From the NCBI GenBank assembly GCA_020852815.1, contig JADZAN010000046.1:186001-250000 (forward strand): a stretch of DNA of 64,000 nucleotides, written 5' to 3'. The position numbers were made by a program, and so were the translations under genes. The notes under the pieces were generated by a model. It made no database searches. It saw only the letters and a list, made by a program, of their open reading frames with translations, and was not told where the DNA came from. Shown here piece after piece: positions 1 to 64,000 of this stretch (positions are counted from its first letter, which is position 1; every line of letters starts with the position of its first letter). The stretch is from Gemmatimonadaceae bacterium (GTDB lineage: Bacteria > Gemmatimonadota > Gemmatimonadetes > Gemmatimonadales > Gemmatimonadaceae).

Positions 1-1149
1 CGCGATGCGGTCGCCAGCTACACGCTCCCGCACTGGGACAACTCGGCGATGGATGGCTACGCGGTGCGCGCCGAAGACATCGCCGCCGCCAGCAGCAACG
101 CTCCGGTGCGGCTCCGGGTGCTGGAGACCGTCGCCGCAGGCGGCTTCCCGACCCTCCCGGTGCGCCAGGGGCTCTGCACGCGCATCATGACGGGCGCCCC
201 GATCCCCGATGGTGCCGATTCCGTGGTCCGCGTCGAGGACACCGATGCCGGGCTCGAGGTCGTGGCCATCCGCGACGCACGCGACGCGCGCAAGAACATC
301 CGCCCGCGCGGCGAGGACTTCGTGGGCGGCGCCACCGTGATCCCCGCCGGGACGCCGATTGCGCCGGCGCAGGTCGGTGTCCTTGCCTCGTTAGGGCTGC
401 CCTCGGTCGAGGTCCACCGCCGCCCCGTGGTGGCCATTCTCGGCTCCGGCGACGAGCTCGTCGACCTCGATCGCTTCCACGAGGTGCTGGCGGGACGGAA
501 GATCGTCACCTCCAATTCGTACAGCATCAGCGCACTCGTCAGGAGCAACGGCGGGATCCCGCTCCTCCTCGGCAACGCCGGCGATACGCCGGCGTCGTTG
601 CGCGCCCTCCTCGAGCAGGCTCGCGGCGCCGACCTGATCGTCACCTCCGCCGGCGCCTCGGTGGGGGCGTTCGACTACACGCGCGACGTCCTGGCATCGT
701 TAGGTGCGACGATCGACTTCTGGAAGGTGCGCATGCGCCCCGGCGCCCCCATCGGCTTCGGCGCCCTGCACGGCACACCGTGGGTCGGGCTCCCCGGCAA
801 CCCGGTGTCGGTGATGGTGACGTTCGAGCTGTTCGTGCGCCCGCTGCTGCGGCGCATGCAGGGGCACGAGCGCCTCTTCCGCCACCCCGTCCCCGTCGTG
901 CTCGACGACGGCGTGACACTCGGCGCACGGCTCACGCACTTCCTGCGCGGCATCGTCGACGTGGGCAACGACGGACGCCTCCACGCCCGACTCACCGGGC
1001 CGCAAGGGTCCGGAATCCTCACCTCGATGGCGCGGGCCAACGCGCTGCTCGTGGTCCCCGAGGATCGCTCGCGCTGCGAGGCGGGCGATGTGGTCCATGC
1101 CCTCCTCGTGAACGAGGACGCCCATCTCGCCGAGTCGTTCTCGCTGTGA
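1..1149 (+). CDS. moeA: Molybdopterin molybdenumtransferase MoeA, 5' end cut by window edge
   Basis: Catalyses molybdate insertion into adenylylated molybdopterin in the cytoplasm, the last common step of molybdenum cofactor synthesis. The frame is open from the first base, so the gene enters from the left edge. 382 residues remain of a family usually about 400 long, so some 20-30 N-terminal residues are missing. Visible: the N-terminal signature DNSAMDGYAV near residue 14, a MoCF-binding Rossmann-like domain (about 170-310) with TSAGASVGAFDY where SGGVSVGxYD is more usual, and the GLPGNPVS turn near 265. The stop overlaps the start of the next gene as GTGA. A mog-like cofactor gene lies at 46.2 kb. 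The family is secure. Confidence 0.95.
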   Translation, partial: RDAVASYTLPHWDNSAMDGYAVRAEDIAAASSNAPVRLRVLETVAAGGFPTLPVRQGLCTRIMTGAPIPDGADSVVRVEDTDAGLEVVAIRDARDARKNIRPRGEDFVGGATVIPAGTPIAPAQVGVLASLGLPSVEVHRRPVVAILGSGDELVDLDRFHEVLAGRKIVTSNSYSISALVRSNGGIPLLLGNAGDTPASLRALLEQARGADLIVTSAGASVGAFDYTRDVLASLGATIDFWKVRMRPGAPIGFGALHGTPWVGLPGNPVSVMVTFELFVRPLLRRMQGHERLFRHPVPVVLDDGVTLGARLTHFLRGIVDVGNDGRLHARLTGPQGSGILTSMARANALLVVPEDRSRCEAGDVVHALLVNEDAHLAESFSL

Positions 1150-1835
1150 CCGTTGCAGGTGACGACGCCTGGTGGGAGCGCGAGCTGGACGCGCTCCGCG
1201 CGCGCTTCGACGTGGCCGAGACCGAGGTCACCTGCGGCAACCGCCGCTTTGTCCTCGCGCACCCGCGCAACGCCGAGTCGCTGATCGACGAAGACGCGTT
1301 CGAGCGCGACGAGCGCCTCCCCTACTGGGCCGACGTGTGGCCCTCGGCGCGCGTCCTGGCCGAGCACGTGGCGCGCCACAAGGGGAACGGACGGCGTGCC
1401 CTGGAACTCGGCTGCGGGAGCGGGCTCGTCGCCTGCGCCCTCGCGCACGCCGGCTATCGCGTCACGGCAACCGACTACTATCCCGAGGCGCTCGAGTTCA
1501 CGCGCGTGAACGTGGCGCGCAACACCGGACATCGCATCGTCACGCGAATGGTCGACTGGCGCGACATGCCGCGCGATCTGGGACGCTTTGACGTGGTTGT
1601 TGCCTCGGACGTGCTGTACGAGCACACGCACGGGGACCTGGTGGCCGATGCAGTCCTCGCCACGCTGTCCGACGAGGGATACGCGCTCATCGCCGATCCG
1701 GGGCGGCTCTCACTCGCCAACTTCCTGGCCAGCGCCGAGGAAGGGGGGATGGCACTCACCGAGCACTGGGTCGCCCCGTTCGAGGAAGGATCGCAGAAGC
1801 AGCAGATCCAGTTGCACGTGCTGCGCATCCGGTAG
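1146..1835 (+). CDS. Class I SAM-dependent methyltransferase (family 16-like)
   Basis: A 229-residue cytoplasmic methyltransferase. Motif I is LELGCGSG at about residues 86-93, followed by the acidic strand end TDYY, and a later DVLYEH motif sits where methyltransferase family 16 (lysine or nicotinamide methyltransferase-like) has its post-I motifs. The start is the GTG that overlaps the moeA stop as GTGA, which implies translational coupling; no ATG fits the conserved N-terminal region (WWERELDALRARF). The substrate cannot be read from sequence. Known members of the fold modify protein lysines or small molecules. The link to molybdenum cofactor synthesis is positional only. Confidence 0.8.
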   Translation: MTVAGDDAWWERELDALRARFDVAETEVTCGNRRFVLAHPRNAESLIDEDAFERDERLPYWADVWPSARVLAEHVARHKGNGRRALELGCGSGLVACALAHAGYRVTATDYYPEALEFTRVNVARNTGHRIVTRMVDWRDMPRDLGRFDVVVASDVLYEHTHGDLVADAVLATLSDEGYALIADPGRLSLANFLASAEEGGMALTEHWVAPFEEGSQKQQIQLHVLRIR

Positions 1836-1879
1836 CGGGGCATGCGCGAGCCGGCGCGCGAGCTGTCGCGCGCGGAATC

Positions 1880-2461
1880 TCACCCGTTCATCGCGCCCTT
1901 GGGGATGCCAGCAAAGAGCGTCGCCAGCGGGAGCACGAACGCCGGTGCGCCAGCCGTTGCCCGCCACTCCATGGCCGACTCGAGTTGGCGGAGCGAGGTA
2001 TCGCCGCCCATCGACTCCTCGACCGTGTGGCGCTCCGGGTCGACGATCCAGTACGTGTCGACCCCCATGCGCGCGTACAGCTCGCGCTTGGTCACGCGGT
2101 CGCGCCGTCGCGACGACGGCGAGATGATCTCGATCGCGAGCTTCACCGTGTGAACGGCGTTCCAGTCGAAGGTATAGCGCTCGGCGAGGTCGGTCACCCA
2201 GATGTCGGGATCGACGTAGGTGTCGCGCGTCCCCCACGTGAGTTCGGCGGGCCCGACGATGATTGCATCGGCGAGCCCCAACGGTTCGAGATACTGAAGC
2301 AGCGCGTTGATCAGGCGCACCTTGAGCACGTCGTGCCGCGCACTCGGCGTCGGGCTCACGAACACTTCCCCGTCGATGAGCTCGATGACCATGCGCTCAT
2401 TGGTGCGCATGGCGCGGATGTCGTCGACGGTGAGAGGGCGAGCGCTGGCGGGCATGGACAT
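1880..2461 (-). CDS. Uma2 family (DUF820) putative restriction-endonuclease-like protein
   Basis: 193 residues with the PD-(D/E)XK-like Uma2 fold: the N-terminal ELIDGEVFVSPTPS segment, a central VDPDIWVTD strand carrying the catalytic-type acid, LAIEIISPS as the ExI/V strand, then the YARMGVDTYWIVDPE helix and strand typical of the family. Two in-frame ATGs (2461 and 2455) compete; I chose the first. It is convergent with the methyltransferase and stands alone. Uma2 proteins are abundant in cyanobacteria and some soil phyla and most have no proven target. Nuclease activity is inferred from the family. Confidence 0.85.
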   Translation of the reverse strand: MSMPASARPLTVDDIRAMRTNERMVIELIDGEVFVSPTPSARHDVLKVRLINALLQYLEPLGLADAIIVGPAELTWGTRDTYVDPDIWVTDLAERYTFDWNAVHTVKLAIEIISPSSRRRDRVTKRELYARMGVDTYWIVDPERHTVEESMGGDTSLRQLESAMEWRATAGAPAFVLPLATLFAGIPKGAMNG

Positions 2462-2579
2462 AGGCTAGCGCTTCCGCGCCGAGGGGGGCAAGGGGATTTC
2501 GCCATATCCCCCAAACTGCGCCGAGCCGGTCAGCGACGTGCCATCATTTCGTTGCACATCGTATCGAACGCGTGCCGCG

Positions 2580-3122
2580 CTATCGGCTCACGCGCTCCCC
2601 ACACCCCTTCAGCGTGGCACCGTCGAAGACGACGGTTGCGATGTGCGTCCATGCCTTGTCGGCCATGGAGTCCTGGCAGCGGCGGGTCTCGAGCCTGACC
2701 TCGAGCGTGTGCGCGTCGGGGGCCGCGGTGAGCGCGATCCAGCGCAGCGTCGCGCCATCGGTCTGTGGCGCCGTGGCGGGGAAGAGGATGCCGTCCTTGT
2801 AGTCCGGCGTCGTGTAGCGCAGCCCTGCCTTGGAGATGCGCACGCCCCAGAACGGTTCGTTCCCCGCCAGGCGGAACTCCCCCGCCTCGTCGGCCGGGCC
2901 GTGCGGCAGTGCCGACGTCTCGCCCGCGGTGGAGGGGCTCGCCCCCGTGTCGCTTGCAGCTGGCGTGGTCAGCGGCGCGGCCAGTGCCGAATCAGCGACC
3001 GGCGCGCGCGGTTCACCGCCGCAGGCGAGCGTGAGCATCGTCGTCAGCAGCAACGCCAGGTGCGCGACGTCATGCGCTACCGCACGCCTACTTCGAATGC
3101 CACGCCTGCTCCCCCGCCCCAC
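2580..3122 (-). CDS. Secreted or lipoprotein with a COG3650-like domain
   Basis: 180 residues. A short basic N-terminus and a hydrophobic stretch end at LTLAC, an imperfect lipobox (Cys at about 29), followed by an Ala/Ser/Pro-rich linker and a globular C-terminal domain that starts FRLAGNEPFWGVRI. The GNEPFW motif is typical of the uncharacterised COG3650 family. The start is the GTG whose G is the last base of the upstream stop codon (TAGTG), implying coupling to the Fe-S oxidoreductase gene; a later ATG directly before the lipobox Cys is an alternative. No enzymatic function is known to me for this domain. Confidence 0.65.
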   Translation of the reverse strand: MGRGSRRGIRSRRAVAHDVAHLALLLTTMLTLACGGEPRAPVADSALAAPLTTPAASDTGASPSTAGETSALPHGPADEAGEFRLAGNEPFWGVRISKAGLRYTTPDYKDGILFPATAPQTDGATLRWIALTAAPDAHTLEVRLETRRCQDSMADKAWTHIATVVFDGATLKGCGERVSR

Positions 3123-5233
3123 TACTCCCCCGCCTCGCTCCGCCCTTCGCTGGGGCGGGCTTCCCCGTCTCCCGATCGCGCCTCGATCCGCGCGGCCACG
3201 ACCTCCGCGATGTCGTAGACCGGCACCGTGCTCTCCAGCTTCATCCCCGCATCGTTGAGCATGGTCATGCAGAACGGGCAGGCGACGGCGACCGCCTCGG
3301 CGCCCGTCGCGAGCAGCTCCTTCTTGCGCTCGACATTGATCCGCTGCCCCACGCGTTCCTCCATCCACATGCGTCCGCCGCCAGCGCCGCAGCACAGCCC
3401 CTTGTCGCGCGAGCGCGGCGCCTCCACCAGCTGCACCACAGGGAGCGCGCGCTTGAGCGCCTCGCGCGGCGCGTCATACACGTCGTTGTAGCGCCCCAGG
3501 TAGCAGGAGTCGTGGTAGGCCATCACCAGCTTCTCCCCGGTCTCGTGCTTGAGGGGTACCATGCCGTCGGCAAGCAGGCGCTCGATGTACGTGGAGTGGT
3601 GGATGACCTCGTAGTTGCCGCCGAACTGCGGGAACTCGTTCCCGATCTGGTGGAAGCAATGCGGGCACGAGGTGACGATGGTGAACACCTCGTAGCGATT
3701 CAGCGTCTCGATCGCCTGCTGGGCGAGCATCTGGTACAGGTACTCGTTTCCCATGCGGCGCGCCGGGTCGCCGTTGCAGGTCTCTTCCTGGCCAAGGATG
3801 GCGAACTTGATCCCCGCCGCCTGGAGGATGCGGGCAAAGGCGACGGTCGTCTTCTTCGCCCGGTCGTCAAACGATCCCATGCAGCCCACCCAGAACAGGA
3901 TGTCCGGGCGCTCGCCACGCTCCCACAGCTCGGCCATGGTCGGGATGTCCATCCCCTCCGCCCACTGGGCGCGCTCCGACGGCTGGAAGGCCCACGGCGA
4001 ACCGTTGCGTTCCAGCGACTCGAAGGCCGGTTGCACCTCCTCGGGAAAGCGCGACTCCGTGAGGACCAGGTTGCGACGCATCTCGTTGATGATCTCCAAC
4101 TGGTCGATGGAGACCGGGCACTCATACACGCAGGCGCGGCACGATGTGCACGACCACAGTTCCTCCTCGGTGATGAAGTTGTCGAGGAGCTTGTGGTCGA
4201 GGAGCGCGGCGCGCGACTCGGCGTCGCCCCGGGCCGCACCAATGAACGGCATCCCGAAGACATCGTCGCCGCCCACGATGGCGGGCGCGACCTCGAGCAG
4301 GCGCTGGCGCGTGTTGACGACGATCTTGCGCGGAGAGAGCGCCTTGCCGGTGATGTTGGCCGGGCACACCGAGGTGCAACGCCCACACTCGGTGCAGGAA
4401 TAGCCATCCAGCAGGTTCTTCCAGCTCAGGTGCGTGACGTCGGCGGCGCCGAACACCTCCGTCTCCTGCTCCAGGTCCATCTTCTTCATCGCGCCCACGG
4501 TGCCCGGCCCACTCGTGTTGGACAGGAAGGTGTTAGGCAGCGAGACGATGACGTGCAGGTGCTTGGAGTACGGGAGGTAATTGAGGAAGGTGAGGATGAG
4601 GAGTGCGTGCAACCACCACGACACGTGGTGGATCGCCTGCACGGCACCGTGCGGGACGGAGGCGAACAACTGCGCCAGGGCGGCGGAGAGCGGCTGCACG
4701 GCGGCCGGGTGATCGACGCCGAGTGCACGGTCGGTGGCCGAAGTGACGAGCAGCGTCACCATCAGCGCGCCGATGAGCGAGAGGATGAAGATCGCGTCGC
4801 CCGAATGCACGCCATCGCCTTGCAGCCGACGGGGCTTCACGACGATGCGGCGATAGAGGAGGAGTGCGACCGCCGCCAGCACCGCCGCCGCTGTCAGCTC
4901 CTGCGAGGCGAGGAAGAGCCAGTACAAGGGCCCCGGGAGGATCTTCGCATAGGTGAAGCCGGGAATGAGCCCCTGCGCGATGATCTCCAGTGCGCCCACC
5001 TGCAGGACGAGGAAGCCCCAGAAGACGAGGGCATGCACCGGGCCGGCGAGCGGGTCGCGGAGGATCTTGGTCTGCGCGATGCCGATGCGCAGGAGATTCC
5101 ACGCGCGTCGCGGGATGTCGTTGAGCCGGTTCTCGTCATGGCCAATGCGCAGGTAGCGCACCAGGCGCTGCGCGTTGTACGAGAAGAAACCCAGCGCCAG
5201 CGCGAGGACGAGGGCGAACGCCACGTGGGACAT
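3122..5233 (-). CDS. Membrane-bound Fe-S oxidoreductase, EtfD-like (ETF:menaquinone oxidoreductase candidate)
   Basis: 703 residues. The first about 240 form a nitrate-reductase-gamma-like membrane domain with five or so helices. Two ferredoxin motifs follow, CTECGRCTSVCP near 278 and CTSCRACVYECP near 361, then two CCG-type cysteine-rich domains (SCPHC near 525, LCCGAGGG near 611) as in heterodisulfide reductase HdrD. This order (membrane domain, two 4Fe-4S, two CCG) matches mycobacterial EtfD, which passes electrons from ETF to menaquinone. It lies 24 bp downstream of etfA in the same direction, supporting that role. The alternative is a generic Hdr/GlpC-type quinone reductase. Confidence 0.85.
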   Translation of the reverse strand: MSHVAFALVLALALGFFSYNAQRLVRYLRIGHDENRLNDIPRRAWNLLRIGIAQTKILRDPLAGPVHALVFWGFLVLQVGALEIIAQGLIPGFTYAKILPGPLYWLFLASQELTAAAVLAAVALLLYRRIVVKPRRLQGDGVHSGDAIFILSLIGALMVTLLVTSATDRALGVDHPAAVQPLSAALAQLFASVPHGAVQAIHHVSWWLHALLILTFLNYLPYSKHLHVIVSLPNTFLSNTSGPGTVGAMKKMDLEQETEVFGAADVTHLSWKNLLDGYSCTECGRCTSVCPANITGKALSPRKIVVNTRQRLLEVAPAIVGGDDVFGMPFIGAARGDAESRAALLDHKLLDNFITEEELWSCTSCRACVYECPVSIDQLEIINEMRRNLVLTESRFPEEVQPAFESLERNGSPWAFQPSERAQWAEGMDIPTMAELWERGERPDILFWVGCMGSFDDRAKKTTVAFARILQAAGIKFAILGQEETCNGDPARRMGNEYLYQMLAQQAIETLNRYEVFTIVTSCPHCFHQIGNEFPQFGGNYEVIHHSTYIERLLADGMVPLKHETGEKLVMAYHDSCYLGRYNDVYDAPREALKRALPVVQLVEAPRSRDKGLCCGAGGGRMWMEERVGQRINVERKKELLATGAEAVAVACPFCMTMLNDAGMKLESTVPVYDIAEVVAARIEARSGDGEARPSEGRSEAGE

Positions 5234-5257
5234 GGGAAGGGGGCGTGAGCGGTGACG

Positions 5258-6240
5258 TCAGTGCGACGACTGCCTGGCCTGCTGCACGGCGGCGGTGAGC
5301 GCGGGGACAACCTCGAACACGTCGCCCACGATCCCGTAGTCGGCCACCTTGAAGATGGGGGCCTCCTTGTCCTTGTTGATGGCGACGATGCACTTGGAGG
5401 TGCGCATTCCGGCGAGGTGCTGGATTGCCCCCGAGATGCCGACCGCGACATAAAGCTCCGGCGAGACGAGACGCCCGGTCTGCCCGATCTGGTCGGAGTG
5501 CGGGCGCCATCCTTCGTCGGTCACCGCGCGCGTGGCGCCGACCGCCGCATTGCCGAACGCCGCCGCGAGATCTTCCACCAGCTTGAAGTGCTCGGCAGCC
5601 TTGAGCCCACGACCACCGCTGATGATGATGGGCGCCTCGCCAAGGTCAAGCTTCTTGGAATCACCGAGGATCGTCTCCGTCACCTGCACGCGGGCCCCCG
5701 ATGGATCGGCGGCCACCTGCTCGGTGCGCCCGGCCCCGGCCTTTGCAGCTGGCGATACCGACCCCGGGCGCAACGACAGGACGACCGGCGTTCCGACCAG
5801 CTTGAGCGTCTGCACCACCTTGCCCGTGTACCCCGGGTGCGTGACGATGACCGCATCGCCCCCCACGCTGAACGACGTCACGTCGGTCGCGATGGCGCAC
5901 CCCAGCCGGGCCGCGGTACGCGGTGCGAGGTCCTTGCCCTGCTGCGAGGCCGAGAAGATCACGGCACGGTAGTCGCCGCCCTTCACGCGATCGGCCACGA
6001 GTGCCGCCGTTGTCTCGGGGGCGTAGTTGGCAAAGCCCGCATGTTCGGCGACCAGCACCACGTCGGCCCCGTACTGGGCCAGCGTCGCCGCCTTGGCCGC
6101 CACGCCGGCGGGGCCCACGAGGACGGCATGCACCTCGCCGCCGACCTGGTCGGCCACCTGGCGCGCGGCGGTCACCGCCTCGAGCGCCACCTTGCGCAGC
6201 TCACCGCCGCGCGCTTCCGCAAATGCCAGCACGTTAGGCA

Positions 6241-6241
<1 letters not shown>
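5258..6241 (-). CDS. etfA: Electron transfer flavoprotein alpha subunit
   Basis: 327 residues, the usual length. It carries FAD in the ETF heterodimer that collects electrons from acyl-CoA dehydrogenases. The C-terminal FAD domain is clear: IIISGGRGL near 215, then [11 protein letters not shown], the [21 protein letters not shown] block and [11 protein letters not shown] near 290, all hallmarks of EtfA. The ATG shares its A with the etfB stop (TGATG), so the two subunits are translationally coupled. The N-terminal half is the more variable Rossmann-like domain. The membrane Fe-S protein follows directly. Confidence 0.96.
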
Positions 6242-6993
<752 letters not shown>

Positions 6994-7104
6994 CGTTACG
7001 TCTCCAGGTGTGAAGGAAGCGGGGGGTAATCTAGCGGCTGCCCCCCGGGAACACAGGACGGCGATCCCCATCCCGGATGTCGCCGATCCCCCCATCTTTC
7101 TCCC

Positions 7105-7935
7105 ATGACTTCGCCCACGAATCGTCGCGCGACTCCACGCATCGCCCTGGTCACCGGTGCCACCGCCGGGCTGGGGGCCGCCTTTGCCCGCGCCCTTGCC
7201 AGGCGTGGCTACGCCCTCGTCCTCGTGGCGCGGGACGCGGAACGCCTGGCCGGCGCCGCCGCCTCGCTGCGCGCCGGGCACGGCGTCGAGGTCGAGGTCA
7301 TCGCCGCCGACCTCGCGACCGACGGCGGCGTCGATGCCGTCCTGGAGCGCATCGGCGAAGGAGCAAACGACGCGGCGCGCGCCATCGCGCTCCTCGTGAA
7401 CAACGCCGGCTTCGGGACCAAGGGGTCGCTCGTCACGTCCGATCCGGTCGCGCAGGAGACGATGCTGCGCCTGCACGTCCTCGCGGTGCACCGCCTCACG
7501 CAGGGCGCCGTGCGGCAGATGGCGGCCATGGGGCGCGGGGCCGTCATCACGGTCTCCTCGGTGGCGTCGTACCTAACGAGCGCCGGCAACGTGAACTACT
7601 GCGCCACCAAGGGATACCAGCGCCTTGCCATGGAGGCGCTGGCGCGCGAGGTGGCGTGGCGCGGGATCTACGTGCAGGCGCTCTGCCCGGGCTTCACCCG
7701 CACCGAGTTCCACCAGCGCGCCGAGATGTCGATGCGCTCGATTCCCGGCTGGATGTGGCTCGACGCCGATCGCGTCGTGGCCGACTCGCTCGACGCGATG
7801 GAGCGCGGCTCGCCAACCGTGGTGACCCCCAGCGCCCGATACAAGGCGGCCGTCCTCCTCCTGCGTTTCCTCCCGCGCTGGGCGGTGCACCTCGCGAGCG
7901 GGCGATACCGCGAGACGCGACAGGCACCGGCCTGA
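7105..7935 (+). CDS. Short-chain dehydrogenase/reductase
   Basis: 276 residues of the classical SDR fold. Nucleotide-binding TGATAGLG lies at 17-24, NNAGFG near 97, the catalytic Ser at 152 (VSS), Tyr165 and Lys169 in the YCATK motif, and a PGFTRTEF loop after it. RD after strand 2 (VARDAERL) suggests NADP preference; this is inferred from the family. The start ATG follows the divergent etf promoter region. The substrate is unknown; proximity to etf and an acyl-CoA dehydrogenase makes a fatty-acyl or ketone role possible but unproven. Confidence 0.9.
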   Translation: MTSPTNRRATPRIALVTGATAGLGAAFARALARRGYALVLVARDAERLAGAAASLRAGHGVEVEVIAADLATDGGVDAVLERIGEGANDAARAIALLVNNAGFGTKGSLVTSDPVAQETMLRLHVLAVHRLTQGAVRQMAAMGRGAVITVSSVASYLTSAGNVNYCATKGYQRLAMEALAREVAWRGIYVQALCPGFTRTEFHQRAEMSMRSIPGWMWLDADRVVADSLDAMERGSPTVVTPSARYKAAVLLLRFLPRWAVHLASGRYRETRQAPA

Positions 7936-7986
7936 CCCTTGTCGCGCCGCGCCGCCGCCACAAGGACGCGCCCCTGGCGCCATGCG

Positions 7987-9105
7987 CTACGGGCGGAACT
8001 CGATGGCCGAGTACATCTGCGCGTAGACGTGACGCGCGGGGCCCGTGGCGTACTCGCGTGAACGGGTCACGGCGCGCCACCCCACACTCAGGCGGTGCAG
8101 GCGCAACGCGGTGCCGAACTCGTACTCGCTCACCGTCGGCACGCGCGTGACGTGGCGGTCGGTGGCGCGAAAGAGCGTACCATCGAGCGAGAAGTCGTGC
8201 GCCACGAACTCGCGGCGCCCGGCGGCACTCACCTGGAACTCCCACGCCCCCCGCCCTCGCCACGCCCGCGGGTCCCAGGGATGCGACATGTTGATCCCCA
8301 ACCGAAGCTTGCCGCCGACATCGGCCGAGGTGCGGATGTTCCCCAGCGACGTTCCCACCGAGGGAGCGATGTCGAGGATCCCCATGCCGCCCGGCGCCCA
8401 CCGGAGCGCCATGATCGACTGGCGCACGCCGAGGAGCACGCCGGGCTCGGCGCCCACCTGCGTCTCCCACCCGGTGGCCCGCGTGGTGTAGCGCGCGTTG
8501 ATGTGGTGCGCGATGGACTGGGCCACCTTGCCTAACGCCGGGGCCCCCGTCACGCCCAGCGAGAGCGAGTACGTGCGCAACGCACGGTTGGAGATGCGTC
8601 GCCCCTCCCCCCCGAGGTAGAGCCAGGCCGCATAGGGGCGCTCGTACATCCACCCCTCGTAGGAAAACGGGGGACGATCGAGGTTGGGGGTGTACATGTC
8701 CTGCCCGATGAAGATCGATGTCGACAGGCAGGCACGATCGTCGATGCGTGCGGTCGCACACCCGGGCGCGCGGCGCCCCAGCGTGCGCCCCCACCACGGC
8801 GCGCGCAGCGTTTCCATCCCCAGCACCACGCCGTTGGTGTACTCCTCGTCGGTGCGCTTGCCGGGATGCTGCCAGAAGTTGTAGGCGTCGTTGTCCAGGC
8901 GCGCACGCGGGAGCCACCCCAGGGTGGGGTGTCGCGGCATGGAGCGCGCGGCCGCGTCCTTCTTCTCTCCCCGCTTCTCCGCCGAGTTGCCCGCGCCGCG
9001 CCCTTCGGCTGCACGGTCGGCATTCTGCGCCCCGGCGCGATGCGGAAGCATCGCCGCGAGCGCCAGCGCACAAGCCGCCAGCTGCATGCCGCGCACGAGC
9101 GCCAT
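7987..9105 (-). CDS. LpxR-like lipid A deacylase family outer-membrane protein (DUF2219)
   Basis: 372 residues with a Sec signal peptide (hydrophobic stretch, then HRAGAQ cleavage near 24-26). The mature protein begins with the family motif RLDNDAYNF and RTDEEYTNGVVLG, matching the Asn-Asp and TD..YTNG signatures of LpxR, the outer-membrane 12-strand barrel that removes 3'-acyloxyacyl chains from lipid A. Alternating aromatic strands and a C-terminal strand ending AIEFRP fit a barrel. I chose the ATG at 9105, which starts the signal peptide; a TTG lies 99 bases upstream. It indicates an LPS-bearing outer membrane. Enzyme activity is inferred. Confidence 0.82.
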   Translation of the reverse strand: MALVRGMQLAACALALAAMLPHRAGAQNADRAAEGRGAGNSAEKRGEKKDAAARSMPRHPTLGWLPRARLDNDAYNFWQHPGKRTDEEYTNGVVLGMETLRAPWWGRTLGRRAPGCATARIDDRACLSTSIFIGQDMYTPNLDRPPFSYEGWMYERPYAAWLYLGGEGRRISNRALRTYSLSLGVTGAPALGKVAQSIAHHINARYTTRATGWETQVGAEPGVLLGVRQSIMALRWAPGGMGILDIAPSVGTSLGNIRTSADVGGKLRLGINMSHPWDPRAWRGRGAWEFQVSAAGRREFVAHDFSLDGTLFRATDRHVTRVPTVSEYEFGTALRLHRLSVGWRAVTRSREYATGPARHVYAQMYSAIEFRP

Positions 9106-9205
9106 GGCGGCCGCCGCCGCACGGCCGCGCACACCGCCCACAACGACGAAGAGCCGGCGAACCGGCCCTTCGTGCCCTGCTGTGCGCCCGCTCACGCCCG
9201 GCAAC

Positions 9206-10381
9206 TCAGTTGAACGCGTTGAGGCCGGTCACGGCCTGCCCGAGGATGAGCGAATGGACGTCGTGCGTCCCTTCGTACGTGTACACACTCTCGAGGTTGG
9301 CCATGTGGCGCATGGCCGAGTACTCGGCGAGGATCCCGTTGGCGCCAAGGAGGCGGCGCGCCTCGCGGGCGATGTTGGTGGCGATGTCGACGTTGTTGCG
9401 CTTGGCGAGCGAGACCTGCTGCGGCGTGAACGTGCCGGCGTCCTTGAGGCGCCCCAGGTGCAACGACACGAGCTGCGCCTTGACGATCTCCGTGAGCATG
9501 TCGGCCAGGCGCGCCTGTTGCAGCTGGAAGCCGCCGATCGGCTTGTCGAACATCACGCGGTTCCCGGCGTACGACACCGCTTCCTCATAGCACGCCATCG
9601 CCGCCCCGATGGCCCCCCACGAGATCCCGTAGCGCGCCTGCGTGAGGCACATGAGCGGCGACTTGAGGCCGCCGGACCTGGGGAGGAGCGCATCGGCCGG
9701 CAGGTGCACGTTGTCGAAGGTGAGCTCGCTCGTGTCCGAGGCGCGCAGCGAGAGCTTCCCCTTCTGGTCCTTCGCCTTGAAGCCGGGGGTGTTGGTGGGG
9801 ACCACGAAGCCGCGAATCGACGACTGGTCCTTGTCCCCGTTGGTCTTGGCCCACACCACGGAGACGTGCGCCTGCGAGCCATTGGTGATCCACATCTTGC
9901 CGCCATTGAGAAGCCACGAGCCATCGGGCTGCTGCATGGCCATCGTGATCATCCCCGACGGATTGGAGCCGTAGTCGGGCTCCGTGAGCCCGAAGCAGCC
10001 AATCGCCTCGCCGCTGGCCAGCCTGGGGAGCCAGCTCCGCTTGTGCTCCTCGCTGCCAAAGGCGTAGATGGGATACATCACCAGCGCGCCCTGCACCGAG
10101 GCAAACGATCGGATGCCGGAGTCGCCGCGCTCCAGCTCCTGCATGATGAGCCCGTAGGCCACGTTGTTGAGCCCAGCGCAGCCGTACTCCTCGGGAAGGT
10201 TGGCCCCCAGGACGCCCAGCTCGGCCATCTCGGGAATCAGCTCGCGGGGGAAACGCCCCTCCACGTAGCACGATCCGATGATCGGGAGGACGCGCTCGTC
10301 GACGAAGCGACGGACGCTATCACGGACTGCGCGCTCATCCTCGGAGAGCGCGCTATCGATATTGAAGAAGTCGGTCGTCAT
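9206..10381 (-). CDS. gcdH: Glutaryl-CoA dehydrogenase-type acyl-CoA dehydrogenase
   Basis: 391 residues. It oxidises and in true GCDH also decarboxylates glutaryl-CoA to crotonyl-CoA, passing electrons to ETF. Visible: RSFASVQ and LVMYPIYAFGSEEHK near 90-110 (substrate-binding Arg-Ser as in human GCDH), FGLTEPDYGSNP for flavin contact, and the catalytic Glu at 370 in TYEGTHD, the position expected for GCDH. The ATG overlaps the stop of the upstream membrane-protein gene (ATGA). The etf operon lies about 2 kb away on the same strand. The residues favour GCDH over a general acyl-CoA dehydrogenase. Confidence 0.88.
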   Translation of the reverse strand: MTTDFFNIDSALSEDERAVRDSVRRFVDERVLPIIGSCYVEGRFPRELIPEMAELGVLGANLPEEYGCAGLNNVAYGLIMQELERGDSGIRSFASVQGALVMYPIYAFGSEEHKRSWLPRLASGEAIGCFGLTEPDYGSNPSGMITMAMQQPDGSWLLNGGKMWITNGSQAHVSVVWAKTNGDKDQSSIRGFVVPTNTPGFKAKDQKGKLSLRASDTSELTFDNVHLPADALLPRSGGLKSPLMCLTQARYGISWGAIGAAMACYEEAVSYAGNRVMFDKPIGGFQLQQARLADMLTEIVKAQLVSLHLGRLKDAGTFTPQQVSLAKRNNVDIATNIAREARRLLGANGILAEYSAMRHMANLESVYTYEGTHDVHSLILGQAVTGLNAFN

Positions 10382-10728
10382 GCGGGGGAAAGATAGCGGT
10401 TGCCCACGCGCGCGCCGAGGTAGGCGGCTGGGCCGGCGAGCAGGGCGGGAAAGACGAGGGTGGCGACGAGCGGTGCCCACCCCGGCAGTTTCATCGAGGT
10501 CGCGAGGGCACCGGCGAATCCTGCCACCGGTCCGCCCCCCACCGCCACCACCGCGAGGTACCCGCCCCACCCGAGCGCCCCGCCAAGCGCGGCGAGCAAC
10601 CCCGGGGTACGGACGTCTCGCATGAGCACCCCGAAGGCCGCCGCCAGGAGGGGAACGATCCACCATCCCACGAGGACGGTGCCTAACGTGATCACGATCG
10701 CGAGAATGAGCGCACGCAGCACGACCAT
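10378..10728 (-). CDS. Small polytopic membrane protein, unrecognised
   Basis: 116 residues, almost entirely hydrophobic, with about four predicted membrane helices separated by short loops (MRDVRTPG after the second). I recognise no family. The ATG is two bases after the penicillin acylase stop, and its own stop overlaps the gcdH start as ATGA, so it is sandwiched in a tightly coupled three-gene unit. Tight coupling and codon use like its neighbours make it a real gene. It could be a membrane accessory of either neighbour; nothing in the sequence shows which. Confidence 0.7.
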   Translation of the reverse strand: MVVLRALILAIVITLGTVLVGWWIVPLLAAAFGVLMRDVRTPGLLAALGGALGWGGYLAVVAVGGGPVAGFAGALATSMKLPGWAPLVATLVFPALLAGPAAYLGARVGNRYLSPA

Positions 10729-10730
10729 GG

Positions 10731-13229
10731 TCAGCGCCCTCCCGGCGTGAGGGTGAGGCGAGCCGTCAGCTGCGATGGCGAGAGCGAGTCCGGCGCCGCC
10801 GGGACGGTCGCGAGCTCCAGGTCGCCGTCGCGCCAGAAACGCAAACGGTCGGCGTAACGCGGCGAGGCCGGATTCCCGCTCTGCCCGCCAGGATACGTCA
10901 CCATCGCCCGCACCGTGGGGCCCAGCTCGACGACCATGCGCCAGCTCGCCCCGAAGCCGCCATTCCCCACCGACGGGTTGAGCGTCCCGCGCCCTCCCTG
11001 CACCGCGAGGTCGCGCGCCGAGAAACCTTCCAACCCCAGCAGATGATTCACCTGCGCCGTCGTCTGTGCCGCCGTCCCCCACGCCCACTTCCCCGCCGCG
11101 GGCAGGCCGTTGCGCGCGACGAGCGTGTCGTATGCCGCGGCGAGCGCGCCGGCCAGGATCGCGTCGCGGTCCTCGACCACGCCGCGCGTCGTGCGGTTGT
11201 CCCACCAGGCGTTCGTGGAATCGCTCATCATCGCCAGGAGCACCGCCGAACTCGGCGTCGCCACGCGCACTGTGTCGCCCGCGGGAACGAGTTCGTCGAA
11301 GGTCCGCCGCACGACCTGCGAGAGCGCCTGCTCGAACAGGATCGCCCCGGTGTTGCCAACGCGATAGCGACGGTCCCAGGCGCCAAGGATCGAGTCGGCC
11401 GCGGCGAGCGATGGGGGCGCACCGGCGCGGGCCGTGGCGACGGCAGCCGCATTCCGCAGGTAGGTCACGAACCAGTCGGCGCGCACGCTCCCCGGGTCGG
11501 TCTGGAAGCGGCGCATGTCGTCCATGGAAACCTGTGGCGTGGCGCGCAGCAGCCGGTTGATCTGCAGCGCGCGCCATGGCTCGAAGGCCCAGTCGAAGCC
11601 GAGATACGCCGGCGCCTGCTGCGGATCCATAGGCTCCTGATTGGCCGAGGCCAGGAACCCCTGCGCCGGGTTCATCGCCTGCGGGTACTGCGACACGGGC
11701 CAGTAGCCGGTCCAGTCGCTGGCCGCGGTGGAGCCGTCGAAGATGGTGAGCCCGTCGCTCCCCGCCGGGCGCAACGGATAGTGCCCCGTGGAGCGGATGG
11801 CAATGTTCCCGCTGCGATCGGCGACGACGACGTTCTGCGCCGGCGAGAAGTAGTCGCGGGCAAAGGCCTCGAGGAAGTCGGCGACCGTCGTGGTGTGCTG
11901 CGCGTTGAAGAACGCCGACGCGAGATCGGTGGGTTCGTTCACGGTCCAGCGCATCGAGACCCAGTCCTTCTCCAGCCGGTGCATGGGCCCGCGATGCGTG
12001 TAGCGCACGGTGTCGACGCGCAACACCTCGCCGCGCTTCCCGCGATACACCTCCTCGCGCTGCTCGACCTCCTTCCACACGTCGTCGACGAGGTACTTCG
12101 TAGGGCGCACCTGGTCGTCGACCGTTTCGCGATAGAAGTCGAGAACGTCGGCGCCGGTATTGGTGAGCGACCAGGCCAGGTCGCGCGTGAAGCCGATGAC
12201 GATCCCCGGCGACCCCGGAATCGTGACCCCGTACACGTCCAGCTTGCCCGGCACGACGAGGTGCGCCTCGTACCAGATGCTGGGAAGGGTTAGTCCCAGG
12301 TGCGGATCGCCGGCAAGGATGGGATGCCCGCTCTTGCTGCGCGAGCCGCTCACGACCCAGTTGTTCGACGCGAAGATGGACGACACCTCGGCGTCCTGCT
12401 GCGCGGTGCCCGAGGAGGGGAGGAGGTCGAGGAGAGCCAGCGCGCCGCTGTCGACGGCGCCGGCAGGGGGAACGTGCACCGCGTCGATGCGCGGTTGCCC
12501 GCTCCCGTTAGGCTGGATCGGCTCCTGGATGGGCGTGTGCGCGGGAAAGAGCGCACGCGCCGCCGCATCGCCCACCAGCGCGCGTGCGGCCAGCCGCTGC
12601 CGCTCGCCGTCGAGGTGGGCGAGCGTCCACCCCATGCGCGCATACAGGTGCAGCGAGTTGATGGGCGCCCAGCGCGCCGGCTGCCGGCCGAGCAGCTTGT
12701 ACTCCACCGGCCACTCGGCGGGCGATGCATGATCGATGTAGGCGTTGACCCCCTCCGCATACGCCTCGAGCAGCCGCCGCCCGAGCGACCCGTTGGCGAG
12801 CGCGGCCAGCTTCTGCTCGGCCCCGCGCGCCATGCCGAGGGCGCGCGGTTCGCTGTCGGCGCGTATGGCGGCCTTGCCCACCAGTTCCGTGAGCGTTCCG
12901 GCGCCGGCGCGCGCCTGCAACTCGAGCTGGAACAGGCGGTCGCGCGCCACCACGTAGCCCAAAGCGCGGATTGCGTCTTCCTCGGTGGCGGCAAAGATGT
13001 GCGGGACGCCACGCTGGTCGTAGCGCACGTCGACCTTGCCGGTGAGACCGGGGAGCGCCGCCGTGGCACTATCGGGGAGCGTCGTGTACGCCGCCGCCCC
13101 CCATGCGCCGCGGACCGGGTCGAGGAAGGGGCCGAGCGGGGGGAGCGGTCCGGCGCCGAACTTCCCGATGTAGACGGTGCCGGCCAGGAGGAGCGCCGCG
13201 AAGACGCTGGCAAGGGGGCGAAGTCGCAT
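10731..13229 (-). CDS. Penicillin acylase family protein (Ntn hydrolase, S45)
   Basis: 832 residues with an N-terminal signal peptide or anchor. Family landmarks: DVRYDQRGVPHIFA near 65 (start of the alpha chain), then FASNNWVVSG, where Ser288 would be the N-terminal nucleophile exposed by autoproteolysis, and ILAGDPHLGLTLPSIWYE right after, characteristic of S45 beta chains. The length fits a precursor of alpha chain, spacer and beta chain. It acts in the periplasm. Substrates in this family include beta-lactam side chains and acyl-homoserine lactones; which applies cannot be told here. First gene of the coupled unit with the membrane protein and gcdH. Confidence 0.92.
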   Translation of the reverse strand: MRLRPLASVFAALLLAGTVYIGKFGAGPLPPLGPFLDPVRGAWGAAAYTTLPDSATAALPGLTGKVDVRYDQRGVPHIFAATEEDAIRALGYVVARDRLFQLELQARAGAGTLTELVGKAAIRADSEPRALGMARGAEQKLAALANGSLGRRLLEAYAEGVNAYIDHASPAEWPVEYKLLGRQPARWAPINSLHLYARMGWTLAHLDGERQRLAARALVGDAAARALFPAHTPIQEPIQPNGSGQPRIDAVHVPPAGAVDSGALALLDLLPSSGTAQQDAEVSSIFASNNWVVSGSRSKSGHPILAGDPHLGLTLPSIWYEAHLVVPGKLDVYGVTIPGSPGIVIGFTRDLAWSLTNTGADVLDFYRETVDDQVRPTKYLVDDVWKEVEQREEVYRGKRGEVLRVDTVRYTHRGPMHRLEKDWVSMRWTVNEPTDLASAFFNAQHTTTVADFLEAFARDYFSPAQNVVVADRSGNIAIRSTGHYPLRPAGSDGLTIFDGSTAASDWTGYWPVSQYPQAMNPAQGFLASANQEPMDPQQAPAYLGFDWAFEPWRALQINRLLRATPQVSMDDMRRFQTDPGSVRADWFVTYLRNAAAVATARAGAPPSLAAADSILGAWDRRYRVGNTGAILFEQALSQVVRRTFDELVPAGDTVRVATPSSAVLLAMMSDSTNAWWDNRTTRGVVEDRDAILAGALAAAYDTLVARNGLPAAGKWAWGTAAQTTAQVNHLLGLEGFSARDLAVQGGRGTLNPSVGNGGFGASWRMVVELGPTVRAMVTYPGGQSGNPASPRYADRLRFWRDGDLELATVPAAPDSLSPSQLTARLTLTPGGR

Positions 13230-13332
13230 GCCGGGAAGCTAGCGCTCCCTGCCGGGGCCGGTAGGCGCACGCCGACCGTCGCATGCACGGCGTCGCCTGC
13301 TGCTGCGGCTACGGCGGCAACTATGGCAGCAA

Positions 13333-14079
13333 CTACGGCTGCAACGCGCGCTTGGCACGAGGCGTCGTCCCCACCTCGGCCGCCTTGCGACGAAACGCTG
13401 CGCCGTGGTCGATGGGGTAGCCGCTCTCTTCCTGCCACTGGTGCACCATCTCATGCAGGAGCGTGTCGGTCGCTTGCGCCCAACCATCGCGACGGATGTG
13501 GCGTCTGGAGATGGCGATCTCGGCGCCGGCTGGGTGCGACCGTGCCGGCGCGTAATGCCCGAGCCGCGACTTCATGCGGCGCGAGACGGTGACCGTGATG
13601 GTGCGCAGCGCTCCGCCAAAGTGCAGGGCGTTCAGGCGCGCGTGTTCGCGACGCAGTCGCACGGCCATGGCGTCGTCGTCCGGATGCAGCGGGGTGCGCC
13701 GTGGCGGACGCGGCGCGGCGTCGCGGTGGATGGGATGGGTGAGGATGATCCGCTTGGCGGCGAGGCGGGCCGCGCCGCGCGCCGTGACGAAGACGGCAAT
13801 GGCGCGCACGACGTCGTCGGGAGCGGTGGCGAAGCCTTGCTGCACGCGCAGGGTGCCGGCGCGGAAGGAGACGAGCGTCGTGCGGTTTCGGGTGAGGCGG
13901 AGCGTCTGGATGCCGGTCATGCCGAAGGCACGCAGGCGATGGAGGAGGAGGTCGGCGGCGTGGGGGGAGGGGCGGGTGGGGGGGGTGGGGGTGGGGCTTG
14001 AGGGCGCGGGGGTGGGGGTGGCGCTGGGGCCCCCCCCCGACCACAACATCGCTCCCGCCCCCTCACCCTCCCTCACCAT
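13333..14079 (-). CDS. SprT-like zinc metallopeptidase-type protein
   Basis: About 248 residues. The C-terminal half is SprT-like: HEMVHQWQEESGYPIDHG near 208-225 gives the HExxH zinc site with a following His, then a basic C-terminus. The N-terminal region is Pro/Thr/Ser-rich and encoded by a long G-tract on the opposite strand, so the true start is uncertain (ATG 14079, 14049 or 13920). SprT-like domains occur in proteases acting on DNA-protein crosslinks and in uncharacterised bacterial homologues. It stands between two unrelated minus-strand genes. Confidence 0.72.
   Translation of the reverse strand: MVREGEGAGAMLWSGGGPSATPTPAPSSPTPTPPTRPSPHAADLLLHRLRAFGMTGIQTLRLTRNRTTLVSFRAGTLRVQQGFATAPDDVVRAIAVFVTARGAARLAAKRIILTHPIHRDAAPRPPRRTPLHPDDDAMAVRLRREHARLNALHFGGALRTITVTVSRRMKSRLGHYAPARSHPAGAEIAISRRHIRRDGWAQATDTLLHEMVHQWQEESGYPIDHGAAFRRKAAEVGTTPRAKRALQP
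13961..14030 (+). repeat. Long G-tract region with multiple runs of 3-8 guanines
   Basis: The plus strand has many G-runs separated by one to a few bases and ends in nine cytosines. It satisfies the simple four-run G-quadruplex pattern several times over. It lies across the 5' part of the SprT-like gene and encodes its Pro/Thr-rich segment on the minus strand, so the mRNA itself is C-rich and the quadruplex, if formed, would be on the non-transcribed (plus) DNA strand. Confidence 0.7.
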
Positions 14080-14312
14080 TCCATTCCGCGTTGTACCAGA
14101 AACGCCCCGACGCCTCCGCGCTCCCCGCCCGAGCGCCTCTCCGCCCTTTCCCGCGCGCCGATCATCAACTGGCGCGCTACCCTCACCACGACGCTCACCA
14201 TCTCGTCCACCTCCGCGCCCTCCACGCGTACCACCGCCCGCCCCACCGCCGCGACGCCCCCCGTCGCCAGCAGTCGGCCCCAGAGCAAGCTCCAACTGCT
14301 CGGCCAAAGCGC

Positions 14313-15158
14313 TCAGGCCGAGTCGTGTGAGGAGCGCGCGAAGCACTTCGAGGGGCCTGGTGAGAAGGTCCGGTCGGCCGAGGACCAGATGTGCGTCACG
14401 ATGCAGATCTCCGCAGCCGTTATGGTGATGACGTTTAGGCTCGACGGGCGGCCGCCGCGCGACCGGTTCGACACCGTCCCCGCGGTCGAGATCACGGTCC
14501 CCTTCCGCGTGTGCTCGATGTAGTGGATCGCCTCCTGGTGATCGTGCCCGCACAGCACGAGGTCGACGCCGATCTGCGCAAAGGCGCCGAGGATCTGCTT
14601 CGTGTGCTTGAGGCCGTGCCGCTGGGAAAGCTCCCCCTTTACCGGGTTGTGGTGCATCACGATCACGCGGGCGTCACCGCTGGGTGAGGCGTCGAACTCG
14701 CGACGCGCTCTCTCGATCTGCGGCTTGCGCAGGTCGCCGATGATCGAGATGTCGCGCACGTTCCAGGTGAGGGTGCGCGCGTGCACGCCCTGCGAGGTGT
14801 TGAGCCCCACCACCGTAGCCCCCGCGACGCGCAGCACGGGCTCCAGGTCGCGGTCGATGTACTGCCGGTAGCGCGTGTACATCCGCTCGGCACCCCGCAG
14901 GTGCAACGGCGACTCCCACCAGGCCACGTCGTGGTTGCCGGGAACGCACAGCACCTTGCTCACGCGGCGCGCGTCGCGGATGAAGGCGGCCGCGCGCTGG
15001 AACTCGCCCGAGCGCGAGCGCTGCGACACGTCGCCCGAGATCGCCACCACGTCGTAGCGCTCCGCCTGGATCTGCGCCTCGATGGCGTCGATCTGCGCCG
15101 GGACGGCGGGGCGCCCGAAGTGCAGGTCGGAGACGTGGAGCAGCCGCACGTTGGACAT
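14313..15158 (-). CDS. Metallophosphoesterase (calcineurin-like, class III cyclase/PDE type)
   Basis: 281 residues. All metal-binding blocks are present in order: DLHFG near residue 10, GDVS near 47, GNHD near 80, HHNP near 170 and GHDH near 203. Two metal ions would be bound for phosphodiester or phosphomonoester hydrolysis in the cytoplasm; no signal peptide is seen. I chose the ATG at 15158 (MSNVRLLHVSDLHFG); a GTG at 15188 is possible. It follows the isocitrate dehydrogenase gene by 33 bases and may be cotranscribed. Substrate unknown; cyclic nucleotide hydrolysis is one possibility for this subgroup. Confidence 0.88.
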   Translation of the reverse strand: MSNVRLLHVSDLHFGRPAVPAQIDAIEAQIQAERYDVVAISGDVSQRSRSGEFQRAAAFIRDARRVSKVLCVPGNHDVAWWESPLHLRGAERMYTRYRQYIDRDLEPVLRVAGATVVGLNTSQGVHARTLTWNVRDISIIGDLRKPQIERARREFDASPSGDARVIVMHHNPVKGELSQRHGLKHTKQILGAFAQIGVDLVLCGHDHQEAIHYIEHTRKGTVISTAGTVSNRSRGGRPSSLNVITITAAEICIVTHIWSSADRTFSPGPSKCFARSSHDSA

Positions 15159-15191
15159 GGCGCCACGGGATGCCGAGGGGAGCGACACGCG

Positions 15192-16211
15192 TTAGGCAGT
15201 CAACCGGGCGATGACCGCGTCGGCAAACTGCCGCGTCCCCGCACTCCCCCCCAGGTCGCGCGTGACGGTCTTCCCCTCGCGCAGCGTCATCTCCACCGCC
15301 TCCTGGATGCGGCGACCCAGCGACGCATGCCCCACGTGCTCCAGCATCAGGCAGGCGGCAAAGGTGAGCGCGCTGGGGTTGGCAATCCCCTGCCCGGCAA
15401 TGTCGGGCGCCGTCCCGTGCACCGCCTCGAAGATCGCCGCCCCGGCACCGATGTTGGCGCCGGGCGCGAGTCCCAGCCCCCCCACCAAGCCCGACACCAG
15501 GTCCGAGAGGATGTCGCCAAACAGGTTCGTCGTCACGATCACGTCGAACTGCTCCGGCCTGATCACCAACTGCATGGCGCAGGCGTCGATGATGCGCTCG
15601 TCGTATTGCACGCGCCCCTCGTACTCCTTGGCGATCTGCTGCCCCACCGACCGGAACAGCCCCTGCGAAAACTTGAGGATGTTCGCCTTGTGCACGAGCG
15701 TCAGCTTCCGTCGCCCGTGCGCCAGCGCGTACTCGAAGGCATAGCGAATCACCCGCTCCGAGCCCAGGCGCGTGATGAGCGCGATCGACTCGGCGGCCGC
15801 CTTCTCGTCCTCGCCGATCTTGATGTAGTGCTCGAGCCCAGCGTACAACCCCTCGGTGTTCTCGCGCACCAGCACGATATCGACCTTGTCGAATCGCCCG
15901 CCGCGCAGGATCACGCGCGCCGGCCGCACGTTGGCGTAGAGGTCGAACGTCTTCCGCATCGCGACGTTCACCGACCGATAGCCGTCGCCCACCGGCGTCT
16001 CGAGCGGCCCCTTGAGCGCCAGGCGCGTGCGCTTGATCGACTCGAGCGTCGCGTCAGGCATCGGGTTGTTGAGCGCCTGCACGGCCGCCATCCCGGCCAG
16101 CTGGCGATCGAACGCGAAGGGCGCCCCCGCGGCCTCGAGGATGCGAACCGTCGCGTCGGTGATGTCGGGTCCGATGCCGTCGCCCGGGATCAGCGTGCAG
16201 GGAATCGTCAT
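15192..16211 (-). CDS. Isocitrate/isopropylmalate dehydrogenase family, NAD-isocitrate dehydrogenase-like
   Basis: 339 residues. The N-terminus (TLIPGDGIGPDI) is common to the beta-decarboxylating dehydrogenases. LKGPLETPVGDGYRSVNVAM and KTFDLYANVRPAR match the homo-oligomeric NAD-IDH group, where the Ser in the phosphate-binding loop binds the isocitrate gamma-carboxylate; LeuB has a different loop. ENTEGLYAG, the VTTNLFGDILSD metal site and the HGTAPDIAGQGIANPSA cofactor loop follow. It would convert isocitrate to 2-oxoglutarate in the TCA cycle. The stop TAA lies inside a GCCTAACG octamer. A homoisocitrate or tartrate dehydrogenase is less likely. Confidence 0.85.
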   Translation of the reverse strand: MTIPCTLIPGDGIGPDITDATVRILEAAGAPFAFDRQLAGMAAVQALNNPMPDATLESIKRTRLALKGPLETPVGDGYRSVNVAMRKTFDLYANVRPARVILRGGRFDKVDIVLVRENTEGLYAGLEHYIKIGEDEKAAAESIALITRLGSERVIRYAFEYALAHGRRKLTLVHKANILKFSQGLFRSVGQQIAKEYEGRVQYDERIIDACAMQLVIRPEQFDVIVTTNLFGDILSDLVSGLVGGLGLAPGANIGAGAAIFEAVHGTAPDIAGQGIANPSALTFAACLMLEHVGHASLGRRIQEAVEMTLREGKTVTRDLGGSAGTRQFADAVIARLTA

Positions 16212-16298
16212 GGCTGGAGAGAGTGCGTGAGGGAATGCGCGTGCCGACAAAAGCGTGACAGCGGTGTGGCGAACATCGGCGCGGCGCTCAGTCGCCGG

Positions 16299-17105
16299 TC
16301 ACGTGCGTGGAACCACGAGATCGGCCACGCGACGCACCAGCGACCCCAGGACACCGGGGGCGTACGACGGTAGCGCTTCACCGGCCACTTCACCGGCCCA
16401 CACCACGCGCGAGCCGCGTGCATCGACCACGGCAACCTGCAGCACCGCGCGCCCAGTCGTCGCATTCGGCGTCTGCTCGATGCGCAGCTCGAGCGGAATG
16501 AAGGCGTAGCGCGCGTCGCTCACGCCGGCCAGCGACCGCAACTGCGAGGCGAACGGCTCGCTCAGCATGTCCTCCGGCTTGCGCAGCACCGCGCGCACCG
16601 GGGCAAGCGCCCGAATCGTGGCCGGGTCGGTCACATACGTCGGGTTGCGCCTGGCCGCGCGCTGCATGGCGGGGGGAAAGACCCACTGGTTCGCCAGCCC
16701 GCGCTCGCCGAGTGCGGCCTCGAGTCCAGCGTCGAGCGATGCCAGCAGGACCTTCTCCCCGCCAGCGTTCGTCCGCCAGCCGAGCGGGTCGGCAGCCGCG
16801 ACGCCCTGCGCCGGGAAGACGATGAGCTTCTGCGCCGCGAATCGTGACAGGACGCCGGCCGCTCCTTGCTGTGCGCCGCCCTGTTGCGGAGCACCCTGTT
16901 GCGCGCCGCCCTGTTGCGCAGCGCCCTGCGGCGCCGCGTCTGCCGGGCGTGTGGCGGCGGGCGTTGCTGACGGCAGCGCATTGGTCGCGGGTGCGCGATG
17001 TCCAGCGCCACACGCGGTGGCGGCGACCAGCGAACCAAGCGAGAGGAGCGTTGACACGGCGACCATGGGTCTGGACAAGCTAATCGCCCCGAGTCCGGGT
17101 CGCAT
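16299..17105 (-). CDS. Putative lipoprotein with Gln-Gln-Gly repeats
   Basis: 268 residues. Signal-like hydrophobic segment ending ATAC (lipobox-like Cys near 32), then a low-complexity linker in which Gly-Ala-Gln-Gln units recur five times, encoded by near-identical 15-base DNA repeats at about 16860-16930. The globular remainder (FAAQKLIVFPAQG, then GLANQWVFPP) looks like a periplasmic domain with alternating strands. I do not recognise the family. ATG 17105 and ATG 17066 both fit a signal peptide. It is divergent from cstA across a repeat-bearing gap. Confidence 0.7.
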   Translation of the reverse strand: MRPGLGAISLSRPMVAVSTLLSLGSLVAATACGAGHRAPATNALPSATPAATRPADAAPQGAAQQGGAQQGAPQQGGAQQGAAGVLSRFAAQKLIVFPAQGVAAADPLGWRTNAGGEKVLLASLDAGLEAALGERGLANQWVFPPAMQRAARRNPTYVTDPATIRALAPVRAVLRKPEDMLSEPFASQLRSLAGVSDARYAFIPLELRIEQTPNATTGRAVLQVAVVDARGSRVVWAGEVAGEALPSYAPGVLGSLVRRVADLVVPRT

Positions 17106-17120
17106 CGCGTCGCGGCGGCG

Positions 17121-17190
17121 CGTCGCGGCGCATGGCGGCGCATGGCAGCGCGTGGCAGCGCGTGGCAGCGCGAGGCAGCGCGTGGCGGCG
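17121..17190. repeat. Seven tandem 10-bp degenerate units (consensus CGTGGCAGCG)
   Basis: Seven consecutive 10-bp units read CGTCGCGGCG, CATGGCGGCG, CATGGCAGCG, CGTGGCAGCG twice, CGAGGCAGCG and CGTGGCGGCG. The period equals about one helical turn. The array occupies the divergent intergenic region between the lipoprotein gene and cstA, where both promoters must lie. Confidence 0.8.
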
Positions 17191-17306
17191 CGGCGGGGTG
17201 AGTCACGACGATGATGCGCCGCGTTGACCCCACCCCGCCCTCACTCCAATTTCGTCGCGCGTTTCCCCCCCCCCGAGCCTCCGTCTCCCGCCCCGTCCCC
17301 CTCGTT

Positions 17307-19376
17307 ATGCGCCGACTTTCCACGGTAGTCGCCTGGGTCCTCGTCGCCGCCGGCGGCGCTGGCGCCTTCGCGTTCCTCGCCCTCAACCAGGGCGAGCGCG
17401 TGAGTGCCGCGTGGTTGGTGACCGCGGCCGTCTGCTTCTACGTCGTGGCGTACCGCTTCTACTCGCGCATCATCGCCGCCAACATCTTCGCCCTCGACGC
17501 CAACCGGCGGACACCGGCGGAGCGACTCAACGACGGGCGCGACTTCGTCCCCACCAATCGCTGGGTCGTCTTCGGGCATCACTTCGCCGCGATCGCCGGC
17601 CCTGGCCCGCTTGTGGGCCCGACGCTCGCCGCGCAGTTCGGCTTCCTCCCGGGGGCGCTCTGGATCGTGATCGGGGTGGCGCTGGGTGGCGCGGTGCAGG
17701 ACTTCGTGATCCTCGCCGCCTCCGTCCGCCGCAACGGGAAGTCGCTGGGGCAGATGGCGAAGGAGGAGATCGGGACGGTGGCCGGGATGACGGCGCTCGT
17801 CGCGGTGCTCGGGATCATGATCGTCCTCATCGCGGTCCTCGCCCTCATCGTCGTCAACGCGCTGGGTGAGAGCCCGTGGGGCGTGGTGACGGTGGGGCTG
17901 ACGATCCCGATCGCGCTCGTCATGGGGGGCTACATGCGCTGGATCCGCCCCCACAAGGTTCTCGAGGCGACGGTGATGGGGCTCGTCCTCCTCGTGGTGG
18001 CGCTGTACGTCGGGCGCGGGGTGGCGGAGAACCCGGCGCTGGCGCCGACCTTCACGCTCAGCCGCACGGCGCTGGCCTGGGCGATCATGATCTACGGCTT
18101 CTGCGCCTCGGTGCTCCCGGTGTGGTTGCTGCTGGCGCCGCGCGACTACCTCAGCGCCTTCGTGAAGATCGGCGTCGTGGTGGCGCTGGCGTTAGGCGTG
18201 CTGTTCGTCCTTCCGCCGCTGGAGATGCCGGCCGTCACGCGATTCATTGACGGGACGGGGCCGGTCTTCGCGGGGAAGGTCTTCCCCTTCTGCTTCATCA
18301 CGATTGCCTGCGGCGCGATCTCGGGGTTCCACTCGCTCATCGCATCGGGGACGACCCCCAAGCTCCTCGAGCGCGAGCCCGATGCGCGCTTCATTGGCTA
18401 CGGGGCGATGCTCACGGAGTCGCTGGTCGCCACGCTGGCGCTCATCGCCGCCTGCGTCCTGACCCCGGGGACCTACTTCGCGATCAACGCCCCGCCAGCC
18501 GCAATCGGCGTCACCGCCGAGAGCGCCGCCGTGGCCGTGGCCAACTGGGGCTTCACGCTCGACCCGGTCGAGTTCAAGCAGCTGACGGCCAACGTCGGCG
18601 AAACCAAGCTCCTGTCGCGCACCGGCGGCGCGCCATCACTCGCCGTCGGCATGGCGCACCTCTTCTCCAACGTCCTCGGCGGGTCGACGGCGATGGCGCT
18701 CTGGTACCACTTCGCCATCATGTTCGAGGCGCTCTTCATCCTCACCACGCTCGACGCCGGGACGCGCGTGGGACGGTTCATGCTGCAAGACCTGTTGCGA
18801 CACGTGTATGAACCCCTCGGGCGCGTCGCGTGGTACCCCGCGGTGGTCTTCTCCAGCGCCCTCTTCGTGGCGGCGTGGGGCTACTTCCTCTACCAGGGGG
18901 TCGTCGACCCGTTAGGCGGGATCAACTCGCTCTGGCCGCTGTTCGGGATCGCCAACCAGCTCCTCGCCGTCGTCGCGCTGTGCGTGGGGACAACCGTGAT
19001 CGTGAAGATGGGGAAGAAGGCCTATGCCTGGATCACCCTCCTCCCCCTCACCTGGCTCTTCGTCGTGACCATGACCGCCGGCTCGCTCAAGATCTTCTCC
19101 AGCGATCCCAAGCTCGGCTTCCTCTCGCATGCGCGCATGGTGCAGGACCTCCTCTCGGAGGGAAAGCTCCCCGGAAACGTGAAGTCGGCCGCCGACGCGG
19201 CCCGCCTCATCACCAACGACCGCGTCGACGCCTTCGTCGCCGCCTTCTTCATGATGTCGGTCGTGGTGATCATCGGCGCCTCGGCGTGGGAGTGGATCGC
19301 CGTCGCCTCGGGCCGCAAGGAAGCGCGCAGCACCGAGATCCCCTTCGAGCCGCGCGCCATCGCGGTGGGAGACTGA
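17307..19376 (+). CDS. cstA: Carbon starvation protein CstA family transporter
   Basis: 689 residues, close to E. coli CstA (about 700), with many membrane helices. Family signatures near the N-terminus: YRFYSRIIAANIFALD and NRWVVFGHHFAAIAGPGPLVGPTLAAQ, followed by ALGGAVQDF, and later GFHSLIASGTTPKLL. CstA and its paralogue BtsT import peptides and pyruvate. The ATG at 17307 starts the first helix; the frame is open further upstream but lacks family similarity. An S9 peptidase gene begins three bases after its stop and a YbdD-type gene follows that, so import and hydrolysis are probably coupled. Confidence 0.95.
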   Translation: MRRLSTVVAWVLVAAGGAGAFAFLALNQGERVSAAWLVTAAVCFYVVAYRFYSRIIAANIFALDANRRTPAERLNDGRDFVPTNRWVVFGHHFAAIAGPGPLVGPTLAAQFGFLPGALWIVIGVALGGAVQDFVILAASVRRNGKSLGQMAKEEIGTVAGMTALVAVLGIMIVLIAVLALIVVNALGESPWGVVTVGLTIPIALVMGGYMRWIRPHKVLEATVMGLVLLVVALYVGRGVAENPALAPTFTLSRTALAWAIMIYGFCASVLPVWLLLAPRDYLSAFVKIGVVVALALGVLFVLPPLEMPAVTRFIDGTGPVFAGKVFPFCFITIACGAISGFHSLIASGTTPKLLEREPDARFIGYGAMLTESLVATLALIAACVLTPGTYFAINAPPAAIGVTAESAAVAVANWGFTLDPVEFKQLTANVGETKLLSRTGGAPSLAVGMAHLFSNVLGGSTAMALWYHFAIMFEALFILTTLDAGTRVGRFMLQDLLRHVYEPLGRVAWYPAVVFSSALFVAAWGYFLYQGVVDPLGGINSLWPLFGIANQLLAVVALCVGTTVIVKMGKKAYAWITLLPLTWLFVVTMTAGSLKIFSSDPKLGFLSHARMVQDLLSEGKLPGNVKSAADAARLITNDRVDAFVAAFFMMSVVVIIGASAWEWIAVASGRKEARSTEIPFEPRAIAVGD

Positions 19377-19378
19377 GC

Positions 19379-21832
19379 ATGGTCTACTCGTCAGGCGCGT
19401 CACTCATCCCGCGCACCGCAGCACGGACGCAAACGCGCCTCATGCGCGTCACGCGCAAAGAGCGCCTAACGCGCGCCGCCGCGCTCGTGGCCGGTGCCGC
19501 CGCGTTGCACGGCGCAGCGCCGGCGACAGCGCAGGCACAACGCACCTTCACCGACCTCACGATCCCGTGGATGATGCGCGGCCCCGAGGTGTACGGGCGC
19601 GAGCCGCAGCGCGTGCGCTTCACACCGGACGGGGCGTGGATCTACTTCCAGTGGCTCCCCGCCGGAACGGACTGGCGCAAGGCAGCGGAGCCGTATCGCG
19701 TGCGCGCCGTTGCGGGAGCGATCCCCGAAGCGGTCTCGCGCACACACATGGACTCGGTCGGCCCGCTCCTCGAACCCGGCTCCCTGTCGCGCGACCGCCT
19801 GCGCCGCGTCGTGTCCTACGAAGGCGACCTCTATCTCGTCGACCTCAAGACGTCGCAGGCCCGGCGCCTCACGCAGACGACGATCATCGAGAGCAATCCC
19901 ACCTTCTCGGCCGATGGGCGCCGCGTCTTCTTCATCCGCGACGGGGCGAACATCATGGCGCTCGACCTCGACTCGCCGCGCATCGAGCAGCTGACGGACA
20001 TCCGACCAGCCCCTGCCCCGCCGACCCCTCCCAAGGCCGAGGCGCAGCGCGCCCAGCTCGAGGCGCAGCAGAAGGCGCTGTTCGAGGTGATCCGCGACCG
20101 CGTGTCGCGCGACTCGATCGACAAGGCGGAGCGCGACGCACAGCTGGCCGAGCGCCCGAAGACCCTCTACCTGCAGGCCAATGAACGCGTGACGCAGCTC
20201 TCCGTCTCGCCCAGCGGACGCGCGCTCCTCTTCGCGACTACGGTGGGGACGCAGGCGGCGCGGCAGGCGAATGTTCCCAACTACGTCACGCTGAACGGCT
20301 ACACCGAGGACCTGGTGGTGCGCACCAAGGTCGGCGACGTCCTTGGCGGCGGGCGACTCGGCGTGATGCAGCTGCCGGCGGGCACGGTGTCGTGGCTGCG
20401 CCCCATTCCCGGCGACTCGACGGCGCTTCCGTCGATCCTCGCCCTGCTCGGCTGGAACGACGCCGGGACGCAGGCGCTGGTCTTTGCCGAGCAGCGCGAC
20501 TTCAAGGCGCGCTACCTCCAGCGCTTCGACGCCGACTCGTCGCGGCTCGCCACGCTCGACGTCCTGCGCGACACGGCGTGGGTCGGCGGGCCGTGCTACC
20601 CGTGCGGCGGCTGGCTCCCCGGCGGTGCGCGCGCCTGGTTCGTGAGCGAAGCCGACGGCTACGCACACCTCTACACGATCAATGCCGACGGGAGCGACCG
20701 CCGCCAGCTCACCAGGGGATCATTCGAGGTGCTCGACGCGGAGTTGAGCGACGATCGCACCGCCTTCCAGCTGCACACGAGTGAAGTCTCGCCGTTCGAG
20801 CGGCACTTCTACCGGCTGCCGATCGCCGGCGGGACAGCGGCGCGCCTGACGAGTGAAACGGGCGGCCACACGGTGACGGTCTCGCCCGATGGCCGGTTGC
20901 TGGCCGACGTCTTCTCGACCGCCAACCGCCCGCCGGAGCTGTTCGTGCGCGCCAATCGCCCCGGGGCCACGGCGGCGCGCCTGACGACGTCGCCGACTGC
21001 GGAGTGGCTCGCCTTCCCCTGGCTGCAGCCCGAGATCGTGCGGATCCCGGCGTCGGACGGCGTGCAGGTGCCGGCGCGGATCTATCGCCCACAGGATGTG
21101 AAGGCCGAGCCTAACGGCGCGGCGGTGATCTTCGTGCACGGTGCAGGCTACATGCACAATGTGCACAACTATTGGTCGAGCTATTCGCGCGAGTACATGT
21201 TCAACCACTACCTGGCCAGCAAGGGCTACGTGGTGCTGGACATCGACTACCGTGCCAGCGCCGGATACGGACGCGACTGGCGCACCGCCATCTACCGCTG
21301 GATGGGCGGGCGCGACCTGCAGGACCAGGTGGATGGATCGCGCTACCTGCAGAAGACCTTTGGCATCGACCCGGAGCGCATCGGACTGTACGGCGGGAGC
21401 TACGGCGGCTTCATGACGCTGATGGCGCTGTTCAACGCGCCCAGGGAGTTCGGCGCCGGCGCCGCATTGCGCTCTGTCACCGACTGGGCGCACTACAACC
21501 ACGGCTACACCGCGCGCATCCTCAACCAGCCGCAGCAGGACACGCTCGCCTATCGGCGCTCGTCGCCGATCTTCTTTGCGCAGGGATTGGAGGACCCGTT
21601 GCTGATGGCGCACGGGATGGTCGACGTGAACGTGCACTTCCAGGACATCGTCCGCCTCACGCAGCGCTTCATCGAGTTGGGGAAGACCGGGTGGGAACTC
21701 GCCGTCTACCCGGTGGAGGACCATGGCTTCGTGCGCCCGGATTCGTGGAGCGACGAGTATCGGCGCATCTTCGAGCTGTTCGAGGCAACGCTCCCCGCCA
21801 GGCGGGCCGGCAACGGGGGAGGGTCACGATGA
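19379..21832 (+). CDS. S9 family prolyl oligopeptidase/dipeptidyl peptidase IV-like, secreted
   Basis: 817 residues. Signal peptide around residues 22-52 ending ATAQAQ, then a WD40-like (PD40/DPP-IV N-terminal) propeller and a C-terminal alpha/beta-hydrolase domain. Catalytic triad read from sequence: Ser674 in GGSYGG, Asp749 in GMVDVNV and His782 in EDHGF. The ATG at 19379 has GGGAG seven bases upstream and lies three bases after cstA; a second ATG at 19442 directly begins a compact signal peptide but lacks a ribosome site. It would cleave peptides in the periplasm for CstA uptake; this link is inferred from the operon. Confidence 0.92.
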   Translation: MVYSSGASLIPRTAARTQTRLMRVTRKERLTRAAALVAGAAALHGAAPATAQAQRTFTDLTIPWMMRGPEVYGREPQRVRFTPDGAWIYFQWLPAGTDWRKAAEPYRVRAVAGAIPEAVSRTHMDSVGPLLEPGSLSRDRLRRVVSYEGDLYLVDLKTSQARRLTQTTIIESNPTFSADGRRVFFIRDGANIMALDLDSPRIEQLTDIRPAPAPPTPPKAEAQRAQLEAQQKALFEVIRDRVSRDSIDKAERDAQLAERPKTLYLQANERVTQLSVSPSGRALLFATTVGTQAARQANVPNYVTLNGYTEDLVVRTKVGDVLGGGRLGVMQLPAGTVSWLRPIPGDSTALPSILALLGWNDAGTQALVFAEQRDFKARYLQRFDADSSRLATLDVLRDTAWVGGPCYPCGGWLPGGARAWFVSEADGYAHLYTINADGSDRRQLTRGSFEVLDAELSDDRTAFQLHTSEVSPFERHFYRLPIAGGTAARLTSETGGHTVTVSPDGRLLADVFSTANRPPELFVRANRPGATAARLTTSPTAEWLAFPWLQPEIVRIPASDGVQVPARIYRPQDVKAEPNGAAVIFVHGAGYMHNVHNYWSSYSREYMFNHYLASKGYVVLDIDYRASAGYGRDWRTAIYRWMGGRDLQDQVDGSRYLQKTFGIDPERIGLYGGSYGGFMTLMALFNAPREFGAGAALRSVTDWAHYNHGYTARILNQPQQDTLAYRRSSPIFFAQGLEDPLLMAHGMVDVNVHFQDIVRLTQRFIELGKTGWELAVYPVEDHGFVRPDSWSDEYRRIFELFEATLPARRAGNGGGSR

Positions 21833-22041
21833 AGTGGGCCGCCGACCTCACCGTGCGCTTCGCCGTGCGCCTGTCGCGCGCCACGTCCACGCTCAACCGC
21901 ATCATCGGCGCGCCGGACTACGACGGCTACCTGCGCCACCACCGCCGCTGCCATCCCGACTGCCGCCCGCTCACCAGGGACGAATTCGTGACGCAGCGGC
22001 TGGAGGATCGCTACTCGCGTCCCGGGGCGCGTTGCTGCTGA
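21829..22041 (+). CDS. YbdD/YjiX family small protein (DUF466)
   Basis: 70 residues. The motif IIGAPDYDGYLRHHRRCHPD and the ending PLTRDEFVTQRLEDRYSRPGARCC are the hallmark of the YbdD/YjiX family, which in E. coli sits directly behind cstA (ybdD) or btsT (yjiX) and is thought to assist the transporter. Here it is separated from cstA by the peptidase and overlaps that gene as ATGA. Its last 31 bases overlap the 3' end of the convergent MutS-like gene. Cytoplasmic; molecular role unknown. Confidence 0.93.
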   Translation: MKWAADLTVRFAVRLSRATSTLNRIIGAPDYDGYLRHHRRCHPDCRPLTRDEFVTQRLEDRYSRPGARCC

Positions 22042-23720
22042 CGGCCACCCTCCTCTTCATCCACCGTCGCCTCCGCTTGGCGCACCACTGACTCCGGGTA
22101 TCCCTTGAGGCGAAGGAGCGCGACGGCGTTCCGCGTCGAGGAGGGGCCCGGGCGCAGCGTGTAGTCGAAGAGCAGTTCGCCATCCGCCTCCTGCTCGCGG
22201 AAGTGCCACGCCTCGTAGCGCGGGGCCAGCCAGCGCAGCAGCTCGATGTCGTGCGTCGCGACCAGCACCACGTGCGGCGCCACGTCCAGCGCCTCGAGCA
22301 CCGCACGCGCCGCCGCGATCCGCTCGATGGTGTTGGTCCCGCGAAAGAGCTCATCGACGATGAAGAGCGTCGGCGCCCCGCCCTGCGACTCGACGATCAG
22401 GTCGCGCACCCCCTCGACCTCCGCCAGGTAGTAGCTCTTCCCCTCGAGGAGCGAGTCGCTGCGCCCGATGCAGCTCCGCACCGCGAAGGCGCTCCCCTCC
22501 CAGCGCGTGGCGCGCACCGTGTGGATCGTGCGCGCCAGCACCGCGTTCACACCCACCGTGCGCAGGAACGTCGACTTCCCGGACATATTGGAACCGGTGA
22601 CGAGCCAGCTCGCCCCGCGCACCTGGAAATCGTTGGCCACCGCGTTGGGGAGCAACGGGTGCCGCAGCGACTTCGCGTGCAGCTGACGGGTGTCGCCCGT
22701 CGCCTGCGGCCGGCACCACGCACTCCCCCACTCGCGTCGCACGGACGCGACGGCGATCGCCGCATCGATCGTCCCCACTGCCTCGTACACGGCGCGCAAT
22801 TCACTCTGCCGCGAGCGAATGCGCTCGATCGCGAAGTTGAAGGCGTTGAGGTCGAGAAGGAATGCGATGTTGAGGTACTCCTGGAACGATCGCGCAAGCT
22901 CCGCCATTGCCCCCACCGCCGGGTTGTCGCTCCCCGTCTCGAAGGCGACCCAGCGCGAGGCACGCCTGAGCAGGCGCAACGATCCCGCATGCCGCCGCAG
23001 CACCTCGAGGTACGGCGCCAGCGCGGGATCGTCCACGTGCCGCAGTCGCTCCGCCACCACCGCCAGGATCGGCAACGCCCGCAGTGACGGGACGAACGGA
23101 TCGATGCGCGGACGCATCGCGAGCTTCACCAGGTAGTTGGCCACAAAGAGCGCGATGAGCACCAGGAGCGCCCTCGGCCACACCGGGATCGCGAGGAGCA
23201 ACACCACACTCGCGATCGAGTCGACAACGAAGAGCGCACGCATCGGCGAGGGTGACGGCAACGCTCCCCACAACAGGTCGGGGAGGAAGCTCACGTGCCA
23301 GTCCTTGAGCCGCAGCAGGTCGCGCGTCAGGCGCGTGCGAAGCGCCGCGTTCTCGCCGACCCGTTCCACCGCCGCCTCGAAGCGCGCTGGCTCCTCGACC
23401 ATCGCAGTCGGGCGGCGCAACCGGTCGTAGAGAAGCTGCCCCCCCACCTGGCTCGCGGTGCGATCGAGCGTTGCCCAGACGGCATCCATGTCCAGGTCGC
23501 GCCAGGTGCGATCGTCGAGGGTGCCGTGTGCCTCATTCGCCCCCTCGCGCCCCCGGAACCAGGCGGCGGCGCGCTCCACGTCGCGCTCGCGCGCGATCGG
23601 GGCACCGAATCCATCGAGATAGCGCTCCGTCCACCGACGCTCGTCGCCGACTCGCTGCCACGTCAGCAGCGCCGCGATGGCGATCACGCCGAGGATGAAG
23701 GCCAGCGCCAGGGGCGACAT
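22011..23720 (-). CDS. Membrane-anchored MutS-family ATPase (domain V type)
   Basis: 569 residues. A first hydrophobic helix at about 3-21 and two more at about 140-185 are followed by a MutS core (helical lever) and a C-terminal MutS ATPase: Walker A GSNMSGKST near 375, Walker B FIVDELFRGTNT near 455 and the signature ATHDIELL near 490. The mismatch-binding N-terminal domains of MutS are absent, and so is the Smr nuclease domain of MutS2. Such truncated MutS-like proteins with membrane segments are known in Bacteroidota but have no assigned role. ATG 23720 chosen; ATG 23747 also in frame. Its 3' end overlaps the YbdD-type gene. Confidence 0.82.
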   Translation of the reverse strand: MSPLALAFILGVIAIAALLTWQRVGDERRWTERYLDGFGAPIARERDVERAAAWFRGREGANEAHGTLDDRTWRDLDMDAVWATLDRTASQVGGQLLYDRLRRPTAMVEEPARFEAAVERVGENAALRTRLTRDLLRLKDWHVSFLPDLLWGALPSPSPMRALFVVDSIASVVLLLAIPVWPRALLVLIALFVANYLVKLAMRPRIDPFVPSLRALPILAVVAERLRHVDDPALAPYLEVLRRHAGSLRLLRRASRWVAFETGSDNPAVGAMAELARSFQEYLNIAFLLDLNAFNFAIERIRSRQSELRAVYEAVGTIDAAIAVASVRREWGSAWCRPQATGDTRQLHAKSLRHPLLPNAVANDFQVRGASWLVTGSNMSGKSTFLRTVGVNAVLARTIHTVRATRWEGSAFAVRSCIGRSDSLLEGKSYYLAEVEGVRDLIVESQGGAPTLFIVDELFRGTNTIERIAAARAVLEALDVAPHVVLVATHDIELLRWLAPRYEAWHFREQEADGELLFDYTLRPGPSSTRNAVALLRLKGYPESVVRQAEATVDEEEGGRQQQRAPGRE

Positions 23721-23808
23721 GGCGGCCAATCTAGCGCCGCACCCCATGACGTATGAACGGTGTTCGCCGCAGATTTCCGTAGACCAAACCCCGCACCCTT
23801 ACCATCCC

Positions 23809-24714
23809 GTGAAACGCCTCGCCAAGCTCTTACTCGTCACCGTGGTGATCGCCTACGGCGGCATCGTCGTGGCGCTCAGGCTCGGCGAGAAGGGGATGGT
23901 CTACCAGCCAGCGGAACGCGCCGTGCACGCGCCGGCGCCGGCCTTCAAGCTGCAACAGCGTGAGGTGCGCTTCGCCAGCGGCGACGGCACCGAGCTGTCG
24001 GCGTGGATCGTCCCGGCCGCGGCACGCGACTCGAGCGGAATGTGGCTCCTCATCTGCCACGGGAACTACGGCAACATCGGCTACGGCGAGCGCCCCGAGT
24101 TCTACGCCTTCGCCCGCGACATCGGACTCAACCTGCTGGCCTTCGACTATCGCGGCTTTGGTGACAGCGGCGGCGCCCCGGACGAGGCGGGGTTCTACCG
24201 GGATGCGATGGCGTCGTGGCGCTACCTCACCGACTCGCTGCATGTCCCCCCGTCGCGCATCATCGTCTTCGGCCACTCGTTAGGGAGCGGCGTGGCAACG
24301 GAGTTGGCCACACGGGTCGATGCCGCCGCGCTGGTGCTGGAAGGCGCTTTCACCTCGGTGACCGATGTCGGCGCGGAGATCTACCCGCTCCTCCCGGTGC
24401 GTCTCCTGTCCACGCAGCGTTTTCCGTCGCTCGCGCGCATCGCCGACGTGCGGGAGCCCAAGCTCTTCCTGCACTCCCCGGAAGACGACGTGATCCCATA
24501 TGCGCACTCCCAGCGCCTGTTCGCCGCCGCCGGGGCACCCAAGTCGTTGGTCGCCGTGCGCGGCGGGCACATGGAAGCGTTCAGCAAGGACAAAGTGGTG
24601 TACTTCGGTGCGCTGGCAGGTTTGGTGAGCACCGTCACACCGTCGTCGCCTGTCGCGGCGGTGCCTGTCTCGACCGTTCGCCGCACACGGAACCACGGAC
24701 GCGCCGGCCAGTAG
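23809..24714 (+). CDS. Alpha/beta hydrolase, membrane-anchored (ABHD13-like)
   Basis: 301 residues. An N-terminal signal anchor (LAKLLLVTVVIAYGGIVVAL) precedes a hydrolase domain: oxyanion region LICHGNYGNIG, FDYRGFGDSGG, nucleophile Ser157 in GHSLGSG, Asp in HSPEDDVIP near 227 and His in RGGHMEAF near 258. The GTG at 23809 places the anchor at the very N-terminus; an ATG at 23746 is possible and would add 21 residues. It resembles the YwbO/ABHD13-type serine hydrolases of unknown substrate. Divergent from the MutS-like gene. Confidence 0.85.
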   Translation: MKRLAKLLLVTVVIAYGGIVVALRLGEKGMVYQPAERAVHAPAPAFKLQQREVRFASGDGTELSAWIVPAAARDSSGMWLLICHGNYGNIGYGERPEFYAFARDIGLNLLAFDYRGFGDSGGAPDEAGFYRDAMASWRYLTDSLHVPPSRIIVFGHSLGSGVATELATRVDAAALVLEGAFTSVTDVGAEIYPLLPVRLLSTQRFPSLARIADVREPKLFLHSPEDDVIPYAHSQRLFAAAGAPKSLVAVRGGHMEAFSKDKVVYFGALAGLVSTVTPSSPVAAVPVSTVRRTRNHGRAGQ

Positions 24715-24765
24715 AACAAGGCGGGCGACGCCGCACCTGACGAGGCCCGGCGCGAGATCCGGACA

Positions 24766-24794
24766 TGGATTCCCGCTCGCCTGTTCACTATAGT
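24766..24794 (+). promoter_or_regulatory. Possible sigma-70-type promoter
   Basis: TGGATT and TATAGT are separated by 17 bases, in one of the few AT-richer spots of this intergenic region. It would transcribe the coiled-coil lipoprotein gene with a leader of about 150 bases. The -35 match is weak (three of six), the -10 good (five of six). Confidence 0.35.
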
Positions 24795-24947
24795 TAGAGA
24801 CGGCGAACGGCTCGTGCCGAAGCGGCGCACGACCGCCCGTCACCTTCCCGTGGTACGTCCTCCCCGCAGCACTTCGCGTCCACCGACGCACCTCCTCTCA
24901 CGCTCTCGCCGGCGTTCCAGCCCGTGACGCGAGCGCCTCCAGACCAC

Positions 24948-25919
24948 ATGACTCGCACTCATCGATTCGCGCGACACACCCTCCTGCTGGGCACAGCGTT
25001 GCTCTCCGCATCGTGCCAGCGCGAGGTGGCCCGCACCGCCGGCGCCGACACCGGGCTCGCGCTCGCCACGTCGGCGCGACAAAAGGACTCGCTCATCGTC
25101 CTCAAGGACTCGCTCCTTGCCGATCGCCAGCGCCAGCTCTCCGAGCAGAGCGCGCTCATCGGTGATGCCGCAACGTCGGCGCGCCTCATCACCGAGATCA
25201 ACGCCTCGCTCGCCAAGGTGCGCGACCTCAAGGTCAAGGGCGACACCACGCGCCCTGAGTCGGGGGTCGCCAGCGCCTCGACCGAGCTCGCCGGCATGCA
25301 GGACAAGGTCGCCGCGGTCATGGCACGCCTCGATGCCGCCGAGGCGCGCGTGCGCTCGCTGCGCCGCGAGCGGAGCGCGCACGCCGACTGGGACAGCACG
25401 CAGGTGACGCAACTGCGCACCTATGAGCGCTCGATAGCCGACCTGCGCGCGAGCGTTGAGGCACAGCAGTCGCAGATCACCGCGCTCACCGGTCGCGTCG
25501 ACTCGCTCTCGCAGGCCAACGTGGCGCTCTCGTCGCGCAACGATTCGGTCGTTGCGCTCAACCGGGCCATGGCCGCGCACGAGGACTCGGTCTTCGTGGC
25601 CGTTGGCACCGAGGAGCAACTCAAGCGCGACGGGATCGTGCGCCGCGAGGGCGGAACCTGGATTCTCCTCGGACGCGGGAAGACGCTCGTCCCGGGACGC
25701 GACCTGGATCGTGGCGCCTTCCGCGTGCTCTCGAAGGAGAAGGACCGCACCATCACGCTCCCGGTGGCCGACAAGGACTACCTCGTGGTGTCGCGCCACA
25801 ACCTCGCCTTCACCGACGCACCGGCCGCCGCGAAGATGCGCGTGCGTGGCGCGGTGCACATCACCGATCCCGAGCGCTTCTGGGGCGCCTCGCGCTTCCT
25901 GATCCTCGTGCAGCGTTAG
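24948..25919 (+). CDS. Coiled-coil lipoprotein, unrecognised
   Basis: 323 residues. Signal peptide with lipobox-like SASC (Cys at 25), then about 180 residues of predicted coiled coil rich in Ala, Gln, Ser, Asp and Leu (heptad-like segments near 45-75 and 120-200), and a compact C-terminal domain (GTEEQLKRDGIVRREGG onward) with several beta-type strands and YLVVSRHNLAF. The layout resembles periplasmic tether or adaptor proteins, but I recognise no family. The stop TAG is formed by the octamer CGTTAGGC. A perfect hairpin follows, shared with the convergent DinB gene. Confidence 0.75.
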   Translation: MTRTHRFARHTLLLGTALLSASCQREVARTAGADTGLALATSARQKDSLIVLKDSLLADRQRQLSEQSALIGDAATSARLITEINASLAKVRDLKVKGDTTRPESGVASASTELAGMQDKVAAVMARLDAAEARVRSLRRERSAHADWDSTQVTQLRTYERSIADLRASVEAQQSQITALTGRVDSLSQANVALSSRNDSVVALNRAMAAHEDSVFVAVGTEEQLKRDGIVRREGGTWILLGRGKTLVPGRDLDRGAFRVLSKEKDRTITLPVADKDYLVVSRHNLAFTDAPAAAKMRVRGAVHITDPERFWGASRFLILVQR

Positions 25920-25953
25920 GCGGCGCGTTCGCGGCACCAACGGCGCGAACGGC

Positions 25954-25982
25954 GCGAGCCGCGGGGATCTCCCGCGGCTCGC
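25954..25982. terminator. Perfect 12-bp hairpin between convergent genes
   Basis: GCGAGCCGCGGG and its exact complement flank a five-base loop. There is no T-run on either side, so it may act in both directions as a Rho-independent-like or mRNA-end-protecting structure for the lipoprotein gene (+) and the DinB gene (-). Confidence 0.6.
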
Positions 25983-26006
25983 GTCACGTCAGGCACCCGG
26001 GCCCGA

Positions 26007-26510
26007 TCAGGATTCGTCGGCCGTCGGGCCGTAGATGGACGGAACGGGGACGTTGTGCAGGCGCAGATACACCGAGAACTGCCCCCGGTGGTGGATCTCG
26101 TGGTTGATCACGAAGGTGCGCAGCACGGCAATGCGCGGCATCGTGAAGATCGTGTGCCCGGCATTCTTCAGCGACCACGCCACCATGAAGTCGGCGTCGC
26201 CGGACGACGCGATCGCCGCGCGTGCCTTGCCCACGTTGTCGTCGAACGCGGCAAGGATCTCCGCCACCGTCGCCAGCCTGGGCGTCTTGTATCCTTCGCC
26301 CCCCGGCGGATTCATGTCCAGCTCCACTTCCTTCATCGTCACCACGCCCCAGAAGGGGAGCGCGGCGAGGTGGTTGGCCAGCTGGCCTAACGACATCGAC
26401 TTCTCATGCGGCTTCCAGCCGAACTGCGCCTCGGGCGCACGCTCGAGGAGCTTGCGCGTGGTGGCCATTTCATGATCGAACTCGGGGAGGATCGACTGCG
26501 CGATCGACAT
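26007..26510 (-). CDS. DinB family protein
   Basis: 167 residues forming a four-helix DinB/YfiT-type bundle. Metal-binding His candidates are in GQLANHLAALP near 47 and in INHEIHHRGQF near 137-142, the usual HxxxH pair. The start MSIAQSILPEFDHEM is typical. DinB-fold enzymes include thiol transferases that use mycothiol or bacillithiol, and many unassigned proteins; the substrate cannot be read here. Stands alone between a convergent lipoprotein gene and an upstream MFS gene. Confidence 0.88.
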   Translation of the reverse strand: MSIAQSILPEFDHEMATTRKLLERAPEAQFGWKPHEKSMSLGQLANHLAALPFWGVVTMKEVELDMNPPGGEGYKTPRLATVAEILAAFDDNVGKARAAIASSGDADFMVAWSLKNAGHTIFTMPRIAVLRTFVINHEIHHRGQFSVYLRLHNVPVPSIYGPTADES

Positions 26511-26651
26511 CGGGCGTACTCCGGATGATGGTAACGGGGGTGGCGCGGGAATATCGGGTGGCGACGCACCCCCCGCCAGCCGCGCCGCCGCGCCACCCTG
26601 GGGGCGCATCGCCGAACGAGGTGCAATGCCGCAACGGCCACGCGGCGTTCG

Positions 26652-27914
26652 TTAGGCGCGCACCGGCAGGGCGCGGGGAATCACCAGCGGGAGCAACACC
26701 GCGGCGACCGCCGCCAGCGTCGCCCCCAGCAGGAACGCCGTCGGCGCCCCCCGCGCATCCCAGACCGCGCCGAACAGGAGCGAGGCGGGGAGCGCCCCCA
26801 CCCCGATGGCCAGGTTGTACAACCCGAAGGCACGCCCACGCGCCGCCGCGGGGACCAGGTCGGCCACCAGCGCCTTCTCCACCCCCTCCGTGAGGCCGAA
26901 GTAGATGCCATAGGCGAGGAAAAGAAGCCACGCCGACCACGCCCCCTCCGCCACTGCAAAGCCGACGTAGGTCGCGGCATACACGAGCCATCCCGCGACA
27001 ATCAACCCTCGGCGCCCCACCCGATCCGACAACGCACCCGCCGGCGTCGAGGACAGCGCCTTGACCACATGCAGCGCGGACCACAGCACCGGGAGCATCG
27101 CCGTCGCCACGCCGAGCGACCGCGCGCGGAGAAGGAGAAAGGCATCGGTCGAGTTCCCCAGCGTGAAGAGGAGGAGGACGGCGAGATACGCCGTGAACCG
27201 CCCTCCCAGTCGCGCCTCGCCGCCAGCCGCAACTCCGGCCGCACCATCAAACGTACCGCCGGCCGATCCGGCTACCGATCCGCCAGCTGCACCACCATCA
27301 TCGCCCGGCGGCGCGCCCGCCGCTGGTACGGCGCGATCGTCCTCGCGCACCATGCCGATGAGCACCACCATCGCCAGCGCCGCCGGAATCGCCGCCAGCA
27401 GGAAGACGACGCGGAGCGACACCCCGCCCCAGGCCATCAGCGCGAAGGCCAGCAGCGGCCCCGTCACCGCCCCCAGGTGGTCGGCGGCACGATGAAAGCC
27501 GAATGCCGCGCCGCGCCGGGCGGGCTCCACAGCGTCGGCGAGCAAGGCGTCGCGCGGCGCCGTGCGAATCCCTTTCCCGATCCGGTCGATGATGCGAATG
27601 GCAAAGACGTGACCCGCCACCTGCGCGACTCCAATCAGCGGGCGCACGACCGACGCCAGCAGGTACCCCACAACCACCAGCGGCTTGCGACGCCGCAATC
27701 GATCGCTCCACCACCCGCTGCCAAACTTGAGCAGCGACGCCACCGACTCCGCCGTCCCCTCGATCGCGCCCACACCCAGCGCGCTCGCACCGAGCGTGGT
27801 GGCCAGGAACGTCGGGATGAGTGGATAGATCATCTCGCTCGACACATCGGTGAGGAGCGAGACCAGCGAGAGCGCGATCACCGTGCGCGGCAACCGTCCG
27901 GAAGCGGTCGACAT
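26652..27914 (-). CDS. Major facilitator superfamily transporter
   Basis: 420 residues with about 12 membrane helices. The first loop motif region reads SGWWSDRLRRRKPLVVVG (MFS motif A-like) and IDRIGKGIRTAPRDAL marks the subgroup often annotated as a drug or sugar MFS transporter. The central cytoplasmic loop (about 195-235) is a low-complexity Gly/Ala stretch rather than the usual charged loop. The second half repeats the motif in GALSDRVGRRGLIV. Substrate unknown. The stop TAA lies in a GCCTAACG octamer. It is divergent from the M20 peptidase gene. Confidence 0.88.
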   Translation of the reverse strand: MSTASGRLPRTVIALSLVSLLTDVSSEMIYPLIPTFLATTLGASALGVGAIEGTAESVASLLKFGSGWWSDRLRRRKPLVVVGYLLASVVRPLIGVAQVAGHVFAIRIIDRIGKGIRTAPRDALLADAVEPARRGAAFGFHRAADHLGAVTGPLLAFALMAWGGVSLRVVFLLAAIPAALAMVVLIGMVREDDRAVPAAGAPPGDDGGAAGGSVAGSAGGTFDGAAGVAAGGEARLGGRFTAYLAVLLLFTLGNSTDAFLLLRARSLGVATAMLPVLWSALHVVKALSSTPAGALSDRVGRRGLIVAGWLVYAATYVGFAVAEGAWSAWLLFLAYGIYFGLTEGVEKALVADLVPAAARGRAFGLYNLAIGVGALPASLLFGAVWDARGAPTAFLLGATLAAVAAVLLPLVIPRALPVRA

Positions 27915-27999
27915 GCGCTCAATGTACAGGCTGCAGCGCCGGCGGTGCCGGCGTGCGCCGCTCTTGCGTCAGGTCGCGACGTGGCCGCATTTAGAGCCT

Positions 28000-29193
28000 A
28001 TGCTCCCCACCTCCGGCGCCGTCCGCCGCGCCTTCGACGCCCTCCTCCCGGCGCGTCGGCACCTCCTCGCCACCGACTCGGCGACGATCGAGCGCCAGGT
28101 CGCGCTCGCCGAGGTGGCAGCGCCAAGCGGGGGCGAGTCGCAGCGCGCGCGCGAGGTGTGCCGCCACTGGCGCGCGATCGGCCTCGCGCCCTCGATCGAC
28201 GCGGCGGGGAACGTCATCGCCAGGCGACAGGGCATAACGGACGACTCTCCGGTGGTGGTCTGCGCGCACCTGGACACCGTTTTCGGCGCCGACGTCCCGC
28301 ATCACATGCGGCGCGACCGCGAACGCATCACGGGGCCGGGCATTGGCGACAATGCACGTGGCATTGCCGGGATGCTGGCCATCGCCCACGCGATGCAGGC
28401 GACCGGGACGGCGACGCGCCGCCCGATCCTCTTCGTCGCCACCACAGGGGAGGAAGGGGGCGGCAACCTGCGTGGGGCGCGCCACCTCTTCGCGACGGCC
28501 GGCGCCGGCGCGCACGCCGCCATCGCGCTGGACGGCGCCGGCGACGAGCGCGTGGTGACGCACGCGTTAGGCACGCGCCGCTATCGCATCGCCTTCGCCG
28601 GCCCCGGCGGGCACTCGTGGGCCTCATACGGCGTCGTCAATGCGATCCACGCCGCCGCCACCCTCGCCGCCACGCTCGCCGCCTGGCCGCTCCCATCGTC
28701 ACCGCGGACGGCGCTCACCGTCTCACGCATTCACGGCGGTACGGCGGTAAACGCCATCCCCGCCGTGTCGGCCATCGAGATCGACGTGCGCTCCACCGCG
28801 GCGGGCGAACTCGAGCGACTGAACCGGGAGATCCACGCCGCCGCGGTCCGCGTCCTCGAGGCGCAGAATCGCCAGCGGCGCCCGGGAACGCCCCCGCTCT
28901 CGATGTCGCTGGAGATCACCGGCGACCGCCCCGGCGGTGCACTGGCCGGCGACGCCTTCATTGGCGAGGCCGCCTTCGCTGCCACGCGCCTTATCGGGCG
29001 CACACCCGACAGCGCCATCGCCTCCACCGACGCCAACATCCCGTTGCACCTGGGGCTTCCGGCCATTGCCCTCGGCGCCGGCGGACGCGGCGGCGACGTC
29101 CACACCCCGCACGAGTGGTTCGAGAACCGCGAGGGAGCACTCGGCCTCGTGCGTGCCCTCACCATCCTCGCCGCCGTCGCCGAGCTGGCGTGA
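28000..29193 (+). CDS. M20 family metallopeptidase
   Basis: 397 residues, cytoplasmic. Zinc ligands read in order: His in CAHLDTVFG near 88, Asp in GIGDNARG near 112, Glu-Glu in TTGEEGGG near 150, a later Asp in IALDGAG, and His in VHTPHEWF near 368. A dimerisation (lid) domain lies between about 185 and 310. Peptidase T or acetylornithine deacetylase-like members share this layout; a di- or tripeptidase is most likely. The ATG at 28000 gives the family N-terminus. It shares an 85-bp divergent region with the MFS gene. Confidence 0.88.
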   Translation: MLPTSGAVRRAFDALLPARRHLLATDSATIERQVALAEVAAPSGGESQRAREVCRHWRAIGLAPSIDAAGNVIARRQGITDDSPVVVCAHLDTVFGADVPHHMRRDRERITGPGIGDNARGIAGMLAIAHAMQATGTATRRPILFVATTGEEGGGNLRGARHLFATAGAGAHAAIALDGAGDERVVTHALGTRRYRIAFAGPGGHSWASYGVVNAIHAAATLAATLAAWPLPSSPRTALTVSRIHGGTAVNAIPAVSAIEIDVRSTAAGELERLNREIHAAAVRVLEAQNRQRRPGTPPLSMSLEITGDRPGGALAGDAFIGEAAFAATRLIGRTPDSAIASTDANIPLHLGLPAIALGAGGRGGDVHTPHEWFENREGALGLVRALTILAAVAELA

Positions 29194-29265
29194 GCGGGGA
29201 GGCGCCGCGTTGCGCCTGGCGATGTCGCCCGCGGCTCGCCCGGGTGCCGCGCCACCTGAGGAACG

Positions 29266-30537
29266 CTACGTGGCGGGGCGCGGTGGTTCGTGCGCGGCCG
29301 GCACGTCACGTCGCGCCGCCGGGTGCCCGCCCTGCGCCGCTTCGTCATGCACGTGCGCGTTAGCCAGCAGCGACGCCCGGGCGCGGTCACGCTCGCGCGC
29401 CATGCGGCAGGCAATGGAGCGGCACCCGGCAATGTGCGCGGCCACCAGCGGCGCGTCGCGGCGGATGTTCGTGATCCCGCCGCTCGCGTCGTAGTTGTGT
29501 CCCACGAAGTAGAGCCCGGGCTGGTCGGCGCTCGTGACGCGGTCGCGCCGCCGCGCGAAGCCGCGGTCGTCGCAGTGCACGAGGTCGCGCAGGAGGCCTA
29601 ACGCCGGCGCGAAACCGGTGGCCAGGATGATCGCGTCGAAGGGGGCCGAGCGACCGTCGGAGAAGACCGCGCCGTCCTCGGTGAGGTGGTCGATGGTCCC
29701 CAGTTGCAGCTGCGCCTGCCCGGCCTTGATTGCATCCACCAGTTGAAAGCCCACGATGGGGATGGCGTCGAGCGCGGAGTACGGCGGACGCGGGATCACC
29801 GGCGCGCCGCGGCGCGCCTCCGTGATGCCTTGCACCCGGCGCACCACCCACTCCTGCACGGGACGCGGAAAGCGGCGCACCACCGAGGAGAGGTACTGGA
29901 TGGGAACCCCGGCAATTGCCAGCGGGACCACGTGCGCCCCGGAGCGGACGAGCATCGTCACCCGCGCGCCGGCGCGCGCCAGCTCGCTCCCGATCTCGCC
30001 CCCCGAGTTGCCGACGCCGACCACCAACACTCGCTCCCCCACGAATGGCTGTGGCCGGCGATACTCGACCGAGTGCATCACCGTCCCGCGAAATCGCTCA
30101 CGCCCGGCCAGCGCCGGCATTCGCGGGTTGGACATGATCCCGGTGCAGATCACCGCCGAGCTGCCGTCGATACGCGCGCCATCACGCGTCGTCGCCGCCC
30201 ACCCGTGCGCCGAGCGGCGCAGCTCCACCACGTCCACGCCCGTCTCGACCGACAGGGCGTTGTCGCGCGCGTAGCCTTCGAGGTAGGCCACGAACTGGTC
30301 GCGCGTGGGAAAGAGCGGCGTCCCCTTCGGATAGTCGCCCCCCGGGAGCGTCGACATGTGCCGCCCCGTGTGCAGCACCAGCGAGTCGTAGGTCGCCCGC
30401 CACGCGGCGCCTAACGATTGGCCGCGCTCCAGCACCCGGTGGTCGATCCGCCGGCGCGCGAGGCACGCCGCCGTCGCCAGCCCGGCGGGGCCCGCGCCAA
30501 TCACCAGTACCGGGTGGTCGAGGGTCGGCCTGTTCAT
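29266..30537 (-). CDS. Flavin-containing monooxygenase-like FAD/NAD(P)-binding protein
   Basis: 423 residues. FAD site GAGPAGLATA at 13-22, the segment WRATYDSLVLHT typical of YUCCA-like monooxygenases, then the NADP site VVGVGNSGGEIGSEL near 175, and ATGFAPALGLL before the C-terminus. The classical FMO fingerprint FxGxxxHxxxY appears as FRGTVMHSVEY near 155. Substrate unknown (N-, S- or Baeyer-Villiger-type oxygenation). ATG 30537 begins the FAD fold; an upstream ATG at 30576 would add an unlikely 13 residues. Convergent with the M20 peptidase gene. Confidence 0.87.
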   Translation of the reverse strand: MNRPTLDHPVLVIGAGPAGLATAACLARRRIDHRVLERGQSLGAAWRATYDSLVLHTGRHMSTLPGGDYPKGTPLFPTRDQFVAYLEGYARDNALSVETGVDVVELRRSAHGWAATTRDGARIDGSSAVICTGIMSNPRMPALAGRERFRGTVMHSVEYRRPQPFVGERVLVVGVGNSGGEIGSELARAGARVTMLVRSGAHVVPLAIAGVPIQYLSSVVRRFPRPVQEWVVRRVQGITEARRGAPVIPRPPYSALDAIPIVGFQLVDAIKAGQAQLQLGTIDHLTEDGAVFSDGRSAPFDAIILATGFAPALGLLRDLVHCDDRGFARRRDRVTSADQPGLYFVGHNYDASGGITNIRRDAPLVAAHIAGCRSIACRMARERDRARASLLANAHVHDEAAQGGHPAARRDVPAAHEPPRPAT

Positions 30538-30644
30538 TGGCAGCGCACAGGGAGGGAACGAACGAGGGGGACCCATTCAGGGCCCCCCAATGTACCCCCG
30601 CCAGCGCCGCGCGGAACCACCGAGGCGCCTGCAAGCCGCAACGG

Positions 30645-31631
30645 CTACCGCTCGACCCTCACCTCGGAGTGGTCGCCGATCGTCACCTCGCCCGTGACGC
30701 CGGCCAGCACCACCTCGCTCCCGATGAGCGAGTTGCTGATGGTGCTGCGCGCAATGCGCGTCTTGTCCCCGATCACCGTGTCGCGCAGGTGCGACCCCTC
30801 GATCACGCTCCCCTTCCCGATCGAGACGTTGGGCCCGACAACCGATCCCGAGATGGTGACGCCGTCCTCGATGTACACCGGGTGCACGAGCTGCGACGCG
30901 TCGATCCCCGCCGGCACGCGCGCACGCCCCTTCTCCAGCATCGCGCGGTTGGTGTCCAGCAGCGTGTCGATCTTCCCCGCGTCGTACCACCCCTCGACGT
31001 CGATCACCTTGATCTTCGCCCCATGCTCGATCATGTACTGGAAGGCGTCGGTGAGGTAGAACTCCCCCTGGTTGGCCGGCTGCGCCAGCACGTGCGCGAC
31101 CCCCTCGTACAGCAGCTTCCAGTTGCGGATGTAGTAGAGCCCGATGTTCGCGCGCTTCGAGACCGGCGTCCTGGGCTTCTCCACGATCTTCGTCATGTAG
31201 CCGTCGGCATCGGTCACCACCACGCCGAAGCGCTGGTAGTCCTCGACCTCCTTGGTCCAGATGATCCCGTCGGCATCGGTCGAGTTGATCACCGAGAGAT
31301 CGGCGTCGAAGATCGTGTCCACGAAGATGATGAGGACCGGCGCATCGACGTGCGCTCGGGCCAGCGCCACCGCCCCGGCCGTCCCGTCTTGCACCTGCTG
31401 CTCGATGAACACCCCGGGAATGCCGTACGCCGTGCGCGCGTGCGCCTCGACCTTCTCCTTGAGGTGACCGGTGATGTAGATGACCTGGTCCACGTTCCCC
31501 AGCCTGGCCACGTCATCCATGACGTAGTCCATCACCGGCTTCCCCGCGACCTTCAACATCGGCTTCGGGGTCAGGTGCGTGTGGGGGCGCAGGCGTGTTC
31601 CCTTCCCCGCCAACGGGATGATGACCTTCAT
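30645..31631 (-). CDS. NDP-sugar pyrophosphorylase / sugar-1-phosphate nucleotidyltransferase
   Basis: 328 residues. The N-terminal nucleotidyltransferase domain has MKVIIPLAGKGTRLRPHT (nucleotide loop) and PKPMLKVAGKPVMDYV (uridyl/thymidyl binding), with VDTIFDAD as the metal site near 110. The C-terminal part (about 240-328) shows left-handed beta-helix hexapeptide-like repeats (VYIEDGVTISGSVVGP). It would make an NDP-sugar for cell-surface glycans. The upstream cupin gene (mannose-6-phosphate isomerase-like) supports hexose-phosphate metabolism. Sugar specificity is not determined. Confidence 0.88.
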   Translation of the reverse strand: MKVIIPLAGKGTRLRPHTHLTPKPMLKVAGKPVMDYVMDDVARLGNVDQVIYITGHLKEKVEAHARTAYGIPGVFIEQQVQDGTAGAVALARAHVDAPVLIIFVDTIFDADLSVINSTDADGIIWTKEVEDYQRFGVVVTDADGYMTKIVEKPRTPVSKRANIGLYYIRNWKLLYEGVAHVLAQPANQGEFYLTDAFQYMIEHGAKIKVIDVEGWYDAGKIDTLLDTNRAMLEKGRARVPAGIDASQLVHPVYIEDGVTISGSVVGPNVSIGKGSVIEGSHLRDTVIGDKTRIARSTISNSLIGSEVVLAGVTGEVTIGDHSEVRVER

Positions 31632-31761
31632 GCGTGCCTCGGGCAGTGCAAGGTGTACGGAATGATGGCTCGGACGTGAGAGGCGCCGCATGCCGCCGCG
31701 CTCTGCCACGCGAAAGGTAGTGACTGGTTAGGCATCGCCACGTCGATTTGCCGCCTCGCCG

Positions 31762-32139
31762 TCACGGCGCGTTGGTCCCCTCGCGCCCGTAGCGATCCTT
31801 GATGCGCACCACATCGTCGAGCTCGGGGGTCGATGCCTCGAGCACGTCGCAGTCGGTCACCGCCTCCATGTAGTGCACCGTCCCCGGCGTGATGCGAAAC
31901 GCATCGCCCGGCTTGAGCGCCTGGTCGCGCAGCTCCGACTCGCCAGGGAGCTTGACCCAATACTTCATCTCGCCGGTGAGGAGGTACACGGTCTCGTCCT
32001 TCACCTCGTGATACTGGACCGAGAGCGCCTGCCCCGCCGTGATGTGGAGGATCTTCCCCACGTACCGGTCGGTGTGCGCCCAGATGATCTCGTGCCCCCA
32101 CGGCTTCGGCACTCGGCGCACCTCCGCGCGCCCGCTCAT
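31762..32139 (-). CDS. Cupin, mannose-6-phosphate isomerase type II-like
   Basis: 125 residues, a single cupin domain. KPWGHEIIWAHTDRYVGK at the N-terminus and LSVQYHEVKDETVYLLTGE (metal ligands His and Glu near 43-49) are the signature of the stand-alone C-terminal domain of GDP-mannose pyrophosphorylase/mannose-6-phosphate isomerase; TPGTVHYMEA near 85 supplies the last His. GGGAG lies seven bases before the ATG. It precedes the nucleotidyltransferase gene by 130 bases on the same strand; together they may act in sugar nucleotide supply. Confidence 0.85.
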   Translation of the reverse strand: MSGRAEVRRVPKPWGHEIIWAHTDRYVGKILHITAGQALSVQYHEVKDETVYLLTGEMKYWVKLPGESELRDQALKPGDAFRITPGTVHYMEAVTDCDVLEASTPELDDVVRIKDRYGREGTNAP

Positions 32140-32407
32140 CGCTCACTCCCCAGCGACACCCGCATCGCGCGGGACCACGGCGCACCGCATCGCGCTGCGG
32201 CGACGCCACGAGATAGACCGGAACGGAGGACGAGTAGGACCATGACGAACGTATCGGAGAGAGCGGGAGGATGCGGCGCGCGCCCCCGGGGACAGCTCCC
32301 AAGGTCACGCCCGGCGGCAATATCGGCCGCGCCCAAGTGCCGGTGCAACCGGCGTGCCTTGCGATCGGGAGGCGAACTCGCGCGGGGCGGGCGCCATACC
32401 GATGAAA
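32140..32407. other. Intergenic region upstream of the cupin gene
   Basis: The stretch between the cupin start (32139) and the atp terminator (32408) carries no convincing gene. It must hold the cupin promoter, but I find no clear hexamers. The codon pattern of short open frames here does not resemble the neighbours. Confidence 0.5.
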
Positions 32408-32437
32408 GGGGCCCCGATCATCGCTGACCGAGGCCCC
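32408..32437 (-). terminator. Terminator of the atp operon, stem with GCGA tetraloop
   Basis: Read on the minus strand, a 13-bp stem (two of the pairs G-U wobbles) closes a GCGA loop, a stable GNRA tetraloop, and is followed by TTTC. It starts 56 bases after the atpH stop. It marks the end of transcription after atpH. Confidence 0.72.
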
Positions 32438-32493
32438 GACCATTTCCATCGACACTCGTCGCCAACCCCGCGGAATGGGCGCGACGCCGAAGG

Positions 32494-33039
32494 TCAGCGC
32501 ACGCCCGTCGCCAGGCGCGAGCGAAGCATCCCGAGGCGCTTCCTCACCGAGCCGTCCATGACGGTGTCGCCCACCTTGACGATCACGCCGCCGAGGATGG
32601 CCGGGTTCACGTGCACGTGCGGGACGACCGTCTTGCCCAGGCGCACCGTGAGCTGCTTGGCGATCGCCTCGCGATCGGCGGCGGTGGCCTCGCGCGCCAG
32701 CGTCACCTGCGCGTGTACACGTCCCTCGGCCTCGTCGACCAGGTTCGCGTACTCGACAGCGATTTCGGGGATGAGCATCTGCCGGCGGTTCTGCACCAGC
32801 TTCTGCAGGAAGCGGACGAGCGGTCGCGGGAGCGACGGCGCGAACGCCTTCTCGATCACCGCGTTCTTGGCGTCGGCCGCGACCTGCGGCGCCGCGAGGA
32901 AATTGGCCAGGCGCGCATCCGATGTCACCGCGTCGGAGACGGCGGACATCATCGTCCCCCAACTCTCGAGTGCATTCGCCTTGCGGGCGAGTGCGAGGAG
33001 CGCCTCGGCGTAGTTGCGCGCGATGGTGGTATCGCGCAT
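32494..33039 (-). CDS. atpH: ATP synthase F1 delta subunit
   Basis: 181 residues. It connects F1 to the peripheral stalk. The N-terminal six-helix domain begins RDTTIARNYAEALLALA, the usual opening, and the C-terminal segment NPAILGGVIVKVGDTVMDGSVRKRL is the conserved delta/OSCP signature. The ATG follows the atpF stop with no gap (TAAATG). In most bacteria atpA, G, D and C follow; here a terminator follows instead. Confidence 0.96.
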   Translation of the reverse strand: MRDTTIARNYAEALLALARKANALESWGTMMSAVSDAVTSDARLANFLAAPQVAADAKNAVIEKAFAPSLPRPLVRFLQKLVQNRRQMLIPEIAVEYANLVDEAEGRVHAQVTLAREATAADREAIAKQLTVRLGKTVVPHVHVNPAILGGVIVKVGDTVMDGSVRKRLGMLRSRLATGVR

Positions 33040-33618
33040 TTAGCGGCTCCCGGCAGGCGGGATGCTGGCGAGGAAGTCCTCGACGAGCTTGCGGTTCCCC
33101 GCGTCGTCGAGGTTCCGGGCAATCAGCTTGCTGGCGCCGGCCAGCGCCAGGTCGACTGCCTCGCGGCGCAGGTCGCCGATGGCGCGCACCTTCTCGTTCT
33201 CGATGTCGCGCTTGGCGCGCTCCAGCAACTCCTGCTGCTGCGCACGCGTCTCCTCGAGCATCGAGACCTTGAGCTTCTCCGCGGTGGCGCGGCCGTCGGC
33301 AATGAGCTTCTGCGCGTCGGCGCGCGCCGCGTCGAGTTGCGCCTGCTGCTCGCCCAGGAGCTTGGCCGCCGCGTCGCGATCCTGCTGCGCCTTGGCAATG
33401 GCGGCTTCCAGCGACGCCTCGCGCGCCTCGACCGCCGCGATCAGCGGCTTGAAGGCAAACCTGGAAAGGACGACGAGGAGGACGATGAAGATGAGCAGGG
33501 TCCAGAACATCAACCCGCCGTTGGGCGAGAGGAGGTCAACCTTGCCGCCTTCTTCAGCGGCGAACGCCGTGGCCGGCGTGGTCAGGACGATGAGGGCGGA
33601 GAGGAGCGAAGGGCGCAT
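33040..33618 (-). CDS. atpF: ATP synthase F0 b subunit
   Basis: 192 residues. A hydrophobic N-terminus resembling a signal peptide (LSALIVLTTPATAFAAEE) precedes the real membrane helix (LMFWTLLIFIVLLVVLSRF, about 36-54) and a long Ala/Glu/Gln-rich coiled coil that forms the peripheral stalk. KPLI after the helix is typical. The extra leader is unusual for E. coli-type b subunits. I chose the ATG at 33618; the open frame upstream has no similarity. It lies 126 bases downstream of atpE. Confidence 0.94.
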   Translation of the reverse strand: MRPSLLSALIVLTTPATAFAAEEGGKVDLLSPNGGLMFWTLLIFIVLLVVLSRFAFKPLIAAVEAREASLEAAIAKAQQDRDAAAKLLGEQQAQLDAARADAQKLIADGRATAEKLKVSMLEETRAQQQELLERAKRDIENEKVRAIGDLRREAVDLALAGASKLIARNLDDAGNRKLVEDFLASIPPAGSR

Positions 33619-33744
33619 GACGACGTATCGAGGAACGGTGCCGTGGCACCGGGAGAGCGCGGGACTTCGGCGAAGACGCAACGACGGTCGAACGGGAGGG
33701 AGCAACGGGAGGAAGGCGCCCCGGGGCGCCCCCTCTCGCGGTAC

Positions 33745-34035
<291 letters not shown>

Positions 34036-34178
34036 CTAACGTTGAACATCAGCGCTCGCCGAGTACGTCGTGTCCCTCGCTGCCCGTCACTGGACCCCGG
34101 GGCCCAACGGGCTTCACCAACCACTCGGCTGGCTACGTGCTGGCGCGGTGAGCGACGTCGCGTCAGTCGAACAGGTGC

Positions 34179-34291
34179 AGAAGACGAGAAGACGAGAAGA
34201 CGAGAGGACGTGATGGCGACCCTGAGGCGCCGTGACTCGAAGCGGAAGCGACCCATTCTCGTCTTCCCGTCTTCTCGTCCTCTCGTCTTCT
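34179..34291. repeat. Long inverted repeat of 8-bp units, copy 1 (atpB-atpE gap)
   Basis: Left arm 34179-34210 consists of units AGAAGACG (three) and AGAGGACG. The right arm 34260-34291 is its complement with three mismatches over 32 bp. The loop is 49 bases. On the minus strand the hairpin begins six bases after the atpB stop. A related element with other loop sequence lies at 55854-55958, so this is a repeat family. Confidence 0.88.
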
Positions 34292-34296
34292 CCCTC

Positions 34297-35268
34297 CTAG
34301 TGGTGCGCCTCCCGGATCTGGCCAATGAAGACCGACGCCAGGAGTGTGAAGATGAATGCCTGCAGGAAGGCCACGAACAGCTCCAGCATCATGATGGCCA
34401 CCGCCATCAGGAACGGCGCCGCCGAGACCGGGCCCGCGAAGGTGAAGATCAGCCCGATGAGCGCAAGGACGACGATGTGTCCCGCGGTCATGTTGGCGAA
34501 GAGACGGATGGCGAGTGCGAACGGCTTGGTCAGCTTCCCGATCATTTCGACCGGGGACATGATCAGGAACATCGGGATCCGCATGTACAGCGGCAGGTCC
34601 GTGTTCCAGTAGAAGATCGTGGAGAGGTAGTGAATCCCCTGGGCGCGCATCCCCGCCACCTCCACGACGATGAACGTCATGATGGCGAGTGTCGCCGTCA
34701 CCGCGATGTTGCCGGTCGCTGTCGATCCGTAGGGGACGAGGCCGAGCAGGTTGGCGGTGAGGATGAAGAAGAAGATCGTGAGGAGGTACGGGACAAAGGC
34801 GTTGCCGTGATGTCCCACGTTCGGAAGGATGACTTCATTCCGCATGTAGAGCACCATCGCCTCCAGGCCGGCGGCGAATCCCTTGGGACGCCCGGCCTCG
34901 TGGTGGTGCTTCGCGTGCGCGCGCGCCGTCCCGACGAGGATCACCGTCACGAGCAGCGCGGCGATGAGCATCATCATCACGTGCTTCGTGGGCGACAGGT
35001 TGATCGAATACCCCGCGATGTGCACTGGCTCCCACAGCGGCTCGCACCCGTGCTCGCCGACGTGGCGGCCGAGGCAGATCTCCTTGTAGAACGGCGGGAA
35101 GATCGACGGAAGCTCCATGTGGTAGGAGTCCGTGATGTGCGGCGTGATGATATCGACCTTCTCGACCGCGGCGGCGGCGGCCGGCGCATGCTCCTGCGCG
35201 GCCAGCGGGGCAACGACCGGTGCGGCGAACAACGCAGAGGCCAGCAGGAGCGAACGGAGCGCGCTCAT
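34297..35268 (-). CDS. atpB: ATP synthase F0 a subunit with N-terminal extension
   Basis: 323 residues, longer than E. coli's 271. The first about 25 residues look like a signal peptide (cleavage near PLAAQE), followed by about 65 residues of presumably periplasmic sequence with two Cys (CLGRHVGEHGC, near 66 and 76) before the first helix. The core is canonical: the essential Arg near 254 in LAIRLFANMTAGH and the C-terminal helix ending FIGQIREAHH. It conducts protons between c-ring and membrane sides. Its ATG overlaps the atpI stop as ATGA. Confidence 0.96.
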   Translation of the reverse strand: MSALRSLLLASALFAAPVVAPLAAQEHAPAAAAAVEKVDIITPHITDSYHMELPSIFPPFYKEICLGRHVGEHGCEPLWEPVHIAGYSINLSPTKHVMMMLIAALLVTVILVGTARAHAKHHHEAGRPKGFAAGLEAMVLYMRNEVILPNVGHHGNAFVPYLLTIFFFILTANLLGLVPYGSTATGNIAVTATLAIMTFIVVEVAGMRAQGIHYLSTIFYWNTDLPLYMRIPMFLIMSPVEMIGKLTKPFALAIRLFANMTAGHIVVLALIGLIFTFAGPVSAAPFLMAVAIMMLELFVAFLQAFIFTLLASVFIGQIREAHH

Positions 35269-35612
35269 GTCTTCAGGAACAGGGGTTCAACCAACGACGA
35301 CGCAAAGAGGAACACGGCGATGCTGATCATCGCCACCGGCATGGCCAGCGCGAAGGACTTCACGATCACCAGCACGTACACACCAAACACGAGAAAGCGC
35401 AGCAACGCGCCCACGCCCCACCCGGCCATCACGTTCTTCCCTGCGGTGAGGTGCAGGATCGCGAAGGCGAGACACTGTACGACAAAGGCGACGATGGCGC
35501 TGGTCACGATTGCGTGCCGCGCCTCGGCGCCGCCGTACACCAGGGTGAGCACCCACGCGAGGACCGCGATGAGCGTCGCCCCAACGACCAAGAACATCCC
35601 GAACGACTTCAC
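35265..35612 (-). CDS. atpI: ATP synthase-associated membrane protein AtpI-like
   Basis: 115 residues with four predicted helices, as in AtpI (Pfam ATP-synt_I). AtpI is thought to help c-ring assembly or Mg/Ca transport. The start is a GTG overlapping the upstream atpZ-like stop (GTGA), and its stop overlaps the atpB ATG (ATGA), so three genes are translationally chained. Sequence motifs are weak in this family; the assignment rests on size, helices and position. Confidence 0.78.
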   Translation of the reverse strand: MKSFGMFLVVGATLIAVLAWVLTLVYGGAEARHAIVTSAIVAFVVQCLAFAILHLTAGKNVMAGWGVGALLRFLVFGVYVLVIVKSFALAMPVAMISIAVFLFASSLVEPLFLKT

Positions 35613-35887
35613 TGGCGCTCCCGTTCCTCCTCGCGACGCAGGTCGGCCATCAGTCGGCGATACATGCTGTAGAACGCCGCGCCGGCACCGACGAACACTC
35701 CCACGAGCAGGCCCCACGGTTTGGTTCCCAGCCGCCGATCGACCCACTGACCGGCGTACAGGAACACCAGGATGGATGCGGCAAACTGCAGCCCAAGGCC
35801 GCCGTACCGCGCGGCCGACCGTGCCAGGCGGGCATCATCCGACTCGTCGGAGGGGCGACCGCTTGGCTTCCGTGGATCCCCGGACAT
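35609..35887 (-). CDS. atpZ: AtpZ/AtpI family protein (F0F1-ATPase gene 1)
   Basis: 92 residues. A charged N-terminus precedes two helices: YGGLGLQFAASILVFLYAGQWVDRRLGTKPWGLLVG. The segment GLGLQFAAS..LGxWxDxRLGTxPW is the AtpZ (Pfam PF09527) signature. The C-terminus is Arg/Glu-rich. As first gene of the atp operon it is expected to sit with AtpI in the assembling c-ring complex. ATG 35887 chosen; the frame extends upstream without similarity and would run through the promoter region. Confidence 0.85.
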   Translation of the reverse strand: MSGDPRKPSGRPSDESDDARLARSAARYGGLGLQFAASILVFLYAGQWVDRRLGTKPWGLLVGVFVGAGAAFYSMYRRLMADLRREEERERQ

Positions 35888-35898
35888 TCGGGGCGGGA

Positions 35899-35926
35899 AT
35901 CTAGGAGTTTGTGAAATTTTTCGCAA
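35899..35926 (-). promoter_or_regulatory. Possible promoter of the atp operon
   Basis: On the minus strand TTGCGA and TAGATT are 16 bases apart within an unusually AT-rich stretch. Transcription would begin within a few bases of the atpZ ATG, giving a nearly leaderless message. Hexamer matches are four of six each. Confidence 0.4.
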
Positions 35927-36018
35927 GCGAACCGGCCGGGGGACGAGCCTGCGAAGTCCAACTTGAGACGGAGGGACCGAAGCTGCTGACTCCCTTTGAG
36001 TTATGGATTCGACACCGC

Positions 36019-36045
36019 TTGACTGGCGCCGAAAAACTCTATAAG
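36019..36045 (+). promoter_or_regulatory. Possible promoter of the BsuPI lipoprotein gene
   Basis: TTGACT and TATAAG on the plus strand are separated by 15 bases, slightly short, in an AT-richer patch 75 bases before the ATG at 36120. The hexamers match the sigma-70 consensus well (five of six and four of six). Confidence 0.42.
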
Positions 36046-36119
36046 TTCGCAGCGCCAAGAACACGGTCCGTCCCGTCACCGCCCCTCGTCTCATCACCGC
36101 GCTCCACCGGCCCTGGTGC

Positions 36120-36575
36120 ATGCAGTCGCGCTCGCTCGTCGTCGCCCTCCTCTCGCTCCTCGCCACGTCTGCCACGGCGTGCGGCCCGCGCTCACGCGCC
36201 GCCGACTCGGCCACGCATAATCGCGTCGCCGGCGGGCCGCCCATCGCCTCGTCGCTCGACGTGCAACTGCGCGATGCGGTGAGCTTCGCGTTTCACGTCA
36301 CCAACAACGCGACCAAGCGGCTCGAACTCACCTTCCCCAATGGCCTCACGCACGACCTCCTCGTCCTCGACGACGCGGGGCGCGAAGTGTGGCGATGGAG
36401 TGATGGCCGGATGTTCACGCAGACGCTGCAGACGCACGTGCTGGAGACCAACGAAACGGTCTCATACGCCGCCGTGTGGAGCCCCGCCGAGCATCACGGC
36501 GCTTTCACCGCCGTCGCGCGCCTCAACAGCGACAACCACCCCGTCGAACAGCGCGTCCGCTTCACGCTCCCCTAG
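36120..36575 (+). CDS. Lipoprotein with BsuPI-type domain
   Basis: 151 residues. Signal peptide ending TSATAC (lipid-modified Cys at 21), then an immunoglobulin-like beta domain: VSFAFHVTNNATKRLELTFP, HDLLVLDDAGREVWRWSDGRMFTQ and a closing strand. This is the BsuPI-related (intracellular proteinase inhibitor) fold, which also occurs in many secreted proteins without proven inhibitor activity. A 9-bp hairpin with a T-rich tail follows at 36643, so it is probably monocistronic. Confidence 0.85.
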   Translation: MQSRSLVVALLSLLATSATACGPRSRAADSATHNRVAGGPPIASSLDVQLRDAVSFAFHVTNNATKRLELTFPNGLTHDLLVLDDAGREVWRWSDGRMFTQTLQTHVLETNETVSYAAVWSPAEHHGAFTAVARLNSDNHPVEQRVRFTLP

Positions 36576-36642
36576 CGAGCGGTGGCGCGTGCACAGCGCG
36601 CACACGGCGCGCGGCGTACGCCACATCGCCATCCCGATCTCA

Positions 36643-36668
36643 CGGCGAGCCCAACGCGAGGCTCGCCG
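36643..36668 (+). terminator. Probable intrinsic terminator after the BsuPI gene
   Basis: CGGCGAGCC and its complement form a perfect 9-bp stem with an eight-base loop, followed by TTTGCGTTTC. It lies 68 bases after the stop. Confidence 0.6.
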
Positions 36669-36816
36669 TTTGCGTTTCTCTCCGCCGGCGCGGTGCATCA
36701 CGCTGGCAACGCATCGCCCCGCACGGCGCGCCGCTCGTCCGACTGCTCTTATCGTCAGGCAGGGCGCACATTACCTTCCGGCGACTTTTTCTCCGACTTT
36801 CTCCCAAGGACTTGGC

Positions 36817-37830
36817 GTGGGCAACACCGGGCCAGCATCGCAGGGCGCGCAGGAACAGCGCGATCTCGAACTCCTCAAGAAGCTCAGCGTCGCACGCCGG
36901 GACCTCCTGGCGCAGATCGGGCGCAAGATCATTGGCCAACAGGACGTCGTGGAGAACCTCGTGGCGGCGATCCTCGCCGGTGGCCACGTCGTCATCGTCG
37001 GCGTCCCGGGGCTCGCCAAGACCCTCCTCGTCCAGACCGTCGCCGAGGCGCTGGATCTCTCCTTCTCGCGCGTGCAGTTCACCCCCGACCTCATGCCGGG
37101 CGACATCACCGGCACCGAGCTGCTGGAGGAAGACCACGCCACCGGACGCCGCGTCTTCAAGTTCGTGAAGGGGCCGGTCTTCGCGAACGTCGTCCTGGCC
37201 GACGAAATCAACCGCGCCCCACCAAAGACGCAGTCGGCACTCCTGCAGGCCATGCAGGAGCGCACCGTCACCGTCGCCGGCCAGACGCACACGCTCCCGT
37301 CGCCGTTCTTCGTGCTCGCCACGCAGAACCCGATCGAGCAGGAAGCGACCTATCCCCTCCCCGAAGCGCAGCTCGACCGCTTCATGTTCGAGCTCAACGT
37401 CGGCTATCCGTCGTTTGAGGAGGAGGAGCGCATCGTCACGTCGACGACCGGGGCGGGCGCGGTCACGATCGAACCGGTGCTTCGGGGCGACGAGGTCCTG
37501 GAGCTGCAGCAACTCGTCCGTCGCATGCCGGCGCCGCCCTCGGTCGTCAAGTTCGCCGTGGGGATGGCGCGGTCGACGCGCCCCAGCGAACCCGATGCCC
37601 TCCCCGACATCCGCAAGTACGTCTCCTACGGCACCGGGCCGCGCGCATCGCAGTACCTCGTCCTCGGCGCCAAGGCGCGCGCGGCGATGGACGGGCGTCC
37701 GGTACCCGACCTCGATGACGTGCGCAGCGTGGCGATGACCGTGCTTCGGCATCGCATGGTGATGAACTTCCAGTCCGAGGCCGAGGGTGTGGGCGCCGAC
37801 CGCATCGTGACGCAGGTGCTCAAGCGGTAG
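36817..37830 (+). CDS. MoxR-family AAA+ ATPase
   Basis: 337 residues. Walker A GVPGLAKT at 62-69, Walker B VLADEINRAPPKTQSALLQAMQE near 128, sensor 1 ATQNPIEQEATYPLPEAQLDRF near 170 and a C-terminal lid. This is the standard MoxR layout. MoxR ATPases act as chaperones that activate partner proteins, often together with VWA-domain and DUF58 genes; neither is next to it here. The start is a GTG with AAGGA six bases upstream; no ATG in frame fits. Confidence 0.92.
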   Translation: MGNTGPASQGAQEQRDLELLKKLSVARRDLLAQIGRKIIGQQDVVENLVAAILAGGHVVIVGVPGLAKTLLVQTVAEALDLSFSRVQFTPDLMPGDITGTELLEEDHATGRRVFKFVKGPVFANVVLADEINRAPPKTQSALLQAMQERTVTVAGQTHTLPSPFFVLATQNPIEQEATYPLPEAQLDRFMFELNVGYPSFEEEERIVTSTTGAGAVTIEPVLRGDEVLELQQLVRRMPAPPSVVKFAVGMARSTRPSEPDALPDIRKYVSYGTGPRASQYLVLGAKARAAMDGRPVPDLDDVRSVAMTVLRHRMVMNFQSEAEGVGADRIVTQVLKR

Positions 37831-38122
37831 CCGGGTCGGGGCGCGGCCGCGGGCCGGCGCGCGGGGGGCAGGCGCGCTCCCGCCCCGCCAGGCTCCCCAC
37901 CCCACCTCCCGCGCGTAAGCCAATCGACGCCGCACGCCGCCAGCCGCAGCTCTCGCGGGTGGCGGCGTTCTGCTGCACACTATCGCCGGTTGTCGCCGTG
38001 TCCGCCCGCTCGTGCGCCCCGGAGGAAGCCCTCGCCTCACGTGACGCCCGCGTGACGGCGCGCGCGATCTTCTGGACGTCACTCGCCCCCCACCGGTGGT
38101 TCTGCCCCCGCGGAGTGTGCCC
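37831..38122. other. Intergenic region between the moxR-like and large regulator genes
   Basis: About 290 bases, very G+C-rich, with no gene I can support. GGAG at 38112 serves the downstream GTG start. No clear promoter or terminator. Confidence 0.5.
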
Positions 38123-41100
38123 GTGTTGCGTGCCGTCACGTTTGGCCAGTGCGCGTTCGAGACGTCGCAGGTGCGAATCGCTCCGGACTCGGAGATCCAC
38201 TTCGCCATTCTGCTGGTCATCGCCGCGGCACCCCCCGAAGGGATCCTCCGCGATGAACTCGTGGCGTGCATCTGGCCACGCGCCGACGACGAGGAGCGAC
38301 GGCACCGCCTGCGGCAGGCGATGTATCGACTGCGCCAGCTCGACGTCCCCGTGCACCTGCGCGGCGGATCGGTGGTGCTCGACTGGGAGCGCTGCGCGCT
38401 GGACGTTCACCTCCTCCTGCACGGGACGCCGCCGCGCGAGCTCCTGGTCCGGCTGGGGGCCGTCCCCTTCCTGCCGGCGTACGCGCCCAACCTTGGCGAG
38501 CCGCTGGCGCACTGGCTGGAGGCGCTACGCGCGCGCGTGGCGACGCGCCTGCGGCGCGCCCTCTCCGACGAGGTGACGTCGACCCGCGGGCGGGCCCGCT
38601 TTCATGAGATGGGGCAGGTTGCGCGCGCCCTGCTGGCGCTCGATCCACTGAACGAGGTGGGGACGCTGGGGCTCGCCGAGGCGCTGGCGCTCGAGGGGAG
38701 CAAGGTCGAGGCGCTGCGCCTGCTCGAGGACTACGAGGAGGAGGTGGGGGCCATCAGCGCCGACTTGCAGCTCCCGGCGCGCATCCTGCGCCGGCGCGTG
38801 GCCGAGGTCCTGGACGACTCGCTGGTGCTGCGCCGCTTCGAGCTCCCGTTCATCGGGCGCGAGCGCGAGTTCCAGGTGTTGCGCCAGCTCCTGCGCGAGG
38901 TGCGGGGGGGCGACCGGCACGCCGCCATCATCACGGGCGAGGCGGGGGTGGGGAAGAGCCGGCTGGCGGGGGAGTTGTTGCGGCTGGCGGCACTGGACGG
39001 CGTCACGATCGCCACCTACACGCCGTCGGCCGGCGACACGTTCACGCCGGTGAGCACGCTGGTCACCGTGGGACAGCTCCTCCTGACGCTGCCCGGGGCG
39101 CTGGGGTGCGCGCAGGAGCACTTGCACTACGTGCGGCACCTGGGGACGCCGGAGACGGTGACCGTGTGGAGCGTGACCGGGATGGCGGCCGACATTCTCT
39201 ACGCGCAGCTGGTGCAGGCGCTGGCCGAGCTGGTAATGGCCATCGCCGACGAGGCGCCGCTGGTGCTGTTCGTCGACGACGCCGAGCGGCTGCACCCCAC
39301 CACGTGGCGCGTGCTGATGGATGTGTGGGACCGCGTGGAGACGCGTCCCGTGTGCTTCCTCTTTGCGGCGCGCCGGTTGCCGCCCGCGTACGGTTCGTTA
39401 GGCGCGCCCAGCTGCGAGCGGTTGACGCAGCACGTGCGCCTGGCGCCGTTTGCCAACGACGACTCGCTCCTGTTCGTGCAGCGTTGGGGGGAGCGCAACC
39501 GCGTGGTGGTGGACGAGGAGGCAGCGCTGCGGGTGGCGACGTTGTCGAGCGGGAACCCCTTCTATTTATCGGAGCTCGTGGCGCACCTGGGGCGTGGAGG
39601 CGACCCGCAGCAGACGCCGCCGAGCATTCGCGACCTGATCGGGGCGCAGCACGATGTGTTGTCGCGCGAGGCTCGGCGGGTGCTGCTGGTCGTGGCCATT
39701 CTGGAGACGCGCGCGACGACGACCCGTGCCGTGCGGCTGCTGGAGATGCCCGCCAACGACTTCATGGCGGCGATGGACGAGTTGCAGGGGGCGGGGCTGG
39801 TGGCGACGAAGGGGCCGGTGGTGTGGTGTCGGCACCGGATGGTGGCGGCGCTGGCCTCGGAGCTGGAGGTGCCGAGCATCGTGGCCTTTGCGCATGCGCG
39901 GGCGGCGGCGATGCTGGAGGGCGAGGCGGACGCTTCGCAATCGGTGGAGTTGTTAGGCGACTGTGTGACGCACTGGGAGGAGGCGGGCGAGGTAAGGAAG
40001 GCGTACGAGGCGGCGATGAAGTTGGGGTATCGGTTGGTGGCGTTGGGGATGGGGGATGAGGCGTGTAAGGCGTTTGCTGCGGCCCGCCGCTGCTCAGAAA
40101 CCGACGACGACCTTCTTCCCGCGCTGGAAGGTTCGATCGCCGCAGCACGGCTGTGCGCGAACTGGAGCGACGTTAAGGACTTCTGCAGCGAGCGAAGCGA
40201 AGTTCGTGCACGCCTGTCTCTCTCGGTTTCAAGCCACGACGAATACGATCTCTTCCACGCAGAAGCCTGCATGCTTCTGTTCGACCAGAGGGAATGGCCA
40301 GGAAGACTGTCATCGATACTGGAGTCGCGAGAATCTACTTCCGGTTTCCGGCTCCGAGCAGCCACTCTCCAAGCGATGCTTGGAGACAACGACTACGACG
40401 AAGATGCGATTCGCTCAGCGGCGTCGAGCGCCTTAGAAGCGATCGATTCCTCAGATGTGACGGAACTGGAGAGCACGCTGTTTCGACTTGTGTACGACAC
40501 AACTGTCGGTGATGCACATCGAGTACGCGATCATGCACTCAAGTACGCGAACCTGTCGCGAGCATCAGAGGAGATCCGTCAGCAGATACACGGCCTTCGT
40601 CGCTCGGCTAACGCCCTTGTTCGCGTTGGCTTGCACGACGTTGCGCGTCCTCTGCTTGAAGAGACTCTTGCCCTGGCAACCAAGTACAAGCTGCAGGCAC
40701 AACAGTTCGCAACTTCCGATGTTCTGCTTACCTCATACCTACTCTGCGGCGAAGTAGACCTTGGAGTGGTGGAATTGACACGACAGCGAGAAATCTGCTC
40801 CCGGAATCCCACGGAAACTCTTCACGTATTGCTTCGCTACTCGGAAAGCGTGTTCGCATGGCTCACGAACGACGTGGCTTTGGCTCGAACACTATACAGG
40901 CAAATGCCTCCCACGAGACGCTTTCCGCTGATGGCCACACAGTACTGCGTTGACATAGGTGACCTCGCGCTTCGGCTGCTTATCAGTCAGCACCCCACAA
41001 CGCGACGCGAAACGATTCGTCTTCACGCGCAGCATATGCGCGGGCGTTCGTTCGGGCGCCAAGACATCAACACAAGGGTTCTCAGCGCGGCATTCCGCTC

Positions 41101-41227
41101 TATCGGAGCGGATAAGGCGGCTCAGAAGCTGGAAGCGGAGTACGCATCAGTTCGACGCGAGATAACGGTGGGGCCGTTCACGTTTGCGCAGACGGAAGCC
41201 AAGTCGATCAAGAAACGCTACAAATGA
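38123..41227 (+). CDS. Large BTAD/AAA-ATPase/TPR transcriptional regulator (SARP-like), composite composition
   Basis: 1034 residues. An N-terminal winged-helix-like region (LRDELVACIWPRADDEERRHRLRQAMYRLR near 45-75) and a bacterial transcriptional activator domain (about 100-250) precede an ATPase with Walker A GEAGVGKS at 272-279 and Walker B LVLFVDDAE near 380, then helical TPR-like repeats to the end. This is the AfsR/SARP-like architecture for ATP-controlled activation. Start GTG with GGAG seven bases upstream. The DNA changes abruptly near 40075 (residue about 651): upstream is over 70% G+C, downstream near 52-60% with different codon use, yet the frame is intact. Confidence 0.82.
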   Translation: MLRAVTFGQCAFETSQVRIAPDSEIHFAILLVIAAAPPEGILRDELVACIWPRADDEERRHRLRQAMYRLRQLDVPVHLRGGSVVLDWERCALDVHLLLHGTPPRELLVRLGAVPFLPAYAPNLGEPLAHWLEALRARVATRLRRALSDEVTSTRGRARFHEMGQVARALLALDPLNEVGTLGLAEALALEGSKVEALRLLEDYEEEVGAISADLQLPARILRRRVAEVLDDSLVLRRFELPFIGREREFQVLRQLLREVRGGDRHAAIITGEAGVGKSRLAGELLRLAALDGVTIATYTPSAGDTFTPVSTLVTVGQLLLTLPGALGCAQEHLHYVRHLGTPETVTVWSVTGMAADILYAQLVQALAELVMAIADEAPLVLFVDDAERLHPTTWRVLMDVWDRVETRPVCFLFAARRLPPAYGSLGAPSCERLTQHVRLAPFANDDSLLFVQRWGERNRVVVDEEAALRVATLSSGNPFYLSELVAHLGRGGDPQQTPPSIRDLIGAQHDVLSREARRVLLVVAILETRATTTRAVRLLEMPANDFMAAMDELQGAGLVATKGPVVWCRHRMVAALASELEVPSIVAFAHARAAAMLEGEADASQSVELLGDCVTHWEEAGEVRKAYEAAMKLGYRLVALGMGDEACKAFAAARRCSETDDDLLPALEGSIAAARLCANWSDVKDFCSERSEVRARLSLSVSSHDEYDLFHAEACMLLFDQREWPGRLSSILESRESTSGFRLRAATLQAMLGDNDYDEDAIRSAASSALEAIDSSDVTELESTLFRLVYDTTVGDAHRVRDHALKYANLSRASEEIRQQIHGLRRSANALVRVGLHDVARPLLEETLALATKYKLQAQQFATSDVLLTSYLLCGEVDLGVVELTRQREICSRNPTETLHVLLRYSESVFAWLTNDVALARTLYRQMPPTRRFPLMATQYCVDIGDLALRLLISQHPTTRRETIRLHAQHMRGRSFGRQDINTRVLSAAFRSIGADKAAQKLEAEYASVRREITVGPFTFAQTEAKSIKKRYK

Positions 41228-43025
41228 TCGATCCGATGTAGCGCCGCGCTAGGCCACGGCTGGCTTTGCCTCACCGACCTGCTTCGTGGGATTCGCAGCG
41301 CGAGATTCCTCCACCGACGCGAACAACTCGGCCCAGACGGCTTGCGATACAACAACATCGCAAATGCTCGGGTCGAACTGCTTTCCCCGGAACTTGATGA
41401 ACTCTCGCCGAGCTTCCTCAGCGTCGAGCGCTTTTCGGTATGGGCGATCAGTCGTTATCGCATCGAGGGTATCTGCAAACATGATTATCCGCGACGCGAG
41501 AGGAATACTCTCTCCCTTGATCGAATCGGGGTAGCCGGTTCCATCCCAGTTCTCGTGGTGGTGTCGAACTGCAGGCACTATGTCTTTCAGACTCGTCAGC
41601 AATCCAACCAACTCGGCACCACGGACAGGATGGAGCTTCATTATGGCCCACTCATCGGGAGTGAGGCGCCCTTCTTTCGCCAAGATGCGAGCGAACTTCT
41701 CATCGATCTTACCGACATCATGCAGAAGTGCCGCCACCTCAACGCGCTCGACCTTGTCGGGCTTGAGGCCAATCGCCTTGGCTATGATACGCGACGCCTG
41801 CGAGACCCTCTTAGAATGGCCTGACGTATACGGGTCTCGCGCTTCGATTGCCGCGACCATCAGATCGAGTAGCTCCTCGGTGACTCCTGTAAGTTCGGCT
41901 GTTGTTCTCAACAATTGGCGCACGGCGATCATTGGAATCGCCATTCCCAACGTTCCGACGAGGCCGAGATTCTCAGTTAACCAACTCGTGTAGAACGTCA
42001 GGAATACGTGAAAGACCGAGAAGATGGCCGTTGACTTGTTGCCATCGACCCAGAGGCGAAGAAAGCTCTGTCCCGACACCGCGCTGACGACAGCGCTGAC
42101 GCTGAGCGTATTGACCAACATTACGCTGGCAACGAGTACCGTCGTCGGTGCTAGAGTCCTAGTTGCTGTCGATAGAAAGCTGGTGTCAGCGACGTCTCCG
42201 AATGGCAGGCCACCAAACTGGTGGAAGAGGTAGATCCCAACACCGAATCCGAGCGAGACTTGCGCCACGTTGAAGCAGAACTTCAACGCGGGCCTCTTCT
42301 TGTGCACCTCCGTCACCGTCTGAGCCAGGACAACCAACGCCAGGCCGCGGTAATCCGGGAGAATAAGTGCGGCGCTCGACAGCGGAATCAAGGCGATAGA
42401 GCCGACGACGTTCTTACCTTGAGCGTAGAACGACATGAAATCGGCTAGAACCGCCAATCCGGCTAGAGCGACCCCAAGGAGTACGCTCGGATTCTCGCTT
42501 GCCGGAACTCTCAGGAGAACTAGCACGAACGCCGCGACCGCCAGCGACGCGGTAACCGCGACGACTGGCGAGGCCTTGCGCGCACCACCACGGCTTGTCT
42601 GGGTCGGCTCGACGTGTTCGATCAAGCGGCTCCAGGGCCTTGGTTCTAATCTCTGAGTAGTTTTTTCCACTCGGGACGGAAGCACTCGCCAGTGCCGAGG
42701 AATCGTTGATTCGACGAGTTGGCGCGGTTGCGGATACAGCGATCTTTAGGTGAGAGGGCCCCCGCCCCGAGGTCAGTTCCAAGTCAGAAGGCCAGAAAGT
42801 ACTCCGACAATCCACTCGACGATACCCATACTCGCGTCACCTCCCTTCGAGCGTCATGCCCGATCCACTGGACATGCGGTTCTTCTAAGGTTGGCTCCGC
42901 TCGTACTGCTGGTGTTCCCGCTCTACTTCGCTCGCACGGGAACGGGGGCCTCAGTTGTCTGGTGCTGGCGTTCTGGCTGCGGGTAAGGTTCGAGGATCCG
43001 ACGACGACGTTGACCCGAATGGCTC
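40075..43025. other. Low-G+C segment of about 3 kb, possible horizontally acquired or replaced DNA
   Basis: Hand counts on sample lines give 73% G+C at 38641-38700 and 52% at 40261-40320. The lower value persists through the 3' third of the regulator gene, the whole HD-GYP gene and the following non-coding stretch, and the composition returns to normal near 43025. Codons rare elsewhere here (AAA, TTA, TCA, CTT) are frequent. The CGTTAGGC octamer common in the rest is absent. No insertion sequence, integrase or repeat flanks are seen. Confidence 0.75.
41249..42685 (-). CDS. HD-GYP phosphodiesterase with an integral-membrane N-terminal domain
   Basis: 478 residues. Seven or so hydrophobic helices (about 40-240) form the sensor part, followed by an HD-GYP domain: HDVGKID near 320, HHENWDGTGYP near 374 and MFADTLDAITTDRPYR near 400. 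These are the metal ligands and GYP motif of c-di-GMP phosphodiesterases; a short linker SGHSKRV gives the first His. The membrane part contains no PAS or GAF. The start is uncertain (GTG 42685, or a TTG about 25 codons later). The gene is convergent with the regulator and sits inside the low-G+C segment. Confidence 0.85.
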   Translation of the reverse strand: MLPSRVEKTTQRLEPRPWSRLIEHVEPTQTSRGGARKASPVVAVTASLAVAAFVLVLLRVPASENPSVLLGVALAGLAVLADFMSFYAQGKNVVGSIALIPLSSAALILPDYRGLALVVLAQTVTEVHKKRPALKFCFNVAQVSLGFGVGIYLFHQFGGLPFGDVADTSFLSTATRTLAPTTVLVASVMLVNTLSVSAVVSAVSGQSFLRLWVDGNKSTAIFSVFHVFLTFYTSWLTENLGLVGTLGMAIPMIAVRQLLRTTAELTGVTEELLDLMVAAIEARDPYTSGHSKRVSQASRIIAKAIGLKPDKVERVEVAALLHDVGKIDEKFARILAKEGRLTPDEWAIMKLHPVRGAELVGLLTSLKDIVPAVRHHHENWDGTGYPDSIKGESIPLASRIIMFADTLDAITTDRPYRKALDAEEARREFIKFRGKQFDPSICDVVVSQAVWAELFASVEESRAANPTKQVGEAKPAVA

Positions 43026-43084
43026 GTTAGGCGCCGCCGCGCCCAGCATCCCGCCGCGCCACCCACGCTCCGCGCGGACGACGC
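42686..43084. other. Intergenic region between HD-GYP and the conserved unknown gene
   Basis: About 400 bases of mixed composition with no gene I can support. Short open frames on both strands are Arg/Ser-rich and show no family similarity. The left 340 bases have the low-G+C character; the last 60 return to the genome type, starting with a CGTTAGGC octamer at 43025. It should hold the HD-GYP promoter; I see no clear hexamers. Confidence 0.5.
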
Positions 43085-43948
43085 TCAGGCGCCTGCTGTC
43101 GCTCGCGACAACCAGCGGTTGGTGGCGTCCAGTACAGCCAGCACGCTGGCCGTCTCGGGGCTGTCCTTCACTTCACAGCTCCCGGTCAGCAACACACTGG
43201 TCCGCGATTGCTGAACCGTCACCCCCACGAAGACGAACTCACGGTCGAACGCCTCGATCAACTTCGCCCCGCCAAGGTCCAGTGGGCGGACCCCTGGTTC
43301 CCCTTCCACGATCGCGCGCAGCGCGGCTCTCGCCGCCAACTCGACTCGCGATCGCTCGTTCTCCATGCCTTCGGCCTCGCCGATGAAGGACTTTTCACCC
43401 TTGCTCAGGGTAACGCGACATGTGATCCCCGTCGCACGCGATCGGCGTACTTCGACATCCTCGAAATAGAACGGGCGTCGCAGCGACTTCTCCCCCCCCA
43501 CCGCCAACTGCCCCGCCGCCGGCGTCGCCACAGCTCCCGCCGCAGGACTCGCGACACCAACCGCCGACATCGCCCCGGGCAACTGTCCTCCAGCGCCTGG
43601 CGCCGCAACGGCAGGCGCGGCACCGGCTGCCGGCGCGCCCCCCGCCGCCCCCTCGACACGAGCGTCCTTGGGACGCCGCTGATCGAGGCTGGTGGCAACC
43701 GAGATCTTCCGGTGATCCACCCGCATGCCCAGATGCGCAATCAGCGCGCTCTCGATGTTGCGGACGGTCTGCTTCGGGGTGATCTCGGCCGTGGTGAGGA
43801 CATGAATCTCGTCCACGGCGCCGCTGTCGCTGGCGATGATCCGCGCCGCGATGACCCCGGGAAGGGTCGCCAGGAGTTCCTCCGCCCGCTTGATGGGAAG
43901 GACGCTTCCCGCAATGAGGGGCGAAGACTGGGGCTGTGGACTCATCAT
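43085..43948 (-). CDS. Conserved two-domain protein of unknown function
   Basis: 287 residues. N-terminal domain (about 10-80): LLATLPGVIAARIIASDSG, EIHVLTTAEITPKQTVRNIE and HLGMRVDHRKISVATS, an alpha/beta pattern resembling a small ACT- or acylphosphatase-like fold. A 70-residue Ala/Gly/Pro linker follows, then a C-terminal domain with two copies of a strand-rich motif (FYFEDVEVRRS, VFVGVTVQQSRT) and AARAALRAIVEG. I recall similar two-domain proteins in Firmicutes and Chloroflexi without a function. Two ATGs in tandem; GGAGG lies directly before them. Divergent from nothing obvious; upstream is a repeat-rich gap. Confidence 0.7.
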   Translation of the reverse strand: MMSPQPQSSPLIAGSVLPIKRAEELLATLPGVIAARIIASDSGAVDEIHVLTTAEITPKQTVRNIESALIAHLGMRVDHRKISVATSLDQRRPKDARVEGAAGGAPAAGAAPAVAAPGAGGQLPGAMSAVGVASPAAGAVATPAAGQLAVGGEKSLRRPFYFEDVEVRRSRATGITCRVTLSKGEKSFIGEAEGMENERSRVELAARAALRAIVEGEPGVRPLDLGGAKLIEAFDREFVFVGVTVQQSRTSVLLTGSCEVKDSPETASVLAVLDATNRWLSRATAGA

Positions 43949-44180
43949 CCTCCAACGCAGGATGTGATCGCGACGGCGATCACCCCGCAGGCTCTCCCGA
44001 CGGCGACAAACCGTCGAGCGGTGGTCGTGCAACCCAGCGCTCCTCGCTCACGACCCGAGAAACGCGACGTATAGTGTAGCTGTGCAAGTCCGTAATCAAG
44101 GACAGTTCCTGCCGCTGCGTCGCGGATTCTCTCACACGCCGCGTCGGCAGACTGCCTAACTCGCCGTCCCGCCGCCACTC

Positions 44181-44215
44181 GCGCCGACACGCGCCGACAC
44201 GCGCCGACACGCGCC
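44181..44215. repeat. Three perfect tandem 10-bp units GCGCCGACAC
   Basis: Three exact copies of GCGCCGACAC plus a partial fourth. Same 10-bp period as the array before cstA but a different unit. Confidence 0.85.
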
Positions 44216-44296
44216 CCAGCAACTCGGTGTCGTCGCGCTCGCTCCGGATTCGAGATCCGATTTCGCGACGCGCTGAGCGGCGACGCGCCACGCAAC

Positions 44297-44340
44297 GCTC
44301 GGCCAAACGCCCGGCCAAACGCGCGGCCAAACGCGCGGCG
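44297..44340. repeat. Three tandem 12-bp units GCNCGGCCAAAC
   Basis: Three copies of a 12-bp unit differing at one base (GCTCGGCCAAAC, GCCCGGCCAAAC, GCGCGGCCAAAC) and a partial fourth. Confidence 0.85.
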
Positions 44341-44514
44341 GCGCGTCCTAATGCCTTGTCGCAACTCGCGGTCAGTGGGCCACGACTCTCGCGCCCCACC
44401 GCACGGCGGCGCCCGATTCCCACGCCTCAATGCACACGATGTGCCCTCGCATTTCGCCGCTAGCCACGATCGACACCATCGCCACCGACGACGCCGATTA
44501 GAGAAGCCAAACCT

Positions 44515-46230
44515 CTATGTGCCGCTGGCGTCCGTACCGTCGCCTGCATCGCTCGTCGCCCCTGCATCGCTCCGCGCCCCTGCATCGCGCGACGCACCGT
44601 CCGCCACGCCCGCCTCGCCTTCCTCGTCAGGCACCAGGTGGTACTCTCGCAACTTGCGATACAGGGTCCGTTCGCCAATCTGCAACACTTCGGCGGCCTT
44701 TCGACGGTTGCCCCTGGTGTTTCGCAACGCGGATTCGATCGCGGCGCGCTCGATCTCGGCCATGGTCATCCCCGGCCGCAGCGTGACGCCGACATCCGCA
44801 GGCGCCACGCCGATGGGCTCGAGCCCACCCACCAGCCCGGCGTATCCATCCGGAGCGCGCACGTCACCGATCCATTGCCCCGCCACCTGGCCGGCGAGCG
44901 TGGCCGCCGAGCCGTGGGGCCCCGACAAGTGCGGGAAATGCGCGCCAGGCCCCCCAATCGGCTGCGACGCCTCGTCCATCCGGCGGCGGAGTTCCTCGAC
45001 TTGCAGCTTGAGCTCGAGGAGTGAGCGCACGATGAACTCGAGTTCTCGCCCCTCGGCCCCCGCGTGCGCGCGCACCACCGGGCCGATGGGGACCGGGAGG
45101 AGGCGCGAGCCGCCATCTCGAATCTGCGGCGGGATGTCGGCCGGCCCTATCTCGCGACCGGGCGCCAGCACGACCATGCTCTCCACCAGGTTCCGCAGCT
45201 CGCGCACGTTGCCCGGCCACGGATAGTCGATCAGGCGCTGCATGGCCTCGGCGCTGATGCCATGGAACTGCCGGTCGTGCAGCTGCGACAGCTCGCGCAC
45301 GAAGCGGCGCACCAGGATCGGGATGTCGCCGCGGCGCTCGCGAAGCGGGGGGAGGTAGATCTGCAGCACGTTGAGCCGGTAGTACAAGTCGGCGCGGAAT
45401 GCCCCCTGCTCCACCGCTTCGCGGAGCGGGGAGTTGGTCGCCGCCACCACGCGCACATCGACCGGTATGGTCGCCGTGCCGCCCACGCGCGTCACCTCGC
45501 GCTGTTCCAGGACGCGCAGGAGCTTGACCTGCACGTTGGGCGGGATCTCGCCGATCTCGTCGAGGAAGATGGTCCCGCCGTGCGCGAGTTCGAAGCGCCC
45601 CAGGCGTCGCTCGGCGGCTCCAGTGAACGCCCCCTTCTCGTGCCCGAACAGCTCGGACTCGAGGAGCGTCTCGGGGAGCGCCCCCACATTCACGGCGATG
45701 AACGGCTTGTTGCGCCGCGGACTGAGCTGGTGAATGGCGCGGGCGATGAGTTCCTTCCCGGTCCCGCTCTCTCCCTCGATGAGGACGGTGCTGCTGACGG
45801 GGGCGATCTGCTCGACCTTCACCAGCACTTCGCGAATTGCCTCCGACTCGCCGATGAGCCCAGTCTCGCGCGCGAGGCGTTGCCGCTCGAGGATGCGACG
45901 CACGCCGGCAGAGGCCTCGTCGATCACCACCGGCTTTCCGAACACCTCGACATACCCAACGAGGCGCAACCGCTCGTCGATGGCGGGATCGCGCACGTCG
46001 GCGAAGCCGATGACGGCCACGTCCTGCCACAGCAGCTCGCGCACGACGGCCACGTTGGCCGGATCGAGGAGCCCGCCGGTGAGGACGACGACGGTCGGCT
46101 TGGTGCGGCGAATCGTGGCCCGCACGTCGTCGAGCGGGGAGACGACTTCGGTGTCGATCCCCGACTGCTCCAGGGCGGCGTTGAGCCGCACCGCCGGCTC
46201 GACATCGGTGAGGGTGATGAGGACGCTCAT
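44515..46230 (-). CDS. Sigma-54-dependent activator (NtrC-type) with a degenerate receiver domain
   Basis: 571 residues. N-terminal receiver-like domain (1-115): the phosphoacceptor position after strand 3 reads VVVLTGGLL, so the expected Asp is replaced by Thr, while the switch Lys (GKPV) is kept. The AAA+ domain is intact: Walker A GESGTGKE near 153, GAFTGA near 195 for sigma-54 contact, Walker B TIFLDEIGE. A Fis-type HTH follows (NRRKAAEVLQIGERTLYRKL). The last 25 residues are Asp-Ala-Gly repeats from an 18-bp tandem unit. It activates sigma-54 promoters. Coupled upstream to mog by an ATGA overlap. Confidence 0.93.
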   Translation of the reverse strand: MSVLITLTDVEPAVRLNAALEQSGIDTEVVSPLDDVRATIRRTKPTVVVLTGGLLDPANVAVVRELLWQDVAVIGFADVRDPAIDERLRLVGYVEVFGKPVVIDEASAGVRRILERQRLARETGLIGESEAIREVLVKVEQIAPVSSTVLIEGESGTGKELIARAIHQLSPRRNKPFIAVNVGALPETLLESELFGHEKGAFTGAAERRLGRFELAHGGTIFLDEIGEIPPNVQVKLLRVLEQREVTRVGGTATIPVDVRVVAATNSPLREAVEQGAFRADLYYRLNVLQIYLPPLRERRGDIPILVRRFVRELSQLHDRQFHGISAEAMQRLIDYPWPGNVRELRNLVESMVVLAPGREIGPADIPPQIRDGGSRLLPVPIGPVVRAHAGAEGRELEFIVRSLLELKLQVEELRRRMDEASQPIGGPGAHFPHLSGPHGSAATLAGQVAGQWIGDVRAPDGYAGLVGGLEPIGVAPADVGVTLRPGMTMAEIERAAIESALRNTRGNRRKAAEVLQIGERTLYRKLREYHLVPDEEGEAGVADGASRDAGARSDAGATSDAGDGTDASGT

Positions 46231-46736
46231 GGAGCCGCGCGCCCCGCAGCGCCGGGGGAGTGATCGGTGGAGTGGTCGCGTATGACGGCGACGGCGTGCT
46301 CGAGGACCGGTTCCAGCGCGGCGAGGCCGTCGCGCACACCGCTGGTGGAGCCGGGAAGGTTGACGATCAGCGTGCGAGCGCGCGTGCCGGCGATGGCGCG
46401 TGAGAGCGCCGCGCGCGGGAAGCGTTCGATCTCGACGCCGCGCATGCGCTCGGCGAGCCCCGGCGCCTCGCGCTCGAGCACCGCGCGTGTGGCCTCGGGG
46501 GTGACGTCGCGCGGGGAGAGCCCGGTGCCACCGGTGGTGAAGACGACGTCGGCCTCGTCGCCGTCGCACCACGCGACCAACGCCTGCACGATGGCCACGG
46601 ACTCGTCGGCGACGAGTCGGCGCGCGGCCAGCGTATGGCCATGCGCCGCGGCCCACGCGGCGATGGCATCGCCCGACGCATCGGCGCGCAGCCCGCGCGC
46701 ACCGGCGTCGGAGACGGTCAGGATGGCGAGGCGCAT
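46227..46736 (-). CDS. Molybdenum cofactor biosynthesis protein MogA/MoaB family
   Basis: 169 residues. It adenylylates molybdopterin before MoeA inserts molybdate. LAILTVSDAGARGLRADASG at the N-terminus, the VVFTTGGTGLSPRDVTPEAT substrate loop near 70, and LIVNLPGSTSGVRDGLAALE near 130 are the signature blocks. Its stop overlaps the sigma-54 activator ATG (ATGA). The coupling of a cofactor gene to a regulator is unusual. MoeA is at the other end of the window. Confidence 0.93.
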   Translation of the reverse strand: MRLAILTVSDAGARGLRADASGDAIAAWAAAHGHTLAARRLVADESVAIVQALVAWCDGDEADVVFTTGGTGLSPRDVTPEATRAVLEREAPGLAERMRGVEIERFPRAALSRAIAGTRARTLIVNLPGSTSGVRDGLAALEPVLEHAVAVIRDHSTDHSPGAAGRAAP

Positions 46737-46771
46737 GCCGTCACGGCCCCGTGCGTGGGCGCTGCCAACGC

Positions 46772-47884
46772 TTAGAGGTGGGAGGCGTTCTTGTAGAACG
46801 GCATCTTCACCACGGTGGCGGCGACGCGCTTGCCGCGAATCTCGACCTCGAACGCGCTCCCTTCGCCCGACGGTGCCGTGGGCAGGTAGCATGTCCCGAT
46901 CGGAATGCCGAGCGATGGGCTCATCGTCCCCGAGCAAACCGTCCCCGAGGGCTCGCCGTTGCAGAAGACCGGATAGCCATGGCGCGGGATGGCGCGCTCG
47001 GTGAAGGTGAAGCCGACGAGCTTGCGCGGGACACCGGCCGCCTTCTGCCTGACGAGTGCCTCGCGCCCCACGAAGTCGCCCTTCGAAATCTTCGTGATCC
47101 ACCCGAGGTTGGCCTCGAGCGGAGTCACAGTGTCGTCGATGTCGTTCCCGTACAGCGCCATCCCCATCTCCAGGCGCAACGAATCGCGGCAGCCGAGTCC
47201 CGTGGGGGTCACGCGCGCATCGGCGGTGAGGGCGTTCCACACCGTCACGGCATGCGCCGGCGGGAAGTACAGCTCGAAGCCGTCCTCGCCGGTGTACCCC
47301 GTGCGCGAGACGCACACGTTCGGCACGCCGGCCACGCTCCCCATCACGAAGTGATAGTACTGGATGGCCGAAAGGTCGACGTCGGTCAGCGGCTGCAGGA
47401 CGTCCTTGGCCACCGGCCCCTGCAGGGCGAGCAGGGCAACGTCGTCGCTGACGTCGGTGAGGGTGCAGTCGAACTTCGCGAGCTGGGTGGAGATGTGGGC
47501 AAAGTCCTTGTCCTTGTTGGACGCGTTCACGACCATGAGGATGCCGTCACCTTCGCGATACACGAGACAGTCGTCCTCGAAGGTCCCGCGGTCGTTCAGG
47601 ATCCCCGAGTATTGCACCTGGCCACTGGCGAGCGAGGCGGCGTTGTTGGTGGTCACGTAGTTCACGAAGTCCACCGCCTGCGGGCCGCGCACGAGGAACT
47701 CGCCCATGTGCGACACGTCGAAGAGACCGCACTGCTCGCGCACCGCCTTGTGCTCCACGGTGATCCCAGTGGGATACTGCACCGGCATCTCGTACCCAGC
47801 GAAGGGGACGAGCTTGGCGCCCAGGGCTACGTGGAGGTCGTGGAAGGGGGTGCGCTTGAGGGGGGCGGTCGTCGCGTCGGACAT
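46772..47884 (-). CDS. gcvT: Aminomethyltransferase (glycine cleavage T protein)
   Basis: 370 residues, the usual length. It transfers the aminomethyl carbon of glycine from H protein to tetrahydrofolate, releasing ammonia. LHVALGAKLVPFAGYEMPVQY, LFDVSHMGEFLV (catalytic-type Asp), SRTGYTGEDGFELY and LGCRDSLRLEMGMALYGND are GcvT landmarks. The other gcv genes are not in the window. It follows argF on the minus strand after 66 bases and precedes mog by 35, so they may be cotranscribed. Confidence 0.96.
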   Translation of the reverse strand: MSDATTAPLKRTPFHDLHVALGAKLVPFAGYEMPVQYPTGITVEHKAVREQCGLFDVSHMGEFLVRGPQAVDFVNYVTTNNAASLASGQVQYSGILNDRGTFEDDCLVYREGDGILMVVNASNKDKDFAHISTQLAKFDCTLTDVSDDVALLALQGPVAKDVLQPLTDVDLSAIQYYHFVMGSVAGVPNVCVSRTGYTGEDGFELYFPPAHAVTVWNALTADARVTPTGLGCRDSLRLEMGMALYGNDIDDTVTPLEANLGWITKISKGDFVGREALVRQKAAGVPRKLVGFTFTERAIPRHGYPVFCNGEPSGTVCSGTMSPSLGIPIGTCYLPTAPSGEGSAFEVEIRGKRVAATVVKMPFYKNASHL

Positions 47885-47950
47885 GATGGCTCAGGAAGGA
47901 GGAAAGCTGCGGAGGAAATATGCCCGCGGGGGGTGGCGAAGGCGACCGGC

Positions 47951-48862
47951 CTACAGCGCCTCGCCACCCATCAGCACGGCCATGATCGCCTTCTGGATGT
48001 GCAGCCGGTTCTCGGCTTCGTCCCAGACGCGGCTCTGATCGCCGTCGATCACCTCGGCGCTCACCTCCTCACCGCGATGCGCGGGAAGACAATGCAGGAA
48101 GATCGCGTTAGGCTCGGCGTTGGCCATGAGGGCGCGATCGACGGTGAAGCCGGCAAAGGCCCGCTCGCGCGCCGCCTGCTCCTCTTCCTGCCCCATCGAT
48201 GCCCAGACATCGGTGGTGACGACGGTGGCCCCCCGCGCCGCCTCGCGCGGGTCGCGGACGAGCTCGACGCGCGTTCGCTCGCGGGCCCGCGCGAGGAGCC
48301 CGGCGTCGGGATCGAATCCCTCGGGACAGGCGAGGCGCAGCTCGAAGCCCAGGCGGTACGCGGCGTTGATCCAGGAGTTGGCCATGTTGTTCCCGTCGCC
48401 AACCCAGGCCACCACCTGCCCCTCGTGCGTTCCCAGGTGCTGCCGCATGGTGAGCACGTCGGCGAGCACCTGGCACGGATGCAGGAAGTCGGTGAGCCCG
48501 TTGATCACCGGAATCGACGCGTGCGTCGCGATCTCCACCGCATCCTGATGCGAGAAGGTGCGGATCATGATCCCGTTCACGTACCGGCTCAGGACGCGCG
48601 CCGTATCGCCAATCGGCTCGCCACGCCCGATCTGCACGTCGCGCGGCGAGAGGAACCAGGCGGCGCCGCCCAGCTGCCACGTCCCCACCTCGAACGAGAC
48701 GCGGGTGCGGGTGGACGACTTCATGAAGATCATCGCCAGCGACTTCCCTATGAGCGGCTTCTTGTCGTACCGCCCGCTTCGCATGGACTCGGCGAGGTCG
48801 AAGAGCGCCAGCAGCTCGTCGCTGGTGAAGTCGGGAATGGCGAGGAAATCGCGGTGCGACAT
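47951..48862 (-). CDS. argF: Ornithine carbamoyltransferase
   Basis: 303 residues. Carbamoyl phosphate site SSTRTR at 49-54, HPCQ near 131, DGNNMANSW near 156 for ornithine, and HCLPAHRGEEV near 267, the OTCase-specific Cys-Leu-Pro block; AOTCase or aspartate transcarbamoylase would differ here. It makes citrulline in arginine synthesis, in the cytoplasm. The ATG begins MSHRDFLAIPDF, typical for the family. No other arginine genes are nearby. Confidence 0.95.
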   Translation of the reverse strand: MSHRDFLAIPDFTSDELLALFDLAESMRSGRYDKKPLIGKSLAMIFMKSSTRTRVSFEVGTWQLGGAAWFLSPRDVQIGRGEPIGDTARVLSRYVNGIMIRTFSHQDAVEIATHASIPVINGLTDFLHPCQVLADVLTMRQHLGTHEGQVVAWVGDGNNMANSWINAAYRLGFELRLACPEGFDPDAGLLARARERTRVELVRDPREAARGATVVTTDVWASMGQEEEQAARERAFAGFTVDRALMANAEPNAIFLHCLPAHRGEEVSAEVIDGDQSRVWDEAENRLHIQKAIMAVLMGGEAL

Positions 48863-49158
48863 GTGCGGGATATGGCGGGAATTCGTCGAGCGGCCGAGGC
48901 GTGCGCGCCTGGAGGCGTGCGCCCAGCCGGGCATCGATCCAGAGGGGGGAATAAGCTAAGGGCGCCTCGCGGGGGGCGGCACCCCACGCAGGGCTCGGCG
49001 GGAGCCGGAATACCCTCGCAATCCTTCAAACGACTTCATCCCGGATCGCCTCCAAAAAACCGCAGCGCCGCGCTCCACTTTCCCTGCGCGCGGGTCGAGA
49101 CTTCGAGGCGGGTGGCGGCGGACGCACGGCGTCACCTCGTTCCCGTCACCAACTCCGA
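48863..49158. other. Divergent intergenic region, argF / hybrid kinase
   Basis: About 300 bases separating argF (-) and the hybrid kinase (+). An AT-rich patch with a run of six A (near 49053) stands out, but no convincing promoter pair or gene is seen. Confidence 0.5.
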
Positions 49159-51357
<2,199 letters not shown>

Positions 51358-51405
51358 CGCGCACTGCGCGAAGCCGCGCACCCGCCAGGTGCACGGCACC
51401 GCCGG

Positions 51406-52866
51406 TCAGAGGATGTACTTCCGCAGGTCCTCGTCTTCCAGCACGCCCTTGAGGCGAGCCTGCACCATGGCCCGGTCCACGGTCACCAAAGTGGTGTCCG
51501 GGTCAGGGAGCGTGTAGAGGATCTCCTCGAGCAGCGTGGTCATCACCGTGTGCAGCCGCCGTGCCCCGATGTTCTCCATGCGCACGTTGGCCAGCGCCGC
51601 CAGGCGCGCCAGCTCCGCCACGCCGTCGTCGGTGAAGGTCAGCGACGCCCCATCGGCCTCGACCAGCGCCGCGTACTGTTTTGTCAGCGCATTCTCCGGC
51701 TCCGTCATGATGCGGACGAAGTCGCCCTCGGTGAGCGGCTTGAGCTCGACGCGGATCGGGAAGCGACCCTGCAACTCGGGAATGAGGTCGCTCGGCTTCG
51801 ACACATGGAAGGCGCCGGCGGCGATGAAGAGGACATGGTCCGTCTTCACCATCCCGTGCTTCGTCTGCACGTTGGAACCCTCGACAATGGGAAGGAGGTC
51901 GCGTTGCACCCCCTCGCGCGACACGTCGGGGCCGTGCGTCTCGCCGCGCGTGCCGGCGATCTTGTCGATCTCGTCGAGGAAGATGATCCCCATCTTCTCC
52001 ACACGGTCGAGCGCATCGGTCACCACGTCTTCCGTGTCGATGAGCTTTTGCGATTCCTGCTCCAGGAGGATGCGCCGAGCGTCGGCGACCTTGAGCATGC
52101 GCTTCCTGGGGCGCCGGTGGAGCATGTCCTGGAGCATGTCGGAGATCGACTCCATCCCCTCCCGCGACCCCGGCATCGTCGACACGTCGAACATGGGCGC
52201 TGGCGGCGGCATGACCTCGACCTCCACCTCGCGCTGCTCGAGCTGCCCGTCCTTGAGCAGCTGACGGAGCTTGTCGCGCGTGCGCTGGTAGCGTTCGCGC
52301 GCCGCGTCGGTGTCCTTCTCCTGCTGCACGGCGCCGCTGGAGGACACGAGGAAGACGTTGCTGCCTGACGAGCCATCGCCCCCTGGCTCAGTCGCTGCCG
52401 CTGGTTTGGCTTCGGCGGGGACCGGGAGGAGGAGGTCGAGCAGGCGCTCGTCGACGCGCTCCTGCGCGACGTCCTCGACCTCGCCCTCACGCTCGGTGCG
52501 CACCATGTCGATCGCGCTCTCGACCAGGTCGCGCACCATCGCCTCCACGTCGCGCCCCACGTACCCCACCTCGGTGAACTTGGAGGCCTCGACCTTCACG
52601 AACGGCGCACCGGAGAGGCGCGCCAGCCGCCGCGCAATCTCCGTCTTCCCCACGCCAGTGGGGCCGATGAGGATGATGTTGTTCGGCGAGATCTCGGTGC
52701 GGATCGGCTCCGCGGCGCGCTGCCGCCGCCAGCGATTGCGGAGCGCGATGGCGACGGCCTTCTTGGCGTCGTGCTGCCCGACGATGTAGCGATCGAGCTC
52801 GGCGACGATCTGCCGCGGGGTCAGGTCTGCAAGGCGCTCGAGCGCCTGGTCGATTCTCGAGTTCAT
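51406..52866 (-). CDS. hslU: ATP-dependent protease ATPase subunit HslU
   Basis: 486 residues. Walker A GPTGVGKT at 68-75, the pore motif YVGRDVE near 95, Walker B IIFLDEIDKI near 268, sensor 2 in RRLHTVMTTLLEE near 430 and the conserved C-terminal EDEDLRKYIL that docks into HslV. The I domain (about 110-260) carries a low-complexity insert (GGDGSSGS) and is longer than in E. coli. It unfolds substrates for HslV. Downstream of hslV with 97 bases between. Confidence 0.97.
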   Translation of the reverse strand: MNSRIDQALERLADLTPRQIVAELDRYIVGQHDAKKAVAIALRNRWRRQRAAEPIRTEISPNNIILIGPTGVGKTEIARRLARLSGAPFVKVEASKFTEVGYVGRDVEAMVRDLVESAIDMVRTEREGEVEDVAQERVDERLLDLLLPVPAEAKPAAATEPGGDGSSGSNVFLVSSSGAVQQEKDTDAARERYQRTRDKLRQLLKDGQLEQREVEVEVMPPPAPMFDVSTMPGSREGMESISDMLQDMLHRRPRKRMLKVADARRILLEQESQKLIDTEDVVTDALDRVEKMGIIFLDEIDKIAGTRGETHGPDVSREGVQRDLLPIVEGSNVQTKHGMVKTDHVLFIAAGAFHVSKPSDLIPELQGRFPIRVELKPLTEGDFVRIMTEPENALTKQYAALVEADGASLTFTDDGVAELARLAALANVRMENIGARRLHTVMTTLLEEILYTLPDPDTTLVTVDRAMVQARLKGVLEDEDLRKYIL

Positions 52867-52963
52867 GACGTTCTCTGGACGGGAGACGGGGGAACGCTTG
52901 CCCCAGCGAAGGCTGGGGGGGGACGGAAGTGCGGCGGCCGCGGGCCGCGCGCTCGCGTCCTCG

Positions 52964-53524
<561 letters not shown>

Positions 53525-53528
53525 GGCG

Positions 53529-54467
53529 TTAGGCTCGGGGGTGTGCCTTCTGGTGCACCTGCTTGAGGCGCTCGACGCTGGTGTGCGTGTAGATCTGCGT
53601 GGTGGAGATGCTGGCGTGGCCCAGGAGCTCCTGCACGGCGCGCAGGTCGGCGCCGGCGTCGAGGAGGTGCGTGGCAAAGGTATGGCGCAGCGAGTGCGTC
53701 GAGAGCCCCGCGTCCTCGTCCACCTGGTCCAGGAAGCGCGTGACCACGAGCTGGATGGCACGGGCACTCATCCGCTTGCCGGTGCGCGAGAGGAAGAAGG
53801 CGCGCCGGTCGCCGGCATTCCCCACCTGGCGCAGCAGCTCGTCACGCCGCGCTTCGTAGTTCCGCAGCGCGCGCTGCGCGTGGTCGCCAACGGGTACAAT
53901 GCGTTCCTTGCGCCCCTTGCCGCGCACCTTGACCTGCTGCGAGACCAGGTCCAGGTCGCCCGTGCTGATCCCGCGCAGCTCCGACAGGCGCAATCCGGTG
54001 GAGTAGAACAGCTCGAGGATGGCGAAGTTGCGCACGTCGGGAAACGCCCCCTCCCACGCGCGCGCCTCGGCTGCCTGGAAAAGGATGTCCACCTGGGCGC
54101 GATCGAGGTAACCGGGGAGGTACTTCTCCAGCTTCGGCGAGCCGACGGCGCGTGCCGGGTTGGCGTCGACGACCTCCTCGCGCTGCAGGAAGCGATAGAA
54201 GGTGCGCAGCGCCGACAGGGCGCGCGCAATCGACCGCTTGCCCAGTCCCTTGCGGGTGAGGTAGCCCAGGTAGCCGCGCATCACCAGGCGGTCCACGCCA
54301 TCCCACGCCAACGACTCGCTGCCGCGCTGCTGCGAGAGATAGCTCACGAAGCCGTCCAGGTCGCGCGCATACGCCTTGAGCGTGTGCGGCGACACGTCGC
54401 GCTCCTTCTCCAGGTGGAGGAGAAACTCGGCGAGCTCGCCGGGGCGGGGCGGCCGCTCGTCGCTCAT
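53529..54467 (-). CDS. xerC: Tyrosine recombinase XerC
   Basis: 312 residues. Core-binding domain with [15 protein letters not shown] near 26, catalytic residues Arg in GLRLSEL near 160, Lys in [22 protein letters not shown] near 258, His in [13 protein letters not shown] and Tyr in the same segment. It resolves chromosome dimers together with a partner. Context (trmFO, hslVU) and the usual length identify the housekeeping Xer rather than a phage integrase. The ATG overlaps the trmFO stop (ATGA). XerC versus XerD paralogue is assigned from neighbourhood. Confidence 0.93.
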
Positions 54468-55825
54468 CGCGCGCCGACGCTCACCGGCGCCTCGCCGGTG
54501 GCGGCCATCCACTCCGCCAGCTCGCCTAACGCGCGCTCCGACAGCCGCTCCTTCTTGAGCCGCTTGTCGCGCGGCGGGTCGGGGAGCTCGTCCAGCAATC
54601 CGAAGTTGGCGTTCATTGGCTGGAAGTGGCGCGGATCGGCCTCGCGCAGGTAGCGATAGAGCGCACCCAGCATGGTGCGTGGCGGCGGGAGCACCGGCGC
54701 CTCGCCGCGCAGGAGTCGCGACAGGTTGATCCCCGCCAGCAGCCCGGTCGCCGAGCTTTCCGTGTATCCCTCCACCCCGGTGAGCTGCCCGGCAAAGAGC
54801 AGCTGCGCATCGTCGCGCAGCGAGAGATGCGGCGTGAGCGAGGCCGGCGTGTTGAGGTAGCTGTTGCGGTGGATGGAGCCGTAGCGCAGGAACTCGGCCT
54901 CGGCGAGCCCCGGGACCATGCGGAAGACGCGCTGCTGCTCGGGGATCCGAAGCCGCGTCTGGAAACCCACCATGTTCCACATCTGGCCACCCTTGTCCTC
55001 GCGCCGCAGCTGCAACGCCGCCCACGGACGGCGCCCGGTGCGCGGGTCGGTGAGCCCCACCGGCTTCATGGGCCCGAACCGCAGCGTGTCGCGCCCGCGC
55101 TTCACCATCTCCTCGGCGGGCATGCACCCCTCGAAGTACGGGACCGCGTCGAACTCATGCGCATGAAACTGGTCCGCCGAGCCTAACGCGTCGATGAAGG
55201 CCTCGTACTCGGCGCGCGTGAACGGGCAGTTGAGGTACGCCCCTTCGTCACTCGCCCCATCCATTGTCTCCTTGTCGTAGCGCGAGGCGCGAAAGGCGAC
55301 CGTGTGGTCGATCGAGTCGACGGCGATGATGGGCGCGATGGCGTCGTAGAAGGCAAGCGCCTCGCCGCCCAGGCGCGCGCGGATCGCCTCGGCCAGCGCG
55401 CTGGATGTCAGCGGCCCCGTAGCGATGATTCCCGGCGAGGGAAGCGCGGTCACCTCCTCGCGCACCACCGTCAGGCGCGGATGCGCCAGCAGGCGATCGT
55501 GCACTCCCGCCGAGAAGAGGTCGCGGTCCACCGCCAGCGCCGAACCGGCCGCGACACGTGCCTCGTCGGCCGCCGTGAGGATGAGCGAGCCGAGTGCGCG
55601 CATCTCGGCTTTGAGCAGTCCGTGCGCGTTGGAAAGTTCGGTGCTCTTGAAGGTGTTGGAGCAGACGAGTTCGGCCAGCCGGTCGGTCTTGTGCGCCTCC
55701 GTGCCGCGCACCGGCCGCATTTCATGCAGCACCACCGCGTGCCCACGCTCGGCGAGCTGCCACGCCGCCTCGCTCCCGGCGAGCCCTCCGCCGACGATGT
55801 GAACCGCGCTCCCGGACTTCGACAT
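54464..55825 (-). CDS. trmFO: Methylenetetrahydrofolate-tRNA-(uracil-5-)-methyltransferase TrmFO
   Basis: 453 residues. FAD site VHIVGGGLAGSEAAW at 8-22, then LHEMRPVRGTEAHKTDRLAELVCSN (conserved TrmFO block with the catalytic-region Cys) and TGVEGYTESSATGLLAGIN near 350. It methylates U54 of tRNA using folate and FAD. The ATG follows a dispersed hairpin repeat that separates it from topA; the open frame upstream simply reads through that repeat and is not coding. Confidence 0.97.
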   Translation of the reverse strand: MSKSGSAVHIVGGGLAGSEAAWQLAERGHAVVLHEMRPVRGTEAHKTDRLAELVCSNTFKSTELSNAHGLLKAEMRALGSLILTAADEARVAAGSALAVDRDLFSAGVHDRLLAHPRLTVVREEVTALPSPGIIATGPLTSSALAEAIRARLGGEALAFYDAIAPIIAVDSIDHTVAFRASRYDKETMDGASDEGAYLNCPFTRAEYEAFIDALGSADQFHAHEFDAVPYFEGCMPAEEMVKRGRDTLRFGPMKPVGLTDPRTGRRPWAALQLRREDKGGQMWNMVGFQTRLRIPEQQRVFRMVPGLAEAEFLRYGSIHRNSYLNTPASLTPHLSLRDDAQLLFAGQLTGVEGYTESSATGLLAGINLSRLLRGEAPVLPPPRTMLGALYRYLREADPRHFQPMNANFGLLDELPDPPRDKRLKKERLSERALGELAEWMAATGEAPVSVGAR

Positions 55826-55853
55826 ACCGCGACAATCTAGAGGACGAGAGGAC

Positions 55854-55958
55854 GAGAAGACGAGAAGACGAGAGGACGAGAAGGGCGTACCCCGCGCCGA
55901 GTCTGGCGCTCGAGGGTCCAAACCTCGTCTTCTCGTCCTCTCGTCTTCTCGTCTTCTC
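55854..55958. repeat. Long inverted repeat of 8-bp units, copy 2 (topA-trmFO gap)
   Basis: A perfect 30-bp stem (55854-55883 with 55929-55958) around a 45-base loop. The arms are tandem AGAAGACG and AGAGGACG units; two more units extend the left arm to 55839. On the minus strand it begins three bases after the topA stop. Same unit and arrangement as copy 1 at 34179; the loops are unrelated. Confidence 0.92.
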
Positions 55959-55961
55959 ACC

Positions 55962-58526
55962 TCAGACTGCTGCCGCCACTTCCTCCTCGGGGCGCGTCAC
56001 GTCCCACTCGTTCTGGCACTTGAGGCAGCGGCGGTACTCGCCGCGCGTCTTGTTCGACTTGCCCTCGGCGCCGACGTAGCCGCACTCCGGGCAGGTCTCG
56101 GCAACGGGGCGGTCCCACACCACGAAGTCGCAGTTGGGGTAGTTCTCGCAGCCGAAGAAGATCTTCCCGCGCGCCTTGCTGCGGCGCTGGGCGATTTCTC
56201 CGTTGTCCTTGGGGCAGCGCACCCCGGTGGGCATGGAGCGCGTGCCGCGACACTTGGGAAACTTCGAGCAACCGAGGAAGTCGCCGGTGCGGCCATGGCG
56301 CACGACCATTGGCGCGCCGCATTCGTGGCACTTGTACTCCGTCAGCTGCGCCGGCTTGCGCTCACCGGAGACGGGGCGCGTGTAGTCGCAGTTCTTGGGA
56401 TGGTTCTCGCAGGCGACGAACGGGCCGAAGAAGCCCCCCTTGGGCACCAGCTTGCCACCGCACTTGGGGCAGCGCTCCTTGTCCAGCGCCGAGAGGTCGT
56501 GCGCCTCGCCGATGAGCGCCGGAAGGTCGACGTCCTCGAGCGATTCCTCGAACGGGCGCCAGAAGTCCTTCAGCACGCGGCGCCACTCGAGCGAGCCGTC
56601 CTCGATCTTGTCGAGTTCCTCCTCCATCTCCGACGTGAAGCCCACGTTGAAGACGTTGGGGAACTGCTTGACCATCACCTTCTCCACGCTCTCGCCTAAC
56701 GACGTGGGGGTGAAGCGGCGCTGCTCCAGCAGGACGTAGCGCCGGTCAGCCAGCGTGGAGATGATCGACGCGTACGTCGACGGGCGCCCGATCCCCAGCC
56801 GCTCCAGCTCCTTCACCAGCGACGCCTCGGAGTAGCGCGGCGGCGGCTCCGTGAAGTGCTGGTTGGGGGTGAGCGCGTTGAGCGGGATCTTCTCCCCCAC
56901 CTCGGCCACCGGGAGCGCCTGCTCGTCCTCGAGCGCCTTCCCCTCGCCGTCCTCGCGCGCCTCGCGATAGAGCGCCAGGAAGCCGCGGAACTTCACCACG
57001 GAGCCGGTTGCACGGAACTGGTAGCGCCGCGCGTCGCCCTCGACCTTGAAGTCGATGGTGGTCGTGTCGAAGATCGCCGGCGCCATCTGCGACGCCATGA
57101 AGCGCTGCCAGATGAGCTGGTACAACTTGAACTGGTCGTCCTTGAGGTACTTCCGCACCGAATCGGGGGTGCGCGACGGGTCGGTGGGGCGCACGCTTTC
57201 GTGCGCGTCCTGCGCGTTGGCCGCCTGTGCCGCCTGTCCGCGCGCCGACGTCGAGCCGTAGAGCTGCGGCGCCGTGGCCAGGTATCCCTTGCCGAACTGC
57301 TGCTCCAGCACCTCGCGCGCCTGCAGCGCCGCGCTCTCCGCCACGCGCGTGGAGTCGGTACGCATGTACGAGATGAGGCCGACCGCCCCTTCATCCTTCC
57401 CCAGCTCGATCCCCTCGTAGAGATCCTGCGCCAGGCGCATGGTGCGCTTGGAGCCGAAGCCGAGCTTCTTGGCCGCCTCCTGCTGCAGCGTCGAGGTGGT
57501 GAACGGCGCCGCCGGGTTCTTGCGGCGCTCGCGGCGCTTGACGTCGGCGACAGGAAAGACGCCTAACGCCCCCTGCGCCGACTTCTTCAGCGACGCCGCC
57601 AGCTGCGCCGCGGCGCGCGTCACGTCGTCCACGATCCCCGTCGCCATTCCCGCGTTGGGGATCTCCACCTTCTTCTCGTCGATCGCGTGCAGCTTGGCGG
57701 TGAACTTCTGCCCGCCCTTCTCCAGCTCCGCGGCAACCGACCAGTACTCCTGCGCCCGGAATGCGCGAATCTCGCGCTCGCGCTCGACAATCAGCCGCAA
57801 CGCCACGGTCTGCACGCGCCCCGCCGAGAGCCCCTTCTTCACCGTCTTCCACAGCAGTGGCGACGCCTTGTAGCCGACGAGGCGGTCCAGCACGCGCCGC
57901 GCCTGTTGCGCGTCGACGAGCTTCATGTCGATGTCGCGCGGGCGATCCATCGCCGAGCGCACCGCATCCTTGGTGATCTCATGGAAGAGGATGCGCCGGA
58001 TCGGCGCCCCCCCCTTCCGGCGGATCTGCTCCGCCACGTGCCAGCCGATTGCCTCGCCCTCGCGATCAGGGTCGGTGGCGATGAAGACGGCGGTCGATTC
58101 CTTCGCCGCAGCCTTCAACTCGGCCATCGTCTTCTCCTTCCCGGCAATCGTGACGTACTCGGGCTCGAATCCCTTGTCGACATCGATCCCCAGCTTCTTC
58201 TCCGGGAGGTCACGCACGTGCCCGATGGTCGCCTTCACGCGATAGCCGCGCCCCAGGTACTTCCCGATGGTCTTGGCCTTGGCCGGCGACTCGACGATCA
58301 CCAGCGCCGACGTTCCGGCGACAACTGGCTCCTCGACCTCGGCGACAGCGGCGCTTCGCCGAGTGCGCGTCGACGCGGCGGGAGCCTTGGTCGACTTGCT
58401 CCGCTTGGCCGCCGCCGTGCGCTTGGTGCTCTTCTTGGCCGACGGTCGTGCAGAAGCGCCACGCCCCGCAATGCGGCGCGTGGTTGGCGCTTCGGTCTCG
58501 TCGACAGCTTTCTTCTTGACTGGCAT
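55962..58526 (-). CDS. topA: DNA topoisomerase I with basic N-terminal extension
   Basis: 854 residues. The N-terminus (1-75) is Lys/Arg/Ala/Ser/Thr-rich and precedes the Toprim domain (ALVIVESPAKAKTIGKYLG, then IATDPDREGEAIGWH with the DxD-type acids). The catalytic Tyr387 is in ISYMRTDSTR. Four C-terminal zinc-ribbon modules follow (CPKCGG...C, CHECG...C, CPKDNG...C, CPECGYVG...CLKC). It relaxes negative supercoils. A basic extension is usual at the C-terminus of actinobacterial TopA, not at the N-terminus. First gene upstream of the hairpin and trmFO. Confidence 0.96.
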   Translation of the reverse strand: MPVKKKAVDETEAPTTRRIAGRGASARPSAKKSTKRTAAAKRSKSTKAPAASTRTRRSAAVAEVEEPVVAGTSALVIVESPAKAKTIGKYLGRGYRVKATIGHVRDLPEKKLGIDVDKGFEPEYVTIAGKEKTMAELKAAAKESTAVFIATDPDREGEAIGWHVAEQIRRKGGAPIRRILFHEITKDAVRSAMDRPRDIDMKLVDAQQARRVLDRLVGYKASPLLWKTVKKGLSAGRVQTVALRLIVEREREIRAFRAQEYWSVAAELEKGGQKFTAKLHAIDEKKVEIPNAGMATGIVDDVTRAAAQLAASLKKSAQGALGVFPVADVKRRERRKNPAAPFTTSTLQQEAAKKLGFGSKRTMRLAQDLYEGIELGKDEGAVGLISYMRTDSTRVAESAALQAREVLEQQFGKGYLATAPQLYGSTSARGQAAQAANAQDAHESVRPTDPSRTPDSVRKYLKDDQFKLYQLIWQRFMASQMAPAIFDTTTIDFKVEGDARRYQFRATGSVVKFRGFLALYREAREDGEGKALEDEQALPVAEVGEKIPLNALTPNQHFTEPPPRYSEASLVKELERLGIGRPSTYASIISTLADRRYVLLEQRRFTPTSLGESVEKVMVKQFPNVFNVGFTSEMEEELDKIEDGSLEWRRVLKDFWRPFEESLEDVDLPALIGEAHDLSALDKERCPKCGGKLVPKGGFFGPFVACENHPKNCDYTRPVSGERKPAQLTEYKCHECGAPMVVRHGRTGDFLGCSKFPKCRGTRSMPTGVRCPKDNGEIAQRRSKARGKIFFGCENYPNCDFVVWDRPVAETCPECGYVGAEGKSNKTRGEYRRCLKCQNEWDVTRPEEEVAAAV

Positions 58527-58529
58527 GGC

Positions 58530-58961
58530 TCAGTGTATGGTCACATGGTCGGGAGGGGGGCCCAACTCGTCGGGCCCTCCCGACTCCATCAGTGCGCGAA
58601 GATCATCCAGGGCGATGCGTCCCTCGAGCTGCGAGAGCGCGCGATCGATGACCCCTTCCAGCTCGGTGGCGGTCACCAGGCCGGCGTGGGAGAGCGAGAG
58701 CAGGTGCCCCCACGCCTCGGTCGTGAAGCGCCCGCGCTCGTGCGGGCCGAGTACCCGGAACGGGATGGACGACGACTTGACCGAAGCCGGCCGGGGTTCG
58801 GCGTGCAGTGAATTATCGGTGAGCCAAGCCAACATGATCTCACCGATTTCGCGCCGATCGTACCCTTCCGACGACAGGAATGCCTCGACCTCCGAGACCT
58901 CCGCGCCGCCGGGAAAGCGTTCGCGGAGCCGGGTCAGGAGGTGCGACAGGCGATCGTCCAT
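58530..58961 (-). CDS. Smg/DUF494 family protein
   Basis: 143 residues. EVEAFLSSEGYDRREIGEIMLAWLTDN, FRVLGPHERGRFTTEAWGHLLSLSHAGLVTATELEGVIDRAL and the acidic C-terminus match the DUF494/Smg family, which in proteobacteria lies between dprA and topA. Cytoplasmic, function unknown. It ends three bases before topA starts and begins four bases after aroK ends, so it is part of the same operon. Confidence 0.9.
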   Translation of the reverse strand: MDDRLSHLLTRLRERFPGGAEVSEVEAFLSSEGYDRREIGEIMLAWLTDNSLHAEPRPASVKSSSIPFRVLGPHERGRFTTEAWGHLLSLSHAGLVTATELEGVIDRALSQLEGRIALDDLRALMESGGPDELGPPPDHVTIH

Positions 58962-58964
58962 GGC

Positions 58965-59519
58965 CTAACCTATCCCCACGCCCCAAGACGTGGCAAGCTC
59001 GGCCGCCCTTGAGACAAGTTCTTGCAACGCAAGAGTTTCGGTATCCAGTACGGCGTCTGCCGTGGCGTACGCCGCCGCTCGTTCCCGCTCCAGGCGGGCC
59101 AGTTGGGCCAGCGGATCGCTCCCCCTAAGTAGAGGACGGAGGCCCACTTCGTTCCCCATCCGGGCCAGCGCGGTGGCCGGCGAGACGCGCAGGTGGACGA
59201 TGCGCGCGGGGGGGCGAAGGAGCGACACCACGTCGGGCTGCGTGATCCATCCCCCCCCCGGCGACACCACCCCTGACGGGGCCAGCGCCAGTCGCCGCGT
59301 CGCCTCCCGTTCCAGGGCGCGAAAGCCCCCTTCCCCGTCGCGCGCGAAGATCTCGGCGACGCTTTGCCCCGCCTCCCGCTCGATTTCCCGGTCCAGGTCG
59401 ACGAACGGGACGCCGAGGTGCGACGCCAGGCGCTCGCCCATCGTCGACTTCCCCGCCCCCGGGAGCCCGACCAGGACGAGGTGAACGCTGCGAGCCGCTG
59501 TCGCTGCCGGCGCGCTCAC
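58965..59519 (-). CDS. aroK: Shikimate kinase
   Basis: 184 residues. P-loop GLPGAGKST at 18-26, DLDREIE near 42 with the shikimate-binding Asp, IFARDGEGGFRALE near 54-67, GGGWITQPDV near 90, and RPLLRGSDP with the lid Arg near 128. It phosphorylates shikimate with ATP in chorismate synthesis. The ATG overlaps the aroC stop (ATGA), so two pathway genes are coupled. Confidence 0.96.
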   Translation of the reverse strand: MSAPAATAARSVHLVLVGLPGAGKSTMGERLASHLGVPFVDLDREIEREAGQSVAEIFARDGEGGFRALEREATRRLALAPSGVVSPGGGWITQPDVVSLLRPPARIVHLRVSPATALARMGNEVGLRPLLRGSDPLAQLARLERERAAAYATADAVLDTETLALQELVSRAAELATSWGVGIG

Positions 59520-60826
59520 GCGGGGTCCGCGACCGTCGCGCCGTCTGGCCGCGCGGCGGCAGGCGCCGGAGCGCTGTCGGGCGCCGCATCGCCGGTGGAA
59601 CTTCCGTCAGCCGCAACGGCCGCCGCCAGGCGCCCGCTCCCCACGCGCTGCGCCACGCGCCCCAGGTAGCCCTCGACGTTGCGCCTGGTCTCGCGCAGCG
59701 AGTCGCCGCCGAACTTCTCCAGCCACGCCTGCGCGAGCACGAACGCAACCATCGCCTCGGCGATGACTCCCATTGCCGGCACGGCCGTGACGTCGGAGCG
59801 CTCGGCCACCGCCGCCGCCGCCTCGCCCGTGGGAATCTCCACCGTGCCTAACGGGCGCATGAGCGTGGCAATCGGCTTCATGGCCACGCGCACAACGAGC
59901 GGCTCCCCCGTGGTGATCCCTCCCTCCAACCCGCCGGCGCGATTGCTGCGCCGCTGGACGTTGCCGGCCAGCGTGCGGCCGGCGGCGGCGTCGATCTCGT
60001 CGTGCACCTGCGAGCCCGGGCGCTCGGCCGCCTCGAAGCCCAGCCCGATCTCGACCCCCTTCACGGCGGGAATCGACATCACGGCCGCCGCGAGCCGCCC
60101 ATCGAGCTTGCGGTCCCACGACACGTGCGACCCCAACCCTACGGGGAGCCCGCTCACCAGCACCTCGCACACGCCGCCTAACGTGTTGCCGGCGCGCTTG
60201 GCCTCGTCGATCAGCTCGATCATCCGCTGCTCGGCATCGGGGTCGAGCGTGCGCACGGGCGAGGCGTCGGCCACCAGGTTGAGGTCGTGCGGAAGAAGCG
60301 CCGGGATCTTGGCATCGATCCCGCCCAGCGAGATGACATGCGACTCGACGCGGACGCCAAAGGCGGCGAGCAGTTGGCGGCAGATGGCGCCGGCGGCCAC
60401 GCGCGCCGTCGTCTCGCGCGCCGAGGCGCGCTCCAGGATGTCGCGGGCGTCGTCGCGATCGTACTTGAGGAGCCCCGCCAGGTCGGCGTGTCCCGGCCGC
60501 GGGCGCGTCACCGCGCGCTTGCGCGCCCCTGAGGCATCCTCGGGGCGCAACGCCGGGTCCATGATCTCCGCCCAGTTCTTCCAGTCGCGGTTGCGCACCA
60601 GCATCGCCACCGGACCGCCTAACGTCTCGCCGCCGCGCACCCCCGACAGGAACTCGATCTCGTCCTTCTCGATCTGCATGCGCCGCCCGCGGCCGTACCC
60701 CTGCTGGCGGCGGGAAAGGTCGGCGTTGACCTGCTCGGCGGTGACCGGGAGTCCGGCCGGGACCCCCTCGAGGATCGAGACGAGCGCGGGACCGTGCGAC
60801 TCGCCCGCGGTGGTGAAACGGAGCAT
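59516..60826 (-). CDS. aroC: Chorismate synthase
   Basis: 436 residues, longer than the usual 360-390 because of a 45-residue Ala/Asp/Pro-rich C-terminal tail. FTTAGESHGPAL at the start, RRQQGYGRGRRMQIE near 38, RPGHADLAGLLKY near 128, RASARETTARVAAGA near 150 and RSNRAGGLEGGITTGEPL near 315 are the classical signatures. It makes chorismate using reduced FMN. AGGA lies nine bases before the ATG. A strong terminator on the same strand ends 17 bases before the start codon. Confidence 0.97.
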   Translation of the reverse strand: MLRFTTAGESHGPALVSILEGVPAGLPVTAEQVNADLSRRQQGYGRGRRMQIEKDEIEFLSGVRGGETLGGPVAMLVRNRDWKNWAEIMDPALRPEDASGARKRAVTRPRPGHADLAGLLKYDRDDARDILERASARETTARVAAGAICRQLLAAFGVRVESHVISLGGIDAKIPALLPHDLNLVADASPVRTLDPDAEQRMIELIDEAKRAGNTLGGVCEVLVSGLPVGLGSHVSWDRKLDGRLAAAVMSIPAVKGVEIGLGFEAAERPGSQVHDEIDAAAGRTLAGNVQRRSNRAGGLEGGITTGEPLVVRVAMKPIATLMRPLGTVEIPTGEAAAAVAERSDVTAVPAMGVIAEAMVAFVLAQAWLEKFGGDSLRETRRNVEGYLGRVAQRVGSGRLAAAVAADGSSTGDAAPDSAPAPAAARPDGATVADPA

Positions 60827-60842
60827 TGGATCGCGTCCTGGG

Positions 60843-60879
60843 AAAAAACGCGCGAGCCCGGCGGATGGCCGGGCTCGCG
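60843..60879 (-). terminator. Strong intrinsic terminator directly upstream of aroC
   Basis: On the minus strand a perfect 12-bp stem (CGCGAGCCCGGC and complement) with a five-base loop is followed by CG and six T. It ends 17 bases before the aroC ATG and would terminate the lipoprotein transcript. Confidence 0.85.
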
Positions 60880-60935
60880 AGTCGGTGGAAGCGGCCGAAG
60901 CCGCCCGTGTGCGGCTCAGGTCGAGCCGCACCTCG

Positions 60936-63392
60936 TCATCGTGGCACGTTGTCGATATCGCCTGTCCGAACATCTATGACCACGAGTCCCTCTTTGGTCA
61001 AGCCGAAGAGCTTCACCACCAGGGTCGGGTCGGCCGACCGTTCGGCCGGCGACGGGAGGGTTGCGCGGAGCGGGCCATACAGATTCTCGCGAATCGGGAT
61101 GCGGCCGCGCAGGCGATAGCTGTAGGAATCGACGATCTGGATCGACTTGTCGCCCGAGGCCACGAAGGCCACGCGCGCGGTGCTGTCCGCGGTGTTCTCG
61201 TTGAAGTTGCGCGGATGGAAGGCGATCCCGGCGCCGGAGTTGAACGTGGCGTACTTCCCCTGCAGCCGCAGCGAGGAGTCGGCGAAGAAGGTTTCCTCGC
61301 CGTGCACGCCGATGTTCGACGAGTTCCGGTTGATGTCGAGGCCGTAAACCTTGTCCGACGCGTTGTCGGTGAGGTCGGCGACTTCGATGGGCTGCGAGTA
61401 CACCGCCCCGTTGGCCGGCGTCCCGCTGGGGTCGTAGACCAGGAGAACGCGCCCCGCACGATTCGGGGTGTTCCCCTCGCCGAAGGCCACGCGGCGACGG
61501 TCACCGCCCACCGCCACGAAGTTCGTGTCGGGGAGGGCCAGCGACCCCACGTCGAGGTCCTTGATCGCTTCCACGTTCCCGTTGATCGGGTCCGTGCGCA
61601 GCGCGGCGACGGCCGCCTCGACCGTGGTCGAGTTCACGCACACCGCGGAGTCGGGCGACTGCCCCGGCGTGTGCTCGCAGATGATGATCTTGTCGGGGAC
61701 GCCGCTCTGTCCCTCGATCACGTCGACGAAGTCGGCGTTGATGATGACGTAGTGGTTCTTGAGGAAGGCCCCGTACTGCCAGATCTGGCGCGGCTCGGCG
61801 CGGGCATCGAGGAAGTTGTCGATGCGGCGCAGCGTGCCGGGCGTGGCGGTCGCGGTGGGCCTGGTCGAGTAGTACAGCGCACCCGACGCGGCCTGCGCGA
61901 TGTACTGCGGGCGGTCCGAGTAGTCGATGGGGGGCGGCACCTTGAACTTGAAGCCGCCGCTGGTCTCGTCCTTGGAGTACGTCACGTCGTACACGTACTC
62001 GTTGGACGTCTTCACGCGCCCCACTTCCTGGCGGTCGATGAGCGACACCTTGGACACGTTGGTCCCCGCCGAGTTGGCGACGAGGAGGAGCGAGCCCGAG
62101 TTGTCGATGATCATCCCCCACGGCTGCGCGCCGACGGCAATGGCCGGGAGCGACTGCAGGGTGGCGGAGTAGTTCCACGCCTCGACCTGGTTCTTGGTGA
62201 GGTTGGAGACAAACACTCGCGTGCGGGTGGTGTCGACGGTGATGTCGGCGCCAAGGCTCCCGTCGGGCATCCCGTAGGTGAGGCCGTAGGCGTAGACGGT
62301 GGCGTCGCGCTTGGCGAGCGTGTCGCTGTTCACCGGGACGCTGGCCCCCGTGGGGACGGCGTAGCCGGTCCGCCCCGCCACGTCGGTGGCGTACGCGGTG
62401 ATGAACAGCGCCTGGCCGCGCAGCGCGATGGGCGCGCCCCACAGCTTCCGCCGGGTCACCTGCTGGACCGGGGTCGCCAGGGTGTCGGCGGCGCGATAGA
62501 TGACCGTTCCCGCGGAGTTCTTGGCGATGAAGCCGATGATGCGGACGAGTCCATCGGAGTCGCGCGCCGAGAGTTCGACCGAATCGGGGGTCTCGAGGCG
62601 CGCCGGGATGTCCTGGTAGACGACCGGCGGCAGGAGGTCGGGTCCGGCAGCCGCAATGCGCACCTGGAAGGTTTCCCCGCTTCCACGCAGCGCATCCCGG
62701 TTCTCGGCGAACGGCGTGATGCTGATATTGGTGCCGGCGGCGAGCCCGTTCGGGATCTGGAACGTGTAGGTGACGGTATCGCCCTTGGGGTACGGGACCG
62801 CGAAGAGCGTCGAGTCGCCCTTGGCGAAGCCGGTGGCGGTGGCGCGGTAGCCTACCTTCGTGATGCCGGTGGTGTCGAGCACCGCCAGGTCGAAGGAGTA
62901 GGTGCCGCCCACGATCACGTTCGGCTGCGGCTGCACGAAGGCGATGTGCGGGACGTTGGGGTCGAAGGCGATGGCCGAGGCCTCGCCGCTCGCCGCGTTG
63001 CCCGCGCCGTCCACGACGGAGCTGAGCACCCTGACCTTCTGGCCCGGGCGGACCCCGGCGAGGGTGATCTTGAGGGTCTTGGTGAACTCGGACAGCCCCG
63101 CGCTCACGGCGCTGGAGTCGCGCCCCACGAGAAAGCTGTCGGCGTACACACGGGTCACCACCCACTGCAGGGCGGAGTTGTCCTTCGCGTCGATCGCGAC
63201 GGACAGCGGCGCGCGGACCGAGACGGAATCGTTCCCGGCGCTCCCCACCGTCCCCGTGAGGGCGATGGTGAGCTGGGGGATGATCTTGTCAGCGGCCGAC
63301 GACGCGATCTCCGTGCTGCCGCAGCCCGCGGCCCAGCTTCCTGCCAGGGCCGTGAGCAGCGCCGGGGCGACGCGACGAATGTTGGTCTTCAT
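60936..63392 (-). CDS. Large lipoprotein, Ig-like N-terminus and beta-propeller-like C-terminus
   Basis: 818 residues. Signal peptide with lipobox WAAGC (Cys 24). About 40-330 form three or four beta-sandwich (Ig-like) domains (LTIALTGTVGSAG, TLKITLAGVRPGQKVRV, ISITPFAENRDAL). From about 370 a YncE/NHL-type propeller begins: YGMPDGSLGADITVDTTRTR, VGAQPWGMIIDNSG, and NSSNIGVHGEETFFAD. Cell-surface binding or scaffold function is possible; no catalytic motif is seen. It lies between a secretin gene (21 bases upstream) and aroC, separated from aroC by a terminator. Confidence 0.8.
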   Translation of the reverse strand: MKTNIRRVAPALLTALAGSWAAGCGSTEIASSAADKIIPQLTIALTGTVGSAGNDSVSVRAPLSVAIDAKDNSALQWVVTRVYADSFLVGRDSSAVSAGLSEFTKTLKITLAGVRPGQKVRVLSSVVDGAGNAASGEASAIAFDPNVPHIAFVQPQPNVIVGGTYSFDLAVLDTTGITKVGYRATATGFAKGDSTLFAVPYPKGDTVTYTFQIPNGLAAGTNISITPFAENRDALRGSGETFQVRIAAAGPDLLPPVVYQDIPARLETPDSVELSARDSDGLVRIIGFIAKNSAGTVIYRAADTLATPVQQVTRRKLWGAPIALRGQALFITAYATDVAGRTGYAVPTGASVPVNSDTLAKRDATVYAYGLTYGMPDGSLGADITVDTTRTRVFVSNLTKNQVEAWNYSATLQSLPAIAVGAQPWGMIIDNSGSLLLVANSAGTNVSKVSLIDRQEVGRVKTSNEYVYDVTYSKDETSGGFKFKVPPPIDYSDRPQYIAQAASGALYYSTRPTATATPGTLRRIDNFLDARAEPRQIWQYGAFLKNHYVIINADFVDVIEGQSGVPDKIIICEHTPGQSPDSAVCVNSTTVEAAVAALRTDPINGNVEAIKDLDVGSLALPDTNFVAVGGDRRRVAFGEGNTPNRAGRVLLVYDPSGTPANGAVYSQPIEVADLTDNASDKVYGLDINRNSSNIGVHGEETFFADSSLRLQGKYATFNSGAGIAFHPRNFNENTADSTARVAFVASGDKSIQIVDSYSYRLRGRIPIRENLYGPLRATLPSPAERSADPTLVVKLFGLTKEGLVVIDVRTGDIDNVPR

Positions 63393-63413
63393 CGGGTTAG
63401 GCTCCGGATTGGT

Positions 63414-64000
63414 TTACTTGCTGCTCCCATCGGGCGGGCGAACGGCTTCGCCTTCGTCGATGATGTGCGGCGTGATGAGGATCAGCAGGTCCTTCTTCTC
63501 CTCGCGCGTCTCGGTCTGCGAGAAGAGCCTGCCGATGAGCGGAAGCTCGGAAAGGATCGGGATCCCCGACTTGTTCTTGTTGACCTGCGTCTGCGTGAGC
63601 CCGCCGATGACCGCCGTCTCGCCGTTGTTCACGAGGAGCTGCGTCTTGGCGTTGCGCTTGTTGATGATGAAGCCCAGGTCGCCGCCGACGATGTTGAGGT
63701 CCGACTGCTCGGCCTCCATGGTCATGCGGATCTGCCGGTTGTTGGTGATGTGCGGCGTGACCGTGAGGATGATGCCGGTCTCGCGGAACTGCACGTTGGC
63801 GCGGGCCGGCGCCCCGATCTGGGCGATAGACCCGGCGTCGATCACGCGGACCGGCGTCTCCTGGCCCACGAACATGCGGGCCTGGCGGTTGTCGAGCGTG
63901 ACGATGCTCGGCTCGGCCTGGATGTCCGACAGCTGCGTCTCGCGCAGCGCGTCGAGGAACGACGTGAGCGAGTACTTGCCTAACGCGGTGGAGAAGATCA
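63414..64000 (-). CDS. Secretin C-terminal part (PilQ/GspD family), 5' end beyond window
   Basis: 195 residues of the C-terminal secretin domain; the gene continues past the right edge (frame open from 63998). TSFLDALRETQLSDIQAEPS, SIVTLDNRQARMFVGQETPV, ILTVTPHITNNRQIRMTMEA, TQLLVNNGETAVIGGL and the closing KDLLILITPHIIDEGE match the beta-barrel pore of type IV pilus or type II secretion secretins. pilQ next to aroK/aroC-type genes is a common arrangement in Gram-negatives, which favours PilQ. Outer-membrane pore for pilus extrusion or protein export. Confidence 0.92.
   Translation of the reverse strand, partial: IFSTALGKYSLTSFLDALRETQLSDIQAEPSIVTLDNRQARMFVGQETPVRVIDAGSIAQIGAPARANVQFRETGIILTVTPHITNNRQIRMTMEAEQSDLNIVGGDLGFIINKRNAKTQLLVNNGETAVIGGLTQTQVNKNKSGIPILSELPLIGRLFSQTETREEKKDLLILITPHIIDEGEAVRPPDGSSK

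Follow-up and report, generated by a model that had tools for sequence, protein, structure and literature searches.

Intergenic heptamer-like repeats are common among prokaryotes and unexplained (PMC6344855, PMC4692102). The passages on heptamers in the SPADE survey rank intergenic heptamer repeats as the most abundant kind in prokaryotes and offer no clear clue to their function (PMC6344855). The closest described systems are the GGGAATC repeats of Xanthomonas and the GGGGA(C/T)T repeats of Nostoc, which, in the sections of Rehm et al. (2015) that treat them, form 100–200 tandem arrays per genome, mostly intergenic, with the nearest ORF on the 5' side of the array whatever the direction of that ORF (PMC4692102). 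The same sections list 70 and 75 convergent inverted pairs in two Xanthomonas species, with most repeats lying between the same genes in both, and they leave the function unsolved while stressing quadruplexes (PMC4692102). The TAACTGA repeats of marine Beggiatoaceae, in the parts of the source devoted to them, likewise form heptamer arrays that lie in gaps and are oriented by the genes, often directly before a start codon without a ribosome-binding site (PMC4679880).

Here we describe arrays of two repeat units in one genus of Gemmatimonadota, represented by G000, the window's own genome (5.38 Mb, 100% complete), and by G001 and G002, the other two genomes of the genus. The window is the whole stretch of DNA that was analysed, 64,000 nucleotides of a Gemmatimonadaceae contig. 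A literature search that took in no preprints and a minority of the subscription journals returned no paper on such repeats in Gemmatimonadota. We put at roughly 40% the probability that the element between the ATP synthase genes atpB and atpE consists of two facing one-sided gene-edge arrays that serve as a unit-tolerant directional boundary, with a Rho-type gate as the leading guess.

The atpB–atpE Hairpin

The element lies among genes for F0F1 ATP synthase subunits a, c, b, and delta, between the upstream gene atpB (subunit a; 34297..35268, minus strand) and the downstream gene atpE (subunit c; 33745..34020, minus strand). Its left arm (34179..34210, plus strand) is an 8-bp array of three AGAAGACG units and one AGAGGACG; it is followed by a 45-bp spacer (34211..34255) with the degenerate motif ACCCT..GGCGCC..ACTCG, also present in some other copies, and by the right arm (34256..34292, minus strand), an 8-bp array 4 bases from the atpB frame end. 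Over 35 nt, positions 34179-34213 show 89% complementarity to positions 34257-34291, from which 43 nt separate them, and comparison of the arms over 32 nt gives three mismatches. These data confirm the 32-bp stem of inverted 8-bp units, close behind the atpB stop, that the preliminary description had reported; a reversed-pattern control with 0 genomic matches excludes chance, and five bases separate the stop codon (34297-34299, minus strand) from the stem end at 34291.

The minus-strand RNA of the element has a predicted fold of −75.1 kcal/mol (z −6.9; 0 of 200 shuffles equal), and the DNA fold has a z of −5.7. No T-run intrinsic terminator was found in 33600-34500, in agreement with the earlier view that this is not an ordinary terminator, nor was a sigma-70 promoter site found in that interval. 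A search of the hairpin against Rfam 15 returned only microRNA-precursor models, far under the gathering cut-off, and no family near it. The arm at 34179 is 158 bp distant from atpE, and the leader between the two (34021..34178, minus strand) is partly conserved in the three species; its conservation peaks beside the start codon, where it is nearly invariant.

A second full copy (55839-55958; fold z −9.1) lies between topA and trmFO. Its left arm (55839..55883, plus strand) begins 13 bp from the trmFO start, its 40-bp spacer (55884..55923) holds the motif ACCCT..GCGCC..ACTCG and an inner hairpin of its own, and its right arm (55924..55958, minus strand) is 3 bp from the topA frame. A short array of a second, 7-bp unit, GGGRGAC, occupies 52877..52893 (plus strand), 10 bp from a gene edge. 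The region 52877-52918 also shows a hairpin repeat around CCCCAGCGAAGGCTGGGG, which is often fused to the inner end of 8-mer and 7-mer arrays; one form of it, the 27-mer CCTGCCCCAGCGAARGCTGGGGACGAG, has 25+26 = 51 exact copies in G000 and 0 in the other 59 genomes searched. A loose motif, ACCCT..GGCGC..ACTCG, was noted in some spacers (34211-34255, 55884-55923, L136, G000 C2:210082, and L144); it occurs within 60 nt inside 5 of 140 arrays, against about 0.7 expected from background, and several more spacers look similar by eye.

Distribution of the Repeat Units

We searched 60 genomes, comprising the window's own and others of its genus, family, and order. The exact 16-mer AGAAGACGAGAAGACG matched G000 100+83 times, while its reversed control gave 0 matches. 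When A or G was allowed at position 4, the doubled 8-bp unit had 242+223 = 465 matches in G000, 243+216 in G001, and 154+154 in G002, and it was absent from all 57 genomes outside the genus. Many further copies of the 8-bp unit thus exist, so the possibility that the atp copy is the only one falls away; with 465 doubled-unit matches in the genome, the repeat is not an atp feature. In 644 kb of G000 we counted 33 arrays, which scales to about 275 per genome. A scan of genome contigs for the inverted 8-bp pair matched six contigs, all from one MAG (clean1220), and viral contigs gave 0 matches to the 8-bp arrays; a phage origin was rejected on this result.

The 7-bp unit GGGRGAC was found in 9 of the 60 genomes, the three of the genus among them; its counts in G007 and G014 are low and carry little weight, as the reversed control matches in those genomes too. 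Stretches of 80 kb from each of three genomes of other genera (G013, G017, and G030) contained no recurrent array unit. On contig C2 of G000, a region of 180 kb (about 300008-480000; L102-L110) is without any 8-mer array, where about nine are predicted from the genome average.

The preliminary description had placed the element ahead of atpE as a possible means of expressing that gene differently. A role specific to atpE finds no support: arrays occur genome-wide beside genes of many kinds, and in G002 the array at atpB is of the 7-bp type, with the arm nearer atpE missing. At the same edge, G001 retains the 8-mer pair.

Placement and Polarity at Gene Edges

Gene edges were called with a simple codon-usage gene finder applied to all analysed stretches. 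The placement counts leave out arrays without a called neighbour (two 8-mers and two 7-mers in G000, three arrays in G001, and one in other genera) as well as one duplicate G001 contig. Among 97 8-mer arrays in G000, 87 were intergenic, 8 lay inside called genes, and 2 had no neighbour. Of the 87 intergenic arrays, 66 had the outer (A) end no more than 15 bp away from the nearest gene edge, and 8 had the inner end so placed. When arrays were positioned and oriented at random in the same gaps (2000 trials), 19.7 were flush on average and 32 at most. The 66 flush arrays comprised 42 at stop edges and 24 at start edges. Since outer ends are flush at stops and starts alike, the purine strand points outwards from the gene at both of its ends. 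Base composition was rejected as the cause of this polarity, as array-free edges are about 0.57 purine outwards at starts, a weak bias, and about 0.5 at stops.

The rule was also seen for 8-mers in G002 (18/20 flush) and for the 7-mer in G000 (14/16) and G002 (6/8). It was less pronounced for 8-mers in G001 (12/20) and weak for the 7-mer in other genera (4/15), where genes were called with the G000-trained model. Within called genes lay 11 of the 29 7-mer arrays of G000, and some of those genes are perhaps miscalled, as may also hold for the 8 of 97 8-mers. In one gap (L016 6052-6567; G000:C2:146052-146567), the called frame upstream of a paired array crosses the left array and stops within the gap; read through in this way, the array appears to extend the C-terminus of the protein.

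Array ends are phased. At the outer end, 47 of 95 8-mer arrays began with the unit's first base and 18 with the preceding base, while the inner end came after AG in 41/95 and after AGRRG in 33/95. The commonest array length was 34 nt, that is, four units plus AG (16/108).

Paired Arrays and the Hairpin

Neighbouring arrays less than 300 bp apart were convergent in 43 of 50 cases, on the same strand in 7, and divergent in 0. The 43 convergent pairs comprised 31 of type 8/8, 10 of type 7/7, and 2 mixed, compared with 16.4 mixed pairs expected. Within stretches of W, C2, and C14, counting gaps of 60–600 bp, five gaps carried arrays at both edges, where 0.46 would be expected if the edges were independent. 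Among the gaps of G000, 2 of the 28 that bear arrays were divergent, versus 54 of the 259 others (p = 0.13); the trend in G002 was opposite, and divergent gaps are thus not consistently avoided. An inner hairpin beside stop-edge arrays was in mild excess (8-mer p = 0.08, 7-mer p = 0.02).

The preponderance of convergent pairs, the excess of gaps with arrays at both edges, and the very stable predicted folds of both strands of paired copies are what one would expect of an RNA hairpin that shields upstream mRNA from exonucleases or steers processing between neighbouring genes, as the preliminary description suggested. The arms themselves argue against it: the likeness in A/G pattern between the two arms of a pair was 0.513, compared with 0.584 for arms shuffled between pairs (p = 0.965), so arms of one pair match no better than arms of other pairs. 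Mismatches in the transcript showed no clear preference for G-U over A-C (21 vs 14 in 8-mers, 4 vs 5 in 7-mers), and compensatory pairing between arms was discarded on these two comparisons. Moreover, single arrays are placed by the same rule as pairs, and a search for a decayed second arm opposite them found none (p = 0.38, n = 25). Considering also that paired sites are less conserved than singles (see below), we regard a function of the RNA hairpin as quite unlikely. The hairpin arises because both edges of one gap carry arrays, and it looks like an unstable by-product of one-sided gene-edge arrays.

Comparison between Species

We sought 1478 gene edges of G000 in the analysed parts of G001 and G002, in which the syntenic stretches had been picked for carrying arrays. 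In G002, 17 mapped edges bear an 8-mer array in G000; at these we found the 8-mer at 11, the 7-mer at 4, and neither at 2, while none of 119 mapped edges without an 8-mer in G000 carried one. In G001, nine mapped edges with a G000 8-mer had the 8-mer at seven, the 7-mer at one, and neither at one. Four of 66 G001 edges without a G000 8-mer carried one; one of these has a 7-mer in G000, and on inspection of the other three, two turned out to be matters of threshold or distance, and one was a true difference. On the inner side of the array, the adjoining 60 nt were nearly unalignable between species (identity 0.62 vs 0.56 shuffled, n = 18), and copy number and A/G pattern of the arrays varied as well. 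Within the genus, edge and direction are kept between species, while the repeat unit, the number of its copies, and the interior of the gap vary.

Single and paired arrays differed in this respect. All 13 comparisons of single arrays showed the 8-mer retained, against 5 of 13 for paired arrays (p = 0.0016), with some sites counted twice, once per species, and the edges of one gap not being independent. For G002 alone, the values were 9/9 for singles and 2/8 for pairs (p = 0.002), and for G001 alone they were 4/4 and 3/5, a difference that is not significant. At L147, both edges of the gap carry 8-mers in G000 and 7-mers in G002. Given the retention of singles over pairs and the lack of co-variation between arms, what is conserved as a unit is the one-sided array at the gene edge. 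An interspersed, hairpin-capable element, as first described, was thus upheld, while the hairpin as the conserved unit was not, since singles obey the rule and are better kept than pairs.

The turnover of pairs is well explained by the strongest rival of the directional boundary, in which the arrays would be old self-renewing repeats with no cellular function. Slippage would keep the units pure, broken palindromes would be mended from other copies, and repeated repair would erode spare DNA up to a protected boundary, either a gene or the atpE leader. Such a process is in keeping with paired sites swapping unit or disappearing where singles do not, with the concerted change at L147, with the unit concordance within pairs (31/10/2), and with copy numbers and A/G patterns that differ among species. 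It is harder to reconcile with the 15 of 17 edges that retain an array of either unit in G002 despite nearly unalignable interiors, with the 0 of 119 new 8-mer sites there, and with the complete retention of singles, and we consider it doubtful.

Another rival is a mobile or templated element, either a REP-type repeat mobilised by a Y1 transposase or tandem DNA that a telomerase-like reverse transcriptase adds to breaks. End addition would account for the polarity, with 3' ends on both sides extended into the gap, and for the phased ends and the single unit type per gap. However, no RVT_1 protein was found in G000, which is 100% complete, or in G001, while G002 has one; a telomerase-like origin was rejected on this distribution. 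Among the three genomes, a Y1 transposase occurs in G000 only and not in G002, which has arrays. Neither 8-mers nor 7-mers nor the CCCCAGC hairpin occur within about 1.5 kb of the single Y1_Tnp of G000, and a RAYT origin was dismissed accordingly. With no new 8-mer site at the 119 G002 edges and none in viral contigs, we judge a mobile or templated origin highly improbable.

Proposed Function of the Arrays

Returning to the directional boundary, the comparisons suggest that what is kept at the gene edge is a boundary that would act on transcripts and be indifferent to the unit. A polymerase leaving the gene would produce purine-rich RNA, while one entering the gene from the gap would produce C/U-rich, G-poor RNA, (CGUCUUCU)n or (GUCUCCC)n; for the 8-bp unit, the entering-strand RNA has 3 C, 4 U, and 1 G per 8. 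As the leading guess, the incoming C/U-rich RNA may load Rho, which would restrict both antisense transcription and read-through that enter the gene. In gaps with an array at each edge, the arms could pair, and such palindromes would have a quicker turnover, probably because they are cleaved and then repaired with another copy as template.

Rho homologues are present in all three genomes of the genus, and G000 has two Rho-like genes, C2:146663-147727 (432 bits to TIGR00767) and C14:136361-137593 (642 bits). A paired array directly adjoins the stop edge of the former. At 34 nt, the commonest array is shorter than a typical rut site. Several points count against the Rho gate or the boundary in general. 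A Rho site directly before the start codon of the gene itself, as the 24 start-edge arrays among the 66 flush ones would imply, is awkward for a gate. To our knowledge, cyanobacteria, Nostoc included, are without Rho, which also counts against it. The lower flush fractions in G001 (12/20) and for the 7-mer in other genera (4/15) speak against the boundary, as do the arrays that lie inside called genes, the lack of a consistent avoidance of divergent gaps, and the 158-bp distance between the arm at 34179 and atpE.

A further reading, which we hold to be unlikely, is that gene edges bear an inherited polar mark of interchangeable sequence, whose position and direction outlast the surrounding DNA and which may be rewritten from 8-mer to 7-mer at the two edges of a gap simultaneously. 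If this were so, the Xanthomonas, Nostoc, and Gemmatimonadota repeats would be convergent forms of one quadruplex-independent boundary device, and palindromic pairs would be hot spots of rewriting.

Comparison with Known Repeat Systems

REP/BIME elements, in the part of the source that covers them, resemble the arrays of this genus in being intergenic, hairpin-capable, and present in over 100 copies; they differ in that no transposase partner was found here and that the unit is a tandem octamer rather than a single palindrome (PMC2817692). The TAACTGA arrays of Beggiatoaceae share the location in gaps and the orientation relative to genes, and differ, in the passages that describe them, by having mostly one orientation upstream of starts and a single inverted repeat in the genome (PMC4679880). 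The SPADE survey, in its passages on heptamers, comes without an analysis of placement or polarity (PMC6344855).

The closest likeness is to the Xanthomonas and Nostoc heptamers as set out in the sections cited above: in both cases a genome holds some 100 arrays or more, most of them intergenic and adjoining an ORF on the 5' side, with convergent pairs. The differences lie in the units. AGARGACG is 8 bp long and has no run of three G, while the 7-mer GGGRGAC does have one; neither unit equals GGGNATC or GGGGAYT, the phylum is different, and here two units coexist and swap at one edge. As the main 8-mer is without the G-tract, the defining feature of the heptamer repeats, we class it as a variant of that group and not as a member, and quadruplexes are unlikely as the reason for the placement rule. 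The natural replacements, in which one edge carries a different unit, retain edge and direction and neither sequence nor hairpin. The placement rule is known from the Xanthomonas and Nostoc heptamers; a unit without G-tracts and the swapping of units at fixed edges are new, and in this Gemmatimonadota lineage the placement rule is uncoupled from quadruplex formation.

Follow-up and report, generated by a model that had tools for sequence, protein, structure and literature searches.

Why does the base composition of a long regulator gene change abruptly within an open reading frame, and what does this change delimit? The gene lies in a stretch of 64,000 nucleotides from a Gemmatimonadaceae bacterium (the window, i.e., the whole DNA analyzed here), and an earlier note had read the change as a recombination junction at which the C-terminal part of the protein was exchanged. 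The break most likely marks one edge of a block of about 2.7 kb that is swapped as a unit among relatives.

Composition break and parts of the locus

The reading frame of the regulator (38096-41227, plus strand; 1043 codons) is uninterrupted across the break. In 200-base windows, G+C fell from about 0.66-0.78 upstream to 0.52-0.61 downstream. The maximum-likelihood change point for GC3 was located at codon 653 (base 40055), where GC3 dropped from 0.92 to 0.61 (2dlnL of 146); the positions within 3 log units of the maximum span 40019-40094. Thus, the fall in G+C and change of composition claimed for the surroundings of base 40075 were borne out, as was the frame that stays open past them. The skewed, G-rich and C-poor stretch said to precede the break was also recovered: bases 39950-40075 comprise 62 G, 15 C, 22 A and 27 T (G skew of 0.61), and the 126-mer starting at 39944 (skew of 0.64) is the most skewed of all 126-base windows in the window. 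Third-position G skew in 60-codon windows rose to 0.73 at this tract, compared with a 99th percentile of 0.43 for 5602 windows from the same genome. An overlapping ORF (39106-40059, plus strand) that ends at the break was judged to be a mere consequence of the high GC. Another sharp cusp in the skew was observed at 13500-14250 of the window, which is G-rich to about 14010 and then abruptly C-rich; GC is unchanged there, and the left side carries no obvious gene.

None of the other predicted genes in 476 kb of the same genome (318 genes in all) has an intragenic GC3 break as strong as that of the regulator gene. High-to-low breaks were rare in these 476 kb (five with 2dlnL >20), and the commoner low-to-high breaks probably reflect start codons that were placed too far upstream. 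The low-GC zone extends beyond the end of the regulator gene to about 43.0 kb, through the convergent HD-GYP gene. The parts of the locus are as follows:

36340-37830, plus strand: MoxR-type AAA ATPase, left flank (Pfam AAA_3, E 1.8e-62); beside the regulator in most family loci
38096-41227, plus strand: regulator, 1043 aa (ORF; Pfam AAA_16, E 1.3e-18; predicted structure, fold matches), with an N-terminal winged-helix/helical part, an AAA_16 (STAND-type) ATPase and a C-terminal TPR-like superhelix
38096-40055, plus strand: GC-rich regulator part, treated as backbone (GC3 0.92; tracks the flanking chromosome in relatives)
39944-40075, plus strand: G-rich, C-poor tract (skew 0.64; recurs before the break in 36 of 37 relatives)
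40019-40094: composition break, putative left cassette edge (GC3 change point 40055)
40056-42750: putative allelic cassette, regulator 3' part and HD-GYP gene (GC 0.57; low identity to the sister species G001 that recovers upstream of the HD-GYP start; near silent saturation)
41249-42685, minus strand: HD-GYP protein, 478 aa, convergent (Pfam HD_5, E 5.1e-35; translation; partner in 30 of 31 loci)
42686-43030: low-GC leader upstream of HD-GYP (island ends at 43030 by GC segmentation; identity to G001 already 0.79)
43085-44032, minus strand: right flanking gene, 315 aa (no Pfam family; conserved position; inward third-position G-skew)

In the regulator, only AAA_16 and the related AAA_22 exceeded the Pfam cut-off. 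Trans_reg_C stayed below the threshold (E 0.09), and Pfam BTAD was not matched. The P-loop residues G281, G284, G286 and K287 are invariant. The label TPR, given earlier to the C-terminal part, found no Pfam match, but the predicted structure (mean pLDDT of 84.5) contains TPR-like helical hairpins at residues 593-1043 with high confidence. The top fold matches were a STAND-TPR protein, Avs3, CED-4 and plant NLRs, with low whole-length TM-scores (0.18-0.25). With an AAA_16/STAND core carrying the P-loop and a C-terminal helical-repeat part, the regulator is, on its predicted structure, of STAND type. The translation of the HD-GYP gene shows intact HDVGKID and HHENWDGTGYP motifs and an N-terminal part predicted to be membrane-embedded, and the protein is a predicted cyclic-di-GMP phosphodiesterase. 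A search of the PDB by sequence gave no match, a single-protein search of viral and genome contigs found no relatives, and an Rfam scan of 36-46 kb matched no RNA element.

The break in other Gemmatimonadaceae

A strong high-to-low GC3 break was present in 37 of 61 non-redundant full-length regulators (14 genera), and the reverse break in none of the 61. That some family members have no break counts against reading it as a cassette edge. Break positions are lineage-specific and often alike in close relatives. Mean third-position G skew over 60 codons was 0.37 before the break vs. 0.05 after it (Wilcoxon p of 8e-7), and the skew before the break was positive in 36 of the 37 regulators. Before a gene's own break the skew was 0.37, compared with 0.22 at positions where the break lies in other genes. 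In the average of 13 loci, GC3 stayed level at about 0.88 as far as the break and was about 0.62 beyond it, and G skew ramped from about 0.15 to 0.58 over the final 100-150 codons before the break. The skew consists of a shift of four-fold codons to G; two-fold codons ending in C or T barely change, and C-to-T deamination was rejected as its source.

The same break pattern was found in relatives assembled as single contigs (G046, G047 and G152). The genome of the window is a draft of 47 contigs, which leaves room for an assembly chimera at about 40055; with the frame open, a colinear gene in the sister species and the pattern repeated in these three genomes, such an artifact is hardly credible. 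A reading without any exchange deserves more weight. The N-terminal DNA-binding/ATPase part would be strongly constrained in codons or amino acids, the C-terminal sensor part would evolve fast, and composition would change at the domain boundary. Amino acid identity indeed falls at about residue 650 in every pair, wherever the GC break is, and codons 590-660 contain many of the breaks. However, the breaks range from codon 103 to 815, and the comparisons described below for silent sites and trees also speak against it.

In 30 of the 31 loci that could be assessed, the HD-GYP gene follows the regulator gene on the opposite strand. Its GC is low at nearly every such locus, and no comparable break occurs within it. 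The gap between the two convergent genes is small or absent. On the right flank, a mirror-image C-rich skew was seen in almost all of 30 loci, which are not independent since the skew sits in one homologous gene. Codon-level skew likewise points inward at the end of the MoxR gene and in the gene on the right flank, and the ordinary genes of the window genome show an average skew of about -0.05. The inward G-skew at both edges tracks the edge.

The convergent arrangement would also suit a transcription domain, in which the HD-GYP unit is transcribed antisense into the regulator gene, the G-rich sense tract acts as a Rho-dependent terminator, and the transcriptional regime sets the composition. 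The low-GC zone begins near the HD-GYP promoter region and stops at a tract whose antisense strand is rich in C and poor in G, as such a domain would have it. However, the mirror-image skew of the right flank lies outside the supposed transcript, and neither the tree conflict nor the silent saturation of the block is predicted by transcription, so that this explanation appears improbable.

The neighbors are the same across genera, with the MoxR gene on the left and, on the right, the gene of the 315-residue protein followed by that of a sigma-54 activator. Thus, the locus is a core chromosomal site and not a mobile island; a mobile genomic island was ruled out by these conserved neighbors, and mobility domains were absent from the regulator and HD-GYP genes. 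Elsewhere in the genome of the window (contig C24, 100.8-104.5 kb; L061), partial copies of the hrpB/mutM gene junction border a low-GC islet, as if it had been inserted with target duplication.

Some loci deviate in detail. Two regulator matches occur at the locus of G074 (L078), the HD-GYP gene and the 315-aa neighbor were not found at that of G032 (L099), and about 1 kb of GC-rich DNA separates the regulator and HD-GYP genes in G152 (L037). The draft contigs of L105, L118, L124 and L094 terminate inside the regulator gene; strain-level polymorphism may have interrupted assembly at the edge of the cassette.

A Chi-like or otherwise shared edge motif was rejected, as no 6- to 8-mer exceeded synonymous-codon shuffles and GCTGGTGG was not enriched. 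The 7-mer GTTAGGC (usually as CGTTAGGC) is about 19-fold over-represented in the 476 kb of the window genome (212 vs. 11 expected). It occurs at 35 sites of the window (e.g., 39397, 39952 and 43026) and occupies 94 of 165 TTA codons and some gene ends. Low-GC DNA seldom contains it, and two Gemmatimonas stretches lack it almost entirely; GTTAGGC could be an uptake-type or other genus-specific signal.

Exchange in Gemmatimonas and in the lineage of the window

The clearest pair comprises two Gemmatimonas species (loci L070 and L075 in genomes G058 and G065, genus g9). Nucleotide identity between them is mostly 84-98% in both flanks and 36-82% in the block that runs from the break to a point shortly before the HD-GYP start. 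The drop begins at regulator codons 515-524, i.e., at the GC break of both genes. At four-fold sites of unchanged residues, identity fell from 0.87 before the break to 0.22 after it, and in the HD-GYP gene four-fold silent identity was 0.31 despite 72% amino acid identity. This saturation of silent sites beyond the break, also in a gene whose protein is well conserved, is not what a fast-evolving sensor part without exchange would leave. Other close pairs showed a jump in silent identity of differing degree, and L072/L073 and L100/L104 showed none. Divergence is thus apparently all-or-none, which is the pattern expected from replacement. For more distant pairs, composition weakens the comparison of silent sites: chance matches are more frequent in GC-rich DNA, and silent identity on the GC-rich side is inflated. 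Pairs that share a cassette evolve at the rate of the flanks, which again speaks against divergence without exchange; hypermutation of the block was rejected, as these pairs showed no excess divergence.

The trees disagree accordingly between the two parts of the regulator. The N-terminal part groups L070 with L075 and L066 with L071 and L074. The trees of the C-terminal part and of the HD-GYP gene agree with each other in grouping L066 with L075 and L070 with L071 and L074. In AU tests of groupings that were named after the trees had been seen, the C-terminal data rejected L070+L075 (p of 3e-91) and the N-terminal data rejected L066+L075 (p of 4e-39). On the HD-GYP data the alternative groupings were rejected too, and the HD-GYP gene sides with the C-terminal part. 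The position of the break goes with the backbone lineage. L070 and L075 both break at 515 with cassettes of different classes, and L066, L071 and L074 have a break at about 636 in common although their cassette classes differ. This conflict contradicts in Gemmatimonas a composition change without exchange, which, as an account of the window's break, is unlikely.

Low GC is not a general mark of replaced blocks. In about 40 kb of G058 and G065 viewed by windows, the cassette was the sole low-GC block; further divergent blocks of this pair have normal GC and no edge skew. Thus, exchange alone does not explain the low GC. In some pairs, e.g., L077/L081, the GC break and the drop in amino acid identity lie apart, which counts against equating the break with a cassette edge.

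The locus has a fixed address with conserved flanks, and in Gemmatimonas also an abrupt edge of divergence and a tree conflict. As judged from these sequences, the cassettes of the relatives are shown to be orthologous, very divergent alleles replaced as one unit, with much closer flanks that include the N-terminal part of the regulator; in Gemmatimonas, the break is the edge of this exchanged allelic cassette. The recombination junction postulated earlier is therefore upheld insofar as a GC break in the regulator gene can be the edge of an exchanged segment, shown directly in Gemmatimonas. The exchanged unit is not the C-terminal part alone, since the HD-GYP neighbor is included.

In the genus of the window, G001 provided the only full-length orthologue found, which is colinear over its whole length with 57% identity and has the same neighbors and the same convergent HD-GYP partner. 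Thus, the window regulator did not acquire an unrelated C-terminal part; this half is orthologous to that of the sister species and not foreign. The two-gene island of G001 has about 60% GC throughout, with no break inside the regulator gene; the window differs in that the first 650 codons of its regulator are at genome-like GC. If a low-GC C-terminal part had been transferred once and recently from an unrelated donor, which is the simplest form of the earlier proposal, a sharp composition break in an intact frame would result. However, the C-terminal part is colinear with, and closest to, that of G001, the whole gene of this sister is low in GC, and the break pattern is family-wide, which makes such a transfer very improbable.

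G001 is the nearest relative for the N-terminal part, the C-terminal part and the HD-GYP gene of the window locus, so that no conflict between cassette and backbone was seen within this genus. Comparison of the two halves in separate phylogenies, as had been proposed, thus revealed conflict in Gemmatimonas and a common closest relative in the window lineage. The latter had been named in advance as a finding against a junction, and at present sampling it formally stands against it here. Silent identity to G001 above chance was 0.12-0.15 in four flanking genes and 0.02 in the HD-GYP gene; in the regulator gene it was 0.07-0.11 for codons 1-320, about 0-0.04 for codons 321-653 and 0.06-0.09 for the C-terminal part. 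Just upstream of the HD-GYP start, nucleotide identity (0.79) exceeded that inside the gene. Since the cassette is near silent saturation relative to G001 and the flanks are not, a distant donor appears to fit less well than exchange among allele lineages inside the genus of the window. Part of this signal could also arise from faster silent change in low-GC DNA. The same cassette behavior in the window lineage is moderately supported by these values.

Proposed mechanism and known systems

Taken together, the break in the window is probably the left edge of a low-GC allelic cassette at a fixed site, comprising the sensor half of a STAND regulator and the convergent HD-GYP gene. Replacement would occur by homologous recombination in the flanks, and old alleles would stay in circulation through selection for different sensing specificities. 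The parts that vary between L070 and L075 are the C-terminal superhelix of the regulator and the N-terminal part of the HD-GYP protein, and much of the HD domain is 82-94% identical. We infer a sensing role for both of these variable parts and their inheritance as a matched pair. The conserved N-terminal part of the regulator would provide a constant output, and the swapped sensor parts of both proteins would alter the input. The contrast in composition may accrue because the flank keeps recombining and the cassette is too divergent for internal recombination, with GC-biased gene conversion as one candidate for the GC of the flank. Such conversion has been argued for bacteria (PMC4450053), and in another survey GC and recombination were, in general, little correlated (PMC4866539). 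A more far-reaching and rather doubtful proposal is that the GC step and the inward G-skews are the imprint of repeated recombination-linked synthesis or repair at a long-lived NLR-like cassette, and that the locus represents a family-wide self/non-self, signal-type or phage-sensing polymorphism.

To our knowledge, loci at which bacteria retain and exchange old, divergent sensor alleles have mostly been described in pathogens and Bacillus. If the cassette reading is true, such a locus exists in a little-studied phylum, with an immune-receptor-like STAND regulator and a predicted cyclic-di-GMP enzyme. An intragenic, lineage-specific edge with a composition signature asks directly whether recombination edges leave a compositional trace, and GC-biased gene conversion could be tested against a block that begins a few bases away. 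Composition alone may reveal the joins of swaps, and if the imprint proposal holds, exchange loci would be recognizable from a single genome.

In a limited literature search, no published description of the present cassette locus was found, nor any work naming both HD-GYP and Gemmatimonas. In Rhs and other polymorphic toxins, the conserved core is GC-rich, and both the C-terminal part behind it and the neighboring gene are low in GC. The present locus shares this sharp transition, but the C-terminal parts of the regulators are homologous over their whole length, no toxin domain was recognized, and the neighbor is convergent. Exchange of toxin tips was rejected, as the C-terminal halves align along their length and are not unrelated. 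Proteins with STAND cores and TPR-type sensors (MalT-like proteins, Avs3 and NLR immune receptors) resemble the regulator in having an AAA_16/STAND-type core followed by a helical superstructure. The regulator differs from them by its DNA-binding-like N-terminal part, the pairing of its locus with HD-GYP and the low whole-length TM-scores.

Closer parallels are found in the mode of exchange. In the comQXPA polymorphism, ComQ, ComX and the N-terminal sensor part of ComP vary, and the C-terminus of ComP and ComA are conserved (PMC5385187). Bacillus comQXPA and the present locus have in common a fixed site, an edge of polymorphism inside a gene, a varying sensor and a conserved output. In contrast to comQXPA, the present locus has no recognized signal-peptide gene, its partner being the convergent HD-GYP gene, and its edge shifts between lineages and carries a GC step and G-skew. 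The rfb (O-antigen) region of E. coli is a hotspot of homologous recombination (PMC2617782) and likewise has a fixed address between conserved genes and highly dissimilar alleles. However, rfb is a multi-gene surface-sugar cluster of varying content, whereas the present locus keeps two genes and has one intragenic edge. As far as exchange as a unit is concerned, the comparisons indicate that the present locus works like comQXPA and rfb.
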